A program made the position numbers and the translations under genes. A DNA stretch of 64,000 nt from Bacteroidota bacterium (GTDB lineage Bacteria; Bacteroidota; Bacteroidia; Flavobacteriales; Flavobacteriaceae), in NCBI GenBank assembly GCA_027621505.1, contig JAQCBK010000003.1, positions 1-64,000 of the forward strand, written 5' to 3'. Within the stretch, counting starts at the first letter, position 1. The number at the start of each line of letters is the position of its first letter. Below the pieces are notes generated by a model that did no database searches, was not told where the DNA came from, and was given only the letters and a program-made list of their open reading frames with translations. Of this stretch, positions 1 through 64,000 are shown in pieces.

Positions 1-2
1 GA

Positions 3-152
3 AGTATCGCACAAGTAGTGCTCAACAAAAAACCAACCCAAAAAATTACTACATTGGGCAAAGATGAACCCATAGACTATGCAATTACAGAAAAAGCATC
101 AATTGGAAAATTTAATCTCAAAAGCGGGGCCTATGTATTTATTATTAAGTAG
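3..152 (+). CDS. C-terminal fragment of a CDS truncated by the left window edge (unknown product, possibly a secreted hydrolase C-terminal domain)
   Basis: Open frame SIAQVVLNKKPTQKITTLGKDEPIDYAITEKASIGKFNLKSGAYVFIIK* ending at TAG 150-152; not in the ORF track because the start lies outside the window. Confidence 0.55.
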   Translation, partial: SIAQVVLNKKPTQKITTLGKDEPIDYAITEKASIGKFNLKSGAYVFIIK

Positions 153-188
153 CAGCATTTGCGGCAGTACCTTATCCACTTTCAACTT

Positions 189-1424
189 ATGAAAACATCC
201 ATCAAATTTCAATTGTCATTCATGATGTTTCTCCAATTTTTTATTTGGGGGGGATGGTTTGTCACCTTAGGCACCTTTTTGGGGAACAATCTCAAGGCAA
301 CAGGAGGACAGATTGCCATGGCTTTTTCTACCCAATCATGGGGGGCGATTATTGCACCCCTATTCATTGGATTGATCGCCGACCGGTTTTTTAATGCAGA
401 AAAAATCCTGGGGGTTTTACACCTTTTAGGGGGTGGACTTTTATACCTCATGTCACAAACAGAGGATTTTTCTGTTTTCTATCCCTATGTTTTTGGTTAC
501 ATGATCCTCTATATGCCTACCCTTGCTTTGGTCAACTCGGTTTCCTTCAATCAAATGAAGGATACCGCTGCAGAATTTCCATTGATTCGAACCTTTGGAA
601 CCGTAGGATGGATTGTATCAGGCGTGGTCATCAGTTATGTTTTTGGTTGGGACGCCCAAGCGTCCATCGCTAATGGGGCATTGTCCAATACCTTTCGAAT
701 GGTCGCACTGGCCTCTTTGGTTTTAGGAGTTTTTAGTTTTGGCCTTCCAAAAACCCCTCCTTTTGGAACAGACGAACAGGGGTTTTCTTTAAAAAATGCT
801 TTGGGTTGGGATGCCATCAAATTGTTAAAAGACAAAAATTTCCTGCTCTTCTTTATGGCCTCGATTTTAATCTGTATCCCTCTTGCTTTTTACTACCAGC
901 AAGCCAATCCGTTTCTGGTGGAATTGGGCATGGACAACCCCACTGCGAAAATGTCTTTGGGACAAGCCAGCGAAGTCATTTTTATGCTTTTACTTCCTGT
1001 GTTTTTTGCTCGTTTTGGCTTGAAAAATACCATTTTGGTTGGTATGATGGCTTGGGTCGTTCGCTACGGATTATTTGCCTATGGGGATGTGGTAGAAAAA
1101 ACTTACATGCTCATCACCGGCATCCTATTGCATGGAATTTGTTATGATTTTTTCTTTGTTTCTGGTCAGATCTACACCGATTTTAAAGCCGGCGAAAAAA
1201 TAAAAAGTGCTGCCCAGGGTCTGATTACCCTTGCTACCTATGGATTGGGAATGCTCATTGGATTTTGGATTGCAGGACAGATTTCCGATGCTTTTGTTTT
1301 AGAAAACGGCATGCACAACTGGAATAGGATCTGGAAATTTCCCGCCCTGTTTGCTTTGGGTGTTTTCTTGCTTTTTCTGCTCATTTTTAAAAACGAAAAA
1401 ATTAATTTTCAAAATAAATCCTAA
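189..1424 (+). CDS. MFS transporter, nucleoside:H+ symporter (NupG-like) family
   Basis: Multi-TM protein starting MKTSIKFQLSFMMFLQFFIWGGWFVTLGTFLG; likely ATG at 189 rather than 159. Confidence 0.8.
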   Translation: MKTSIKFQLSFMMFLQFFIWGGWFVTLGTFLGNNLKATGGQIAMAFSTQSWGAIIAPLFIGLIADRFFNAEKILGVLHLLGGGLLYLMSQTEDFSVFYPYVFGYMILYMPTLALVNSVSFNQMKDTAAEFPLIRTFGTVGWIVSGVVISYVFGWDAQASIANGALSNTFRMVALASLVLGVFSFGLPKTPPFGTDEQGFSLKNALGWDAIKLLKDKNFLLFFMASILICIPLAFYYQQANPFLVELGMDNPTAKMSLGQASEVIFMLLLPVFFARFGLKNTILVGMMAWVVRYGLFAYGDVVEKTYMLITGILLHGICYDFFFVSGQIYTDFKAGEKIKSAAQGLITLATYGLGMLIGFWIAGQISDAFVLENGMHNWNRIWKFPALFALGVFLLFLLIFKNEKINFQNKS

Positions 1425-1501
1425 GCGGTTAAACCCATTCATTTCGACTAATAAATGGGGTTTTAGAACCGTAAAATTGACCAAACCCTTCGAATAGTAA
1501 G

Positions 1502-3025
1502 ATGGAAATCATCGGAAAAAACTTTATTGGAAACCAATTGTCAGCAATGGGAAATGTTCAATACAAGACCTTTGATCCAGTCAAAAACCAGGAAAATAAA
1601 ACCGTATTTACAGAGGCGACCTCAGCCGAATTGGAGGAAGCAGTTGCGCTGGCCGATGCTGCTTTTCCGATTTACCGGAAAATGAAAGGAGTCCAAAGGG
1701 CCGCTTTTTTGAAGGCTATCGCAGATGAGATTTTAAACCTTGGGGATGACTTGATCCATACCTACCGAAGTGAAACCGGTCTGCCTGAGGACAGAGCAGA
1801 GGGGGAGCGCGGTAGAACTATTTTTCAACTTCAATTGTTTGCCAAACTGATCGAATCGGAAGATTGGAGAAATAACATCAGCGAAGAAGCAATGCCTGAG
1901 AGAACTCCCCAACCCAAACCGAGTTTGTTTAAAACCCATATACCACTCGGACCCATTGCTGTTTTTGGCGCCAGTAATTTTCCCTTGGCGTATTCTACTG
2001 CAGGCGGGGACACGGCCAGTGCCTTGGCTGCGGGATGCCCCGTAATCGTAAAATCTCACCCCATGCACAGCGGAACCGGGGCCTTGGTCGCTACTGCCAT
2101 CCTCAAGGCCGCCCAAAAGACCGGAATCCCCAATGGGGTATTTTCCAATCTCAATTCCAAATCACACCCCCTTTCCCACGAGTTGGTCAAGCACCCAAAC
2201 ATCAAGGCAGTAGGTTTTACAGGGAGCTTTACAGGGGGAAGTGCCCTACAAGAATCCGTTTTCAAAAGAGCGGAACCCATCCCTTTCTTTGCTGAAATGA
2301 GTAGCATCAATCCGATTGCGTTACTACCAGGAGCGCTAAAAGAAAAACAAGACGAAATCGCCAAAAAAATCACCGCTTCTATTGTTTTGGGTACCGGTCA
2401 ATTTTGTACCCAACCCGGGCTACTATTGGTGATAGCAGATAAAAAAACTGATGAATTTATCGAAACATTGGGCCGCCTTTTAAGTAAAATGGGGCAACAA
2501 GGCATGATTCATCCCGACCTAATAGAGAATTATCTGAGGCAAAGTGAGAAATTGAATGGTTTGAAGGGGAGTATAGTTGTTCAAGAAAGAAAAGATAAAA
2601 TTCAGGACAAGCAGGTCACACCAAAGCTTTCTCAGATTTCTGGAGAACAGTTTTTAGCAAATCCCATTTACCAAGAAGAAGTTTTTGGCCCTTTTTCATT
2701 GTTGGTCAAATGTAAGAATCTCGAGGAGTTGGAGCAGGTCGTAAAAAGTCTGAAAGGCCAGTTGACGGGAGGGATTTTTGCTCAACCCTCGGACTATGAA
2801 TTGATGGACCCACTGGTCACAGCCTTTCAATCCAAAGTAGGTCGTTTCCTGTTCAATGATGTTCCTACAGGGGTTGAGGTATCGGCAGCCATGACCCACG
2901 GAGGGCCTTTCCCCTCCACTACCGACAGTAGATTTACCGCCGTAGGACCCGCTTCGATTTACCGATGGGTCCGTCCCATTACCTACCAAAACTGGCCAGA
3001 AGATTTGTTCGATAAACTGGTGTAA
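1502..3025 (+). CDS. Aldehyde dehydrogenase (NADP+), alpha-ketoglutaric semialdehyde dehydrogenase-like
   Basis: ALDH motifs: FGASNFPLAYSTAGGD, VGFTGSFTGG, catalytic Cys in GTGQFCTQPG, EEVFGPFSLL. Confidence 0.85.
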   Translation: MEIIGKNFIGNQLSAMGNVQYKTFDPVKNQENKTVFTEATSAELEEAVALADAAFPIYRKMKGVQRAAFLKAIADEILNLGDDLIHTYRSETGLPEDRAEGERGRTIFQLQLFAKLIESEDWRNNISEEAMPERTPQPKPSLFKTHIPLGPIAVFGASNFPLAYSTAGGDTASALAAGCPVIVKSHPMHSGTGALVATAILKAAQKTGIPNGVFSNLNSKSHPLSHELVKHPNIKAVGFTGSFTGGSALQESVFKRAEPIPFFAEMSSINPIALLPGALKEKQDEIAKKITASIVLGTGQFCTQPGLLLVIADKKTDEFIETLGRLLSKMGQQGMIHPDLIENYLRQSEKLNGLKGSIVVQERKDKIQDKQVTPKLSQISGEQFLANPIYQEEVFGPFSLLVKCKNLEELEQVVKSLKGQLTGGIFAQPSDYELMDPLVTAFQSKVGRFLFNDVPTGVEVSAAMTHGGPFPSTTDSRFTAVGPASIYRWVRPITYQNWPEDLFDKLV

Positions 3026-3058
3026 AATAGATTTTTTGTTAAACCCATAATCATTGAT

Positions 3059-3440
3059 CTTGTTTGGGGACAAGAGATCCGTGTGGATCAAAATCACAGT
3101 CGCCTAAAATCTTAGGCATTCTTTCAAAAAAATTTTGCATGGGCGCTGTGTTCTATCTCCTCTGCAATTTCATGAACTTCATCCAAATTAAAATTCATTT
3201 TTTTGACCAAAAAAAGCGCAATCAGTCGGGGTTTGTAAATGATTTCTGCAGTTTTTTCCCTGCCCATGGAAGTGAGAAGAATCGTTGGGTAGGCTTGGCT
3301 GTCAATGAGCTCCATCACCACCAATTATTTGATCATGTTAGATACAGTAGATTTGCTCAGATTAAAAAACTTACTGAGGGAAGTAACCGTTAACGGGAAA
3401 TGCAATTCCAACTGGCGATAATCCGTACTCGCCTACTTTT
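3059..3440 (-). pseudogene. Degraded DtxR/MntR-family metal-dependent regulator
   Basis: Minus-strand reading gives DYRQLELHFPLTVTSLSKFFNLSKSTVSNMIK*LVVMELIDSQAYPTILLTSMGREKTAEIIYKPRLIALFLVKKMNFNLDEVHEIAEEIEHSAHAKFF/ERMPKILGDCDFDPHGSLVPKQDQ*, with an in-frame TAA, a frameshift at a T7 run, and no C-terminal domain; matches the MntR winged-helix and dimerisation pattern (LNF..DEVHE.AE..EH...FDPHG..P). Confidence 0.75.
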
Positions 3441-3622
3441 GATCCCCATTGTATGCTGCTAAGCAAGGAAGACGATTTTTCTTGGGTCTCAGACTAAAGT
3501 ATTTTTATAACCATAAAAACCACAAAGTTGATGACTTAAGTAACTACTTTTGTTTTGATCTTGGTTGGTTTGATTTAATCTAAAACAAATGAACCGTTGG
3601 TTGGATCTTAAGCAAAGATAAA

Positions 3623-4348
3623 ATGAATAGACTCAATACCGTTTTCTTGTGCATGGCTTTGTTTTGTAATGATATAAGTTTAGCACAAGACAATAATTAT
3701 GATGAAAAATACACCTTCAGAGAAGGAGATTATAATGGTATTGGAAAATGGTACATGGGAAGAGAAATTGCTCATGTCATGGGATATCAGGGAATTGGTT
3801 GGCTGGAAAGATCCGAGCGCGAAAAAGAGGAAAACGTCTCTAAGTTGATTCAAAACCTAGGGATCGAACCCGATGACATCATTGCAGATATAGGAGCAGG
3901 TTCTGGATACCATGTGTTTCGAATGGCTCCATTGGCAAAAAAAGGGATGGTTTATGCGGTTGACATTCAAAATGAAATGTTGATGGCGATTGAAAGTAAA
4001 AAAGAGGCAACCAAAATAAGAAACATTAAAACAGTTTTGGGAACCGAAAAAAGCATCCAATTACCCAACAACTCAGTAGATAAAATTTTAATGGTAGATG
4101 TTTATCATGAGTTTAATTTCCCAAGAGAAATGATCAAATCGATCAAAAATGCATTGAAAGCTAATGGAAAATTATTCCTCATTGAATACAGAGGAGAAGA
4201 CCCAAAAGTTCCAATAAAAGAAATACACAAAATGACGGAAAAGCAGGCCGTTGGAGAAATGGAAGCTGCTGGGTTCACCCTAAGAGAAAATATAAATAAT
4301 CTTCCCTGGCAACATTGCATGGTTTTTATAAAAAAGCCAACCCATTAA
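3623..4348 (+). CDS. Class I SAM-dependent methyltransferase with N-terminal signal peptide
   Basis: N-terminus MNRLNTVFLCMALFCNDISLAQ; SAM motif I DIIADIGAGSGYHVFRMA, then VYAVDIQNEML. Confidence 0.8.
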   Translation: MNRLNTVFLCMALFCNDISLAQDNNYDEKYTFREGDYNGIGKWYMGREIAHVMGYQGIGWLERSEREKEENVSKLIQNLGIEPDDIIADIGAGSGYHVFRMAPLAKKGMVYAVDIQNEMLMAIESKKEATKIRNIKTVLGTEKSIQLPNNSVDKILMVDVYHEFNFPREMIKSIKNALKANGKLFLIEYRGEDPKVPIKEIHKMTEKQAVGEMEAAGFTLRENINNLPWQHCMVFIKKPTH

Positions 4349-4575
4349 TATTAAAGGGTTCAGCCTGTGATCGGAACATAAAGTAGTTGGGGCATTGAAC
4401 GGGATAATCAATAGACTCTACTCATTAAATTAAATAAAGCCATGCCATACGGGAGTATCATCCAACTTAATGGTTGAACTGGTGGAGTATTGTCCTTTCA
4501 ATCACGGTATTATTTTTTTAATAACAAAACAAAACCAAGAGGCTATAAAATTTATTTAAAATTATTCTAAATAGC

Positions 4576-4606
4576 TTGGATTATTTTTTTGTACGTATTA
4601 AATTTG
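4576..4606 (+). promoter_or_regulatory. Candidate Bacteroidota sigma-A promoter for the TonB-dependent receptor
   Basis: TTG at 4576-4578, 20-bp spacer, TAAATTTG at 4599-4606 (TAnnTTTG consensus), 39 bp upstream of the ATG at 4646. Confidence 0.55.
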
Positions 4607-4645
4607 CAATCTGTTATTCTTATTTAATCTAAATAAACTGCATTA

Positions 4646-6871
4646 ATGCGCTACTTAACCCTAATTTCATCCATTATCTTAACGACACTACATGCTCAAA
4701 ACCAATCAACTCAAGTTGTATTGGATTCGGTCCAGAAGTTAGACGAAGTCATTATTCGAGCAAATACTATCCTTGGGAGTGAGTATGCCGCACAAAATCG
4801 AACAGGAGCCTCTTACTTTTTATCCGCTGCAGATTTGGAGCAGTTTGGTTATGCAGATATCAACCGTACTTTACGAGCAGTACCAGGTGTGAATTTATAT
4901 GAAGAAGATGGATATGGTTTGCGCCCTAACATTTCGCTTCGAGGAACTTCACCACAACGAAGTTCAAAAATCACCCTCATGGAGGACGGGGTCCTCATTG
5001 CCCCAGCTCCTTATAGTGCTCCAGCTGCTTATTATTTCCCTTCGGTGCTGCGCATGCAGGCCATTGAAATTCTTAAGGGAAGTAGCCAGATTCAGTACGG
5101 ACCATTCACAACTGGAGGGGCCATCAACCTGGTTTCTACTGCCATTCCAGAGGATTTTTCAGCAAAAATTCGTTCCAGCTATGGTAGTTTCAACACCATG
5201 CAACTACACACCTCAGTGGGCCAGTCTTATGAAAGATTGGGTTATGTGCTTGAATATTTAAATTTTAATTCGAATGGCTTTAAAAATCTCAACAACAAGG
5301 ACAATACGGGATTTGATATCTATGATATCATGGGAAAACTAAAATTTTCCTCAGCTAAAGATGCCAAGTTAATTCAATCATTGGAGGTTAAATATCACTT
5401 TTATGATGAAAAATCCAATGAGACCTATCTTGGGCTTTCTCAGGCTGATTTTAATCAAAATCCTTATGACCGATATGCTGCCTCGCAATTTGATCAGATG
5501 AATGCGGAGCAACGTCAAGTCATGCTCACCCACGTGATTGATTTTTCAAAACAATTGAGAATTGTTACAAATGCCTATGATAACAAGTTCGCTCGAAACT
5601 GGTATAAACTTGACGATGTCATTTTCGAAAATGACAAGAAACAATTGTCAACAATTCTAGATGATCCCTTTTCTTTCCCGAACCATATGAATACCATTAA
5701 TGGATCAATAAGCTCTTCCGATGATGCACTTCTTTTAAAAGCAAATAATCGCGTGTACTATTCCAAAGGCGTTCAAACCAAAATTGACTACCATTGGTAT
5801 GGGTCAAACGGTTCTTTCCATGATATAGAGATAGGTGCTCGACTCCATTACGATGAGGAAGATCGCTTTCAATGGGAAGATGGCTACCGTATTTCTGGGG
5901 GCATTATGGCGCTTACCTCAATGGGATCTCGCGGGGAGCAAGGAAATCGAATTTCAAGTGCAAATGCTTTTGCCTCCTACCTGCTCTACAAATACAAATT
6001 CAACAAATTCACGATTACTCCGGGAATTCGCTACGAAAGCATTGCCCTGAGTCGAGCAGACTGGGGTAAATCAGATGAATATCGAGGAAGCGCCCCTGAC
6101 AGTAGGGAAAATAAAATTGATGTGTTGATTCCAGGAATCGGATTCAATTACAGCTTTTCAAACAGTCTATCGATATTTGGTGGTGTACACAAGGGGTTTT
6201 CCCCTCCAGGTAATGCTCCTGGTGAAAAAGCCGAGTTTAGCATAAACTACGAATTAGGTTCTCGCTTTGGAAAAGAAAAACTGAGAGGTGAAATGATCGG
6301 ATTCCTCAATGATTACTCTAATCTTTTGGGTTCTGACCTTGCCGCTAGTGGTGGAACCGGCTCCCTGGATCAGTTTAATGCTGGAGCGGTAAAGGTAAGC
6401 GGACTTGAACTTCAACTGAACTATAACTTTTCGGATCCAAATGCAAAGATTCAGACCCCCATTGCATTAGCCTATACACTCACCAATGCTATTTTTCAAA
6501 ATTCATTTGGAAGCACCCAAGGTATATGGGGAACCGTGAGCGAAGGAGATCGAGTCCCCTATATCCCACAGCAGCAATTGAGCATCACTGGTGGCCTAGA
6601 ACACCAACGCTATGCATTGAACATGAACGCCCGTTACAATGGAGCCTTCGACACTCAGGCGGCTAATGGAGGGATAGACGATACCTTGATGCTCGATGAC
6701 AATATAGTCATCGACCTCTCTTTGAGGTATCACCTCAACTCAACAATCAGCTTGACCGCAAATGTGATTAATCTATTCGATGAGGTGTATGCGACCGCTC
6801 GCGTTCCCTCGGGTTTGAGACCCGGTCACCCTTTTGGGATTTACACTGGAGTGATCGTCAATTTTGATTAA
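4646..6871 (+). CDS. TonB-dependent outer-membrane receptor (FecA-like)
   Basis: Signal peptide; plug domain LRAVPGVNLYEEDGYGLRPNISLRGTSPQRSSKITLMEDGVLIAPAPYSAPAAYYFP..IEILKGSSQIQYGPFTTGGAINLVS; ends in a barrel-type C-terminus (TGVIVNFD). Confidence 0.88.
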   Translation: MRYLTLISSIILTTLHAQNQSTQVVLDSVQKLDEVIIRANTILGSEYAAQNRTGASYFLSAADLEQFGYADINRTLRAVPGVNLYEEDGYGLRPNISLRGTSPQRSSKITLMEDGVLIAPAPYSAPAAYYFPSVLRMQAIEILKGSSQIQYGPFTTGGAINLVSTAIPEDFSAKIRSSYGSFNTMQLHTSVGQSYERLGYVLEYLNFNSNGFKNLNNKDNTGFDIYDIMGKLKFSSAKDAKLIQSLEVKYHFYDEKSNETYLGLSQADFNQNPYDRYAASQFDQMNAEQRQVMLTHVIDFSKQLRIVTNAYDNKFARNWYKLDDVIFENDKKQLSTILDDPFSFPNHMNTINGSISSSDDALLLKANNRVYYSKGVQTKIDYHWYGSNGSFHDIEIGARLHYDEEDRFQWEDGYRISGGIMALTSMGSRGEQGNRISSANAFASYLLYKYKFNKFTITPGIRYESIALSRADWGKSDEYRGSAPDSRENKIDVLIPGIGFNYSFSNSLSIFGGVHKGFSPPGNAPGEKAEFSINYELGSRFGKEKLRGEMIGFLNDYSNLLGSDLAASGGTGSLDQFNAGAVKVSGLELQLNYNFSDPNAKIQTPIALAYTLTNAIFQNSFGSTQGIWGTVSEGDRVPYIPQQQLSITGGLEHQRYALNMNARYNGAFDTQAANGGIDDTLMLDDNIVIDLSLRYHLNSTISLTANVINLFDEVYATARVPSGLRPGHPFGIYTGVIVNFD

Positions 6872-6955
6872 GATCCAAATGCTTTTAAAACTTTGCCCTG
6901 GAAATTTTCAATTGTACTTTTTTCTTTACTCAAAGAGCATCATTAGAAATGCCAT

Positions 6956-6990
6956 AAAAAAACGCTCATGCAGGTTTGAGCGTTTTTCTT
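6956..6990 (+). terminator. Rho-independent terminator (possibly bidirectional)
   Basis: AAAAAACGCTCA-loop-TGAGCGTTTTTCTT downstream of the TonB receptor and downstream of the minus-strand tRNA. Confidence 0.7.
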
Positions 6991-7030
6991 TGATATAAAA
7001 TTTTCCCACGCTGGGAGGCAATTGATGTTG

Positions 7031-7104
7031 TGAGCGAGGAGGGATTCAAACCCCCGACCGTCAGAGCCGAAATCTGATGCTCTATTCAGCTGAGCTACTC
7101 GCCC
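7031..7104 (-). tRNA. tRNA-Arg (anticodon TCG)
   Basis: Reverse complement GGGCGAG TA GCTC..GAGC A TCAGA TTTCGGC TCTGA CGGTC GGGGG TTTGAAT CCCTC CTCGCTC A folds as a cloverleaf; anticodon loop TT-TCG-GC. Confidence 0.92.
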
Positions 7105-7113
7105 CATGGGGTG

Positions 7114-7121
7114 CAAAAATA
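7114..7121 (-). promoter_or_regulatory. Candidate -7 element for tRNA-Arg
   Basis: TATTTTTG on the minus strand (TAnnTTTG), about 10 bp upstream of the tRNA 5' end. Confidence 0.4.
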
Positions 7122-7532
7122 ATAAAATGGAATTTACAGATTAACATTAGAAGATTATTTTTAAACTTTATCTTTTACAGCAAAACAGTTGATCGGTTAC
7201 TGATGTTGTTTTTGGCAGGTTGATCCTGCTGAGCCAAATTGGTTTTTATAGCTCCCAGTAAAAAGTAAACCCTTTGGATAATGACTCATTATTTTTGATC
7301 AATATTCTGGTGGATCGTCTAAAATACGGTCATTCAAAAAACTACTGCGACCAGAGAAGTTGTTCATTCTCAATACGGTTTTGGCCTTAATATAGAATCA
7401 ACAATGCTCATTATTTTCTTTTCATACGTTATCGCACCTCCTCTCTCAAATCATATCTCAATGCAATGACTTGGCGGTGATTAATGTATTTTTGAAATTG
7501 ACAAAGCTGAAGTGTTTTCCTATCTTTATGGA

Positions 7533-8762
7533 ATGCGTTTATTGTTTGCTTGCCTTTTTTTACTTTTTTACATTTCCCTATGGGGTCAACGCTTTTCGGA
7601 GCGTAAAATCGGAAAGATGATCCAAGAAATCCCTGCCTTAGAGCAAGCCCATGTCGCAATAATCATTGAGCCATTGAACACCTCCAAACCCAAGGCTTTT
7701 TACCAAGGGGATTACTATATGACCCCAGCCTCAAACACCAAGCTACTCACCTATCTCGCTGCAGTTCAAACTTTTGATTCCTTGCCGGCTGTTTTTTTTC
7801 ATCAGCAAGACTCCATCATGCATTTTAAAGCCACTGGCTATCCCTTGTTGTATCATCCTTTTTACCCAGATCCCGATTTGACTTCCTTTTTTGATCAAAA
7901 ATATTCTTGGCAATACCATCCAACAAGCGCTAAACCCCATCCCCATGGATCTGGATGGTCTTGGGATGATTATGCTTATTACTACGCTGCGGAAACAAGT
8001 CCATTTCCCATTCACGGGAACACCTTGGAACTCATAGGAAGCCCCACCAATTTTCAATTTACTCCTCAAGCTTTTGAAATGGAGATGGTTTTGGACAGCC
8101 GCTCCAAAAAACTTCACAGGAAAAAATCCCATAATCGTTTTTATTTCAACCCTAATAAACTAAGTGAAAGAGATACCCTCTACCACCCCTTTATCACCAG
8201 TGATAGTTTGTTTGTTCGCCTGCTTCAAGAGCAAATAAATCATCCGGTAAGCCTTCTGGAGGCATCCAAACCCGAAATCCAGTGGGAAGTGTTGAATTCC
8301 AAACAAGAAGCAATGCTCTACAAGGCACTTCTTCAAGAAAGTGACAATGGCGTCGCAGAGGCCCTATTGAACATGATCGCTCTAAGTCAATTCGATGAAA
8401 TGGATGTACCAAAAGCAATCGATTCCCTAAAATCAAAATGGAAATCATGGTTGCCCGACCCCATTGAATGGGTGGACGGATCTGGAATTTCCCGTTACAA
8501 TATGATTACCCCACGAACATTAATAGCCGTTTTAAAAAAAATACATCAAAAAGTAGGGCCAGACACCATCAAGGATTATTTTCCAAAAAGTGCTTCTTCA
8601 GGAACCTTAAGGCACAATCATAACCTATCCGGTTTTTGGTTCAGTCCCAAGGGTAATGCCTATGTATTTTCAATCATGGTAAATCATTATACAGCCCCAA
8701 CAGGAGAAATTAGAGCGGCGATTAGCGAACTGATAAGACAATTTCAAAAAAAACTAAAATAG
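7533..8762 (+). CDS. D-alanyl-D-alanine carboxypeptidase / PBP4 (S13)-family protein; KTG motif apparently missing
   Basis: Signal peptide MRLLFACLFLLFYISLWGQ; SxxK in TPASNTKLLTYLAA; SxN-type WVDGSGISRYNMITPR; C-terminal LSGFWFSPKGNAYVFSIMVNH; no KTG. Confidence 0.78.
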   Translation: MRLLFACLFLLFYISLWGQRFSERKIGKMIQEIPALEQAHVAIIIEPLNTSKPKAFYQGDYYMTPASNTKLLTYLAAVQTFDSLPAVFFHQQDSIMHFKATGYPLLYHPFYPDPDLTSFFDQKYSWQYHPTSAKPHPHGSGWSWDDYAYYYAAETSPFPIHGNTLELIGSPTNFQFTPQAFEMEMVLDSRSKKLHRKKSHNRFYFNPNKLSERDTLYHPFITSDSLFVRLLQEQINHPVSLLEASKPEIQWEVLNSKQEAMLYKALLQESDNGVAEALLNMIALSQFDEMDVPKAIDSLKSKWKSWLPDPIEWVDGSGISRYNMITPRTLIAVLKKIHQKVGPDTIKDYFPKSASSGTLRHNHNLSGFWFSPKGNAYVFSIMVNHYTAPTGEIRAAISELIRQFQKKLK

Positions 8763-8806
8763 CTTTCAAAATTGTTTATCAATCATAATAATTTAAAAAA
8801 TTTGAC

Positions 8807-10198
8807 ATGAAAATGGGTGCCAAGCGATTTTTAATCTTTTTGTGTTTTACAATCCTAACAAAAGCATTTACACAAAAAAAACTTAGTGATCATCCCCTAC
8901 CTAATGCAGCCCAACTATCGTGGCAAAAAGCAGAGCTAGGAGCCGTATTCCATTATGATCTCCATGTTTTTGACAAAAAAAAGTACCGTCAAACTGGAAT
9001 ATCGGGCAACAGGATCAACCCCATCCCTGACTATCAAATTTTCAATCCAGAACAATTGGACACAGACCAATGGATCAAATCCATCAAGAAAGCAGGATTT
9101 AAATTTGCAATCATCACCGCCACACACGAAACAGGTTTTGCGCTATACCCCTCTAACGTAAACCCCTACAATGTGAAAGCACTAAAATGGAAAGATGGGA
9201 AAGGAGATATTGTGGGGGACTTCATTAACTCCTGCAGGAAATATGGAATCCTACCGGGAATTTATGTTGGAATCCGATGGAATTCTTTTTTTGGAGTACA
9301 TGATTTCAAAGTCAATGGTACTGGAGAATTTCAAAAAAAACGACAGTTATATTACAATCAAATGGTAGAGGGAATGGTAAAAGAGCTCTGTACCCAATAC
9401 GGGCCTCTATTCGAAATATGGTTTGACGGAGGGGCAAGCCATCCCGATCTGGGTGCTCCCGATGTATTGCCGATAGTAAAAAAGTACCAACCCGATTGTT
9501 TGTTCTATCACAACAATCAACTCGCTGAAGCACGCTGGGGGGGCTCAGAGTCAGGAACTGTTCCCTATCCTTGTTGGTCTACCTTCCCCACCCCATACTC
9601 CCATACTGGTGATACCAACACCGATCACATAAATTTGTTAAAACACGGTGACCCAGAGGGAAAATATTGGATGCCTGCCATGTCTGACGCTCCTCTGAGA
9701 GGATACAACGGCAGACACGAATGGTTTTGGGAACCTGGCGACGAAGAACATATCTTCCCCCTCGAAGAACTCATGCATATGTATTATAATTCCGTAGGTC
9801 ATAATTCTACCCTGATCATGGGTCTTACTCCCGACCCAAGAGGTCTTTTGCCCGAAGCCGATGTAAAGCGATTAGAAGAATGGGGTGAAGCCATCGAAAA
9901 AACCTTTTCAAAACCTATTGCTACTACAGCTGTAAAAGGAAAGGAAGTGGCACTAGCATTGAATGGGTCCAAAATCATTCAAAATATAGTCATTCAAGAA
10001 GACATCTCTCAAGGGCAAAGGATCAGGAAATATAATATCCATGGTTTCACAAATGGAAGATGGAGGGTCATTGCAGAGGGGCAAAGTGTTGGACACAAAA
10101 GAATCCATCGTCTCGAGCCCATTGCGGTGGAGCAACTGAGGTTGGAGATCCAAGAAAGTAGCCTGCCCCCTATCGTATCATTTTTTGGGGTCTATTAA
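8807..10198 (+). CDS. Alpha-L-fucosidase (GH29)
   Basis: Signal peptide; AELGAVFHYDLHVFD, FAIITATHETGFALYPS, EIWFDGGASHPD, all typical of GH29. Confidence 0.85.
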   Translation: MKMGAKRFLIFLCFTILTKAFTQKKLSDHPLPNAAQLSWQKAELGAVFHYDLHVFDKKKYRQTGISGNRINPIPDYQIFNPEQLDTDQWIKSIKKAGFKFAIITATHETGFALYPSNVNPYNVKALKWKDGKGDIVGDFINSCRKYGILPGIYVGIRWNSFFGVHDFKVNGTGEFQKKRQLYYNQMVEGMVKELCTQYGPLFEIWFDGGASHPDLGAPDVLPIVKKYQPDCLFYHNNQLAEARWGGSESGTVPYPCWSTFPTPYSHTGDTNTDHINLLKHGDPEGKYWMPAMSDAPLRGYNGRHEWFWEPGDEEHIFPLEELMHMYYNSVGHNSTLIMGLTPDPRGLLPEADVKRLEEWGEAIEKTFSKPIATTAVKGKEVALALNGSKIIQNIVIQEDISQGQRIRKYNIHGFTNGRWRVIAEGQSVGHKRIHRLEPIAVEQLRLEIQESSLPPIVSFFGVY

Positions 10199-10217
10199 TC
10201 CTCTGTCAGAGGATTAA
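10195..10217. repeat. Perfect inverted repeat (11-bp arms, 1-nt centre) at the convergent gene junction
   Basis: TTAATCCTCTG-T-CAGAGGATTAA. Confidence 0.8.
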
Positions 10218-10218
10218 A

Positions 10219-10671
10219 CTAAGAACTTAGTTTTTGCTTGACGATATTGGAGATGGTTTTTCCATCGGCTTTCCCTGCCATTTCTTTACTGGCCATCCCC
10301 ATAACCTTACCCATATCTTTCATTCCCTGCGCATCGGTTTTTGTAATAATATCATCCACTATTTTTTCGATGGCCTCTTCAGACAATTGTTCGGGTAAAA
10401 ATTGGGCGATGACTTCGGCTTGTGCATCTTCTGGAGCGGCCAAATCCTCCCGATTTTGTTCTCGGTAGATTCCCGCACTGTCTTTTCTTTGCTTTACTAA
10501 TTTTTGGAGCAGCTTAATTTCATCTTCCTCAGACAATTCAGCATCGCCAACTCCAGAGGTTTTTGCTAACAATACTGCTGATTTTATCGCCCTGAGCGCC
10601 TCAAGCTTAAGTACATCTTTTGCCCGCATGGCAGCTTTGAGTTCATCGGTTAGGTTATGGAGTAATGACAT
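10219..10671 (-). CDS. yqeY: GatB/YqeY domain-containing protein
   Basis: MSLLHNLTDELKAAMRAKDVLKLEALRAIKSAV..., MGKVMGMASKEMAGKADGKTISNIVKQKL. Confidence 0.9.
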   Translation of the reverse strand: MSLLHNLTDELKAAMRAKDVLKLEALRAIKSAVLLAKTSGVGDAELSEEDEIKLLQKLVKQRKDSAGIYREQNREDLAAPEDAQAEVIAQFLPEQLSEEAIEKIVDDIITKTDAQGMKDMGKVMGMASKEMAGKADGKTISNIVKQKLSS

Positions 10672-10676
10672 ATGGT

Positions 10677-12668
10677 TTAATCTACGTTATCGTGTAAAAA
10701 AGAATTGTTAGACCTTAATTGGATTTCATCGTCCTCATCATTATCCACTGACAAACGGGAGTGATTCGTTTCAGTTCTAGGGGATTCATCCAACTCTAAC
10801 CCCATTCTCTTGTAGGCGGGTTGTTTTTCAAATTCATCGATTTTACTCATACTGTGCTTAAAAGCATGGTTGAATTTTTTCAAATGCTCTTTCCTTTTTT
10901 CATTTTCTTCCAGAGTGGTTTGATCAATGGATTGATCGAAGGGAGAATTTTCATAAGGTGAGGTTGTTTGATCATCGAAGTCCAAAGAAGGGGCAGTCTC
11001 AGTTTTCTCTGCTGGTTCAAATTTGAAGTCTAGGGATTCTTCAATTAGTTCCTCCTTCTGAGGCTCCTGATCCCCTTCGGACAAGGTATGAACTATTTTC
11101 TCAGAAGAGGACGTCTCTTCTTCCTGACTCAAAGGCATGCCAAAGTCAAATGTAAATTGATTTTCCTCCTCGGCATCCACTGCTTCCATTCCAACGACAT
11201 CAAGGTTGAGCACTTCTTCATCCAAATCATTGATGACAAACTCCTGTTCAATATCTGCAATATCTGTTTTAATAGGAGTTATTTCTGCCAGCTGCTCTTG
11301 TTCTAAAAGCTCATAAACCACCTCCATATCATTAATTTCATCAATACTCATCTCCAATTCCTCCTCGGTTTGAACTTCTTCTACCTCGTATGGAGAAACC
11401 GTTTCTGCAACGACAGAAATAGAAAACAAATCCCCTTCATCATCCAGATCATTATCATCTTCATCATCATCGATGTCTTGGGTAAAATCGGTTGCCAATA
11501 CTTCTTCTTGGAAATCCGGTTCGGCTGACGAAATTTCCGGCTCATTTAGACTCCTTTCATCAGAGGCGAAGTCGATGAGGGGAACAGGCTTGTCTTGACT
11601 TCCCATTAGCTCGTGTTCCGAGCTTTGGTCTTCCTCTAAGGTATGGATGATTTTTTTGGCTTCCGTATTTACAATTTGGTGTTGCTGATCCTCCCCAAAA
11701 CCCGTTGCGATGATGGTTACGGCTATTGAACTTCCCAAGTTTTGATCCTCACCAACACCCATGATGATATTGGTTTCATTCCCGGCCTCGGTCTGTATGT
11801 ATTCATTAATTTCTCCAATTTCGTCAATGGTAATTTCCTCATTTCCTGAAACAATAAGAAGAAGTACGTTTTTGCAACCTGTAATTTTATTGTCATTCAA
11901 TAAAGGGGAATCCAAAGCATTGATAATTGCGTCGTGGGCACGATTGGCTCCGCTTGCGACTCCAGAACCCATAATGGCAGTTCCACTGTCTTTTAGGACT
12001 GTTTTTGCGTCTTTGAGGTCAATGTTTTGACGATAGTGGTGGGTAATCACTTCTGCAATGCCTCGGGCTGCTTTAGAGAGCACCTCATCTGCCTTGGAAA
12101 AGCCAGCTTTAAAGCCCAAATTACCATAGACCTCTCTGAGCTTATTGTTATTGATAACAATGAGTGCGTCAACGTTTTGTTTGATTTTCTCTAAGCCATC
12201 TTCCGCCTGTTCTGATCTTACTTTACCCTCAAATTGGAAAGGTATGGTAACAATTCCTACGGTAAGAATGTCCATTTCTTTGGCCATTTTTGCAATGATG
12301 GGTGCAGCTCCTGTGCCTGTTCCTCCGCCCATTCCCGCGGTGATGAAAACCATCTTGGTATGGGTCGCCAATAGGGTTTTGATGTCATCAAGACTTTCCT
12401 CTGCCGCCAAGGCACCCACTTCAGGATTGGCGCCAGCACCTAATCCTTCCGTCAAGGAAGCCCCTAATTGAATTTTGATCGGTACAGGACTTTCGTTGAG
12501 GGCCTGTGCATCGGTATTGGTGATTACAAAATCAACCCCATTAATGCCTTGTTGAAACATATGGTTGATGGCATTGCTACCCCCTCCACCTACACCAATG
12601 ACTTTGATGACATTGCTTTTATTTTTGGGTAAATCAAAACTAAAATTATTACTCATTTCAGATTCCAT
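10677..12668 (-). CDS. ftsZ: Cell division protein FtsZ with long acidic C-terminal linker
   Basis: IKVIGVGGGGSNAINHM; tubulin signature GGGTGTGAAP; T7 loop region; start could be 12668 or 12656. Confidence 0.97.
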   Translation of the reverse strand: MESEMSNNFSFDLPKNKSNVIKVIGVGGGGSNAINHMFQQGINGVDFVITNTDAQALNESPVPIKIQLGASLTEGLGAGANPEVGALAAEESLDDIKTLLATHTKMVFITAGMGGGTGTGAAPIIAKMAKEMDILTVGIVTIPFQFEGKVRSEQAEDGLEKIKQNVDALIVINNNKLREVYGNLGFKAGFSKADEVLSKAARGIAEVITHHYRQNIDLKDAKTVLKDSGTAIMGSGVASGANRAHDAIINALDSPLLNDNKITGCKNVLLLIVSGNEEITIDEIGEINEYIQTEAGNETNIIMGVGEDQNLGSSIAVTIIATGFGEDQQHQIVNTEAKKIIHTLEEDQSSEHELMGSQDKPVPLIDFASDERSLNEPEISSAEPDFQEEVLATDFTQDIDDDEDDNDLDDEGDLFSISVVAETVSPYEVEEVQTEEELEMSIDEINDMEVVYELLEQEQLAEITPIKTDIADIEQEFVINDLDEEVLNLDVVGMEAVDAEEENQFTFDFGMPLSQEEETSSSEKIVHTLSEGDQEPQKEELIEESLDFKFEPAEKTETAPSLDFDDQTTSPYENSPFDQSIDQTTLEENEKRKEHLKKFNHAFKHSMSKIDEFEKQPAYKRMGLELDESPRTETNHSRLSVDNDEDDEIQLRSNNSFLHDNVD

Positions 12669-12678
12669 TGCAGTGTAT

Positions 12679-14007
12679 TTAAGCGTTATCTAAAAATTCT
12701 TTAAACTTCTCCACCCATCGATCCAATATTGTTTTTCTTCTGGATGAAATGGGGATGGACGCTCCAGCACCCTCGGTAGGTTGATTTTGATTCTCTTCAT
12801 CAATTAGGGATTCAGCAGTGGGTTCTTCACCAGTTTCGTCAATGGTCTGATCCTCCAATGCATTCAAAAGCAAACCAACTGCTGTAGCCAAAATAGGACT
12901 GGTATCAGATTTTTGGGTATCCCCAGCCAGGTGTTCGTTAGGAAATCCAATTCGGGTATCCATACCGGTAATGTATTCCACCAATTGCTTTAAGTGTTTC
13001 AATTGACTACCCCCGCCCGTCAAAACTACACCACCAATTAATTTTTTCTTTTGATCATCATGCCCGTAGTTCTTGATTTCCAAATACACTTGTTCGATGA
13101 TCTCTACCACTCTTGCATTAATGATTTTTGACAGGGTTTTTAGGGAGATCTCTTTGGGTTCTCTTCCCCTTAGCCCTGGAATGGAAACAATTTCGGAGTC
13201 TTTGTTTTCTCCAGGCCAAGCGGAACCAAACTTAACTTTCAGAAGCTCTGCTTGTTTTTCAATGATGGAGCACCCCTCTTTGATGTCCTCCGTAATGACA
13301 TTACCACCAAATGGAATGACAGCAGTATGACGAATGATTCCATCTTTAAAAATGGCCAAATCAGTGGTGCCACCACCGATATCTATCAATGCCACCCCAG
13401 CTTCTTTTTCCTCTTGGCTCAAAACGGCTTCAGAGGAGGCCAAAGGTTCAAGGGTAATGTTTTTCATGGACAAACCAGCACTTTTGACACACCTCCCGAT
13501 ATTTTTAATGGAAAAAACTTGCCCCACAACAACGTGGAAATTGGCCTCTAACCTTCCACCATACATCCCGATGGGCTCCTTGATATCGGCCTGACCGTCT
13601 ACCTTAAATTCTTGTGGTAAAACGTGAATAATTTCTTCTCCAGGAAGCATCACCAGTTTATAAACCTGTTGAATGAGGCGTTCAACATCCTCCTGTGAAA
13701 TGACTTCTTGGGGATTCTTGCGCGTAATGTAGTCACTGTGCTGAAGGCTCCGTATGTGTTGTCCAGCGATCCCAACAACTACCTCGTTGATCTGCTGACC
13801 TGAAATTACTTTTGCCTCCTCTACCGCTTGTTGAATGGATTGAATGGTTTGGGTGATATTGTTAACAACACCCCTGTGTACTCCCAAACTTTTGGACTTT
13901 CCAATACCGTGAATTACAACCTTACCAAATTCATTTTTTTCACCTACCATGGCAACGATTTTGGTGGTTCCGATATCAAGTCCTACTGATACATTTGAAT
14001 AACTCAT
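12679..14007 (-). CDS. ftsA: Cell division protein FtsA
   Basis: VGLDIGTTKIVAMVGE, VALIDIGGGTTDLAIFKDG, amphipathic C-terminus. Confidence 0.96.
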   Translation of the reverse strand: MSYSNVSVGLDIGTTKIVAMVGEKNEFGKVVIHGIGKSKSLGVHRGVVNNITQTIQSIQQAVEEAKVISGQQINEVVVGIAGQHIRSLQHSDYITRKNPQEVISQEDVERLIQQVYKLVMLPGEEIIHVLPQEFKVDGQADIKEPIGMYGGRLEANFHVVVGQVFSIKNIGRCVKSAGLSMKNITLEPLASSEAVLSQEEKEAGVALIDIGGGTTDLAIFKDGIIRHTAVIPFGGNVITEDIKEGCSIIEKQAELLKVKFGSAWPGENKDSEIVSIPGLRGREPKEISLKTLSKIINARVVEIIEQVYLEIKNYGHDDQKKKLIGGVVLTGGGSQLKHLKQLVEYITGMDTRIGFPNEHLAGDTQKSDTSPILATAVGLLLNALEDQTIDETGEEPTAESLIDEENQNQPTEGAGASIPISSRRKTILDRWVEKFKEFLDNA

Positions 14008-14016
14008 ATTGTTGAT

Positions 14017-14724
14017 TTAAGATCCAACTACTTGATTTTTATATTTTAAATTGACCAAGGAATATTCCTTGTCTAACTTGTAATTGTCGTAGTAAGCACA
14101 AAAAACTTTCAGTTTTGAGAGTTTTTCCTCCATACGACGGATTTGACCAATTTCTACCTCAAAACCGTAGGAACGCAATCCAATAAAAAAAGATTCGGAG
14201 CGAAAATAAATTGAAGCCAATTCGTTCCTTAAAAAAGGATCGGCGTTGAAGTAATCAATCAATGCTAATACATCCGATTTTTGACCTGGTTCTAAACCTC
14301 CAAAGTAAACCGGAACCTTTGGGGTGTATTTACTGGACAGGGGAATTAAATTCCCTGCATTATCCATATAAAATTTATCAGGTCCTTGTATCCTTGCAAC
14401 CGCCTTTTTTTCTTCTAAACTAACGCCTAAAATTCCATTTTGAAAATGATAAACTTCTGCGTTTTTAACATAAGGATTGGTTTCTAAAAAGGATTCAAGC
14501 ATACTCAAAACTAAACTATCTTTGGCCTTCCACGGAAGGACCCCTTTCTTTTGTATTAACAATTTATTAACGAGAGAGTCGCTCAAAAAGAGAGCGCCAT
14601 TCGATTCAAATTCAATGGCTATTTTTTCGATGGAACGGCCGCTATTCTTGTAATGAGAGAAAAAAGCCAACATCAAAATCAAGCCGAAGACAGTGACAAA
14701 AAATAAATAATTTTTATATCTCAT
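14017..14724 (-). CDS. ftsQ: Cell division protein FtsQ
   Basis: Single N-terminal TM, ETNPYVKNAEVYHFQNGILGVSLEEKKAVARI; position in dcw cluster. Confidence 0.85.
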   Translation of the reverse strand: MRYKNYLFFVTVFGLILMLAFFSHYKNSGRSIEKIAIEFESNGALFLSDSLVNKLLIQKKGVLPWKAKDSLVLSMLESFLETNPYVKNAEVYHFQNGILGVSLEEKKAVARIQGPDKFYMDNAGNLIPLSSKYTPKVPVYFGGLEPGQKSDVLALIDYFNADPFLRNELASIYFRSESFFIGLRSYGFEVEIGQIRRMEEKLSKLKVFCAYYDNYKLDKEYSLVNLKYKNQVVGS

Positions 14725-16051
14725 TTATCTGTTTTTTTTTAAGTTTTTGTACGTGGGTTCCTATGTCCCCTGCCCCTAATGTCAAAACCAAATCCACATC
14801 TGATTGAAGAACTGTCAAATGAAAATCTTTGTCCCTTATTATTCTCTTATTCTTGTTTTTTATTCGTTCCAACAAAACATCTGAACTGACCCCTTCAATC
14901 GGTTTTTCACGGGCAGGATAAATGTCCATCAGAACGATTTCATCAAATGGATCGAGGACTTGGGCAAAATCCTCCATAAAATCTTGAGTTCGGGAAAATA
15001 AGTGGGGCTGGAACACAACCAAATTTCTTTTATCAGGATAAAATTCAGTAACCGTTTGAAACACTGCTCTGATTTCTGTAGGGTGATGGGCGTAATCATC
15101 AATCAAAAGTTTATTTTCTAGAGCAATCAGCTCCATTCTTCGATAGATGCCCTTAAAAGTACCCAATGCTGGCAAGGCTTTTTCCATTGGCAATCCTGCA
15201 ATTTCCAGCAAGGCAAGGGCGGCAATTGCATTGGATAAATTATGCCTGCCAATAGCACTTAGATAGATCCCATCATGGACTTTCCCAGGTGTAACCAAAT
15301 CAAATAGATAACCCGATTTTACGGGATGAATATTTTTTGCAAAATACTCTGCTTTTTCCTCTATCGCATAAGAGACCCCCTCCAATTCCAACCCTTTCGC
15401 CATTACCACTTTTTGATCAACCAAATCAGCAAATTTTTGAAAAGCTTTTATCATATTGGATTGATTGCCATACACGTCCAAGTGGTCTTCATCCATCGAG
15501 GTAACGCAGGCAAAATCTGGACTCAGTTGATGAAAAGAGTAATCGTACTCATCTGCCTCCACAATTGAATATTCATTTCCACTGGAAATAAAGTTACTTT
15601 GAAAAGCGTTCATTATCCCCCCCAAAAAGGCGGTAAATTCCAAATTCAAATAAGCAAACAGATGGGTCAATATTGAGGCGGTAGTCGTTTTTCCGTGTGT
15701 ACCAGCCACGGCAAAAAGGGTGGTATTAGCGGTAACTTCACCCAAGAGCACCGCTCTTTTTTTGATATTGTTTCCTTGGGTTTTGAAGTAGTTGAGTTGT
15801 GAATGATCTTTAGGCAATGCGGGGGTATAAACGATTTGGGTGTCTGGGGTTCTAAAATCCTCCGGTAGGGCCGAAATGGAATCCTCGAAAACCACAGGAA
15901 TACCCATGCTGATCAATTGCTCAGTAATGTTGCTTGGGGTTTTGTCATAGCCCATCACCCTTTCACCTTGCTCGTACAGATATTTGGCCAAGGCAGACAT
16001 TCCTATCCCTCCTATTCCTAAAAAACAATATTTCTTTTGTACTCGGTTCAT
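14714..16051 (-). CDS. murC: UDP-N-acetylmuramate--L-alanine ligase
   Basis: FLGIGGIGMSALAKYL, AGTHGKTTTASIL, EADEYDYSFH, IDDYAHHPTEIRA. Confidence 0.96.
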   Translation of the reverse strand: MNRVQKKYCFLGIGGIGMSALAKYLYEQGERVMGYDKTPSNITEQLISMGIPVVFEDSISALPEDFRTPDTQIVYTPALPKDHSQLNYFKTQGNNIKKRAVLLGEVTANTTLFAVAGTHGKTTTASILTHLFAYLNLEFTAFLGGIMNAFQSNFISSGNEYSIVEADEYDYSFHQLSPDFACVTSMDEDHLDVYGNQSNMIKAFQKFADLVDQKVVMAKGLELEGVSYAIEEKAEYFAKNIHPVKSGYLFDLVTPGKVHDGIYLSAIGRHNLSNAIAALALLEIAGLPMEKALPALGTFKGIYRRMELIALENKLLIDDYAHHPTEIRAVFQTVTEFYPDKRNLVVFQPHLFSRTQDFMEDFAQVLDPFDEIVLMDIYPAREKPIEGVSSDVLLERIKNKNKRIIRDKDFHLTVLQSDVDLVLTLGAGDIGTHVQKLKKKQINEI

Positions 16052-17134
16052 TTACAACAGTCCTTCAATTAGATCTACAATTTGAGCAGTGGCGTTGGGC
16101 TGTGCCAATTTTTTTAAACTTTTGGACATCTCCTTTTGTCTATCAGGAACCAAAAGCTGGTTAAAGACTTCTTCAAAATCCCGCTCTAAATTTTTTTCCT
16201 CAACGACCAAAGCCGCCCCCTCATTGGCCATGGCCATGGCATTGTGGTACTGATGATTTTCTGCGACATTGGGAGAGGGAATCAACAACACCGGACGGGC
16301 GGCACAACAAAGCTCTGAAAGTGTTCCGGCACCTGATCTTGAAATGATCATGTCCGCCGCAGCATAAAGCCAGTCCATCTCCCCTACAAACGGTATGACT
16401 TGGACTGTTTCCGATTGGAGTTTTTGGTACTGATCATAATACAGCTTCCCGCATTGCCAGATCAGTTGTAACTTCTTTTTTTGAAAGGTTTCCAAATGCG
16501 AAGCGACCAACTCGTTGATCTTTCTCGCACCCAAACTACCCCCCAAAACCACCAAAGTGGTTTGATCCGGCTGGAGTTTGAAAAAAGCTTTGGCATCCTT
16601 GCGAGGGTACTTTTGCAGGGATATAGATTTTCGGATGGGATTTCCTGTGTGATGCAATTTATTTTTGGGGAAAAATCTTTCCAGCCCTGAATAGGCAACT
16701 GCGATGGCATTTGCATTTTTGGACAATAGTTTATTGGTAATTCCAGGATAAGAGTTTTGTTCTTGGATGAGGGTTGGAATTTTGAATAAGCTGGCCATAA
16801 AAAGCAGTGGTCCACTTGCATAGCCCCCGGTTCCCACTGCCACCGATGGTCTATATCTTAGTAAGATAAAAATGGATTTTATAAGACTTAAAAATAATTT
16901 CAATGGAAAAATGAGGTTTTTAAGGCTCACCGCTCGTTGAAGACCGTCAATCCAAAGTCCAATGATTTTATATCCTGCTTGGGGTACTTTGTTCATTTCA
17001 ATTCTGCCCAAGGCGCCCACAAACAAAATCTCCGTATGCTGATTGCGTAACTTGATTTCCTCAGCAATCGCCAATGCTGGAAACAAATGCCCTCCAGTTC
17101 CTCCACCTGATATGATCACTTTATAGGGTTTCAC
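16052..17134 (-). CDS. murG: UDP-N-acetylglucosamine--N-acetylmuramyl-(pentapeptide) transferase
   Basis: ISGGGTGGHLFPALAIA; GGYASGPLLFMA; SRSGAGTLSELCCAARPVLLIPSP. Confidence 0.96.
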   Translation of the reverse strand: MKPYKVIISGGGTGGHLFPALAIAEEIKLRNQHTEILFVGALGRIEMNKVPQAGYKIIGLWIDGLQRAVSLKNLIFPLKLFLSLIKSIFILLRYRPSVAVGTGGYASGPLLFMASLFKIPTLIQEQNSYPGITNKLLSKNANAIAVAYSGLERFFPKNKLHHTGNPIRKSISLQKYPRKDAKAFFKLQPDQTTLVVLGGSLGARKINELVASHLETFQKKKLQLIWQCGKLYYDQYQKLQSETVQVIPFVGEMDWLYAAADMIISRSGAGTLSELCCAARPVLLIPSPNVAENHQYHNAMAMANEGAALVVEEKNLERDFEEVFNQLLVPDRQKEMSKSLKKLAQPNATAQIVDLIEGLL

Positions 17135-18323
17135 TAAGTATGATTAAAGGGTTTTCATTTTTTTCTTCTATCTCCTCTGAGTCCGCTTCCGCTACTTTCT
17201 GTCCTGCACTTACACTGAGGATCATTCCAAAGGAAATACAGGTCATCCATGCAGCAGTACCACCACTACTGATTAAGGGAAGGGTTTGTCCCGTTACAGG
17301 AAAAACTTGGAGTGCCACTGCTATATTTACAAAAGCCTGAATAATGATTGGCAAACCCAATCCCAACACCAAAAGTTTACCGTAAACGGTATCCGATCTG
17401 TGGGCGATCACTACAATTCTGAAGAGAATGATCACATATAACAAAATCAAAGCACTGCCACCTACCAATCCAAATTCCTCTACGATGATGGCATAAATAA
17501 AATCAGAAGAGCTCTGAGGTAAAAAGTTTTTCATTACACTTTTTCCTGCACCCTGTCCTAAAATACCCCCCGTAGCAATAGCTGTTTTGGCTCTTTCTAT
17601 CTGATAATTTCCAGTACTATCTGCATTGTTAAAATTTTCTATTCTACTCATCCAAGTATCAATCCGATTGGGAACCAAGTCCGGATAGGCTTTGGCAACC
17701 AATACAAAGAAGACTGCCATTATCAAACCCACCGACATCATTCCCAAGAGGTATTTTATGGGATATCCGCCCAAGAATACCAAAAGGAGTACCATAGAAA
17801 AAAGAAGAACAGCGGTGGACAAATTGGAAGGCAAAATCAATAGAACCACTAGGAAGACTGGCATCCAAAGCGGAAGAACAGAAGATTGAAGTCGGAATAG
17901 CTTGGGATTGTCTTTGGACATCAAATGGGCCACATAGGCCAAAAGTACAATCCCTGCTAGGGTAGAAGTTTGAAAACTAAGCCCCACAATGGGGATTCTG
18001 ATCCAACGATTGGCATTGGCTCCAGCAATTACATTTCCTTGAGTAGCCGTATAAATCAATAAAAAAATAACCAAGGGAAGGGCCAAAATGGAAATCCCTT
18101 TAAAATATTGATAGGGAGTTTTGTGAATGGAATACATCAAAACAAAACCAAAAACCATTACGATGAAATGTTTGAATAAGTGACTCCAAGGGGTACCCTG
18201 ACCAACAACATAGGTCAAATTGGAGCTTGCACTAAAAACCGGTAGAAATGAAAAAATCGAAAGCAGCGCCAAGGATACCCAAAGTACGCGATCCCCCAAA
18301 AAATGAATTTTTCTATTTTTCAT
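17121..18323 (-). CDS. ftsW: SEDS-family cell division protein FtsW
   Basis: Multi-TM; SDFIYAIIVEEFGLVGG; VTGQTLPLISSGGTAAWMTC. Confidence 0.94.
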   Translation of the reverse strand: MKNRKIHFLGDRVLWVSLALLSIFSFLPVFSASSNLTYVVGQGTPWSHLFKHFIVMVFGFVLMYSIHKTPYQYFKGISILALPLVIFLLIYTATQGNVIAGANANRWIRIPIVGLSFQTSTLAGIVLLAYVAHLMSKDNPKLFRLQSSVLPLWMPVFLVVLLILPSNLSTAVLLFSMVLLLVFLGGYPIKYLLGMMSVGLIMAVFFVLVAKAYPDLVPNRIDTWMSRIENFNNADSTGNYQIERAKTAIATGGILGQGAGKSVMKNFLPQSSSDFIYAIIVEEFGLVGGSALILLYVIILFRIVVIAHRSDTVYGKLLVLGLGLPIIIQAFVNIAVALQVFPVTGQTLPLISSGGTAAWMTCISFGMILSVSAGQKVAEADSEEIEEKNENPLIILSETL

Positions 18324-18332
18324 TAACTATAT

Positions 18333-19670
18333 TTATAATTCTTTGACCGCTTGTTTGAATTGATTCCCACGATCCTCATAATTCTTAAATAGATCAAAAC
18401 TTGCACAGGCTGGAGACAACAAAACTGTTTCATTTTTTTCAGCAATTTTGTGTGCCACCCTTACGGCTTCTTTCATGGATTGAGTTTCCACCATTATATC
18501 GGTTATGGGTTGAAAGGCATCGATGATTTTGTTGTTGTCCACCCCCAAACAGATGATGGCTTTGACTTTCTCTCTAACCAGTGGATACAATATTTCGTAA
18601 TCGTTTCCTTTGTCTACCCCTCCTACAATCCATACCGTAGGTGTGCTCATGCTCTCCAGGGCAAAATAGACCGAATTGACATTGGTAGCCTTGGAATCAT
18701 TGATGTATCGAATGTTTTGAATTTTCAAAACCGGCTCTAATCGGTGGGGTGCCCCCTTAAAATTTAATAAACTCTCGCGTATCGTTTCTTTACTGATATC
18801 CAATAGGTGAGCCACTGTAGAGGCTGCCATCGCATTCAATAAATTGTGCCTTCCTTTTAAGGGAAATTCCATTGTATTTATCATAGTCTTGTTTTTTTGA
18901 GTTTGAATCACGATATGATCGTCTTCTTCATAGGTTGCAATGGCATGATTTTTTTTTATGCCAAATGGATGAATAGTGGCCTGGGTATCGATTTTTTGAA
19001 TGGCCTCTTTCAATTGATCATCCATTGCATTAAAGAGCAGAAAATCACGTTCGGTTTGATTTTCGGTGATTTTTAGTTTGGATTTTAAGTATTGAATAAA
19101 ATCGTGATTGTATCGGTCGAGGTGATCTGGGGTGATATTGGTTATGACTCCAATATGAGGCCTAAAATTGACGATATTATCGAGCTGAAAACTGCTGATT
19201 TCCAGCACAAAATATTGACAGTCATTTTCAGCGACCTCTTGGGCAAAACTGTTGCCTATATTTCCAGCCAAAGCAACGTCATATCCCGCATTTTTTAGAA
19301 TTTGATAGGTCATCATCGCAGTGGTGGTTTTACCATTGCTGCCAGTGATGCCAATCAATGTAGCATTGGTAAATCTTGAGGCAAATTCTATTTCGGAAAT
19401 CAAGGGGATCTTCTGTTCCTGTAATGATTGGACCAAAGCTGTGTCGGAGGGGATGCCTGGACTCTTCATTATATAATTTGCGTTGGACATTTTGGAGAGG
19501 GTATGTTGGTTTTCCTCCCACTCAACCTCCAGTCGATCGAACATTTTTTTGGTGGATAGAGATATGCTACCCTGGTCGGACACAAAGACCTCAAAACCTT
19601 CTTTTTTAGCCAAAACAGCTGTTCCTCTTCCGCTTTCTCCAGCTCCCAAAATGACAATTTTTTCTTTCAT
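18333..19670 (-). CDS. murD: UDP-N-acetylmuramoylalanine--D-glutamate ligase
   Basis: Likely start [16 protein letters not shown] at 19670; GITGSNGKTTTAMM; YINDSKATNVNSV. Confidence 0.94.
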   Translation of the reverse strand: MKEKIVILGAGESGRGTAVLAKKEGFEVFVSDQGSISLSTKKMFDRLEVEWEENQHTLSKMSNANYIMKSPGIPSDTALVQSLQEQKIPLISEIEFASRFTNATLIGITGSNGKTTTAMMTYQILKNAGYDVALAGNIGNSFAQEVAENDCQYFVLEISSFQLDNIVNFRPHIGVITNITPDHLDRYNHDFIQYLKSKLKITENQTERDFLLFNAMDDQLKEAIQKIDTQATIHPFGIKKNHAIATYEEDDHIVIQTQKNKTMINTMEFPLKGRHNLLNAMAASTVAHLLDISKETIRESLLNFKGAPHRLEPVLKIQNIRYINDSKATNVNSVYFALESMSTPTVWIVGGVDKGNDYEILYPLVREKVKAIICLGVDNNKIIDAFQPITDIMVETQSMKEAVRVAHKIAEKNETVLLSPACASFDLFKNYEDRGNQFKQAVKEL

Positions 19671-20893
19671 TATCGTATTTTGAGGGTTACTATGGACAAT
19701 ACCGCCAACAGAATTCCAATGATCCAAAAACGTGTAACGATCTTACTTTCATGCAATCCTATTTTTTGGTAATGATGGTGCAATGGAGCCATTTTAAATA
19801 TTCTTACCCCTACGCCTGTTTTTTTGCGGGTGTATTTGAAATACCCTACCTGAAGGATTACCGATAAGTTTTCGATAAGGAAAATTCCACACAGTAGAGG
19901 GATCAATAGTTCTTTTCTTACGATCAGTGCGATGACAGCAATCACCCCCCCAATAGTCAAACTACCTGTATCTCCCATAAATATGGTAGCTGGAAAAGTA
20001 TTGAACCACAAGAAACCGATCAAAGCTCCCGAGAAAGCGGCGACGAAAATAACCACTTCGCCCACTTTGGGGATGTACATGATATTGAGATAATCTGAAA
20101 AAATTAGATTACCAGACACCCATGCAAAAATGCCCAATGCCAAAACCATTATGGCTGAGGATCCCGCGGCCAAACCGTCTATCCCATCGGTCAGATTGGC
20201 TCCATTTGAAACTGCAACAATGATAAAAACAACTATGGGGATGAATACCATCCAAGTATAGGCTTTCAAATCCTCTGAAATCCAACTGATCAAATCCGAA
20301 TAATCAAATTCATTGTCTTTGAAAAGCGGTATGGTGGTCAAAGTGGATTTTTTGGCAGTCGAAAATACTTCTTGGATATTTGTTGTTTTGGCAACTGCTT
20401 CTACTCTGAGCTCCTCTTTTACGGTTACTTCAGGGTGAAAGTAAAGCACAGCACCAACAAACACTCCCAAAAGGATTTGGCCTACCACTTTGAATTTGCC
20501 CTTAAGCCCCTCTTTGTTTTTTTTGAATATTTTGATATAATCGTCTATGAAACCGATCAGCCCCATGGCCAATGTGGTCAGTATCAGCAGTAGGATGTAG
20601 ATATTATCCAATTGTGCTAAAAGCAAAACCGGAATCAAGGTACCTAAGATGATAATGATCCCCCCCATGGTTGGGGTTCCCGTTTTTTCAGTTTGTCCTG
20701 CCAAGCCCAGATCTCTTACGGATTCCCCAATCTGTTTGTTTTTAAGAAATCGTATTATAATCCTTCCATAAATCAAGGTGAAGGAGGAGGATAAGATCAC
20801 GGCCAATGAAGCTCTAAATGTCAGAAACTGGAACAATGTAGCCCCAGGGAACTGAAACTTTTGCTCTAAAAATTCAAAGAGATAGTACAACAT
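19670..20893 (-). CDS. mraY: Phospho-N-acetylmuramoyl-pentapeptide-transferase
   Basis: [53 protein letters not shown]. Confidence 0.97.
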
Positions 20894-20896
20894 GGG

Positions 20897-22357
20897 TTAT
20901 TCCGTTTTAAAAAATATTGCTTTGGCTATTTCATAATCGTCGAAAGGAAACCGCTTCCCTTTGATCTCTTGGTAGTTCTCATGTCCTTTTCCAGCAATGA
21001 GAACGACATCCCCTGGCTGAGCCAATTGATAGGCCACTTTGATGGCTTCTTTTCTTTGGGTAACGTTCATGGTTTTTTTGAAATCCACTGGATCCACTCC
21101 TTCATTCATTTGTTCAATAATCATTTCTGGATCTTCATTCCTCGGGTTATCAGAGGTAAACAAAACTTTACTGCTCAACTGGGCTGCAATGCCGCCCATG
21201 ATAGGTCTCTTTTGCTGATCACGGTCGCCACCACACCCCACCACTGTAATGAGACTTTCATTTTGAGTTCTTATTTTATTAATGGTATGCAATACATTTT
21301 TGAGTGCATCTGGCGTGTGGGCATAGTCCACCACTACCACCACCTTATCTGGGTTTTCAAATGTCTGGAATCGTCCGGGCGCACCTTTCAATCGGCTGAT
21401 GGATTTGAGGCTTTCCCACTCCTCTTTTCCTAGAAGCTTTGCCGTAGCAAAGACTGCCAAAATATTGTAGGCATTGAATTCGCCGAGTAGCTGAGTCCAA
21501 ATTTCATTTTGATTGATCTTCAACAACATCCCTTTGAACTGACTCTCCAAAACTTGGGCAGAAAATTCAGCATAACGATGCAATGCGTAGGTATGTAATT
21601 TTGCGTTGCAGTTTTGAATCATCACCTTGCCATTTTTGTCGTCCACATTGATCAAGGCAAAAGCTTCGTTTGACAAGGAGTCAAAGAGGATTTTTTTGGT
21701 ATCGCGATAGGATTTGAAGGTATGATGATAGTCCAAATGATCGTGGGTCAAGTTGGTGAATACAGCACCAGCAAAGGTTAAGCCTGTAATTCTTTTTTGA
21801 TGAATTCCATGGGAAGAAACCTCCATAAAACAGTAGGCCATCCCTTCTTCAATCATGGCATTAAGGTGCTTGTTGAGGGTCAAAGGATCTGGAGTAGTAT
21901 GCGAAGCCTCATATGCAAATTCACCATATTTGATCGATAAAGTAGAAATAAGTCCCGCCTGGGGGGCTTCGAAATTGAACAGATCAAAAAGTAGCGTTGC
22001 CACAGAAGTCTTTCCATTGGTTCCAGTGATTCCAACAAGTTTTAGTTGATTCGAGGGATTGTCGTAAAAATTAGAGGCCACCCATCCCAAGGAAGCTCTG
22101 GAATCGTTAACTTTAATATAGGTTATCCCGGGTTTTAGATTTTCTGGAAGCCCCTCACAAATAATGGAATTGGCCCCTGCTTCAATGGCTTGGTCTATAT
22201 ACCCATGTCCATCGGTCAGGCTCCCTTTAATCGCTACATACAGCCCGTCTTTTTTAACTTTTCTTGAATCCATAGCAACATTACTAACAGCGACATCAGT
22301 AGAACCTGAAATTCCCTCGATGGACACTTTGTATAATATTTCTTTTAATTTTTTCAA
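20897..22357 (-). CDS. murE: UDP-N-acetylmuramoyl-tripeptide ligase
   Basis: GITGTNGKTSVATLL; HTTPDPLTLNKHL; VVDYAHTPDALKNVL; SDNPRNEDP. Confidence 0.96.
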   Translation of the reverse strand: MKKLKEILYKVSIEGISGSTDVAVSNVAMDSRKVKKDGLYVAIKGSLTDGHGYIDQAIEAGANSIICEGLPENLKPGITYIKVNDSRASLGWVASNFYDNPSNQLKLVGITGTNGKTSVATLLFDLFNFEAPQAGLISTLSIKYGEFAYEASHTTPDPLTLNKHLNAMIEEGMAYCFMEVSSHGIHQKRITGLTFAGAVFTNLTHDHLDYHHTFKSYRDTKKILFDSLSNEAFALINVDDKNGKVMIQNCNAKLHTYALHRYAEFSAQVLESQFKGMLLKINQNEIWTQLLGEFNAYNILAVFATAKLLGKEEWESLKSISRLKGAPGRFQTFENPDKVVVVVDYAHTPDALKNVLHTINKIRTQNESLITVVGCGGDRDQQKRPIMGGIAAQLSSKVLFTSDNPRNEDPEMIIEQMNEGVDPVDFKKTMNVTQRKEAIKVAYQLAQPGDVVLIAGKGHENYQEIKGKRFPFDDYEIAKAIFFKTE

Positions 22358-24345
22358 GACAGTACCAATATGATCTTTTGATTGTTTTTATAGTGCTCCC
22401 CTGCTTTCAGAGATTGTTTGACGACTTTTCCTTGGCCTTTAATAACCACCTCCAGTCCCATGGGTTCTAGTAATGATAAAGCTTCCATGGGCGTTAAGCC
22501 TTTTAGATCTGGGATGACTTCACTGGGAGAGAAAACCGCTGTTTCCTTAGAGGTCAGTTGGTTGATGAGGTCCATTTTAATTTCTACCTGAGTCGGTAGG
22601 GCATTGTGAATTTTTTTGGCAATTTTTTTAAAAACGGGAGCCGCTACTGTCGAACCATAATAGCCCTTGGATTTATCGGGTCGATGGATCACTACTATAC
22701 AAGAATACTTGGGAGCCTCGGCAGGAAAATAGCCAACAAAGGTAGCGGCGTATTGCACTTCTTTTCCTTTGACGTTGTAGTCCAATTGGCAGGTTCCGGT
22801 CTTTCCTGCAATGCTAAAGTCATCGTCCTTTATATTGTAGGCAGTGCCCCATTTTTTATCCACCACATTGAACATCATCTTCTTGACCTTATCAATGGTA
22901 GATTGAGAGCATATGGAAGGGTTCAAAACTATTTTTCCAAAGGTTTGATCTGAAGCTTCCCCATAGGATTCTATCTTTTCGATGAACCGAGGTTTTACCA
23001 TCTCTCCATTGTTAGCAATTGCATTGTAGAAGGTAAGGGTTTGAAGCGGTGTCATGGATACACCGTAGCCATAGGCCATCCAAGGCAAATCCAGTAAATC
23101 CCAATCTTTTTTGTCATCGGGATGAGGGATTTTTGGCATTCCTTCCCCCCAAATAGGTAGGCCGAGTTTTTTGTTAATGCCTATGTTGTACAAACGGTTG
23201 ACAAACTTTTCAGGGTTATTATGATAGTTATCTTGAATGATTTTCACCATTCCAACGTTGGAAGAGACCTCAAAAACTTTGGCTGCGCTAATCGTTCCGT
23301 ATCCTCCTTTTTTAGAATCACGTACTTTAAATCTTCGAAACATGGTGTATTCACCATTCCCAGTGGCGATCTGCGTATTTTCATCCACAACCTTATCCTC
23401 CAAAGCTGCCACCATCGCCATCAACTTGAAAGTAGAACCTGGTTCATGCGACTCCCAAACTGCATAGTTTCGTTTTTCGTAATAGGTGTCATATTTTGTC
23501 CTTCCCAAATTGGCAATAGCTTTGATTTTTCCAGTGTTGGTCTCCATTACCACTGCACAGCCATGCTCAGCATTGAACTTTTCCAATTGTTCCAACAAGG
23601 CCGAATGGGTTATGTCTTGAATATTGACATTGAGCGTGGTATAAACATCATAACCCTCTGTAGGTTCTTTTTCGTTTACATCGTTGATGGGTTTCCATTG
23701 ACCACCTGCAATTTTTTGCTTGAGTCGCTGACCTGGTTCTCCTTCTAGGTATTGGCTAAAAGCACCCTCAAGACCCAAGCGTTTTGACCCACCATCATTT
23801 TCCGAGATGATCCTACCTACTGTTCTTTCAGCCATTTTACCCAGTGGATGTTCCCTTACCATTTCATGTTCAATGATCAAACCACCGCGATAGGAAGGCA
23901 ATTCAAAAAGGGGGAGCTGCTTTATTTTTTGCTGTTGTGAATAGGTCAGGTTTTTGGCGATCAATAAATACCTGTTTTTATTTTTTACCGCTGCATTGAG
24001 CTTTTCGGAGATTGGTTTTTCCTCGAGCTCTAGTATTTCAGACAAGCCTTTGATTAAGGCCTTTTTGTGTTTGTCAAACAATTTTTTAGAGGGAACAGCA
24101 GCATCCCATCTCACTTCATAGCGCGCCATTGAAGTAGCCAAAATACTCCCGTCATCTGCAAAAATATTCCCCCTACTGGGTTGAATGACATCTTTCTTTA
24201 AAGTCCCTTTAGCGGCAATTTCTCGGTATTTTTCACCTTCAGAAAATTGGATCTCTACCAACTTCCCTATCAACACAAATGAAAAGAGCAAAAGACCAAA
24301 ACCTACCAAGTAGGTTCTATTCATTATTTTTCTTTGCTTATCCAT
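22354..24345 (-). CDS. ftsI: Penicillin-binding protein (FtsI/PBP3-type) with C-terminal PASTA domain
   Basis: SHEPGSTFKLMAM, EVSSNVGMV, IAGKTGTCQ; PASTA-like VIPDLKGLTPMEALSLLEPMGLEVVIKGQGKV. Confidence 0.94.
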   Translation of the reverse strand: MDKQRKIMNRTYLVGFGLLLFSFVLIGKLVEIQFSEGEKYREIAAKGTLKKDVIQPSRGNIFADDGSILATSMARYEVRWDAAVPSKKLFDKHKKALIKGLSEILELEEKPISEKLNAAVKNKNRYLLIAKNLTYSQQQKIKQLPLFELPSYRGGLIIEHEMVREHPLGKMAERTVGRIISENDGGSKRLGLEGAFSQYLEGEPGQRLKQKIAGGQWKPINDVNEKEPTEGYDVYTTLNVNIQDITHSALLEQLEKFNAEHGCAVVMETNTGKIKAIANLGRTKYDTYYEKRNYAVWESHEPGSTFKLMAMVAALEDKVVDENTQIATGNGEYTMFRRFKVRDSKKGGYGTISAAKVFEVSSNVGMVKIIQDNYHNNPEKFVNRLYNIGINKKLGLPIWGEGMPKIPHPDDKKDWDLLDLPWMAYGYGVSMTPLQTLTFYNAIANNGEMVKPRFIEKIESYGEASDQTFGKIVLNPSICSQSTIDKVKKMMFNVVDKKWGTAYNIKDDDFSIAGKTGTCQLDYNVKGKEVQYAATFVGYFPAEAPKYSCIVVIHRPDKSKGYYGSTVAAPVFKKIAKKIHNALPTQVEIKMDLINQLTSKETAVFSPSEVIPDLKGLTPMEALSLLEPMGLEVVIKGQGKVVKQSLKAGEHYKNNQKIILVLS

Positions 24346-24347
24346 AC

Positions 24348-24656
24348 TTATTTTTTTACAAACAGTTTAATGGGGGAAGTTTTTGCAGGACCGATACCCA
24401 GGGGGCTTAATTCCACCATGATTTTGGTCTCCATTTTAAGGTTCATCAAAACCGTTCTTTGTTCCACAAATTCGCTTTTCAGCATTTTGATTTCATCACT
24501 GAGCTGAGCGATTTTAAAAATTTTCTGATCGGCAGCATGACCACTGGAAATCATAATGAGAGACAGCATGGCCAGAAACAAGATGACCCGCCAGTTTTTA
24601 AAGGCATCATCCTTCAGCAAAAACTCCAATTTCAATAGATACAATAGCTTTTTCAT
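24348..24656 (-). CDS. ftsL: FtsL-like cell division membrane protein
   Basis: Small single-TM protein followed by a coiled-coil-like segment, between rsmH and ftsI. Confidence 0.75.
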   Translation of the reverse strand: MKKLLYLLKLEFLLKDDAFKNWRVILFLAMLSLIMISSGHAADQKIFKIAQLSDEIKMLKSEFVEQRTVLMNLKMETKIMVELSPLGIGPAKTSPIKLFVKK

Positions 24657-25555
24657 ACCCGCTCTGCAATTCTTAACTTTCCACTTCTGGCCCGATGATT
24701 TTCATCGATCTCTTCTCCACTTGGGGCCAACATTTTTCCTACCTTTTTTAACGGTAAATTCCTGTTACCATAAAGATCGGAGGTTGCCATACCCTCAAAT
24801 TTTCCCTCGCGTATAAAAACTTTAACCAAACGATCCTCCAAAGAGTGATAGGAAATACAAACCACCCGCCCCCCTTTTTTTAATACTTCTACGGATTGTT
24901 CCAAAAAAGACTTGATCACCTCAAGCTCTGCATTAACCTCTATCCTAATGGCCTGGAAAACCTGGGCTATGGTTTTTTGGAAGATATGTTTTGGCAAAAT
25001 GGGACTGAGAAGATCTACAAGTTCTTGGGTGGATTCAATGGAACCATGCGTTCTATAATGAATAAGCCGTGCTGCTATTTTTTTGGCATTGCGCAACTCT
25101 CCATATGCTTTGAAAATGTTTTGTAAGTCCTCAAGGCTGTAATGGTTGACGACCTCATGAGCTGTCAAAGGGTTTTGAGTGTCCATTCTCATGTCCAAAG
25201 GCCCCTCATAACGTGTAGAAAATCCCCTTTCACCCGAATCAAACTGATGGGAGGAAACACCAAAGTCTGCTAAAATTCCATCAACTGTTCCAATACCATA
25301 AAACTTCAAAAACCGTTTGAGGTGCATAAAATTTCCATGTATCAATTGAAATCGATCATCCTTGATTTTGTTTTGCTGAGCGGCCTCATCTTGGTCAAAA
25401 GCCAAAAGCTTCCCTTTGACAGAAAGCCTCTCAAGGATGGCACGAGAATGCCCTCCTCCACCAAAAGTTACGTCGACATAGATCCCATCTGGATTGATAT
25501 TCAATCCTTCAATCGCTTCCTCAAGCATTACGGGTCTATGATATATCGTCTTCAT
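24653..25555 (-). CDS. rsmH: 16S rRNA (cytosine(1402)-N(4))-methyltransferase
   Basis: YHRPVMLEEAIEGL; YVDVTFGGGGHSRAIL; DFGVSSHQFDSGERGFS; CISYHSLEDRLVK. Confidence 0.96.
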   Translation of the reverse strand: MKTIYHRPVMLEEAIEGLNINPDGIYVDVTFGGGGHSRAILERLSVKGKLLAFDQDEAAQQNKIKDDRFQLIHGNFMHLKRFLKFYGIGTVDGILADFGVSSHQFDSGERGFSTRYEGPLDMRMDTQNPLTAHEVVNHYSLEDLQNIFKAYGELRNAKKIAARLIHYRTHGSIESTQELVDLLSPILPKHIFQKTIAQVFQAIRIEVNAELEVIKSFLEQSVEVLKKGGRVVCISYHSLEDRLVKVFIREGKFEGMATSDLYGNRNLPLKKVGKMLAPSGEEIDENHRARSGKLRIAERV

Positions 25556-26003
25556 TTTGGTCCCCCATTACTTCTTCTGCCAGCGAAGCAAAGTCTGTAG
25601 TCGCTTCATCGATAGCTTGTTCGTAGAGATCTTTATCCCATATCTCAAGAATGTTCACTACCGACGATACAACCACCTCCCTGCTGATATTGGCATGGTT
25701 GATTAAATCTTTTGGTATCAACAATCGCCCAGTGGTGTCGATGTCCAACAATTTTACTCCTGCTGTAAATCGACGAATGAAATCATTGTTTTTTTTCTTG
25801 AAACGATTCAGCTTGTTCACTTTCTCCATCAAATCCTGCCATTGATCTAAGGGATACAATTCCAAGCACTGATTAAAAACAGCCCTTTTGATCACAAAAC
25901 TTTTGTCCAGCTGTTTCGAAAGCTGTTTTTTCAATGCAGCAGGAACCATGATGCGCCCTTTGGCATCCGCCTTGCACTCATATGTACCGATGAAATGCTG
26001 CAT
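25536..26003 (-). CDS. mraZ: Transcriptional regulator MraZ
   Basis: MQHFIGTYECKADAKGRIMVPAALKKQL; two AbrB-like repeats. Confidence 0.95.
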   Translation of the reverse strand: MQHFIGTYECKADAKGRIMVPAALKKQLSKQLDKSFVIKRAVFNQCLELYPLDQWQDLMEKVNKLNRFKKKNNDFIRRFTAGVKLLDIDTTGRLLIPKDLINHANISREVVVSSVVNILEIWDKDLYEQAIDEATTDFASLAEEVMGDQNEDDIS

Positions 26004-26029
26004 GTTGCTTTCGATCTATGAATTCATAT

Positions 26030-26037
26030 CAAATATA
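26030..26037 (-). promoter_or_regulatory. Candidate -7 element of the dcw/mraZ promoter
   Basis: TATATTTG on the minus strand (TAnnTTTG), 26 bp upstream of the mraZ ATG. Confidence 0.5.
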
Positions 26038-26047
26038 AAGGAATTTT

Positions 26048-26103
26048 ACCACTTTTTACCACATTCTACCACATTGTTAATAAGTTTTGCCATTTTTTAC
26101 CAC
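26048..26103 (-). promoter_or_regulatory. Candidate MraZ operator: phased GTGGT repeats
   Basis: Plus-strand ACCAC at 26048, 26058, 26068 (exact 10-bp period) and again at 26099; minus strand GTGGTAGAATGTGGTAAAAAGTGGTAAAAT just upstream of the -7 element. Confidence 0.75.
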
Positions 26104-26181
26104 CAGGGGATGAAATCTGAAAAAAAATTAAATTCAAATCATCCAATTGAATTTGAGTATATTTGGAAATATTTATTTAAA

Positions 26182-26949
26182 ATGTTTGAAAAACAGATTA
26201 TTACTGAGGAGAAGTACCGATATGTAGAAATAGGAGAGGGCACCCCAGTAGTCATCTTACATGGTTTGATGGGAGGTTTAAGTAATTTCGAAGGCGTAAT
26301 GAACTACTTCCCTGATAAAGGATACAAAATATTGGTTCCTGAGTTACCCGTTTATGATTTGCCATTGGTAGATTCTACTGTAAAATCATTGGCTGATTTT
26401 CTCAGAGGATTTTTGATCTTCAAAAAGCTTAGTGAAGTAGTGCTATTGGGGAATTCATTGGGTGGGCATGTTGCCTTATTGTTCACTAAATTCCATCCTG
26501 AAAAAGTGAAGGGATTGATTATTACAGGAAGTTCAGGCTTGTATGAAAACGCCATGGGTGATGGCTACCCCAAACGGGGAGATTACCAATACATCAAAAC
26601 CAAAAGCGAAGAGGTTTTCTATGACCCCAAAGTCGCTACTAAAGAAATTGTAGACGAGGTTTTTGAGTCTGTTAACGACAGAAACAAACTGTTGAGAACT
26701 TTATCTTTTGCTAAAAGCGCCATTCGTCACAACATGGCGAATGATTTGCCACTAATGCAAACCAAAACAGCTATTATTTGGGGGGCTCAAGACAGCGTTA
26801 CCCCACCCAATGTGGCAGATGAATTCAATTCTCTGCTCCCCAATTCCGATTTGTATTGGATTGACAAATGTGGGCACGCCCCCATGATGGAGCATCCCGA
26901 TCGTTTCAATGAGATCATGCATTCTTGGTTGAAAGAATACAACATTTAA
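26182..26949 (+). CDS. Alpha/beta hydrolase
   Basis: VVILHGLMGGLSNFEG; nucleophile elbow LLGNSLGGHVAL; DKCGHAPMMEHP; ATG at 26182 preferred over upstream 25888 extension into mraZ. Confidence 0.85.
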   Translation: MFEKQIITEEKYRYVEIGEGTPVVILHGLMGGLSNFEGVMNYFPDKGYKILVPELPVYDLPLVDSTVKSLADFLRGFLIFKKLSEVVLLGNSLGGHVALLFTKFHPEKVKGLIITGSSGLYENAMGDGYPKRGDYQYIKTKSEEVFYDPKVATKEIVDEVFESVNDRNKLLRTLSFAKSAIRHNMANDLPLMQTKTAIIWGAQDSVTPPNVADEFNSLLPNSDLYWIDKCGHAPMMEHPDRFNEIMHSWLKEYNI

Positions 26950-26958
26950 ACCTACAAA

Positions 26959-27579
26959 ATGAATGTTACCCACGCCGAATTTGTGGTCAGTAACACCCGA
27001 GTAGAAAACTGCCCAAAAAGCAGCTTGCCCGAATATGCATTTATTGGGAGATCTAACGTGGGTAAATCATCATTGATCAATTTGTTGTGCCAGCGGAAAA
27101 GACTGGCCAAAACCTCCTCTAGGCCCGGAAAAACCCAGTTAATCAATCATTTTTTAATCAACAAAAATTGGCATCTGGTCGATCTACCCGGCTATGGTTA
27201 TGCCCGGGCTTCCAAAACTCACAAAAAAACCTTTCAAAAATATATTGTAGACTACTTTAGCAAAAGGAAGGAATTGGTTTCAGCTTTTATTTTGATCGAT
27301 ATTCGCCATGAGGCACAACCCATTGACCTCGATTTTATCAAATGGTTGGGCGAAAATCTCATTCCATTCGCCATTGTTTTTACCAAATCCGATAAAATTA
27401 AAGAGGGGGAAGTCGAAAAAAAAGTAAATCTTTACTTGGAAATCCTCAAAAAGCAATGGGAGGAACTTCCTCCCTATTTTGTTACCTCCTCCGAAAAGGG
27501 TTGGGGGCGTGAATCCCTCTTAAACTATATAGAAAGCATCAACCAAGGTCTCTCAACTTCCCAATCAACCCTTTTTTAA
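26959..27579 (+). CDS. engB: Ribosome biogenesis GTPase YihA/YsxC (EngB)
   Basis: YAFIGRSNVGKSSLINLL; SSRPGKTQLINHF; LVDLPGYGYARASK; TKSDKIK. Confidence 0.94.
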   Translation: MNVTHAEFVVSNTRVENCPKSSLPEYAFIGRSNVGKSSLINLLCQRKRLAKTSSRPGKTQLINHFLINKNWHLVDLPGYGYARASKTHKKTFQKYIVDYFSKRKELVSAFILIDIRHEAQPIDLDFIKWLGENLIPFAIVFTKSDKIKEGEVEKKVNLYLEILKKQWEELPPYFVTSSEKGWGRESLLNYIESINQGLSTSQSTLF

Positions 27580-27900
27580 ATTGAGTTTTTCAGCAAAATA
27601 ATCACAAAAATCCCTCATCGTTGCCGTCATTTTTTCATCTTGAGTCGCTCGCAGATAGGTATCACTCATTGTCAAAAGGGTTTGATGAAAAAACATCTTC
27701 ATTTGATCGACTGGCATTTTCTTAATCCAAAGATCCATCCGAAGGGTCTCCTGCTTTTGACCATCCCATAGGGCCAAAAGCATTGCATCTGCTAACTCAT
27801 TCTCAACCCCTCCATCAGGAGCTGACCAAATTATTTTTTCTGGCACTTTGTTTTCGTCTAAAGTGACCTCTATCTGGATGGGACTCTTTTTTTGTGGCAT
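27565..27900 (-). CDS. gldC: Gliding motility protein GldC
   Basis: IEVTLDENKVPEKIIWSAPDGG...EAMLLALWD-like, TLRMDLWIKKMPVDQMKMFFHQTLLTMSDTYLRAT; adjacent to gldB. Confidence 0.92.
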   Translation of the reverse strand: MPQKKSPIQIEVTLDENKVPEKIIWSAPDGGVENELADAMLLALWDGQKQETLRMDLWIKKMPVDQMKMFFHQTLLTMSDTYLRATQDEKMTATMRDFCDYFAEKLNLKKG

Positions 27901-28883
27901 TATCTTCTGGGTTTATAGTTTGATTTTGAGAACAGGGTTTGAGCTGGAAGATTGAGTAAGGCTTGAATTTCCGTTTTCGGATGACGCTCCATATAAGATT
28001 TAATGATTTGCCATCCCAACCAAATTCCAATCCGCCCTGGAGATTCATTGTCAATTTCTAAATAAAATTTTGAAAAGGGAGCGGGATCAACAAATCGTTT
28101 TGATAAGGAGGGCTGGGTATTGAACAACAACCTTTTTTCTATAAAATACTGCCAAATAAACACCTCGTTGTCCTTGACCCAATTCAATTGATCCTGGGTA
28201 TAGCCCATTTTTTGGGCATCAGTAATGTTGGGTAAAACCAAGTCTTTGATATAAACTTTTTTTCCGTGATAAATCATTTGCGACAATAGCGACCGATCTT
28301 CAATCGGTTGAATAATAAATTCTGCAAATTTATCTACCACATGAGAAGTAATGTACTCAGAATCCATTTCTTGTCTTATGTATTGAGGAATGCCCTCATA
28401 CAATTTGTGGTTTGGTCCCAAATAGGTGTCCAAGGAAATGAGCACTAAAGAATCTGCATAAATCGTTTTGCTCTGATAATCGACATTATTGATCAATCCA
28501 ATGATTCGTGGTTTTTGGGTCTTGGGGAAGTAATATTTTATATGTTTAAAAAGAACCTCCAACTTGCTCTCTAAGGCCTTCATCGATGGAAATTGATCCT
28601 CTACATGCTCCAATAAAAGCAATTGTAAACTATCCTTTTGTCTTTTGATCCATACGCTATCATCAAATTTTTCGGGAAATAGGAAGGGATATTTGATCTT
28701 CAAACGTGGGATATCCTCCACTTCTGATCCATGAAATTGCTGATCGAACCTTTCAATGGTTAGGTCCATGGGAATCGAAAGGATTTCGGATGTTTTTTGG
28801 GAGGTGTCCTCACAAGCACTATTAAGTATCAAAACAAACAGGCACATGAAAAATAACCAGGGACAGCGAACAATCAATCTCAT
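27900..28883 (-). CDS. gldB: Gliding motility lipoprotein GldB
   Basis: Lipoprotein signal MCLFVLILNSACEDTS; IERFDQQFHG; YHGKKVYIKDLVLP; ESPGRIGIWLGWQIIKSYMERHP. Confidence 0.92.
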   Translation of the reverse strand: MRLIVRCPWLFFMCLFVLILNSACEDTSQKTSEILSIPMDLTIERFDQQFHGSEVEDIPRLKIKYPFLFPEKFDDSVWIKRQKDSLQLLLLEHVEDQFPSMKALESKLEVLFKHIKYYFPKTQKPRIIGLINNVDYQSKTIYADSLVLISLDTYLGPNHKLYEGIPQYIRQEMDSEYITSHVVDKFAEFIIQPIEDRSLLSQMIYHGKKVYIKDLVLPNITDAQKMGYTQDQLNWVKDNEVFIWQYFIEKRLLFNTQPSLSKRFVDPAPFSKFYLEIDNESPGRIGIWLGWQIIKSYMERHPKTEIQALLNLPAQTLFSKSNYKPRR

Positions 28884-28941
28884 TTAATTGGATTTATTTT
28901 AATTCCAACGTAACTTAGATAAACAAATTTAAGGCTCTTTA

Positions 28942-29745
28942 ATGAATAAAATGAAAACCCCTGAAAAAGTAGTCAACCATATTGTAAAATGGCTTGAAAA
29001 TCATCTGAAAGAATCAAGAATGAATGGCTTTGTAGTAGGTGTTTCGGGTGGCATTGATTCTGCGGTTACCTCCACACTTTGCAGCCTTACCAAAGCCCCA
29101 GTTATCTGCTTAGAAATGGGCATTCACCAGGAAACTGATCAGGTTTCCAGAGCGATGGAACACATCCATTGGTTGGAAAAAAAATTTGAAAATGCGAGCC
29201 ACCACAACATTTCATTATCTAGAGTATTTGACCATTTTGTCGACTGTGTCCCCCCCACCGATAAAGAGCAAGAAAAATTATTGAGTCTCGCCAATACAAG
29301 GGCAAGGTTAAGAATGACTACATTATATTATTTTGCAGCATTGCACCGCTATCTGGTGGCCGGAACAGGAAACAAAGTTGAGGACTTTGGGGTAGGTTTT
29401 TACACCAAATACGGAGACGGAGGGGTTGACCTCAGTCCCATTGCTGATTTGCTCAAATCAGAAGTTTATGAGATTGCCAAGTTTTTGGGAGTATCAGAAT
29501 CCATTCAAAAGGCACCGCCAACAGATGGCCTATGGAGCGATAACCGGACGGATGAAGATCAGATGGGAGCCAGTTACGATGATCTTGAATGGGCCATGAG
29601 AACATTAGAAAAAAACACCTCCCTTAAAGGTCTCAATCAGAAGCAAATGGAAATAATCGAGATTTACATGAAGTTTAACCGACAAAACCAACACAAGATG
29701 CTACCCATACCCGTTTGTAAAATACCTTCAGAGCTAATGATGTAG
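28942..29745 (+). CDS. nadE: NAD synthetase
   Basis: VVGVSGGIDSAVTSTL; GTGNKVEDFGVGFYTKYGDGGVDLSPIADLLKSEVYEIAKFL. Confidence 0.94.
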   Translation: MNKMKTPEKVVNHIVKWLENHLKESRMNGFVVGVSGGIDSAVTSTLCSLTKAPVICLEMGIHQETDQVSRAMEHIHWLEKKFENASHHNISLSRVFDHFVDCVPPTDKEQEKLLSLANTRARLRMTTLYYFAALHRYLVAGTGNKVEDFGVGFYTKYGDGGVDLSPIADLLKSEVYEIAKFLGVSESIQKAPPTDGLWSDNRTDEDQMGASYDDLEWAMRTLEKNTSLKGLNQKQMEIIEIYMKFNRQNQHKMLPIPVCKIPSELMM

Positions 29746-29797
29746 TTTTTTAAAAAAATTTTATTAACTTTAGGTTATAAATAATTCGCCCCAAATT

Positions 29798-30427
29798 ATG
29801 ATTAAGATAGCCATTATCGACCCACACCCTATTGTCAGGTGTGGTTTCCAATACTTTTTTTCGGATTTTGATCAAATTGATGTTGTAAACACCTCAGCTT
29901 GTCTCAGCCAATCCATCAAGTACTTAGAATCTAATCCGGTTGACATCCTCATCTCAGAAATGGTATTGAGCGATGAAACGCCCACCAATTTAATCAACAG
30001 AGTCAAAGAGGTCAATCCAGAAATCAACATCGTTTTTTTTACTGATGAAGACCAGGAAATCTACAGCATTCCTCTGCTCAAGGCTGGCGCATTGGGCTTT
30101 TTGTCTAAAAACGTTGATGCCTCGGTCATGGCAGATGCCATCCACAAAATCAATTGCTACAAACTCTACATTACCAATAATTTCAACAATGAATTGAGTT
30201 TGGATTTGGATTTAGAAAAACCCCGAAACGACTACGGAACCCTCTCCTCAAGAGAAATTGAAGTACTTAAATTCCTCACCGAAGGCAAACGAAACATTGA
30301 AATCGCCGAATGTTTGAAGATCAATCAAAAAACCGTGAACACCAATAAAAATAGAATGATGCACAAACTCAAAGTAAACAATCTGTTTGATTTATACGTT
30401 CAGGCCAAAAATCTAAATTTGGTTTAG
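29798..30427 (+). CDS. NarL/FixJ-type response regulator with atypical receiver domain
   Basis: Receiver-like N-terminus plus LuxR HTH (GTLSSREIEVLKFLTEGKRNIEIAECLKINQKTVNTNKNRMMHKL). Confidence 0.88.
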   Translation: MIKIAIIDPHPIVRCGFQYFFSDFDQIDVVNTSACLSQSIKYLESNPVDILISEMVLSDETPTNLINRVKEVNPEINIVFFTDEDQEIYSIPLLKAGALGFLSKNVDASVMADAIHKINCYKLYITNNFNNELSLDLDLEKPRNDYGTLSSREIEVLKFLTEGKRNIEIAECLKINQKTVNTNKNRMMHKLKVNNLFDLYVQAKNLNLV

Positions 30428-32379
30428 AGTACCCGATTCAGTTTGTTGGACAGTACTTTTTTGAGCTGCTGATAACTCATGATCTCTTGAAGCGTTTCCT
30501 GATTTTCATGCTGCGCTTTGGTTTCCACTTGAAGTTCCTCAATTTTCTGATCAACCAAATAACGTCTGATGGACAGTATGGTCTCACTCACCAATTGTAC
30601 CACCTCACTCCCTTTGTCCTTTACAAAAACGTTTCGCTTTTCCCAATCATGTAGCTGATGTTGCTCCTCCTTCATGATCAAATCAGCAATGATTTCGTTC
30701 TGAGCTAAATCCTCCGTTTGCATAACTTTTTCAAGGTTTAATTCCTCCGAACTACTTTGATACAATGCGATCAACTTGTAAAAAATATTTTTAAAAGCTT
30801 CATTACTCAACTCAATTTCATCTTGTTGTAAGTCTAAAAATATCTTTTCATAAACTTTAGCAGACATATATTGTGTTTTGTGAACCAAAGCACCCTCCTC
30901 ATCGGGAACCAATACAATGTCTTCAAAATTCAATTCCAAATCACCATAAGTCAATAAAATTGCAATGATCTGTTTTTCCAACTCGAAAGCCCGATTGACC
31001 TTACTCGAGGCATCCACTGTCTTTTTAACCAGTTCGGCAGTCGGGTTTGAAATCAACCTTTTCGTCCCTTTCTGTTTATTTCTTTTGTTAATTTGAGCCA
31101 AAGCACTGAAGAGGGCATCTTCAGAAATTTGCATAATCTCAGCACAATTCTGAATATAGATTTCCTGCTTGATGACATCGGGTATCTTTGAAATACTATC
31201 GACAATTTCGTTTATGGTTTCCGCCTTGCCAATGGGGTCATTTTTGCCCGCATCATTCAATAGTGATGCTTTGAATTGTATAAAATCTTTGGACGCTTCT
31301 TCCAGAAAGGCAATAATCTCCTCGCTAGAATGCGATTTGGCAAAACTGTCGGGATCCTCTCCCTCCGGGAAACTGCACACCCTCACATTCATTCCTTGTT
31401 CAAGAATCAAATCAATCCCTCTTAGAGAGGCCCTCAGACCAGCAGCATCTCCATCGAACAAAACCACGATATTGGAGGTCAATCGATTGATCATTCGGAT
31501 CTGATCGACAGTCAGAGCAGTTCCTGAAGAAGACACTACATTGGTAATCCCCGACTGATGCATTTGAATTACATCGGTATATCCCTCTACCAAATAGCAA
31601 ACATCGTTTTTGGCAATGCTTTGTTTGGACTCATATATCCCATAAAGAGCCTTGCTTTTGTGGTAAATTTCGCTTTCTGGAGAATTGAGATATTTAGCGG
31701 TTTTGGACTGCTCCGAAAGTATTCTGCCACCAAAACCTTGTACCCTTCCAGACATACTTCGGATGGGAAAGATTACCCGCCCTCGAAAACGATCCACTTT
31801 GCGATCTTCATTCACAATCACCAATCCGGTTTTCTCGAGAAATTCGAGTTTATAACCTTTCTTTAGTGCTTTATTGCTAAAATCATCATAGGAATCCATG
31901 GCATAACCCAAGGCGAATTTTTTGATGGTTTCGTCCTTGAATCCTCGCTCTTTGAAATAGGTCAAACCGATCGATTTCCCCATTTCCGTCTCCCACAGAT
32001 TTGTTTCAAAAAATTCCGAGGCATATTGAACAACCAAAAACATGCTTTCTTTGGTGTCTTTGACCTGTTTCTCCTCAAGGGTTTCCTGCGTTTCCTCTAT
32101 TTCAATATTGTACTTATTGGCCAAGTAGCGTATGGCCTCAGGATAAGTAAAATGTTCGTGCTCCATTAAGAAAGCAATCACATTACCCCCCTTACCACTA
32201 CTAAAATCCTTCCAAATTTGTTTGGCTGGGGAAACCATAAAGCTCGGCGTGCGTTCCTGTGTAAAAGGACTGAGCCCCTTGTAGTTGGCTCCAGATTTTT
32301 TGAGGTTCACATATTCTCCTATCACCTCCTCCAATCGGGCCACTTCATATACTTGATCTATGGTACTTTTTGATATCAA
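30424..32379 (-). CDS. dnaG: DNA primase
   Basis: LKKSGANYKGLSPFTQERTPSFMVSPAKQIWKDFSSGKGGNVIAFLM; Toprim LVEGYTDVIQMHQ, VVLFDGDAAG; TTG start codon. Confidence 0.95.
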   Translation of the reverse strand: MISKSTIDQVYEVARLEEVIGEYVNLKKSGANYKGLSPFTQERTPSFMVSPAKQIWKDFSSGKGGNVIAFLMEHEHFTYPEAIRYLANKYNIEIEETQETLEEKQVKDTKESMFLVVQYASEFFETNLWETEMGKSIGLTYFKERGFKDETIKKFALGYAMDSYDDFSNKALKKGYKLEFLEKTGLVIVNEDRKVDRFRGRVIFPIRSMSGRVQGFGGRILSEQSKTAKYLNSPESEIYHKSKALYGIYESKQSIAKNDVCYLVEGYTDVIQMHQSGITNVVSSSGTALTVDQIRMINRLTSNIVVLFDGDAAGLRASLRGIDLILEQGMNVRVCSFPEGEDPDSFAKSHSSEEIIAFLEEASKDFIQFKASLLNDAGKNDPIGKAETINEIVDSISKIPDVIKQEIYIQNCAEIMQISEDALFSALAQINKRNKQKGTKRLISNPTAELVKKTVDASSKVNRAFELEKQIIAILLTYGDLELNFEDIVLVPDEEGALVHKTQYMSAKVYEKIFLDLQQDEIELSNEAFKNIFYKLIALYQSSSEELNLEKVMQTEDLAQNEIIADLIMKEEQHQLHDWEKRNVFVKDKGSEVVQLVSETILSIRRYLVDQKIEELQVETKAQHENQETLQEIMSYQQLKKVLSNKLNRVL

Positions 32380-32459
32380 AGCAAGGCGAATATTTAGATA
32401 AAAATAAAATTATATACTCAGGGAACAAAACCGAGAGAATTTATTTGGAAAGCCCACTA

Positions 32460-33437
32460 TTAAATGCTGCGTTCAATTACAAAGTTTACCATTAACTCCA
32501 GCGCATCTCGGTATTCGTTTTGGGGAAAAGTTTTAAGCACTTTGATCGCTTTGGAACGATAAGATTCCATTTTTTTTTCTGCAAATTCAAGCCCACCAAC
32601 TGCTTTGATCTTGCCGATGGCTTCTCGAACCCTTTTCTTGTTTTTGTTGTGATTTTTGACCGTATTTATCAACCACTTTTTTTCCGATTCATCCATCACA
32701 TTCAAAGCATGGATCATGGGAAGGGTCATTTTTTGTTCTTTGATATCGATTCCCGTAGGCTTGCCGATTTTCTGTTCAGAGTAATCAAACAAATCATCTT
32801 TGATCTGAAAAGCCATCCCCAATAGCTCACCAAAACCGTGCATTTTAGAAACCTGATCCTCATTGGCCCCAACGGATTGAGCGCCCATTGCACAACAAGC
32901 GGCCAAAAGCGTTGCGGTTTTTTGACGAATGATTTCATAATATACCTCCTCCGTTAGGTCTAGGTTTCTTGCTTTTTCGATTTGTAAAAGCTCACCCTGA
33001 CTCATCTCTTTAACTGCTACGGAGATGATTTTCAACAAATCGAAATCTTCATTTTCTATGGAGAGCAATAGTCCTTTGGAAAGCAGAAAATCCCCTACCA
33101 AAACGGCTATTTTATTTTTCCACAATGCATTGATGGAGAAAAATCCCCTCCGCTGATTGCTGTCATCCACCACATCATCATGAACCAAAGTGGCCGTATG
33201 GATCAACTCTATCACTGCAGCACCCCTGTAGGACCTCTCATTCACCTTGCCATTGGCCAACATTTTGGCCACCAAAAAAACAAACATGGGGCGCATTTGT
33301 TTTCCTTTTCTGTTGACAATAAAATGGGTGATTCTGTTAAGTAAGGCAACCTTCGAAGACATTGAAGAAGTGAACTTTTTTTCAAAAAGCTCCATCTCTT
33401 CATAAATGGGTTCCTTAATTCGCTCTACCACTTTCAT
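32460..33437 (-). CDS. Polyprenyl synthetase family protein (octaprenyl-diphosphate synthase-like)
   Basis: FARM/SARM-type motifs LVHDDVVDDSNQRRG and FQIKDDLFDY. Confidence 0.92.
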   Translation of the reverse strand: MKVVERIKEPIYEEMELFEKKFTSSMSSKVALLNRITHFIVNRKGKQMRPMFVFLVAKMLANGKVNERSYRGAAVIELIHTATLVHDDVVDDSNQRRGFFSINALWKNKIAVLVGDFLLSKGLLLSIENEDFDLLKIISVAVKEMSQGELLQIEKARNLDLTEEVYYEIIRQKTATLLAACCAMGAQSVGANEDQVSKMHGFGELLGMAFQIKDDLFDYSEQKIGKPTGIDIKEQKMTLPMIHALNVMDESEKKWLINTVKNHNKNKKRVREAIGKIKAVGGLEFAEKKMESYRSKAIKVLKTFPQNEYRDALELMVNFVIERSI

Positions 33438-33477
33438 TTCTCTGTAAAGATACCACTATTCGAGATGGAAAAACAAT

Positions 33478-34530
33478 CTAAATATTTTCGGATTTGTTGG
33501 CCAATTGGCCACAGGCAGCATCAATATCCTTCCCTCTTGATCTTCTAACGGTCACCGTAATTCTATTGGCCTCCAAGGCAGTTTGATACGCCTGAATGCG
33601 CTCTTTTTTGGCTTGTAGGAAATTGTCATCTCCAATGGGGTTGTACTCGATCAAGTTCACCTTGCAGGGTATGGATTTACAAAAATCAACCAATGCATTG
33701 ATGTCCTCCTCTTGATCGTTGATCCCAGCCCAGACCACATACTCAAAAGTAACGGGACTTGATGTTTTTTCATACCAGTACAATAAGGCACTGGATAATT
33801 CCTCCAGAGGAAATTTTTCTGCAAATGGCATAATATTTTGTCTCAACTCTTGTCGGGCACTGTGAAGCGAGACGGCCAAACCAAAACGGACTTGATCATC
33901 CGCCATTTTCATGATCATTTTAGGGATACCCGAGGTAGAAACGGTAATTCTAGAAGGAGACATACCCAATCCCTTTGGGTCAGTAATTTTGTCAACCGCC
34001 TTGATCATGTTGTTATAATTCATCAAGGGCTCACCCATTCCCATGAAAACAATATTCGATAAGGGGCGGTTGAAATACAATTGACTCTGCTGATCCATCA
34101 CCACCACTTGATCATATATTTCATCGGGGTTGAGATTTCTCATTCTTTTGATTTGGGCGGTGGCACAAAATTTACAATCCAAACTGCAACCCACTTGAGA
34201 AGAAACACATGCCGTTGTCCTGGTGGGAGTGGGAATCAGAACAGATTCCACCACCAAATTATCGTGGAGCTTAATCGCATTTTTTATGGTGCCGTCTTTG
34301 CTTTTTTGCTGCAGATCGATCTCGATATGATTGATCACAAAATGTTCCTCCAATAACAAGCGAGTAGTTTTAGACAGATTGGTCATCCCATCAAAATCGT
34401 GAATGCCTTTTTGCCATAACCACTGATATACCTGATTACCACGAAAGGCTTGATCGTTATTTTCACTAAAAAACTGCCTCAGGTCGTCGAGTGATAGCGA
34501 TCGGATGTCTTTTTTGCTAGGGGGTGTCAT
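33478..34530 (-). CDS. rlmN: 23S rRNA (adenine(2503)-C(2))-methyltransferase
   Basis: Radical SAM CSLDCKFCATA; NIVFMGMGEPLMNYNN; FRGNQVYQWLWQKG. Confidence 0.95.
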   Translation of the reverse strand: MTPPSKKDIRSLSLDDLRQFFSENNDQAFRGNQVYQWLWQKGIHDFDGMTNLSKTTRLLLEEHFVINHIEIDLQQKSKDGTIKNAIKLHDNLVVESVLIPTPTRTTACVSSQVGCSLDCKFCATAQIKRMRNLNPDEIYDQVVVMDQQSQLYFNRPLSNIVFMGMGEPLMNYNNMIKAVDKITDPKGLGMSPSRITVSTSGIPKMIMKMADDQVRFGLAVSLHSARQELRQNIMPFAEKFPLEELSSALLYWYEKTSSPVTFEYVVWAGINDQEEDINALVDFCKSIPCKVNLIEYNPIGDDNFLQAKKERIQAYQTALEANRITVTVRRSRGKDIDAACGQLANKSENI

Positions 34531-34570
34531 TTTACATCCTTAGTGGGTAAATCTCGGCTTGCTGATGAGA

Positions 34571-35620
34571 CTATATAATGAGCATGGCATCACCATAAGA
34601 ATAAAAGTTATACTTTTTCTTTATGGCCTCCTTATATGCTTCTTTAATAAAATCTACATCGGCAAAAGCAGATACCATCATCAACAGCGTGGACTTAGGG
34701 GTATGGAAATTGGTAATCATGCAATTGGCAATAGAAAAATCATAGGGTGGAAAAATAAACTTGTGCGTCCATCCCTGATAAGGATTGAGTGTTCCCATAG
34801 AGGAAACCGAGGTCTCCAAACCTCTCATGACGGTGGTACCTACTGCACAAATTTTTCGATTAGTGGTCAAGGCATTATTCACCAAATCACAAGCCTCTGG
34901 CGTGATGATCAACTCCTCAGAGTCCATCTTGTGCTTGGACAAGTCCTCTACCTCCACCGGACTAAAGGTTCCCAAACCAACATGCAAGGTCATTTCTGCT
35001 AAATCAATGCCTTTGATTTGAAGTTTTTTAATCAAATGCTTGGAAAAATGCAAGCCTGCTGTGGGTGCAGCTACAGCCCCTTCATGTTTGGCGTAGATGG
35101 TTTGGTAGCGCTCCTCATCTTCTTTCTCTGTCGGGCGGTTGATGTATTTAGGAAGGGGGGTTTGCCCCAGTTCCTTTAACTTCGATCGGAACTCACGATA
35201 GGAACCATCAAAAAGAAAACGAAGGGTTCTTCCTCTGGAGGTTGTATTGTCAATGACCTCCGCTACAAGACTGTCATCATTCCCAAAATAAAGTTTATTG
35301 CCAATTCTAATTTTTCGCGCTGGATCAACCAATACATCCCACAATCGCTGTTCCTCATTGAGCTCTCTCAATAAAAAAACCTCAATTCGTGCTCCCGTCT
35401 TCTCTTTATTTCCAAACAATCTCGCTGGAAAAACTTTGGTATTGTTCAACACCATGACATCACCCTCATCAAAAAAATCAATAATGTCTTTGAAAGTATG
35501 ATGACTGATCGATCGGTCTTGACGATTGAGTACCATTAAGCGAGACTCGTCCCTTCCAGCTGAAGGTCGTTGTGCTAATAAAATATTGGGAAGGTCAAAA
35601 TTAAAATCTGACAATTTCAT
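34571..35620 (-). CDS. queA: tRNA preQ1(34) S-adenosylmethionine ribosyltransferase-isomerase
   Basis: [59 protein letters not shown] at 35620 preferred. Confidence 0.95.
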
Positions 35621-35689
35621 GGGTTGGTTTTTAAAGATGCAAATATAGGTGGTACAGGGGGGGATTGTCAAGTAAAAATCAATAAAATA

Positions 35690-36916
35690 CTAAAAGATAT
35701 CTTGATCAAATTTTATTTTTTTGAGGTCATCCCAAAAACTCGGGTAGGACTTTGAAACCACATCTGGATTTTTGATATTGATGGGAACAAGCAAACCCAA
35801 TGGAGCAAAAGCCATTGCCATTCGGTGGTCATTGTAGGTTTCTATAGAGATATTCTCTTTGATTGTACCCGGATGGATAAGCTCCAAGGTTTTGTCTGTA
35901 ATTTCTACCTGAGCACCCAACTTTTCCATTTCAACTTTGAGGGCCACCAGCCGATCCGTTTCTTTGATCTTTAAGGTATGAAGACCGGTAAGTTTACAGC
36001 CTATATTCAAACCCAAGCAAGTCACCGCTATGGTTTGCGCCAAGTCTGGCGTGTTTTTAAGATCTAAGGAAACATAAGTCGGTGGACTAAAGCCAGGGGT
36101 TTTAGACAGCTTGATTTTACCGTCAAAAAAAGTGGTTTCTACCCCCATTTGTTCATAGATTTTCACCAATGCTGAATCCCCCTGCATGCTTTCCTCAAAG
36201 TAACTGGAAAGTGTAATTTCACTTTCTTCGGCCAAAGCTACTACAGAATAAAAATAGGAAGCAGAACTCCAATCTGACTCCACCTTCCATATATTTTCTT
36301 CTATTGCTTCAGCAGCTTTAATGGTGATTTGACTTCCATCAAAAGCAGCCTCAAACCCCAGTTGATTGAGGATACTTTGGGTCATCTGAATGTAGGGAAC
36401 AGAGGTCGTTTCTCCGATCAATTCAATCACCAAGCCATTTTTTAAAGAGGGGGCAATCAACATCAATGCCGATATGTATTGGCTGCTGATGTTGGCTGGA
36501 AGGCCAATGCGGTTTTCGCTTAGTTCCTTGCCCTTTATGATCAATGGTGGAAAACCAGCTTTCCGCTCATAACGAATGTCGGCACCTATGCTGTTCAATG
36601 CCTCAACCAATAGCTTTATCGGACGTTCTTGCATGCGCTTTGAACCTGTCAGTACGACTTCTCTACCCTGCTGAACAGCATAATAGGCCGTAAGAAAACG
36701 CATAGCCGTTCCCGCATGATGAATGTCTATTATTCGTCCATTGCTTTTTAACCCACTGAGGGTAACATTTGAATCATCGGAAGAGGATATATTTTCAATC
36801 TTGATCTGTGGATACAAAGCTTGGAGGATCAGCAACCTATTCGATTCGCTTTTAGATCCCGTGATGGTAAGTTCACCTTTGGCTACTTTGGTAGGGTGAA
36901 ATAATTTCAGCTTCAT
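35690..36916 (-). CDS. aroA: 3-phosphoshikimate 1-carboxyvinyltransferase
   Basis: ITGSKSESNRLLILQAL; HHAGTAMRFLTAYYA; KETDRLVAL; NDHRMAMAFAPLG. Confidence 0.94.
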   Translation of the reverse strand: MKLKLFHPTKVAKGELTITGSKSESNRLLILQALYPQIKIENISSSDDSNVTLSGLKSNGRIIDIHHAGTAMRFLTAYYAVQQGREVVLTGSKRMQERPIKLLVEALNSIGADIRYERKAGFPPLIIKGKELSENRIGLPANISSQYISALMLIAPSLKNGLVIELIGETTSVPYIQMTQSILNQLGFEAAFDGSQITIKAAEAIEENIWKVESDWSSASYFYSVVALAEESEITLSSYFEESMQGDSALVKIYEQMGVETTFFDGKIKLSKTPGFSPPTYVSLDLKNTPDLAQTIAVTCLGLNIGCKLTGLHTLKIKETDRLVALKVEMEKLGAQVEITDKTLELIHPGTIKENISIETYNDHRMAMAFAPLGLLVPINIKNPDVVSKSYPSFWDDLKKIKFDQDIF

Positions 36917-36925
36917 TGAAATTGG

Positions 36926-37252
36926 CTATTTAAGTTTTGGGTTATTTTGGTGTCGATCGTGGTCTCTCTCCGATTTGATTTTCATTTTTTTATCAAAAGC
37001 CTTTTGTAGATCAACCCCGGTTTGATTGGCCAAACAGAGAACAACGAATATAACATCGGCAAGCTCCTCCCCCAAATCCTTGGATCGGTCACTTTCCTTT
37101 TCACTTTGCTCACCATATCGTCTTGCAATGATTCGGGCCACTTCACCCACCTCCTCCGTTAGCTGGGCCATGTTGGTCAATTCATCAAAATACCGAACAC
37201 CATGGTCTTGAATCCAATCGTCAACTATTTTCTGGGCTTTTTTGAGTTCCAT
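36926..37252 (-). CDS. MazG-like nucleotide pyrophosphohydrolase
   Basis: QLTEEVGEVARIIARRYGEQ...DLGEELADVIFVVLCLANQTGVDL. Confidence 0.9.
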   Translation of the reverse strand: MELKKAQKIVDDWIQDHGVRYFDELTNMAQLTEEVGEVARIIARRYGEQSEKESDRSKDLGEELADVIFVVLCLANQTGVDLQKAFDKKMKIKSERDHDRHQNNPKLK

Positions 37253-37305
37253 TTGCTGGCGAATTTAAAACTTTCCTTTCGGTAGGAAAAGTTTAAGTTT
37301 AAAAA

Positions 37306-37998
37306 TCATAATATCCCCTTAATTTCGTCCAGTTCATTCACCATCTGGCAATGGCTGTGATCGGGTTCATTGTGTGAATTGAAGTGGATGGCCTGCATGC
37401 CTACATTTAAGGCCCCCAAAATGTCGGCCTCAAGACTGTCGCCAATCATTAGGGAATTCCCCGCAACCGCCTGGGTTTGATTTAGGGCATGCTCAAAAAT
37501 AATAGGGTGGGGTTTTTTGTATCCCACTTTCTCAGCAGTAAAAATGTTTTCAAAATAAGGGGAAAGACCAGAGTTATTGATTTTGTGATATTGAACCACC
37601 TCAAAACCATTGGTAATAATATGGAGTTGGTATTGGCCTTTGAGCTCCTCCAAAAGGGAAATTGCCCCATTGAAAAGGTTTGAAAATGTAGACAAATACA
37701 TAATGTATTGATTCGAGACCAAATCAATCTGAGCAGAGTCAAAATCAAAATTAATCGCTTGAAAAGTTTTTATCAAGCGCTTTTCCCTCAATTCTTTTTG
37801 GGATATTTTATTTTCACGATACAGCTTCCAATACTGGTGATTGATCCCATGATAAGCCCCCAAAAAATCAGTGAGATTGACATTAATATTTTGTTCTTTG
37901 AAAATCTTCTCAAAGGTCAATGATGAATTTTTCTCAAAATCCCACAGGGTATGATCCAAATCAAAAAAGATGTGACGCACCCTATTTTTTTGAATCAT
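37306..37998 (-). CDS. HAD-superfamily hydrolase (YjjG-type noncanonical pyrimidine nucleotidase-like)
   Basis: FFDLDHTLWDFEKNS; GYKKPHPIIFEHAL; MIGDSLEADILGALNVGMQAIHFN. Confidence 0.85.
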   Translation of the reverse strand: MIQKNRVRHIFFDLDHTLWDFEKNSSLTFEKIFKEQNINVNLTDFLGAYHGINHQYWKLYRENKISQKELREKRLIKTFQAINFDFDSAQIDLVSNQYIMYLSTFSNLFNGAISLLEELKGQYQLHIITNGFEVVQYHKINNSGLSPYFENIFTAEKVGYKKPHPIIFEHALNQTQAVAGNSLMIGDSLEADILGALNVGMQAIHFNSHNEPDHSHCQMVNELDEIKGIL

Positions 37999-39286
37999 GA
38001 TAACGGATATAATTGATAAAAGATGGCTCCCAAGCATTTTCGGGATCCTCGCTGTTCAGTAGGGTATTGGTAAAAGAAACCCCATGAAAACCAGAGGCGG
38101 TGGGTAGCTTGTCGTAAAATTCCTGTAATTTTTTAAATGCATTGGTAGGGGAAAACTTCCTCAATCCTTTCTCGTGGGCAACCATTGGAAAGAGCTTGAG
38201 TGAAGTTTGCAAGTCATTATTCAAATCGTAAAAATAAAAAGGCACAGCGGTAGAGGCCCGATAACCCACTTCCTCCAAATACCCCATACTATAATCTTCA
38301 TGGATCTCCTGATCTAATAAGCTGTTGTAGCCCCATGAAGCAGAGAGCAGTCCATAATGGAAGCGAACCGAATCAATTTTTTTGATAATTAATTTTTTTA
38401 AATTGGCTCTTTCCTCAACGAAAATTTTGGCTTCCCGCTGCGCTGCATAGGAGGCCAATAAATACACCTCATTAGTATCTGAAATATTTTTGATTAGGTT
38501 TCTAAATCCATAGTTGTTGGAGGATATCCCTCGGTCATAAAAAGTAGTTTTAGCAAAAAGAAAAAAATAGAGGGGCTGAATTCTATTTTTTTTAAAAAGC
38601 CGTTCCAACTCCTCAAAATTGTTGTAAGGATCTTTTTGTAAGTGCAATAGAACTAGAAATTGCTCAATAACGTAGAAAAAATCCAAGTGCCAAAGGGCGT
38701 TCAAAGTATCGGCAAATTTTAACAGCAATGATTTTTTTTGATACCGATAGGGATTTTCCACCGAAACCAGCGGTTGAAACTTTGGCTTTCTCCAGGAGCC
38801 ATGTGGAAGCTCCGGAAAAAAGGCATACAATTTGTCTTTCAGCCTTACCGACCATAAATCGACCAGTGGCAATTCCAAAAAATTATTTTTGTGGGCGAGG
38901 CTTTGGTAGGGCAAGAAAGTTCCCAACTCGTCTTTTACATGCGGCAAGTACTCTTCATACCTGCTGAGCAAATAAAATGAAGCCGCAAAGATGTCATAAG
39001 GCAATTTAGAGGGTTTTTCCAACTTAAAAAACGCTGGAATGCCCGACCATTGGGATACTTCAATTTTAGCCTCCTGAATCCCTTTTTGAAAAAGCAATTC
39101 ATGAGATTTAATAAAAAATTCATTGCCCAATGGCTGGTGGGTATAACTCAATTTGGGACCCGAGTGTGAAACGAATTTCTCAATGGCAGAAGTAAAACTC
39201 ACCGGAAGCTCCAAAATTCTGATAAAAACTTGCCTGAAAATATAGGTCAACCGCGGGGTAATTTTGTGGGAATAAACCAGTATCAT
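37982..39286 (-). CDS. Polysaccharide-deacetylase-family-like protein with degenerate catalytic motifs
   Basis: C-terminal block HEDYSMGYLEEVGYRASTAVPFYFYDLNND matches the flavobacterial polysaccharide deacetylase-like family; expected DxD and HxxxY motifs not visible. Confidence 0.65.
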   Translation of the reverse strand: MILVYSHKITPRLTYIFRQVFIRILELPVSFTSAIEKFVSHSGPKLSYTHQPLGNEFFIKSHELLFQKGIQEAKIEVSQWSGIPAFFKLEKPSKLPYDIFAASFYLLSRYEEYLPHVKDELGTFLPYQSLAHKNNFLELPLVDLWSVRLKDKLYAFFPELPHGSWRKPKFQPLVSVENPYRYQKKSLLLKFADTLNALWHLDFFYVIEQFLVLLHLQKDPYNNFEELERLFKKNRIQPLYFFLFAKTTFYDRGISSNNYGFRNLIKNISDTNEVYLLASYAAQREAKIFVEERANLKKLIIKKIDSVRFHYGLLSASWGYNSLLDQEIHEDYSMGYLEEVGYRASTAVPFYFYDLNNDLQTSLKLFPMVAHEKGLRKFSPTNAFKKLQEFYDKLPTASGFHGVSFTNTLLNSEDPENAWEPSFINYIRYHDSKK

Positions 39287-39985
39287 TCAGATTATGTTTT
39301 CATCTTTAAAGCTAAAATAACGCTTTTCAGAGACAATAAGATGATCCAAAATTAGAATGTCGAAAGTAGCAGCAGCTTTTGTAATTTTTTGAGTGATTTC
39401 AAGGTCTTGTTTGCTGGGGGTCAGGTTCCCAGACGGGTGGTTGTGTGCCAAAATCATGGCCGTAGCCCCTAATTCAAGGGCGACTTTCAGGGCCAATCGA
39501 ACATCCACTACCGTTTGACTGATCCCGCCCTTGCTCAGGCACTTTTTTTTAAGCAATCGGTTGGATTGATTCAAATACAAAATCCAAAACTCCTCGTGTT
39601 CCAATGGGCTGAGCAAGGGAGATAAAAACCCATAAACCAAAGCACTGGAGGTAAACTGTTTTTTGGGGAGATAAGGCTGATTTTGAAGGCGGACAGCAAT
39701 TTCCAAGACGGCTTTGATTTTCACTGCTTTTGCTGGCCCAACCCCTTTGAACTGGGTGAGGGCCTCCAAAGAAATCTTTTGTAAATCCTTGAGGCCATTT
39801 TTATGAGGGTGTAAAATGCGTTTCATCAAATCCACCGCACTTTCTCCTTCACTTCCACTTCCGATAATGATGGCAAAGAGTTCTGCTACAGACAGGACAT
39901 GTGCCCCTTTTTCTTTGAGCTTTTCTCGGGGTCGGTCATCAAGATCCCACTGCTTGATGGTTAATTTGGGGGCAGCATCTGACAT
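39287..39985 (-). CDS. radC: RadC family JAMM/MPN protein
   Basis: DDRPREKLKEKGAHVLSVAELFAIIIGSG; HNHPSGNLTPSKQDLEIT. Confidence 0.95.
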   Translation of the reverse strand: MSDAAPKLTIKQWDLDDRPREKLKEKGAHVLSVAELFAIIIGSGSEGESAVDLMKRILHPHKNGLKDLQKISLEALTQFKGVGPAKAVKIKAVLEIAVRLQNQPYLPKKQFTSSALVYGFLSPLLSPLEHEEFWILYLNQSNRLLKKKCLSKGGISQTVVDVRLALKVALELGATAMILAHNHPSGNLTPSKQDLEITQKITKAAATFDILILDHLIVSEKRYFSFKDENII

Positions 39986-40034
39986 AAAATAGACTTGGTC
40001 TATAAAGATAAAAATTCTTTACAGATGATAGTAC

Positions 40035-41393
40035 TTAAGTAAATTTCACTTTTAATGCCTCCCAATCTAAGGCTCCATAGTTACCCGAGCTCATCATCAA
40101 TAAAACGGTATGATCATATACTTGGGCCAATAAATAATCATGCAATTCTTTGGGGTCTGTAAAAACCAAAAGGTCGGCCCGACCAAAGGCTTCGATTATT
40201 TCTTGCGGAATGATCGGCGTTCTATTTTTAATTTTAAGGGCCTCGGGATCAAAAAAAACGATGGGAAGATCGGCTTTTTCCAAACTGTCTTTGTAGTTTA
40301 TGATAAATGAAGGATCCAAACTGCTATAGGTATGTAACTCTAAACAGGCTGTAATTTTGAAATCGGAAAACTGGGCTTTAACCGCCTCAGTTGTTGCCTT
40401 GACCTTACTAGGGGCATGGGCAAAATCCTTAAAAAGATAGGACGAATGGGATTGCGCAAGTAACTCGAGTCGTTTGGACGCCCCTCTAAAACTGCCTATC
40501 GCCTGATAAAAATCATCTTCATCCACGCTCATCAATTGACACAGCCACTTCGCACCTGCCATATTTGAAAGATTGTGCCGCCCAAACACTTCCAGGGGAA
40601 GAGGGCCCTCATCGGTTTCCAAAAAGGTAGTGCCTTCAGAAATACTGTGTTCCAAAATAGAATAAGATTCCTTTCTGATTGTATTTTGAGTATCCGCCAC
40701 CATCTGGGACAATCTTTTGTCCTCCTCATTATACACCAAAACCCCACCTGCGGTAATTGAGTCGATAAATCGCTCGAATTGCTGGTTGTAATCTGCTTCC
40801 GTTTTAAATACATTGACATGATCCCATGCGATACCACTGACCAGTGCGATTTGGGGTTGATAGTGGTGAAACTTAGGTCTTGGATCAATAGGAGAGGAAA
40901 GGTATTCGTCCCCTTCAAGGACGATAAAATCGTTTTCCTCAGACAAAAATACCGAATTGTCAAAGCCCTCCAACTGGGCTCCTATCATATAGTCCACCGA
41001 GATTTGATGGTAGTTCAACACATGCAATACCATGGCAGAGATAGACGTCTTGCCATGACTTCCTGCAATGACGACTCGGGTCTTATTTTTAGCATAGTGA
41101 GCAATGAATTCGGGATAAGAAAAAATGGGCAGACCCATGGCTTGCGCCTTCAAAAGTTCGGGATTGTCTTTTTTGGCGTGCATACCGAGTACCACACCAT
41201 CCAGACGGTCCTTAATCTTTTCGGGAAACCAACCCATTACCTCTGGGCATATTCCCGCTTGCTTCAATTGGCTCAGGGAAGGGTCAAAAATAGCATCATC
41301 GCTCCCCGTTATCTCGTGGCCATTGTTTTTTAGCGCAATCGCCAAACTGTGCATGGCACTGCCCCCAATGGCAATAAAATGATACCTATTCAA
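40035..41393 (-). CDS. Mur ligase family protein (Mpl-type murein peptide ligase)
   Basis: IAIGGSAMHSLAIALKNNGHEITGSDDAIFDPS; IAGSHGKTSISAMVL; LEGDEYLSSPIDPRPKF. Confidence 0.88.
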   Translation of the reverse strand: MNRYHFIAIGGSAMHSLAIALKNNGHEITGSDDAIFDPSLSQLKQAGICPEVMGWFPEKIKDRLDGVVLGMHAKKDNPELLKAQAMGLPIFSYPEFIAHYAKNKTRVVIAGSHGKTSISAMVLHVLNYHQISVDYMIGAQLEGFDNSVFLSEENDFIVLEGDEYLSSPIDPRPKFHHYQPQIALVSGIAWDHVNVFKTEADYNQQFERFIDSITAGGVLVYNEEDKRLSQMVADTQNTIRKESYSILEHSISEGTTFLETDEGPLPLEVFGRHNLSNMAGAKWLCQLMSVDEDDFYQAIGSFRGASKRLELLAQSHSSYLFKDFAHAPSKVKATTEAVKAQFSDFKITACLELHTYSSLDPSFIINYKDSLEKADLPIVFFDPEALKIKNRTPIIPQEIIEAFGRADLLVFTDPKELHDYLLAQVYDHTVLLMMSSGNYGALDWEALKVKFT

Positions 41394-42291
41394 GTTTTAT
41401 TACTTTTAAAAGTGCCAATCCTTCTTCAAAATCAGGCTTGATCTCCAAGGCCTGCTTTAAGGAGGTTTTTGCTTTTTCCAACTGATCGTTGTAAAAATAT
41501 ATTTTTGATCGATAATAATAGGCCCATTCCAATGGATAATTGTCCTCATCACTAAAATCGAGAATATAATAATCCAGAGCAGCGATCCCCAACTCGCTTT
41601 CCAACTGATATTCGGCTGCCGCACGGCCCAACTCAAATATCAAGTCTCTTCTATAAGACAAAAAACCATTTTCCAACTTTTTCATATCCGCTTTCAAAGT
41701 TCGAAACAATTCACGGTATTGATTTATGGCCGCCTCAGTTTCATTATTCAGCTGAAAAAGATAGGCTTTCATCAACATCCCCTCAATAGGGTCAATTCGA
41801 TTCAACTCCGTGGCTTTTTTTTGGGCAAAAGTCATGCTGCCCCCCAAAATATCGGGAATCTCAGCGTGCAACTGTATCAGAAGATTGAGGCAGACGATCT
41901 GATTCGGTTGAAGCTCGTGGGCTTTAAGGACAAACTTCCTCGCCTTGATCACATAGGGCACAGAAAAAAAACGCGAAACCTCCAACGACCTTCTGGCAGC
42001 GGCTACCCCCAGCTTAAAAAAATTCTCAGCAGTGGGAGCATCAACGATCAATTTTTCGTAATAATCGATGGCCGTATCCCAGTCTTTGTGATCATAGGCC
42101 CACGCTGCAATGGATTTCGTGTTGGCCATTCCCCCTTTAATTTCAGCTTTCTTAAGAGCGGTTAATTTGGAACTGTATTGAGCATCCTTTTTAAAATCAT
42201 AGGAAACAAAAGGGGTTTTCATTTGGGCAATTCCCCCCAAAGGAATTAGGTTCAGAACAAAAAACAATAGGAATCTAAACATGGGGGGCAT
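41386..42291 (-). CDS. TPR repeat secreted protein
   Basis: Signal peptide; TPR-like [36 protein letters not shown] and [22 protein letters not shown]. Confidence 0.75.
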
Positions 42292-43285
42292 TCAATTTTT
42301 TCCAAATGAGGTCTTTTAGGGCTTTGAGTCCAGATTGATCTACCGCCGAGATCATACAGTGGGAAATTTCACCAAAGTTTTTTTCCATTTCCACGGCGTA
42401 TTCTGCTCTTAGCTCCTCATCCAACAGGTCGCATTTGGAAAGCGCAACCACATAGTCTTTGTCCATCAATTCGGGGTTGTAGGTTCGCAATTCGTTCATC
42501 AGCACATCAAATGCTTTTTTAACATCTGCTGTATCGGAAGGAATCATAAAAAGCAAAACCGAGTTGCGCTCAATATGACGTAAGAAATAATGCCCCAAGC
42601 CTTTGCCCTCGGCTGCTCCCTCGATGATTCCGGGGATATCTGCCATAACAAAAGATCGGAAATCGTGATAAGGCACTATGCCCAGGTTGGGCTTTAAGGT
42701 CGTAAACTCATAATCTGCAATTTTGGGTTTGGCGGCAGTCAAGGCTGCCAATAAGGTTGATTTTCCTGCATTGGGAAAACCCACTAAGCCCACGTCGGCC
42801 AATACTTTGAGTTCCAAAATCACCTGAAGTTCTTCTCCCTTTATTCCAGGTTGGGCGTAGCGAGGGGTTTGGTTGGTGGAAGATTTAAAATTCCAGTTGC
42901 CCAGTCCTCCTTTACCCCCTTCCAATACAACCACTTCTTGATCTGGCTCCACCATTTCAAAAAGAACTTCTTCGGTGGCTAATTTTTTGACTACCGTACC
43001 CAAAGGCACATCAATGTATACATCTTTGCCTTGAGCTCCTGTGCTTCTGCTCTTGCTCCCGTCTCCACCGTGCCCAGCCAAAAAATGACGGGTAAACTTA
43101 AAGGGATACAAGGTCCAAAGGTTGGGATTGGCACGAACAATCACATGCCCCCCTCTGCCACCGTCCCCGCCATCCGGCCCTCCTTTGGTGATGAATTTTT
43201 CACGATGGAGGTGGACAGAACCTTTCCCCCCATTTCCAGATTTCAGATTGAGTTTTACGTAGTCAACAAAATTGGCTTCGGTCAT
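42275..43285 (-). CDS. obgE: GTPase Obg
   Basis: [81 protein letters not shown]. Confidence 0.97.
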
Positions 43286-43287
43286 CT

Positions 43288-43863
43288 TTAGATCAAACCA
43301 TCAATAAGGGCGGTCAGTCGTTGGGTAATTTCATCAATACTGCCGATGCCGTCCACGCTGTGGAATTTACCCTGACCCTCGTAAAATGCCCTTAGTGGTG
43401 CAGTTTTATTATTGTATTCGTCGAATCGGTTTCTGATTTTTTGTTCGTCCTGATCGTCTGCCCTACCACTGGTTTTCCCTCGGTTGATCAAGCGCTCCAC
43501 CAAAACATCGTCGTCTGCCTCTAAGGCCAAGGTCGCACTGATTTGCATGGATTTTTCTCTCAAAAAAGCATCCAGTGCCTCGGCTTGTTTGGTGGTTCGG
43601 GGGAAACCGTCAAAAATAAACCCTTTGGCTTCGGGATGACTTTCCACCGCATCCTTGAGCATGTCAATGGTCACCTGATCGGGAACCAAATCCCCTTGAT
43701 CCATATAGGATTGTGCCAATGTTCCCAATGCCGTTTTATTGGAGATATGATGCCTGAACAGATCGCCAGTAGAGATGTGAAACAATTGGTATTTCGTTTT
43801 TAGGAATTCGGCTTGCGTCCCTTTCCCAGCTCCTGGTTTTCCAAAGAGTACTAGATTAATCAT
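43288..43863 (-). CDS. adk: Adenylate kinase
   Basis: [50 protein letters not shown]. Confidence 0.96.
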
Positions 43864-43950
43864 TGCGTTGCTTTTGTTACAAAGATATCCAATTTGGATT
43901 TGTTTTTTTCCAAGCCAAAAACTAATCCGTATTTTTGTAAAAACTTCGGT

Positions 43951-45105
43951 ATGGAATTTTTTTCAACCACCAAAACGCTGGGCATTCTGGGAGGGGGTCA
44001 ATTGGGTAAAATGCTACTCTATACCACCCGAAAGTGGGACATCAAAACCAAGGTTTTGGATCCCAGTGAAAATGCTCCTGCACGACTGGCCAGCGATCAC
44101 TTTGTTCAAGGGGAACTCACCGATTTCCAAACCGTCTATGATTTTGGTAAAAATGTGGACGTTCTGACCATAGAAATTGAAAAAGTCAATGTGGAGGCAT
44201 TGGAAAAACTAGAAAGCGAAGGGGTAAAAGTTTATCCCCAGCCGAAGGTGCTTCGTACCATTCAAAACAAATGCCTCCAAAAAAGATTTTACAAAGAAAA
44301 CAACATCCCCACAGCCGCTTTCGAGGAATACGAAAGCTTGGATCTCGTCAAGGAAGCCATCATCAAAGGGGAGCAGTCTTTTCCTTTTGTTTGGAAATCG
44401 GCCGAAATGGGCTATGATGGCTATGGGGTATCCATTATCCGTTCCAACAAGGAAATTGAGGATTTGAATGGAGGCCCATGCCTGATAGAGGAATTGGTGC
44501 CTTTTGAAAAAGAGTTGTCCGTGATCGTCTGCCGCCGTCCGGAGGGAGAAACGGTTCATTATCCAGTGGTGGAATCGGAGTTTCACCCCACGGCCAACCA
44601 AGTGGAGTATGTTTTATGCCCGGCCCAACTCTCGAGCGCCGATGCCAAAAAAGCGGTTGAAGTGGCGCTTCAAACTTCAAAAGCCTATGGCCAGATCGGA
44701 CTTTTGGCGGTGGAACTTTTTCTAACCCCCGAAGGAGACGTATTGGTCAATGAGGTGGCCCCACGTCCTCACAATAGCGGACATTACAGCATAGAAGCCT
44801 CCTACACCTGCCAGTTCGAACAACACATTCGCGCCGTATTGGATTTGCCTTTGGGAAAAACTGGAAGCAAAACCGCAGCGGTGATGGTGAATCTGGTGGG
44901 CAAAGCAGGCCATACCGGCCCGGTGGTTTATAAAAACATCGACCAAGTATTGGCCATTGAAGGGGTCACCCCCCATATTTACGGTAAAAAGGAAACCCGT
45001 CCCTTCCGCAAAATGGGACATGTAACCATTATACACCCCAAAATCGAAACCGCTAGAAAAATGGCGGAGCAAGTAAAAGAAACCTTATCAGTAATCAGCA
45101 AATAA
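43951..45105 (+). CDS. purK: 5-(carboxyamino)imidazole ribonucleotide synthase
   Basis: TLGILGGGQLGKMLLYTTRKWDIKTKVLDPSENAPA; NEVAPRPHNSGHYSIEA. Confidence 0.95.
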   Translation: MEFFSTTKTLGILGGGQLGKMLLYTTRKWDIKTKVLDPSENAPARLASDHFVQGELTDFQTVYDFGKNVDVLTIEIEKVNVEALEKLESEGVKVYPQPKVLRTIQNKCLQKRFYKENNIPTAAFEEYESLDLVKEAIIKGEQSFPFVWKSAEMGYDGYGVSIIRSNKEIEDLNGGPCLIEELVPFEKELSVIVCRRPEGETVHYPVVESEFHPTANQVEYVLCPAQLSSADAKKAVEVALQTSKAYGQIGLLAVELFLTPEGDVLVNEVAPRPHNSGHYSIEASYTCQFEQHIRAVLDLPLGKTGSKTAAVMVNLVGKAGHTGPVVYKNIDQVLAIEGVTPHIYGKKETRPFRKMGHVTIIHPKIETARKMAEQVKETLSVISK

Positions 45106-45107
45106 TT

Positions 45108-45593
45108 ATGGCAAAAGTAGGCATCATCATGGGCAGCGAATCGGATTTACCGGTCATGCAAGCGGCCATCGACATCCTCAAGGAATTTGGAATCGAAACG
45201 GAAGTGGACATCGTTTCTGCCCACCGAACCCCCGACAAAATGATGGATTATGGAAATCAGGCCCACCACAGGGGGCTTAAAGTGATCATTGCTGGCGCCG
45301 GCGGTGCGGCCCACCTCCCAGGAATGATTGCAGCAGTCTCTCCCTTACCCGTTATCGGTGTCCCCGTCAAATCGAGTAACTCCATCGACGGTTGGGATTC
45401 GGTTTTGTCCATCCTCCAAATGCCGGGCGGTGTTCCCGTAGCCACCGTAGCCCTTAACGGCGCCAAAAATGCCGGGATTTTGGCCGCGCAAATCGTCGGG
45501 ACTTCCGAGCCTGAAGTGCTTGAAAAAGTAAGCGCCTTCAAACAAGAGCTCAAAACCAAAGTCATCAACAGTAGCAAAAAACTTAATCCATAA
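45108..45593 (+). CDS. purE: 5-(carboxyamino)imidazole ribonucleotide mutase
   Basis: GIIMGSESDLPVMQAAIDIL; VSAHRTPDKM; AGAGGAAHLPGMIAA. Confidence 0.96.
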   Translation: MAKVGIIMGSESDLPVMQAAIDILKEFGIETEVDIVSAHRTPDKMMDYGNQAHHRGLKVIIAGAGGAAHLPGMIAAVSPLPVIGVPVKSSNSIDGWDSVLSILQMPGGVPVATVALNGAKNAGILAAQIVGTSEPEVLEKVSAFKQELKTKVINSSKKLNP

Positions 45594-45597
45594 CCCA

Positions 45598-47619
45598 TTG
45601 GAAAACCCATTACTCAAGCCCTTTGAAACGCCCCACCAGTCCATCCCCTTCAGTAGCATCCGACCAGAACATTTTATTCCTGCACTAGAAGAAAACATCA
45701 AAAATGCGTTGGAGGCCATCGATGCCATCGTACAGCAAACCACAGCTCCGACCTTTGAAAACACCATCGAAGCCTTAGAAAACGTAGGGGAACTCCTGGG
45801 CCGAAACAGCAGTATTCTATTTAACCTCAACAGTGCCGAAACCTCCAAGACCCTCCAATCGATTACCCAGCAGGCCTCCCCCTTGCTTACAAAATTCCAA
45901 AACGATGTAAGACTCAATCAGGCCTTGTTTGAACGCATCAAAACGATCTACGAAAATCAAAAGCAAGAAAAGCTTTCGGTGGAGCAACAAACCCTTTTGG
46001 AAAAAGAATACAAAGGTTTTGCCAGGAACGGGGCTTTGCTCGGAGAAGCGGAAAAAAACCGTCTAAGGGAAATCGATACCGAAAAAGCACAGTTGGGCCT
46101 CACCTTTGGCGAAAATGTTTTGGCCGACACCCAGGCTTTTGAACTTCATATCACCGAAGAAAAAGAGCTGAAAGGCTTACCCGAACAAGTCAAGGAAATG
46201 GCAGCCGAAACCGCCCAATCCAAAGACAAAACCGGTTGGATCTTTACCCTGGACTATCCGAGTTATGTTCCCCTAATGACCTATGCCAAAAACCGAGCGT
46301 TGCGCAAAAAAATGAGTTTGGCCTTTGGCCGTCGTGGTTTTCAAACCAATGACAACAACAATACTGCCATCATACTGCGGTTGATCGAACTCCGAAAAAA
46401 GAGAGCCGAATTGTTGGGTTATGATTCCCATGCCGCTTTTGTCTTGGAGGAACGCATGGCCACTTCGGAGGAAAACGTCAAAAACTTTTTAGAAGACCTG
46501 TATAAAAAAGCCTATCCTGCCGCTGCAAAAGAATGGAAAGCCATGGAAGATTTTGCCGCAGATCAATTGGGCTTGTCCACCATGGAAAAGTGGGACACCG
46601 CCTATGTATCCGAAAAACTCAAACAGGCCCAACTGGAACTGGACGAACAGCAGCTCAAACCCTATTTTCCATTGGAAAAGGTTCGAGCCGGGGTGTTTGA
46701 GATCGCAGGAAAATTATACGGCTTGCGTTTTGAAAAAAACGAAAGCTTGGAAGGCTACCATCCCGAGGTGGAAGTTTATGAAGTGTACAACCGCAAAGGG
46801 GATTTCTACGCCCTGCTCTACACCGACTTTTTCCCTCGGCCGGGAAAGCGAAACGGTGCATGGATGACGTCCTTCCGTGGACAGAAAAAGGACCAAAGGC
46901 CACATATTTCAGTGGTTTGTAATTTTTCTAAACCCACTGCCAGTACCCCGTCCCTACTCACTTTTCAGGAAGTAACAACCCTCTTCCACGAATTTGGCCA
47001 TGCCCTACACGGCATCTTAGCCAATACCACCTATGGCGGACTGAGCGGTACCAGTGTTTTTTGGGATTTTGTAGAACTGCCCAGCCAGATCATGGAAAAT
47101 TGGTGCTATGAAAAAGAAGCCCTAGAACTTTTTGCCCGACACTACCAAACAGACGAGGTGATCCCGATGGAGTACATCCAAAAAATCAAAAAAGCCGCCC
47201 ATTTTCAACAGGGACTGCAAACCCTACGGCAGTTGGGCTTTGGCTTTTTGGACCTCTCCTATCACGGTGCGCAAGCCACCGACATCCAAGACGTTAAATC
47301 CCATGAAAGTGCCATTTTGGAACGGGTACAGTTTTTAAAAGACACCCCCCAAAGTTGCACCAGCACCGCCTTTTCGCATATCTTCCAAGGGGGCTATTCC
47401 GCTGGATACTATAGCTATAAATGGGCGGAAGTATTGGATGCTGATGCATTTGAACTGTTTTTGGAAAAAGGAATTTTTGATCCCCAAACGGCAAAGTCTT
47501 TTGAGGACAACATCCTCTCCAAAGGCGGAACCGAACACCCCATGACCCTGTTTAAAAGGTTTAGAGGCAAAGCCCCCGACCCCCAGGCGTTGCTTAAAAG
47601 GGCTGGATTGGTGGTGTAG
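45598..47619 (+). CDS. M3 family metallopeptidase (oligopeptidase A/Dcp-like)
   Basis: HEXXH in LFHEFGHALHG; GTSVFWDFVELPSQIMENW; TTG start codon. Confidence 0.93.
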   Translation: MENPLLKPFETPHQSIPFSSIRPEHFIPALEENIKNALEAIDAIVQQTTAPTFENTIEALENVGELLGRNSSILFNLNSAETSKTLQSITQQASPLLTKFQNDVRLNQALFERIKTIYENQKQEKLSVEQQTLLEKEYKGFARNGALLGEAEKNRLREIDTEKAQLGLTFGENVLADTQAFELHITEEKELKGLPEQVKEMAAETAQSKDKTGWIFTLDYPSYVPLMTYAKNRALRKKMSLAFGRRGFQTNDNNNTAIILRLIELRKKRAELLGYDSHAAFVLEERMATSEENVKNFLEDLYKKAYPAAAKEWKAMEDFAADQLGLSTMEKWDTAYVSEKLKQAQLELDEQQLKPYFPLEKVRAGVFEIAGKLYGLRFEKNESLEGYHPEVEVYEVYNRKGDFYALLYTDFFPRPGKRNGAWMTSFRGQKKDQRPHISVVCNFSKPTASTPSLLTFQEVTTLFHEFGHALHGILANTTYGGLSGTSVFWDFVELPSQIMENWCYEKEALELFARHYQTDEVIPMEYIQKIKKAAHFQQGLQTLRQLGFGFLDLSYHGAQATDIQDVKSHESAILERVQFLKDTPQSCTSTAFSHIFQGGYSAGYYSYKWAEVLDADAFELFLEKGIFDPQTAKSFEDNILSKGGTEHPMTLFKRFRGKAPDPQALLKRAGLVV

Positions 47620-47639
47620 GGGTTTTTCCTTTTTTATGG

Positions 47640-47659
47640 CCCAAAGACTTTTGGGTTTT
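47640..47659 (+). terminator. Rho-independent terminator after the M3 peptidase
   Basis: CCCAAA-GACT-TTTGGG followed by TTTT. Confidence 0.55.
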
Positions 47660-47720
47660 GATAGCTGGATAGGGAGTTTTTATTTGCTAACTATATTTAT
47701 AGATGTTTGAAAAAGACAAT

Positions 47721-47746
47721 AAAAAAAGCCCGATTAACGGGCCTTT
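47721..47746 (-). terminator. Rho-independent terminator after aconitase
   Basis: Minus strand GGCCCGTTAATCGGGCTTTTTTT, about 20 bp beyond the aconitase stop. Confidence 0.75.
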
Positions 47747-47766
47747 AAATTCACTTGATAATTGCC

Positions 47767-50034
47767 CTAAGCGGCATTTTCCTTTTTGATCAGATTCAAT
47801 GCAGAACCTTCCTTAAACCACTCAATTTGTTGGGCGTTATAAGTATGATGGGCCTTGAGGGTATCTTTGGATCCATCGGCATGCACCAGCTCAATCGTTA
47901 GGGGTTGACCGGGAGCAAAGTCCTTTAGGTCGATAAAATTAAATGTATCGTCTTCCTGGATCAAATCGTAGTCGTTTTCATCGGCAAAGGTGATCCCCAA
48001 CATCCCCTGTTTTTTTAGGTTGGTTTCGTGGATACGGGCAAAAGATTTAACCAAGACCACTTTGACCCCCAAAAATCGGGGTTCCATGGCGGCATGTTCT
48101 CTCGAGGATCCCTCTCCATAGTTGTGGTCTCCCACAACCACGGTTTCGATCCCTGCTTTTTTGTATTGGCGTTGTACATCGGGTACCCCTCCATATTCGC
48201 CTGTCAGCTGGTTTTTTACAAAATTGGTTTTTTGATTGAACGCATTCACTGCCCCGATCAGACAGTTGTTGGAGATATTGTCGAGGTGACCGCGAAAACG
48301 CAACCAAGGGCCGGCCATGGAAATATGGTCGGTGGTACATTTTCCGTGGGCTTTGATCAGCAGCTTAGCACCCATCAAATTTTGTTGGTCCCAAGGCTGA
48401 AATGGGCTGAGCAATTGCAAACGCTCGGAATCTTCTTTGACCACGACCTCCACCTGAGAGCCGTCCTCTTGCGGAGCGACATAGCCGTTCTCCTCCACTG
48501 CAAAACCAGAGGGGGGCAATTCCAAACCGCTGGGGGGGTCGAGTTTGACCTCCTCCCCGTCTTGGTTGATCAGGCTGTCGTTAACCGGATCAAAATCCAA
48601 ACGCCCGGCAATGGCCAATGCAGCCACCATTTCGGGGGAAGCTACAAAAGCATGGGTATTGGGATTTCCATCGTTCCTTTTGGAGAAGTTGCGGTTAAAA
48701 GAGTGAACAATCGAATTTTTTTCTTGCTTGTCGGCACCAGCTCTTGCCCATTGACCAATACAAGGGCCACAGGCATTGGTAAATATTTTGGCATTAAGAT
48801 CTTCAAAAATTTGAAGAAGCCCATCGCGTTCAGCGGTGTAGCGCACCTGCTCCGATCCAGGATTGATCCCAAATTCGGCTTTGGTGACTAGGTTTTTATC
48901 TACGGCTTGTTTTGCAATGGAAGCCGCTCGGGACAGGTCTTCATAGGAAGAGTTGGTACATGAACCTATCAATCCCCATTCTACTTGCAGGGGCCAGTCG
49001 TTTTCTCTGGCTGCAGCACTCATCTCTGAAACCGGCGTAGCCAAATCGGGCGTAAAGGGACCGTTGAGGTGCGGTCGGAGGCTGTCCAAATCCAACTCAA
49101 TCACCTCATCGAAATAGTCTTCGGGTTGGGCATATACTTCCGGGTCGGCTGTGAGGTGTTCTTTTACGGCATTGGCAGCATCGGCAACATCATCACGTCC
49201 AGTAGATCGCAAATAACGTTCCATGGAAGCATCGTAGCCAAAGGTAGAAGTTGTAGCGCCTACCTCTGCACCCATATTACAAATGGTACCTTTTCCGGTA
49301 CAGGACATGGCCTCGGCACCCTCTCCAAAATATTCGATGATGGCCCCTGTTCCGCCTTTAACGGTCAAAATACCCGCTACTTTTAGGATGACATCCTTTG
49401 GAGCCGTCCAGCCGTTGAGTTTTCCAGTCAGCTTGACCCCGATCAGTTTGGGAAACTTCAGTTCCCATGGCATATCGGCCATTACGTCCACGGCATCAGC
49501 GCCCCCTACACCAATGGCTAGCATCCCCAATCCACCGGCGTTTACCGTATGGGAGTCTGTTCCGATCATCATTCCACCGGGAAAGGCATAGTTTTCCAAT
49601 ACCACCTGGTGGATGATGCCCGCGCCGGGCTTCCAAAATCCAAGTCCGTATTTGTTGGATACCGACTCAAGAAAGTCAAACACCTCGGCCGAGGTTGAAT
49701 TGGCAGATTTTAGGTCGGAGCTGGCTCCGTCTTTGGCCTGAATCAAATGATCACAATGGGTAGTGGTGGGTACGGCCACTTTGGGTTTTCCCGCTTGCAT
49801 AAACTGCAACAGTGCCATTTGGGCCGTAGCATCCTGCAGGGCAATGCGATCTGGCGCAAAGTCGACATAGTCAACCCCACGTTCGAAAGTTTGTGTAGGT
49901 GTGCCGTTCCACAAGTGGGTATACAATATTTTTTCAGCGGCAGTAAGGGCTTTGCCTTTTAATGCTCTCGCTTGGGAAATGCGTTCTTCCAGTCGAGCAT
50001 ATACCGCTTTGATCATTTCGATGTCAAATGCCAT
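47767..50034 (-). CDS. acn: Aconitate hydratase
   Basis: [63 protein letters not shown]. Confidence 0.95.
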
Positions 50035-50124
50035 AATACTAAATCTAATTTGATAAAATTACGAAATAATGCTCTTAAAAAATGGACGGAATGTTTCTTT
50101 TACAAGTTTGTTTTACCAACCGCC

Positions 50125-50466
50125 TTATTCTGATTCCCAACGGAGGAATCCTCCCTCAAGATCGTAGATTTTCTGAAAGCCAAAAGAGACCATAACCTGA
50201 GCAGCATATTGACTCCTTCGACCCGACCGGCAATAGATCAGCAGTGTGTCAGAGGGGGTGAGTTTTTGTATTTCGTTGACAAAAGCTTCTGATTTTACAT
50301 CGATATTTAGAGCCCCTTTGATGTGGCCCTCTTTGAACTCCTCTGGGGTTCTGACATCAATCACGGCATATCCCTGTTCGACCAAAGCCTCATATTCCGC
50401 TTTTTCCAAAACCTCTACCTTGGGGGTTTGTTGAAAGAACAACAACAAAATCAATAGTATTCTCAT
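50125..50466 (-). CDS. Rhodanese-like domain protein with N-terminal signal
   Basis: YAVIDVRTPEEFKEGHIKGALNID; active-site LIYCRSGRRSQ. Confidence 0.9.
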   Translation of the reverse strand: MRILLILLLFFQQTPKVEVLEKAEYEALVEQGYAVIDVRTPEEFKEGHIKGALNIDVKSEAFVNEIQKLTPSDTLLIYCRSGRRSQYAAQVMVSFGFQKIYDLEGGFLRWESE

Positions 50467-50467
50467 C

Positions 50468-51268
50468 TCAAATCTTTAACTTTAAAATTAACCATAAAAT
50501 TGGAATTCCCTCCACCCAAAAACTAGAATAATATTGGGATTGATCTTCTTTTGAACGGAGAACAAAAGCCAACAAGAGCAGGGCGACTCCAAAAACCAAC
50601 CCAAATTGGGAGGAGAGTTGAAAGTAAGCCTCCAAAAAAACAAAAAGCAACAGCAACGCTCCCCCCAACCATCGCGTTTTAGGAATTCCCCATTTTTGGG
50701 GCCAAGTGAGCAGATGAGGATCGTCCGAGGCCAGGTCGCGAATTTCAAAAGGCAGGGTGGCGACCAACACAAAAAGGTAACGTTGGAAACTATAGACCAG
50801 CGAAAATTCAGTGAGACTTTTGCCCGCTAGGGATAGGGGTAAAAAAACAGTGGTCAAAACCCAACTCAATGCCACCAAATGGATTTTCATACCTTTCAAT
50901 CCCCTGAAGTTGAGCTGATACCTGGGCAAGGGCAGGCAGTACAACAAAACCAAGCCTGTAGTAAAAAACAGAAGAAGCCGAGTGGAAACAGGCAAGCAGC
51001 TTGCCATTCCCAACATCAAAACACCTATAAATATAGTGAATCCCATCAGTGACCCATTGACCTTGACCTTCAAATGATCCAAAAAAACCCGGTGAAACTT
51101 GATAAAATTATAGGCCAAAAAAGGAGCCACAAAAAAAATCAACTGATGGCTAAAATTTAAGGAAAGACCAAAATCCAAAACCGTAATCCTAGCGAGAGCA
51201 AAAACCGCCAAACCTACATGAAAACTGTATCTGACGTAGTGATCAAAAAGCTTTAGGATCCATCCCAC
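50468..51268 (-). CDS. UbiA-like integral membrane protein (prenyltransferase-like, function unknown)
   Basis: Multi-TM; second Asp motif-like FEIRDLASDDPHLLTWPQKWGIPKT; first NDxxD motif absent. Confidence 0.5.
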   Translation of the reverse strand: MGWILKLFDHYVRYSFHVGLAVFALARITVLDFGLSLNFSHQLIFFVAPFLAYNFIKFHRVFLDHLKVKVNGSLMGFTIFIGVLMLGMASCLPVSTRLLLFFTTGLVLLYCLPLPRYQLNFRGLKGMKIHLVALSWVLTTVFLPLSLAGKSLTEFSLVYSFQRYLFVLVATLPFEIRDLASDDPHLLTWPQKWGIPKTRWLGGALLLLFVFLEAYFQLSSQFGLVFGVALLLLAFVLRSKEDQSQYYSSFWVEGIPILWLILKLKI

Positions 51269-51392
51269 AGGACAAAAATATCGGTTCGCTGTTAATAACT
51301 GGGCTTATTGTTCAAAAAAAATGGACAAATCGATTAAAAGTCAATTAAAACCTTTCTTGCAATGCGCTAATTTTGATTAAACTGATCGTCAT

Positions 51393-54239
51393 ATGCAGCC
51401 GGATAATTTCATGCTACGCCACCTGGGTCCCAAAGAAGAAGAAATCCAAAAAATGTTAACTGCGCTGGAGCTGGATTCCGTGGAGGAATTGTTGTCTCAA
51501 ACCCTTCCAGAGCAAATCAGATTGGGCCATTCTCTTGCGCTGCCCGAGGGCATCAGCGAACACCGTTTTTTAAACGAATTACGGGCTTTGGCCGATGAGA
51601 ATGAACTATTTGAAACCTATATTGGTATGGGCTATCATCCGACAGTTACCCCTGCGGTGATTCAGCGCAATATTTTGGAAAACCCAGGTTGGTATACGGC
51701 CTATACGCCCTATCAGGCAGAAATTGCCCAAGGGCGATTGGAGGCCCTTTTTAATTTTCAAAGCATGGTTAGTGATCTCACGGGCATGGAGCTGGCCAAC
51801 GCCTCCCTTTTGGATGAAGCCACAGCAGCAGCAGAAGCCATGACCTTGGCCTATGCCGTCAGATCAAGGGAACAAAAAAAGGCAGAAGTCAACAAGGTTT
51901 GGGTTTCAGAAGACATCCTCCCCCAAACCCTCGCCGTCCTTCAAACCAGAGCCCTACCATTGGGCATTGAATTGGTAGTAGGCAATGCAGAGCACACCCC
52001 TTTTGACCAAAGCTTTTTTGCTGCATTTTTCCAATATCCAGGAAAACACGGGAACATCATCGATCTTCCCGCAATGGTAAACAAAGCAAAAACTTTTGAT
52101 CTGAAAACCATTGTAGCAGCAGATTTATTGAGTTTGGCCCTACTGGAAGCACCGGGAAAATATGATGTGGATGTGGTGGTTGGTACCACCCAACGTTTTG
52201 GCATTCCACTGGGTTATGGTGGGCCACATGCCGCTTATTTTGCCACCAAAGCAGAATACAAAAGAAACATTCCTGGGCGAATCATAGGACAAACAAGAGA
52301 CCAAGAGGATCATTTGGCATTGCGGATGGCACTCCAAACCAGAGAACAACACATCAAAAGAGACCGTGCCACTTCCAATATCTGTACGGCACAAGTGTTG
52401 CTCGCTGTGATGGCTGGGATGTATGCCGTTTATCACGGTCCCAAAGGCATCAAAAAAATAGCCAAAAGAATACATTTAAACGCCGCTAAACTTGAAAAAA
52501 AATTGGTGGACTTGGGACTCATCCAACTCAATGACCATTATTTCGATACCCTAAAAATTAAAATCGACGCTACTGCAGTCAGAGTGGAAGCGGAGAAAAA
52601 TAAAATCAACTTCAATTATATCGATGAGAAAACCGTGGGAATTGCAATCAACGAGGCCAGCGATGAAATTGCTTTACTTAAAATTTTAAATGTATTTGAA
52701 GCTGTTGTCCAACAAAAAAACATCAGTGGAAAAATAAAAATTGAAAACCATCGCTATCCTTTGGATCAAAAAAGAAGTAGTCCTTTTCTTACCCATAAGG
52801 TGTTTAACGCATACCATTCGGAAACCGCCATGATGCGGTATATCAAAAGTTTGGAACGCAAAGATTTAGCCCTCAACCATTCCATGATCTCTCTGGGTTC
52901 CTGCACCATGAAGCTGAATGCGGCTGCAGAGATGTTGCCTTTGAGCTGGCCAAGGTGGTCCAACATCCATCCTTTTGTTCCCAAAAATCAAGCCCAAGGT
53001 TACCACAAAATGCTTCACCGCCTGGAGGAACAGCTCAGTATAATCACAGGATTCCATGCCACCTCCCTCCAGCCCAATTCCGGGGCGCAAGGGGAGTACT
53101 CTGGTTTGATGGTCATCAGGGCTTATCACAATAGCCGTGGAGAAGTCCACCGCAATATTTGTTTGATCCCCTCCTCTGCACATGGGACCAATCCCGCATC
53201 GGCAGTCATGGCAGGCATGGAGGTCGTGGTGGTCAAAACAGATGATTTGGGGAACATCGACTGGCAGGATTTTTTGGAAAAAACCGAGGAACACGCTGAT
53301 AGGCTGGCCGCTTTGATGATCACTTATCCTTCCACCCACGGTGTTTTTGAAGCCAATATCAAAGATGTTACCGCCAAAATTCATGCCTGTGGCGGACAGG
53401 TCTACATGGATGGTGCCAATATGAATGCCCAAGTTGGACTGACCAGCCCCGCACAAATCGGTGCAGACGTATGCCATCTGAACTTACACAAAACCTTTGC
53501 CATTCCCCACGGAGGCGGAGGCCCCGGGGTAGGGCCAATATGTGTGGCCAAACACTTGGCCGACTTCCTGCCCCAGCACCCTTTGGTAAAAACAGGAGGA
53601 AATGCTTCCAATGATACCATCTCCGCAGCCCCATGGGGATCTGCGCTCGCCTGTTTGATCTCTTATGGCTACATCCAAATGTTGGGAGGCAGCGGACTGA
53701 CAAAAGCCACCGAGATCGCCATACTCAACGCCAACTATATCTCCAAAAGACTTGAAGGAGCCTATGATATTCTATACACAGGAGAACACGGAAGAACTGC
53801 ACACGAATTGATCATCGATTGCCGCCCTTTTAAGAGTCAAAATATCGAAGTAGTTGACATTGCCAAAAGACTGATGGACTATGGGTTTCATGCTCCAACT
53901 GTTTCTTTTCCTGTTGCTGGAACCATGATGATAGAGCCCACAGAAAGTGAAAATCTTGAGGAAATCGATCGCTTCTGCGATGCCATGATCTCCATCCGGA
54001 TGGAGATCAATGCTGCGGATGAGGCAAGTATCACCCTTCTAAAAAATGCGCCACACACCCTGAGTATGATCACCGCAGACGAATGGGATTTTCCCTATTC
54101 CAGACAAAAAGCCGCCTATCCATTGGATTTTGTTAAAGAAAATAAATTTTGGCCCACCGTAAGAAGGGTAGATGAGGCCTTTGGAGATCGTAATTTGGTT
54201 TGTAGCTGCTCGGCCATAGAAGAATACGTAAAAGCCTAA
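51393..54239 (+). CDS. gcvP: Glycine dehydrogenase (decarboxylating), P protein
   Basis: RHLGPKEEEIQKML; PLD-lysine region LNLHKTFAIPHGGGGPGVGPI; SLGSCTMKLNAAAEM. Confidence 0.96.
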   Translation: MQPDNFMLRHLGPKEEEIQKMLTALELDSVEELLSQTLPEQIRLGHSLALPEGISEHRFLNELRALADENELFETYIGMGYHPTVTPAVIQRNILENPGWYTAYTPYQAEIAQGRLEALFNFQSMVSDLTGMELANASLLDEATAAAEAMTLAYAVRSREQKKAEVNKVWVSEDILPQTLAVLQTRALPLGIELVVGNAEHTPFDQSFFAAFFQYPGKHGNIIDLPAMVNKAKTFDLKTIVAADLLSLALLEAPGKYDVDVVVGTTQRFGIPLGYGGPHAAYFATKAEYKRNIPGRIIGQTRDQEDHLALRMALQTREQHIKRDRATSNICTAQVLLAVMAGMYAVYHGPKGIKKIAKRIHLNAAKLEKKLVDLGLIQLNDHYFDTLKIKIDATAVRVEAEKNKINFNYIDEKTVGIAINEASDEIALLKILNVFEAVVQQKNISGKIKIENHRYPLDQKRSSPFLTHKVFNAYHSETAMMRYIKSLERKDLALNHSMISLGSCTMKLNAAAEMLPLSWPRWSNIHPFVPKNQAQGYHKMLHRLEEQLSIITGFHATSLQPNSGAQGEYSGLMVIRAYHNSRGEVHRNICLIPSSAHGTNPASAVMAGMEVVVVKTDDLGNIDWQDFLEKTEEHADRLAALMITYPSTHGVFEANIKDVTAKIHACGGQVYMDGANMNAQVGLTSPAQIGADVCHLNLHKTFAIPHGGGGPGVGPICVAKHLADFLPQHPLVKTGGNASNDTISAAPWGSALACLISYGYIQMLGGSGLTKATEIAILNANYISKRLEGAYDILYTGEHGRTAHELIIDCRPFKSQNIEVVDIAKRLMDYGFHAPTVSFPVAGTMMIEPTESENLEEIDRFCDAMISIRMEINAADEASITLLKNAPHTLSMITADEWDFPYSRQKAAYPLDFVKENKFWPTVRRVDEAFGDRNLVCSCSAIEEYVKA

Positions 54240-54362
54240 TCAATAGGGGTTCATCTCTTTCTTCGGACAATTTCCAATGCCTAACCACCGTCTTGAATAT
54301 CATAGTGATTTTTTTAAAACCATCTTTGATGCTCAACAAAAGGCTATTATTGTTTCATATTT

Positions 54363-55424
54363 ATGAGTTATAAAATTACAGGAAGTGGCTGTTTTATTCC
54401 CTCTGTGGTGCAAGGGAACAGTGCTTTTATTGATTACAGCTTTCTAGACAATAATGGTTCAAAGTTTGAAATTGATAACAATACCATCATTGAAAAATTC
54501 AATTCCATCACGGGCATAGAAGAAAGAAAGTACATCGCCCCAGAGTTGAATACTTCTGATATTGCCTGTCAAGCTGCACTAAAAGCAATTAAAGATGCCA
54601 AATTAGACCCCGAAACCTTAGATTACATTATCGTTGCGCATAATTTTGGAGACATCTCTAGCAACAGTAAGCAAATAGATACTTTACCAAGTTTGGCCTC
54701 AAGGGTTAAGGCGAAACTAAAAATTCAAAATCCCAGTTGTGTGGCCTACGATATTTTATTTGGATGTCCAGGATGGGTAGAAGCCATGATACAAGCCCAA
54801 GCTTTTATCAAAGCGGGAATGGCCAAAAAATGCTTGGTCATTGGGGCCGATGCCCTTTCTAGGGTGGTTGATCTGCACGACCGCGACTCCATGATTTATG
54901 CCGATGGCGCCGGAGCCACCATACTCGAGGAATCCAATCAAGAGGGAGGGATACTGTCCCACTGTTCCATGACCTTTACTGCAGACCATGAAGCTGATTT
55001 TATTTTTTATGGAAAATCCTATAATACGCGAAATTTAAATGGCGATAAATTCATCAAAATGCAGGGCAGAAAGGTTTATGAATTTGCACTGAACAAAGTG
55101 CCTGCCGCCATGAAAAAATGCCTCGATGATGCCAAAATTGAAATCGAACAACTCAAAAAAATATTCATTCATCAAGCCAATAAAAAAATGGATGAAGCCA
55201 TCATCAAAAGATTTTACAAACTCCACAAAAAAACCATACCAAAGGACATCCTCCCCATGAATATCGAAGAATTTGGTAACAGCTCCGTGGCAACGGTCCC
55301 CACCCTGTTTGATTTGGTTCTCAAACAAAATTACAAGGGACATTCCCTCAATAAGGGGGACATCATCCTTTTTGCAAGCGTTGGAGCGGGGATGAATATC
55401 AATGCCATTACCTACCAAATTTAA
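54363..55424 (+). CDS. 3-oxoacyl-ACP synthase III (FabH/KASIII) family protein
   Basis: Catalytic Cys FGCPGWVEAMIQA; His IFIHQANKKM; Asn GNSSVATVPTLF; SVGAGMNINA. Confidence 0.88.
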   Translation: MSYKITGSGCFIPSVVQGNSAFIDYSFLDNNGSKFEIDNNTIIEKFNSITGIEERKYIAPELNTSDIACQAALKAIKDAKLDPETLDYIIVAHNFGDISSNSKQIDTLPSLASRVKAKLKIQNPSCVAYDILFGCPGWVEAMIQAQAFIKAGMAKKCLVIGADALSRVVDLHDRDSMIYADGAGATILEESNQEGGILSHCSMTFTADHEADFIFYGKSYNTRNLNGDKFIKMQGRKVYEFALNKVPAAMKKCLDDAKIEIEQLKKIFIHQANKKMDEAIIKRFYKLHKKTIPKDILPMNIEEFGNSSVATVPTLFDLVLKQNYKGHSLNKGDIILFASVGAGMNINAITYQI

Positions 55425-55481
55425 TTTCAGTTAAAATTCAATTCCAATTTTTCCTGAAGTTTATTGTTTAAATTTGTATTG

Positions 55482-56219
55482 ATGCAAATACTTCATGACA
55501 TTGGCGGTTATTTTTTAATGCTCTCTCAAGTATTCAAACGTTTTACCCGTTGGAATGTGATGAAAAATCTCATCATCAGAGAAGTGGATTCACTGATCGT
55601 AGGGTCAATTGGTATCGTTTCTTTTATTTCCTTTTTTGTTGGAGGTGTGGTTGCCATCCAAACCGCACTCAATCTCAACAATCCACTACTGCCCAAAAAC
55701 CTGATCGGTTTTGCAACCCGACAATCCGTAATCTTGGAATTTGCTCCCACTTTTATTTCGGTGATCATGGCTGGAAAAGTAGGTTCATTTATTACCTCCA
55801 GTTTGGGAACCATGCGTGTGACAGAGCAAATTGATGCACTTCAGGTCATGGGAATCAATACTTATAATTATTTGATTTTCCCGAAGATTGTCGCCATGCT
55901 TTTCTATCCTTTTGTAATCACCATCTCCATGTTTTTAGGGATTCTCGGAGGATACATTGCATCAATCTATGGGGGATTTTGTTCCAGTTCCGACTTCATA
56001 GAAGGGATACAATTGGAATTCATTCCCTTTCATGTGAGATATGCCTTTGTTAAGACTGGTTTTTTTGCCTTTATTTTGGCTACAGTACCCTCTTATCATG
56101 GTTATTTCCTAAAAGGTGGGGCGTTGGAAGTCGGTAAAGCCAGTACCACCTCTTTTGTATGGACAAGCGTACTGATTATTGTTACCAATTATATCATAAC
56201 CCAATTATTATTGGCCTGA
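55482..56219 (+). CDS. MlaE-family lipid ABC transporter permease
   Basis: ALNLNNPLLPKNLIGFATRQSVILEFAPTFISVIMAGKVGSFITSSLGTMRVTEQIDALQVMGINTYNYL. Confidence 0.92.
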   Translation: MQILHDIGGYFLMLSQVFKRFTRWNVMKNLIIREVDSLIVGSIGIVSFISFFVGGVVAIQTALNLNNPLLPKNLIGFATRQSVILEFAPTFISVIMAGKVGSFITSSLGTMRVTEQIDALQVMGINTYNYLIFPKIVAMLFYPFVITISMFLGILGGYIASIYGGFCSSSDFIEGIQLEFIPFHVRYAFVKTGFFAFILATVPSYHGYFLKGGALEVGKASTTSFVWTSVLIIVTNYIITQLLLA

Positions 56220-56983
56220 TGATCGCTATAGATAAACTTTGTAAATCATTTAATGGCACCAAGGTCTTAACGGACATTTCTACCGAATTCGAACAGGGTA
56301 AAACCAACTTAATCATCGGTCAAAGTGGCTCTGGGAAAACCGTTTTACTCAAATGCATTCTCGGACTCTATGGAATAGACAGTGGAACTATTTTTTTTGA
56401 AAACCGCTCACTTCAAGAAATGGACAACAAAGAAAGAAGCATTCTTCGCCAAGAGATGGGAATGGTTTTCCAGGGGAGTGCATTGTTTGATTCCATGACT
56501 GTAGAGGAAAATATCATGTTTCCCATGCAGATGTTAACCCAAAAAACGCCTGAGGAAATGCTCGATCGTGCCAACGAAGTCATCAAAAGGGTAAATCTCA
56601 TCAATGCCAATAAGAAACTACCCTCTGAGATCTCCGGTGGAATGCAAAAAAGAGTTGCTATTGCAAGAGCCGTCGTCATGAATCCCAAATATCTCTTTTG
56701 TGATGAGCCCAATTCTGGTCTGGATCCCAAAACTTCGACTTTGATCGATAATCTGATTCAAGAAATTACCAAAGAATTTCAAATCACAACCGTCATCAAT
56801 ACGCATGATATGAATTCAGTGATGGAAATTGGAGAAAAAATACTGTTCCTTGAAAATGGCCGAAAAGGATGGGAAGGATCGAATCAAGAGGTCTTAAAGA
56901 CTGAAAACAAAAGTGTAGGCAATTTTATCTATTCCTCCAATCTCTTTAGAAAAGTGAGGATAGCTTATCAAGAAAAAAGTTAA
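56219..56983 (+). CDS. MlaF-type ABC transporter ATP-binding protein
   Basis: Walker A IGQSGSGKTVLLK; signature SGGMQKRVAIARA; Walker B LFCDEPNSGLDP; start overlaps permease stop (TGATG). Confidence 0.93.
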   Translation: MIAIDKLCKSFNGTKVLTDISTEFEQGKTNLIIGQSGSGKTVLLKCILGLYGIDSGTIFFENRSLQEMDNKERSILRQEMGMVFQGSALFDSMTVEENIMFPMQMLTQKTPEEMLDRANEVIKRVNLINANKKLPSEISGGMQKRVAIARAVVMNPKYLFCDEPNSGLDPKTSTLIDNLIQEITKEFQITTVINTHDMNSVMEIGEKILFLENGRKGWEGSNQEVLKTENKSVGNFIYSSNLFRKVRIAYQEKS

Positions 56984-58062
56984 TCTTTTTTACTGTTGAA
57001 TTTTTTTTGAGCTCGCTCAGCAATTTCTTTAAGATTTTGATTTTCATCCATGGGGATGATCATCAAAACCTCTTCCGAATCAATAACGATAAAATCCTCC
57101 AAGCCCGAAATGACTACCTTTTTGTTGGAATTGGTTTTGATCAAATTGCCATTGGCGGCATGGGCATACAATGATGCATTGACTACAGCATTTTTTTCAT
57201 TGTCCTTGGGTTGACGATCGTAGATTGATTTCCAACTGCCCAGGTCGTCCCAATCAAAACGAGCAGGGATCAGAAAAATGTACTCAGATTTTTCCATCAA
57301 AGCATAATCGACTGAGATGTTTTCAGCCAAGGGGTAATTTTTAGCAATAAAATTTGCTTCTGCAGTTGTATTCAACTGATCCCATCCGCTATGGAAAAGT
57401 GCGTATAGTTTGGGAGCATGGGTTTCGAACCCCTTCAGCACTGCATTGGCAGACCAAACAAAGATTCCTGAGTTCCAAAAGTAATTTCCCGAATCAATAA
57501 AAGCTTGCGCAGTGGCTTTATCGGGCTTTTCTGTAAAAGCTTTTACCCTTTTCACCTCCCCTTCACTCTCGTCTTTTTCGATCGCCACATAACCGAATCC
57601 AGTGGAGGGGAAATCAGGACGAATTCCAAAGGTGATTAAGTTTTTTTCATCGGCATGGGACAAAGCCAAAGTCATGTCCTTTACAAACAGCATTTCATCA
57701 ACAATGACATGATCACTCGGACAAATCACTATTTTGGCATCGGGATTGATTTTTTTGATTTTAAGACTCGCCATCAAAATACAAGTGGCCGTATTGCGGC
57801 GTTCTGGTTCGCATATCACTTGATCGGGGGACATTTGATCTCCCAATTGATCTAAGATGATGCTTTTGTATCGCCCTTGGGTGACAATATAAATATTGGA
57901 GGCGGGAATAAAATTTTCTAAACGACCAAAGGTGCTTTGCAACAAGGAAACCCCTTCCCCAGTCATGTCGTGAAATTGCTTGGGAAAATCGGGAGTGCTT
58001 GAAGGCCAAAATCGCGAACCGATTCCTCCAGCCATGATGATTGCAAAGTAATTTTTAGACAT
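56980..58062 (-). CDS. Mannose-1-phosphate guanylyltransferase
   Basis: AIIMAGGIGSRFWPSSTPDFPKQF; ICEPERRNTATCILMA; FTEKPD. Confidence 0.92.
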   Translation of the reverse strand: MSKNYFAIIMAGGIGSRFWPSSTPDFPKQFHDMTGEGVSLLQSTFGRLENFIPASNIYIVTQGRYKSIILDQLGDQMSPDQVICEPERRNTATCILMASLKIKKINPDAKIVICPSDHVIVDEMLFVKDMTLALSHADEKNLITFGIRPDFPSTGFGYVAIEKDESEGEVKRVKAFTEKPDKATAQAFIDSGNYFWNSGIFVWSANAVLKGFETHAPKLYALFHSGWDQLNTTAEANFIAKNYPLAENISVDYALMEKSEYIFLIPARFDWDDLGSWKSIYDRQPKDNEKNAVVNASLYAHAANGNLIKTNSNKKVVISGLEDFIVIDSEEVLMIIPMDENQNLKEIAERAQKKFNSKKD

Positions 58063-58669
58063 TATTTTCTACTTTAATGACTTGTGCATGGGGGCTAAAA
58101 AGATATTTTCTTCGGCTGTCCATCTCTGTACATTCAAAACGTTTGACACGCTTTTTTCCCTTAATGAATCTCCTTCCATTGTAAATTTCAAAAATTGACC
58201 CAAAATCCAATTCAAAAATATAGTTTTTTTCACTCTTGGGATCATATTGATTAAGGGCCATTACCAAATCAGAATCAGAGTCGGAAGAGGCCTTTGGGTT
58301 TCTAAAATGAGCTTGAAGCACCTCCAATAATTCTTCTGGGAAAATGGAAGAATTCAAAAATGGCGCTATGATTTTTTGGTAGGTTTCTTTCCATTCTTTA
58401 CCATGTGGCTTGATCCCCGGCCCAAAATTCTTAAAGGTCAACAGATGGGCAATTTCGTGCAGGGTGGTGATCAAAAATCGGTAGGGATTGTCCATTTCAT
58501 TGACCGTAATCTGGTGACCACCGTTTGCCAAAGCCCTAAAATCTCCATGTTTGGTAACGCGACTTTTACTGATCACCAAGTTTACCTCCCATTGACTGAG
58601 GTAATGAGAAAGTAAGGGCATGGCATTTTTAGGAATATAATTCGCTATGCCACCAATTGCGTCTTTCAT
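58055..58669 (-). CDS. SprT-like domain protein
   Basis: Zn-protease-type TTLHEIAHLLTF; start MKDAIGGIANYI at 58669 avoids overlap with the SDR gene. Confidence 0.85.
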   Translation of the reverse strand: MKDAIGGIANYIPKNAMPLLSHYLSQWEVNLVISKSRVTKHGDFRALANGGHQITVNEMDNPYRFLITTLHEIAHLLTFKNFGPGIKPHGKEWKETYQKIIAPFLNSSIFPEELLEVLQAHFRNPKASSDSDSDLVMALNQYDPKSEKNYIFELDFGSIFEIYNGRRFIKGKKRVKRFECTEMDSRRKYLFSPHAQVIKVENNV

Positions 58670-58673
58670 ATGG

Positions 58674-59348
58674 CTATGGGGTAGAGGATGATACGGGTAA
58701 AACTTTGCCATTGTAGAAGCGTTGTCCGTTCAATCCAAAGTCGATAACATATTGGGCCATCTCCGATGCACTGACTGGGGCTTGATATCCTGGAAAAGCC
58801 TCTTCTAGCATCTCTGTTTGTACAGCTCCAAGAGCCAATGCGTTAAATGAAGGGCCACTTTCCTTAAATTCCTCTGCCAATAGCTCGGTGAGGATGACCA
58901 AAGCACCCTTACTGCTACTGTAGGCTGACAAACCTGGAAACTTCGCACTGCCCTGAACACCACCCATACTGCTGATGTTAAGAACGTGTCCCTCCGCATT
59001 CATCTGAGGCAACATCAAACGGGTTAAAGTTGCTACGGCAAAAACATTGACCCTATAAACCTCCTCAAACTCGGAGGAAGATATTTCCAAAAAAGGCTTA
59101 TTGATCAAACTTCCCGCATTGTTGATCAAAACATCAATAGGCCCAAAGGAGGATTTTACCTGATGAGCAAAGGTGACAACTTCTGATTCAATTGAAAGAT
59201 CCACAGAAAAGGGGAAAATGTTGTCGATACCCTCGAGCGGTTTTATATTTCTGGAAAGGGCAATTACACGATGTCCGTTTGCAGCGGCTTGCTGAGAAAC
59301 GGCAAAGCCCACGCCTCTGCTAGCACCTGTAACAAGAAAGGTTTTCAT
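58674..59348 (-). CDS. Short-chain dehydrogenase/reductase
   Basis: TGASRGVGFAVSQQ; INNAGSL; YSSSKGALVILTE. Confidence 0.92.
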   Translation of the reverse strand: MKTFLVTGASRGVGFAVSQQAAANGHRVIALSRNIKPLEGIDNIFPFSVDLSIESEVVTFAHQVKSSFGPIDVLINNAGSLINKPFLEISSSEFEEVYRVNVFAVATLTRLMLPQMNAEGHVLNISSMGGVQGSAKFPGLSAYSSSKGALVILTELLAEEFKESGPSFNALALGAVQTEMLEEAFPGYQAPVSASEMAQYVIDFGLNGQRFYNGKVLPVSSSTP

Positions 59349-59385
59349 CAGCATTCATTTAAAGGTTGGTTTTGGGTTTTCCCCA

Positions 59386-61026
59386 CTAAGAAACCAAAAG
59401 TCTAATCGGGTTTTCTATGTACAACCTCAAGGTTTGTAAAAACTGAGCTCCCGTAGCACCGTCAACTGTTCTGTGGTCACATGCCAATGTAAGTTTCATG
59501 GTACTGCCAACAACGATTTCATCAGCACGAACTACCGGTTTTTTCTCTATTGCACCAACGGAAAGAATAGCCGAATTGGGTTGATTGATGATGGAAGTAA
59601 ATTCTTGAATGCCAAACATGCCTAAATTGGAGACCGTAAAGGTGCTCCCATCCATTTCAGCAGGAGTCAATTTCTTGTCTCTGGCTCTAAGGGCATAATC
59701 TTTAACAGTCACCCCAATTTGTCTTAAATCCATCTCATCGGTAAATTGGAGCACAGGAACGACCAGTCCATCTTCAACAGCAACGGCTACCCCCAAATGG
59801 ACGTGGTGATTTTGAACCACTTTGTCATCGTACCACTGAGAATTAACTTGAGGATGTTCCTTCAAGGACAAGGCTACAGCTTTGAGGACGATATCATTAA
59901 AGGAAATTTTGGTATCGGGTAGGGTATTGAATTGTTCACGAAAAGCAATGGCATTGTCCATGTTCATTTCTACGCCAAGATAGTAATGGGGAGCAGAAAA
60001 TTTAGAGGCAGAGAGGCGCTTCGCAATGGCTTTCCTCATGGAACTATTGGCCAATTCAGTAACGCTTTCTACCCCACTTGGCCCTTTGGAGAGCGCAAAG
60101 CCTCCCGAGCTTCCTTTGAAGTTTTCTATGTCACGTTTGATGATTCTACCTCCATCACCAGATCCATTAACTTGTTGGAGGCTAATCCCTTTTTCCTCGG
60201 CCAATTTTTTTGCCAAAGGAGATGCGATCAATCTACCGTTTTGGTTGTGATTAAGAGCTATGGGTGTTTGTGGAGCTACAGGGGTAGGTTGGTTTGTTTC
60301 CACTGGCTTTTCAACAGCCGGTGCACTAACTTCTGCCTTTGGTGCTTCCACAGGGGTGTCAGCAGAAATATTACTGGCAATGGCAGCTTCTACGTCTTTG
60401 GGGTCGGTTCCCGCTTTGCCAATGGCTGCTAATACAGAATCAACAGCTGCAGATTGACCTTCTTCCAGGCCAATATACAGTAGAGTACCAGAGTAAAATG
60501 ATTCAAACTCCATGGTGGCTTTGTCGGTTTCAATCTCTGCCAATATGTCTCCTTCGTTTACCGCATCTCCTACCTTTTTGTTCCATTTGGCTACGGTACC
60601 TTCCTCCATAGTATCACTCAATCGAGGCATGGTGATGACCTCAACACCATCAGGCATGGCTGTTTTTTCGGCAACAGGCGTAGCTACAGCTATTGCCTCA
60701 GTAACTGGAGCAGGTGATGCGTTTTCTGATTCTGATGGAGCAGAAGCAGGGGCTTCTCCTCCTTTAAGCATTGCAGAAATGTCCTCTCCTTTTTCACCAA
60801 TAATAGCCAAAAGGGAATCCACGGGAGCAGTTCCTCCTTCTTCAATCCCAATATGGAGTAACTCGCCCTCTTGGAAAGACTCAAACTCCATGGTGGCTTT
60901 GTCGGTTTCTATCTCGGCCAGTATGTCGCCTTCCTTAACCGCATCCCCCACTTTTTTGAACCATTTGGCAACGGTGCCCTCCTCCATGGTATCACTCAAA
61001 CGTGGCATATTTATTAGTTCGGCCAT
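59386..61026 (-). CDS. pdhC: Pyruvate dehydrogenase complex E2 (dihydrolipoamide acetyltransferase), two lipoyl domains
   Basis: Two ETDKATMEFES lipoyl sites; E3-binding ASPLAKKLAEEKGISLQQVNGSGDGGRIIKRDIE; C-terminal ACDHRTVDGATGAQFL. Confidence 0.95.
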   Translation of the reverse strand: MAELINMPRLSDTMEEGTVAKWFKKVGDAVKEGDILAEIETDKATMEFESFQEGELLHIGIEEGGTAPVDSLLAIIGEKGEDISAMLKGGEAPASAPSESENASPAPVTEAIAVATPVAEKTAMPDGVEVITMPRLSDTMEEGTVAKWNKKVGDAVNEGDILAEIETDKATMEFESFYSGTLLYIGLEEGQSAAVDSVLAAIGKAGTDPKDVEAAIASNISADTPVEAPKAEVSAPAVEKPVETNQPTPVAPQTPIALNHNQNGRLIASPLAKKLAEEKGISLQQVNGSGDGGRIIKRDIENFKGSSGGFALSKGPSGVESVTELANSSMRKAIAKRLSASKFSAPHYYLGVEMNMDNAIAFREQFNTLPDTKISFNDIVLKAVALSLKEHPQVNSQWYDDKVVQNHHVHLGVAVAVEDGLVVPVLQFTDEMDLRQIGVTVKDYALRARDKKLTPAEMDGSTFTVSNLGMFGIQEFTSIINQPNSAILSVGAIEKKPVVRADEIVVGSTMKLTLACDHRTVDGATGAQFLQTLRLYIENPIRLLVS

Positions 61027-61027
61027 T

Positions 61028-62029
61028 CTAGTCTAATTTATGCTTAATAAATGGATAATCTTTCTGCTCGTAAACTGCATCGTACATCACGGATTGGTCT
61101 GGATAAGGGGATTCCTCGGCAAACTTTTCGCATTCACTAACCTTAGCTTTTACGCTGGCATCCAACTCGTCCAGTTGTTTTTGGGAGGCATATTTGTTTT
61201 TGAGAATGATCTCTTTGACTTGGGTGATGGGATCGATTTTTCGATATTCTTCTACCTCTTCTTTGGTTCTGTACTTTTGGGCGTCCGACATGGAATGTCC
61301 TCTATATCGGTAGGTTTTCATTTCGAGAAAAGAGGGACCTTTTCCGGCTCTGGCGTGTCTGATGGCTTTGTCCAATTCCTCAGCAACTGCTACAGGATCC
61401 ATGCCGTCGACGGGGCCACAGGGCATTTCATAGCCCAACCCCAACTTCCATATTTCTTGATGACTTGCAGTTCGGGCCACCGATGTACCCATTGCATAAC
61501 CGTTGTTCTCCACAACAAAAACAACTGGTAATTGCCACAAGGTGGCAAGATTGAGTGTTTCGTGGAGAGCGCCTTGTCTGACCGCACCATCCCCCATAAA
61601 ACAGAGGGTTACATTGTCTCTATTAAAATATTTATCCCCAAAAGCCATTCCTGCTCCCAATGGAATCTGTCCACCGACAATACCGTGACCACCATGAAAA
61701 TTGTATTCTTTAGAAAAAATATGCATGGATCCACCCAATCCCATAGAAGTTCCAGTTGCTTTACCAAACAATTCGGCCATCACACGCTTGGGATCCACTC
61801 CCATTCCAATGGGTTGAACGTGATTTCGGTAGGCAGTTATCATACGGTCTTTGCCCAACTCCATCACATGAAGTGCTCCGGCTAGGATGGCCTCTTGCCC
61901 ATTGTATAGGTGGAGAAAGCCACGTACTTTTTGCTGGATGTAGACAGCGGCTAGCTTGTCTTCAAACTTTCGCCAAAACAACATGTCTTCGTACCACTTT
62001 AAATAGGTAGCTTTTGTGATTTTTTTCAT
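61028..62029 (-). CDS. pdhA: Pyruvate dehydrogenase E1 alpha subunit
   Basis: GFLHLYNGQEAILAG; MGLGGSMHIFSKEYNFHGGHGIVGGQIPLGAG; MGDGAVRQGALHETLN; RYRGHSMSD. Confidence 0.96.
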   Translation of the reverse strand: MKKITKATYLKWYEDMLFWRKFEDKLAAVYIQQKVRGFLHLYNGQEAILAGALHVMELGKDRMITAYRNHVQPIGMGVDPKRVMAELFGKATGTSMGLGGSMHIFSKEYNFHGGHGIVGGQIPLGAGMAFGDKYFNRDNVTLCFMGDGAVRQGALHETLNLATLWQLPVVFVVENNGYAMGTSVARTASHQEIWKLGLGYEMPCGPVDGMDPVAVAEELDKAIRHARAGKGPSFLEMKTYRYRGHSMSDAQKYRTKEEVEEYRKIDPITQVKEIILKNKYASQKQLDELDASVKAKVSECEKFAEESPYPDQSVMYDAVYEQKDYPFIKHKLD

Positions 62030-62058
62030 TAAACGGAATCAATTATCAAATTCGAATT

Positions 62059-62066
62059 CAAAATTA
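62059..62066 (-). promoter_or_regulatory. Candidate -7 element upstream of pdhA-pdhC
   Basis: TAATTTTG on the minus strand (TAnnTTTG), about 30 bp upstream of the pdhA ATG; no clear -33 TTG. Confidence 0.35.
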
Positions 62067-62117
62067 CTGAATTATGTCCTTCTGATAAAAAATAATTTAA
62101 TAATTGATGGTGGAAAT

Positions 62118-63302
62118 TCAAAAGGTTCCCTCCACAGGCTGGGTATCCTCTTGAGGAAGAGGGTTGGATCGGTTAAATCCAAAGGTTAAAGAAAATCGAA
62201 CGGTATTCTCCAGAGGATTTCTGATTTTTGAGGTGGAGGAAAGATAGGAAATATCTATCACCATCCCATTGAGTTTAAATCCAGCACCAAATGTCATGTA
62301 TCTTCGTGATCCTTTTTCCTCGCTCTCATTGAAATATCCTGTCCTGAGCGCTAATGTTTCCGCAAAAAGATATTCAAAACCCAATGCCCAGGTTATTTCT
62401 TTCAACTCCTCTGCCATTCCACCGGGAGCATCGTTGAATGATTTAAAAATCCCATTGAAAAAGTTAATATCTGGTTGCCTGTATCCTTGCAACTCATTGT
62501 TATTGTTGTAGTAAGCTACGGGGGTAGGGACCAAAAGTTTAGACAATTCGAGATGAATCCCCAGAACATTGGAGGTGTCAAAAATCAAATCCAAGCCTGT
62601 ACCTATTTTAAGGTTGGTTGGAATGAAGTCCGTTTGCCCCCCTTCGTCGTACTTGAGTCGAGGACCAATATTCGAAATGTTAAATCCAGCCCTGATCAAT
62701 CCGTCCAGATTTCCCATGTCGAAGGGGGAACTTTGGTAAAAGCCCGCAATGTCAACTCCCAAACTATTGGCAGAGGTGGCATCCATATCGGTATGAATTT
62801 TTAGGTCGGATCTCAAAAATCTACCTGCGACTGCCATGGCAAAATTTTCGCTCAGTTTTAGAGAGTAGGAGAGATCCAGTGTAATTTCATTGGGTCTTTT
62901 GGAGCCTTGATCAATGATGTCTCCAGAGATCATTTCATTGAACTGAACATTCCCATAACTGAAATACTTGAGGCTGGTTCCCCAGGCGCTTCTCTCATTG
63001 ATTTTAATAAAATAGGATATACTTCCAAGGAAGATATCATCTACCAGTTTTCTCAAATAGGGGGTATAACTGAGTCCCAGTCCACTATCCCCCTCCGAGA
63101 AGGCATATTTGGCAGGGTTCCATTGTTGTGAATAAGAATCGGCAGAGGTGGCGACACCCAATTCTCCCATCCCTGCTGCTCTGGCATCTGGAGTAATCAG
63201 CAGAAAAGGAACGCCAGTAGTAATCACACGATCTTGACCATAAGTTTTTATGAAAAAAAATAGCAAGAGAAAAATCTTAATTGGGGGGCTTATTGACTTC
63301 AT
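62118..63302 (-). CDS. porV: Type IX secretion outer-membrane protein PorV (LptO)
   Basis: Signal peptide; TTGVPFLLITPDARAAGMGELGVATSADSYSQQWNPAKYAF; FadL-like barrel; probable start MKSISPP at 63302. Confidence 0.92.
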   Translation of the reverse strand: MKSISPPIKIFLLLFFFIKTYGQDRVITTGVPFLLITPDARAAGMGELGVATSADSYSQQWNPAKYAFSEGDSGLGLSYTPYLRKLVDDIFLGSISYFIKINERSAWGTSLKYFSYGNVQFNEMISGDIIDQGSKRPNEITLDLSYSLKLSENFAMAVAGRFLRSDLKIHTDMDATSANSLGVDIAGFYQSSPFDMGNLDGLIRAGFNISNIGPRLKYDEGGQTDFIPTNLKIGTGLDLIFDTSNVLGIHLELSKLLVPTPVAYYNNNNELQGYRQPDINFFNGIFKSFNDAPGGMAEELKEITWALGFEYLFAETLALRTGYFNESEEKGSRRYMTFGAGFKLNGMVIDISYLSSTSKIRNPLENTVRFSLTFGFNRSNPLPQEDTQPVEGTF

Positions 63303-63492
63303 CACTTTATATTTGATTTTATAACGCAATAAACCCTTATATGTTGTATTGGTTTACCATCAACTTATTAACATTTAGATTTTTTGTAGTAATGGATATA
63401 ATATTAAGATGGAAATTCCGTTATTGTGATAATGATGAAGCTTGCGTTTATTTTACAAATAAAATTTAAGACGCAGATAATTAGTATATTGC

Positions 63493-64000
63493 ATGAAAAT
63501 TAGACCTATCAATCCTATGAAGATTAATTTTTTAATAAGATCTATTTTTATTGTTCTTATAGCTGTTTTTGTGGTTTCTTGTGGAGGAAGAAGCAATGTT
63601 TCCCGAGGAACAGGCTGGGGCATCAACTCAAAGGAAGGTGGTTTCCAATACAATCTTGAGTTTGAAGATCAAGAAAGCGGCCCTGGTTTGGTCTTTATTG
63701 AAGGAGGTACCTACACCAAGGGTCAAGTCCAAGATGATGTTTTGCACGATTGGAACAATACCCCCACCCAACAGCACGTGATGTCTTTTTATATTGACGA
63801 AACAGAGGTGACCAACCTCATGTACATGGAATATCTGAACTGGTTAGAAACTGTATTTCCATTGAGTGAACCCCGATACAGACAAATCTATGAAGGAGCC
63901 CTTCCCGATACATTGGTTTGGAGAAATACATTGGGATACATGGAGGAGCTAACCACCAACTATCTCAGACATCCCGCCTATGCAGAATATCCTGTGGTGG
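63493..64000 (+). CDS. gldJ: Gliding motility lipoprotein GldJ (N-terminal part; truncated by right window edge)
   Basis: Open frame MKIRPINPMKINFLIRSIFIVLIAVFVVSCGGRSNVSRGTGWGINSKEGGFQYNLEFEDQESGPGLVFIEGGTYTKGQVQDDVLHDWNNTPTQQHVMSFYIDETEVTNLMYMEYLNW...NYLRHPAYAEYPVV: lipobox plus FGE-sulfatase-like domain; absent from the ORF track because no stop is in the window. Confidence 0.92.
   Translation, partial: MKIRPINPMKINFLIRSIFIVLIAVFVVSCGGRSNVSRGTGWGINSKEGGFQYNLEFEDQESGPGLVFIEGGTYTKGQVQDDVLHDWNNTPTQQHVMSFYIDETEVTNLMYMEYLNWLETVFPLSEPRYRQIYEGALPDTLVWRNTLGYMEELTTNYLRHPAYAEYPVV

Follow-up and report, generated by a model that had tools for sequence, protein, structure and literature searches.

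In the 64-kb stretch of DNA analyzed here (the window), the mraZ gene, first of the dcw cluster, is preceded by short GTGGT repeats in 10-bp phase, which raises the question of which proteins may act at this promoter. The preliminary description had placed ACCAC at 26048, 26058, 26068 and 26099, a degenerate GCCAT at 26089, and a TATATTTG -7 element at 26037-26030 of the minus strand; all of these were exact, the first three ACCAC copies corresponding, on the strand of mraZ, to GTGGT with a 10-bp period. The mraZ-sense reading of the region, on the minus strand, was TGGTGGTAAAAAATGGCAAAACTTATTAACAATGTGGTAGAATGTGGTAAAAAGTGGTAAAATTCCTTTATATTTG...ATG, and its features were as follows:

25536-26003, minus strand: mraZ, 155 aa, gene no. 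1 of the dcw cluster.
26030-26037, minus strand: TATATTTG, Bacteroidota-type -7 element of mraZ, assigned by sequence; its T-rich TTTG core was kept in 103 aligned upstream regions.
26048-26052, minus strand: candidate MraZ repeat 3 (GTGGT), closest to the promoter; GTGG invariant in 103/103 aligned upstream regions.
26058-26062, minus strand: candidate MraZ repeat 2 (GTGGT), close to where -33 is expected, supported by conservation in the alignment.
26068-26072, minus strand: candidate MraZ repeat 1 (GTGGT), supported likewise.
26075-26083, minus strand: TTATTAACA, putative variant DnaA box, 2 bp from repeat 1; fixed offset at mraZ, and same motif at the candidate oriC, dnaB, hup, recA and dnaX.
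26089-26093, minus strand: degenerate repeat (ATGGC), placed 21 bp ahead of repeat 1, where 30/103 loci have GTGG.
26099-26103, minus strand: outer copy of GTGGT at a distance of 31 bp from repeat 1; its conservation is weak, with 2/103 loci having GTGG at -31.
26158-26165, plus strand: TATATTTG, candidate -7 element of a divergent alpha/beta hydrolase gene, assigned by sequence.

The window mraZ encodes an intact, full MraZ (P0001). In profile searches its product matched Pfam PF02381 (MraZ) at 1.7e-31 and TIGR00242 at 115.5 bits (cut-off 98.35), both D-x-x-G-R motifs were kept (DAKGR and DTTGR), and its PDB relatives were 1n0e and 9qlr. The dcw order continued 3' of mraZ with rsmH/mraW, a small ftsL-like ORF, a penicillin-binding protein, murE and mraY, all named on the basis of sequence and gene order. 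The promoter scan found no sigma70-type promoters in the region, as expected for Bacteroidota. The mraZ gene was found in 56 of 60 relatives. Elsewhere in the phylum, the eight sampled genomes of family f37 (G085, G117, G144, G158, G162, G170, G193 and G201) had no MraZ match, which suggests a loss of mraZ in that family.

In order to follow the proposal that the 10-bp-phased GTGGT repeats are conserved in relatives, mraZ upstream regions were gathered from related genomes, yielding 110 distinct sequences. The phasing proved to be conserved: a perfect GTGG-N6-GTGG-N6-GTGG triplet, followed by a TAnnTTTG-like -7 element, was present in 103 of them, with GTGG invariant at all three positions, counts that overstate independence given that many loci are closely related and most come from metagenome-assembled or single-cell genomes. 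The triplet was also nearly exclusive to the mraZ/dcw promoter. A search of 60 related genomes resulted in 49 matches, 46 of them at mraZ (counted from coordinates, one being a presumed duplicated contig end), with three matches for the reversed-pattern control, and the window's own genome had the triplet at the mraZ site only. Within the window, GTGGT-N5-GTGGT-N5-GTGGT occurred once, with 0 occurrences expected from 100 dinucleotide shuffles.

TGGG-containing repeats were reportedly described for E. coli MraZ by Eraso et al. in 2014. The MraZ boxes of the E. coli mra promoter, of Mollicutes and of Burkholderia cenocepacia (in the latter, four 7-nt repeats with 3-nt spacers) resemble the window array in their GTG-core direct repeats with a 10-bp period, at least three of which are present here, and in their site, the promoter of mraZ, which is the sole such site in most genomes. 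Mycoplasma boxes consist of AAAGTG[T/G] direct repeats (PMC8475190), and the likeness to mollicute AAAGTG-type repeats drawn in the preliminary description was borne out, the array fitting the published mollicute core, (AAAGTGKN3)3 (PMC5282649). The window array differs from known boxes in its repeat unit (GTGGT/GTGGG), in the second conserved motif wedged into it, and in its placement, which covers the -33 region on the upstream side of the -7 element, while the arrays of E. coli and Burkholderia were reported downstream of -10 (PMC7761207). A search of openly licensed papers on MraZ with cryo-EM returned nothing relevant. Based on the conservation of the triplet, its near-confinement to mraZ, the genuine mraZ gene and the match to the published core, the GTGGT array is very likely a MraZ operator acting as a repressor array. 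The three GTGGT on one helix face, together with the half-conserved outer copies, would form the MraZ binding array. Bound at 26048-26072, MraZ would cover the -33 region beside the TATATTTG -7 element and repress its own operon; this promoter occlusion is suggested by geometry only. In other families of the phylum, the array was found with either GTGGG or GTGGT, and there it may lie directly after a TTGACA/TACATT-type promoter (L139-L141, L144, L147, L154; family f36), as opposed to the upstream position in the window's class.

The reading of the region as a MraZ autoregulatory operator stood on these grounds, but it was incomplete, since a second conserved site, probably one for DnaA, had been overlooked: TTATTAACA, which lies in the 31 bp separating the inner repeats from the outer one. 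Among the 103 aligned loci, TTATYAACA was located exactly at -11 from repeat 1 in 92 and with a 1-bp shift in seven more (about 99/103), and the information content of TTATYAACAA was about that of the GTGG repeats. The mraZ promoter could be read in 14 families of the order, and all of them but f6 and f9 had the box. Moreover, GTGG occurred exactly 21 bp upstream of the array in 30/103 loci and at any other offset in no more than 3/103, so that the box is sandwiched there between MraZ repeats two helical turns apart. On account of the A at position 6, TTATTAACA does not fit the canonical DnaA box of E. coli and Firmicutes, TTWTNCACA, and was not classed as such.

The same motif was found at other genes as well. 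The window's own genome holds 29 TTATYAACAA sites; among those upstream of genes, two precede dnaB, one exact 10-mer precedes hup (with a second 9-mer 20 bp further), and others precede recA, dnaX and mraZ, while the remaining ones lie inside genes or upstream of genes such as carA and fabH. The box-like site at fabH was dropped, not being conserved in Candidatus Arcticimaribacter forsetii (G254), where fabH has no box. All 28 readable dnaB upstream regions of relatives carried a TTWTNAACA box, mostly as gene-directed tandems 20 bp apart; in L359-L388 the TTATYAACA tandem is placed some 75-110 bp ahead of dnaB, and an inverted TTGTTNA often comes next, along with a TACATTAG/TACTTTCG -7-like element just before the ATG. 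Upstream regions of hup (HU gene) showed the same 20-bp tandem (L182, L183, L227 and others), beside a formyltransferase-like gene. G254 likewise had the tandem at hup, as well as an inverted box at -74 of recA and at -72 of dnaX. Two genera shared a single inverted TTATYAACA some 72-85 bp ahead of recA (L238; L313 in G254) and dnaX (L243; L269 in G254); the recA upstream region of G035 had no box. A genome-wide excess of TTATYAACAA was absent in most relatives, indicating that the signal resides in the position of the motif rather than in its number.

The motif was also enriched at the probable origin of replication. In two complete genomes, GC skew switched from minus to plus at rpiB (from -0.112 at 800 kb to +0.095 at 917 kb in G035, with rpiB at 911 kb; from -0.063 at 1430 kb to +0.055 at 1464 kb in G038, with rpiB at 1458 kb), which points to the rnr-rpiB region as the origin; the switch in G254 was broader and in rough agreement only. 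The rnr-rpiB intergenic regions of 28 relatives contained 58 TTWTNAACA boxes vs. 12.4 ± 3.5 in shuffled sequences (0 of 200 shuffles reached 58) and five for the reversed control. Across 420 kb of G254, TTWTNMACA was most densely clustered around rnr-rpiB, with nine boxes, each of them TTWTNAACA, within 0.8 kb; the intergenic region of rnr-rpiB is very A/T-rich in this genome. TTWTNAACA thus clusters at the replication origin of the clade, weakly so in the window's own genome, where the region had one exact box only. Candidate Flavobacteriales oriC sequences were L316:1-290, G254:C1:179400-180290 and the rnr-rpiB intergenic region in L329-L358, all A/T-rich and unlinked to dnaA. A triple-box pattern search for oriC gave a sole match in G035, inside the coding sequence of a histidine-phosphatase-like gene, and was rejected.

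The DnaA recognition helix offers a second line of evidence. In E. coli, DnaA boxes follow TTWTNCACA and Thr435 is among the base-recognition residues (PMC7561715). The recognition helix of the order was DHATVLHA, with Ala at the Thr435 equivalent, in 30 of 32 entries (29 of 31 distinct genomes). By contrast, Thr435 was kept in f18, a sister family of the same class (DHTTVIHS), and its seven mraZ upstream regions held 14 TTWTNCACA boxes vs. 0.59 in shuffled sequences and nine perfect TTATCCACA vs. 0.03. Families f20 and f21 have DHATVLHA, and the mraZ upstream region of f20 carries TTATCAACA, on which nothing relevant was found in openly licensed papers. In f17 (DHSTVIYA), an inverted TTTTCMACA lies beside the array, its CCACA form being ambiguous as it overlaps GTGG. 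A base-contact residue of the DnaA recognition helix and the box changed together, with the exception of f5, which has Ser (DHSTVMYA) and yet uses TTATYAACA, so that residues and bases do not correspond one to one. Ala would pair with A6, Thr with C6 and Ser with either, a pattern seen in a handful of lineages rather than a formal test.

Compared with the E. coli DnaA box, the lineage box is alike in its 9-mer length, W at position 3, N at position 5 and ACA end, and differs in having A instead of C at position 6, matched by Ala at the Thr435 equivalent. It also resembles promoter DnaA boxes in its oriC enrichment, its sites upstream of replication genes and the canonical TTATCCACA in the homologous promoter of the sister family; unlike known ones, at mraZ it is paired with a MraZ operator, and no description of mraZ joined with a DnaA box in this sense was found in openly licensed papers. 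Taken as a change of C6 to A in TTWTNCACA, TTATYAACA is likely the DnaA box of this lineage. The dcw promoter would then probably be a composite operator, in which a MraZ repressor array and a variant DnaA box couple division and cell-wall genes to replication initiation. DnaA control of ftsZ in Caulobacter and of nrdAB in E. coli is known. We favor only slightly the broader proposal that the Flavobacteriales box shifted from TTWTNCACA to TTWTNAACA together with Thr435-to-Ala, that DnaA directly controls a regulon (dcw via mraZ, dnaB, hup, recA, dnaX), and that the composite DnaA/MraZ operator at mraZ links replication initiation to division and cell-wall expression.

From the sequence, positions, conservation, specificity, oriC enrichment and DnaA residue match, we infer the binding of MraZ and DnaA and its regulatory outcome. 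DnaA would occupy 26075-26083, some 47 bp ahead of the -7 element, competing or cooperating with MraZ and linking transcription of the genes for division and peptidoglycan with the initiation of replication. With 2 bp between the two sites and more MraZ repeats on their flanks, it is doubtful that both proteins could fully occupy them at once, and DnaA could consequently displace or remodel MraZ, or the reverse. We lean toward activation or derepression, given that the boxes lie upstream of, and not over, the mraZ, dnaB and hup promoters; repression and pure titration are the alternatives for the effect of DnaA at mraZ.

With the MraZ array as described above, TTATYAACA might be the site of another, unnamed regulator of the cell cycle or replication in Bacteroidota, acting also at dnaB, hup, recA and dnaX. 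DnaA often regulates its own gene, and the lack of enrichment at the dnaA promoter of relatives (6 boxes vs. 6.8 in shuffled sequences) would agree with such a regulator, as would the 20-bp tandem at dnaB and hup, to our knowledge not a classical DnaA-box spacing. The enrichment at the GC-skew switch, the shared degeneracy at positions 3 and 5, and the canonical TTATCCACA at the mraZ promoter of f18, where DnaA has retained Thr435, all argue for DnaA instead, making this regulator unlikely. A DnaA-bound box could also serve as a titration or chromosome-organizing site with no effect on dcw transcription, the MraZ array alone being regulatory; other bacteria have DnaA-binding sites outside promoters, such as datA and DARS. 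We consider this improbable, since in 12 of 14 families the box keeps both its 2-bp gap from the repeats and its distance from the -7 element, which suggests that it functions in the promoter.

That TTATYAACAA is itself part of the MraZ operator, as an A/T-rich spacer or a second MraZ-ring contact between outer and inner repeats, would account for its position, at a nearly fixed offset, in the interval from GTGG at -21 to repeat 1. Nevertheless, the 9-mer occurs in the absence of GTGG triplets at dnaB, hup, recA, dnaX and rnr-rpiB, and the triplets are nearly restricted to mraZ, which renders this reading very improbable. The link between division-gene expression and replication is little studied in Bacteroidota. 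If the composite operator holds true, it would provide a mutable 40-bp element shared by the dcw repressor and the initiator of replication, a corrected motif of the DnaA box for locating Flavobacteriales origins and DnaA targets, and, in Thr435/C6 vs. Ala435/A6, a residue-base pair with which to test the evolution of DnaA specificity.

The divergent gene with its ATG at 26182, an alpha/beta hydrolase gene according to Pfam, is followed by an EngB-like GTPase gene, EngB being named from sequence. The sequence TTGTTAATAA, considered as its -33 element, was ruled out, having no fittingly spaced -7 element in the window. The hydrolase gene adjoined mraZ across a common intergenic region in 106 of 113 loci, and may be co-regulated with it.
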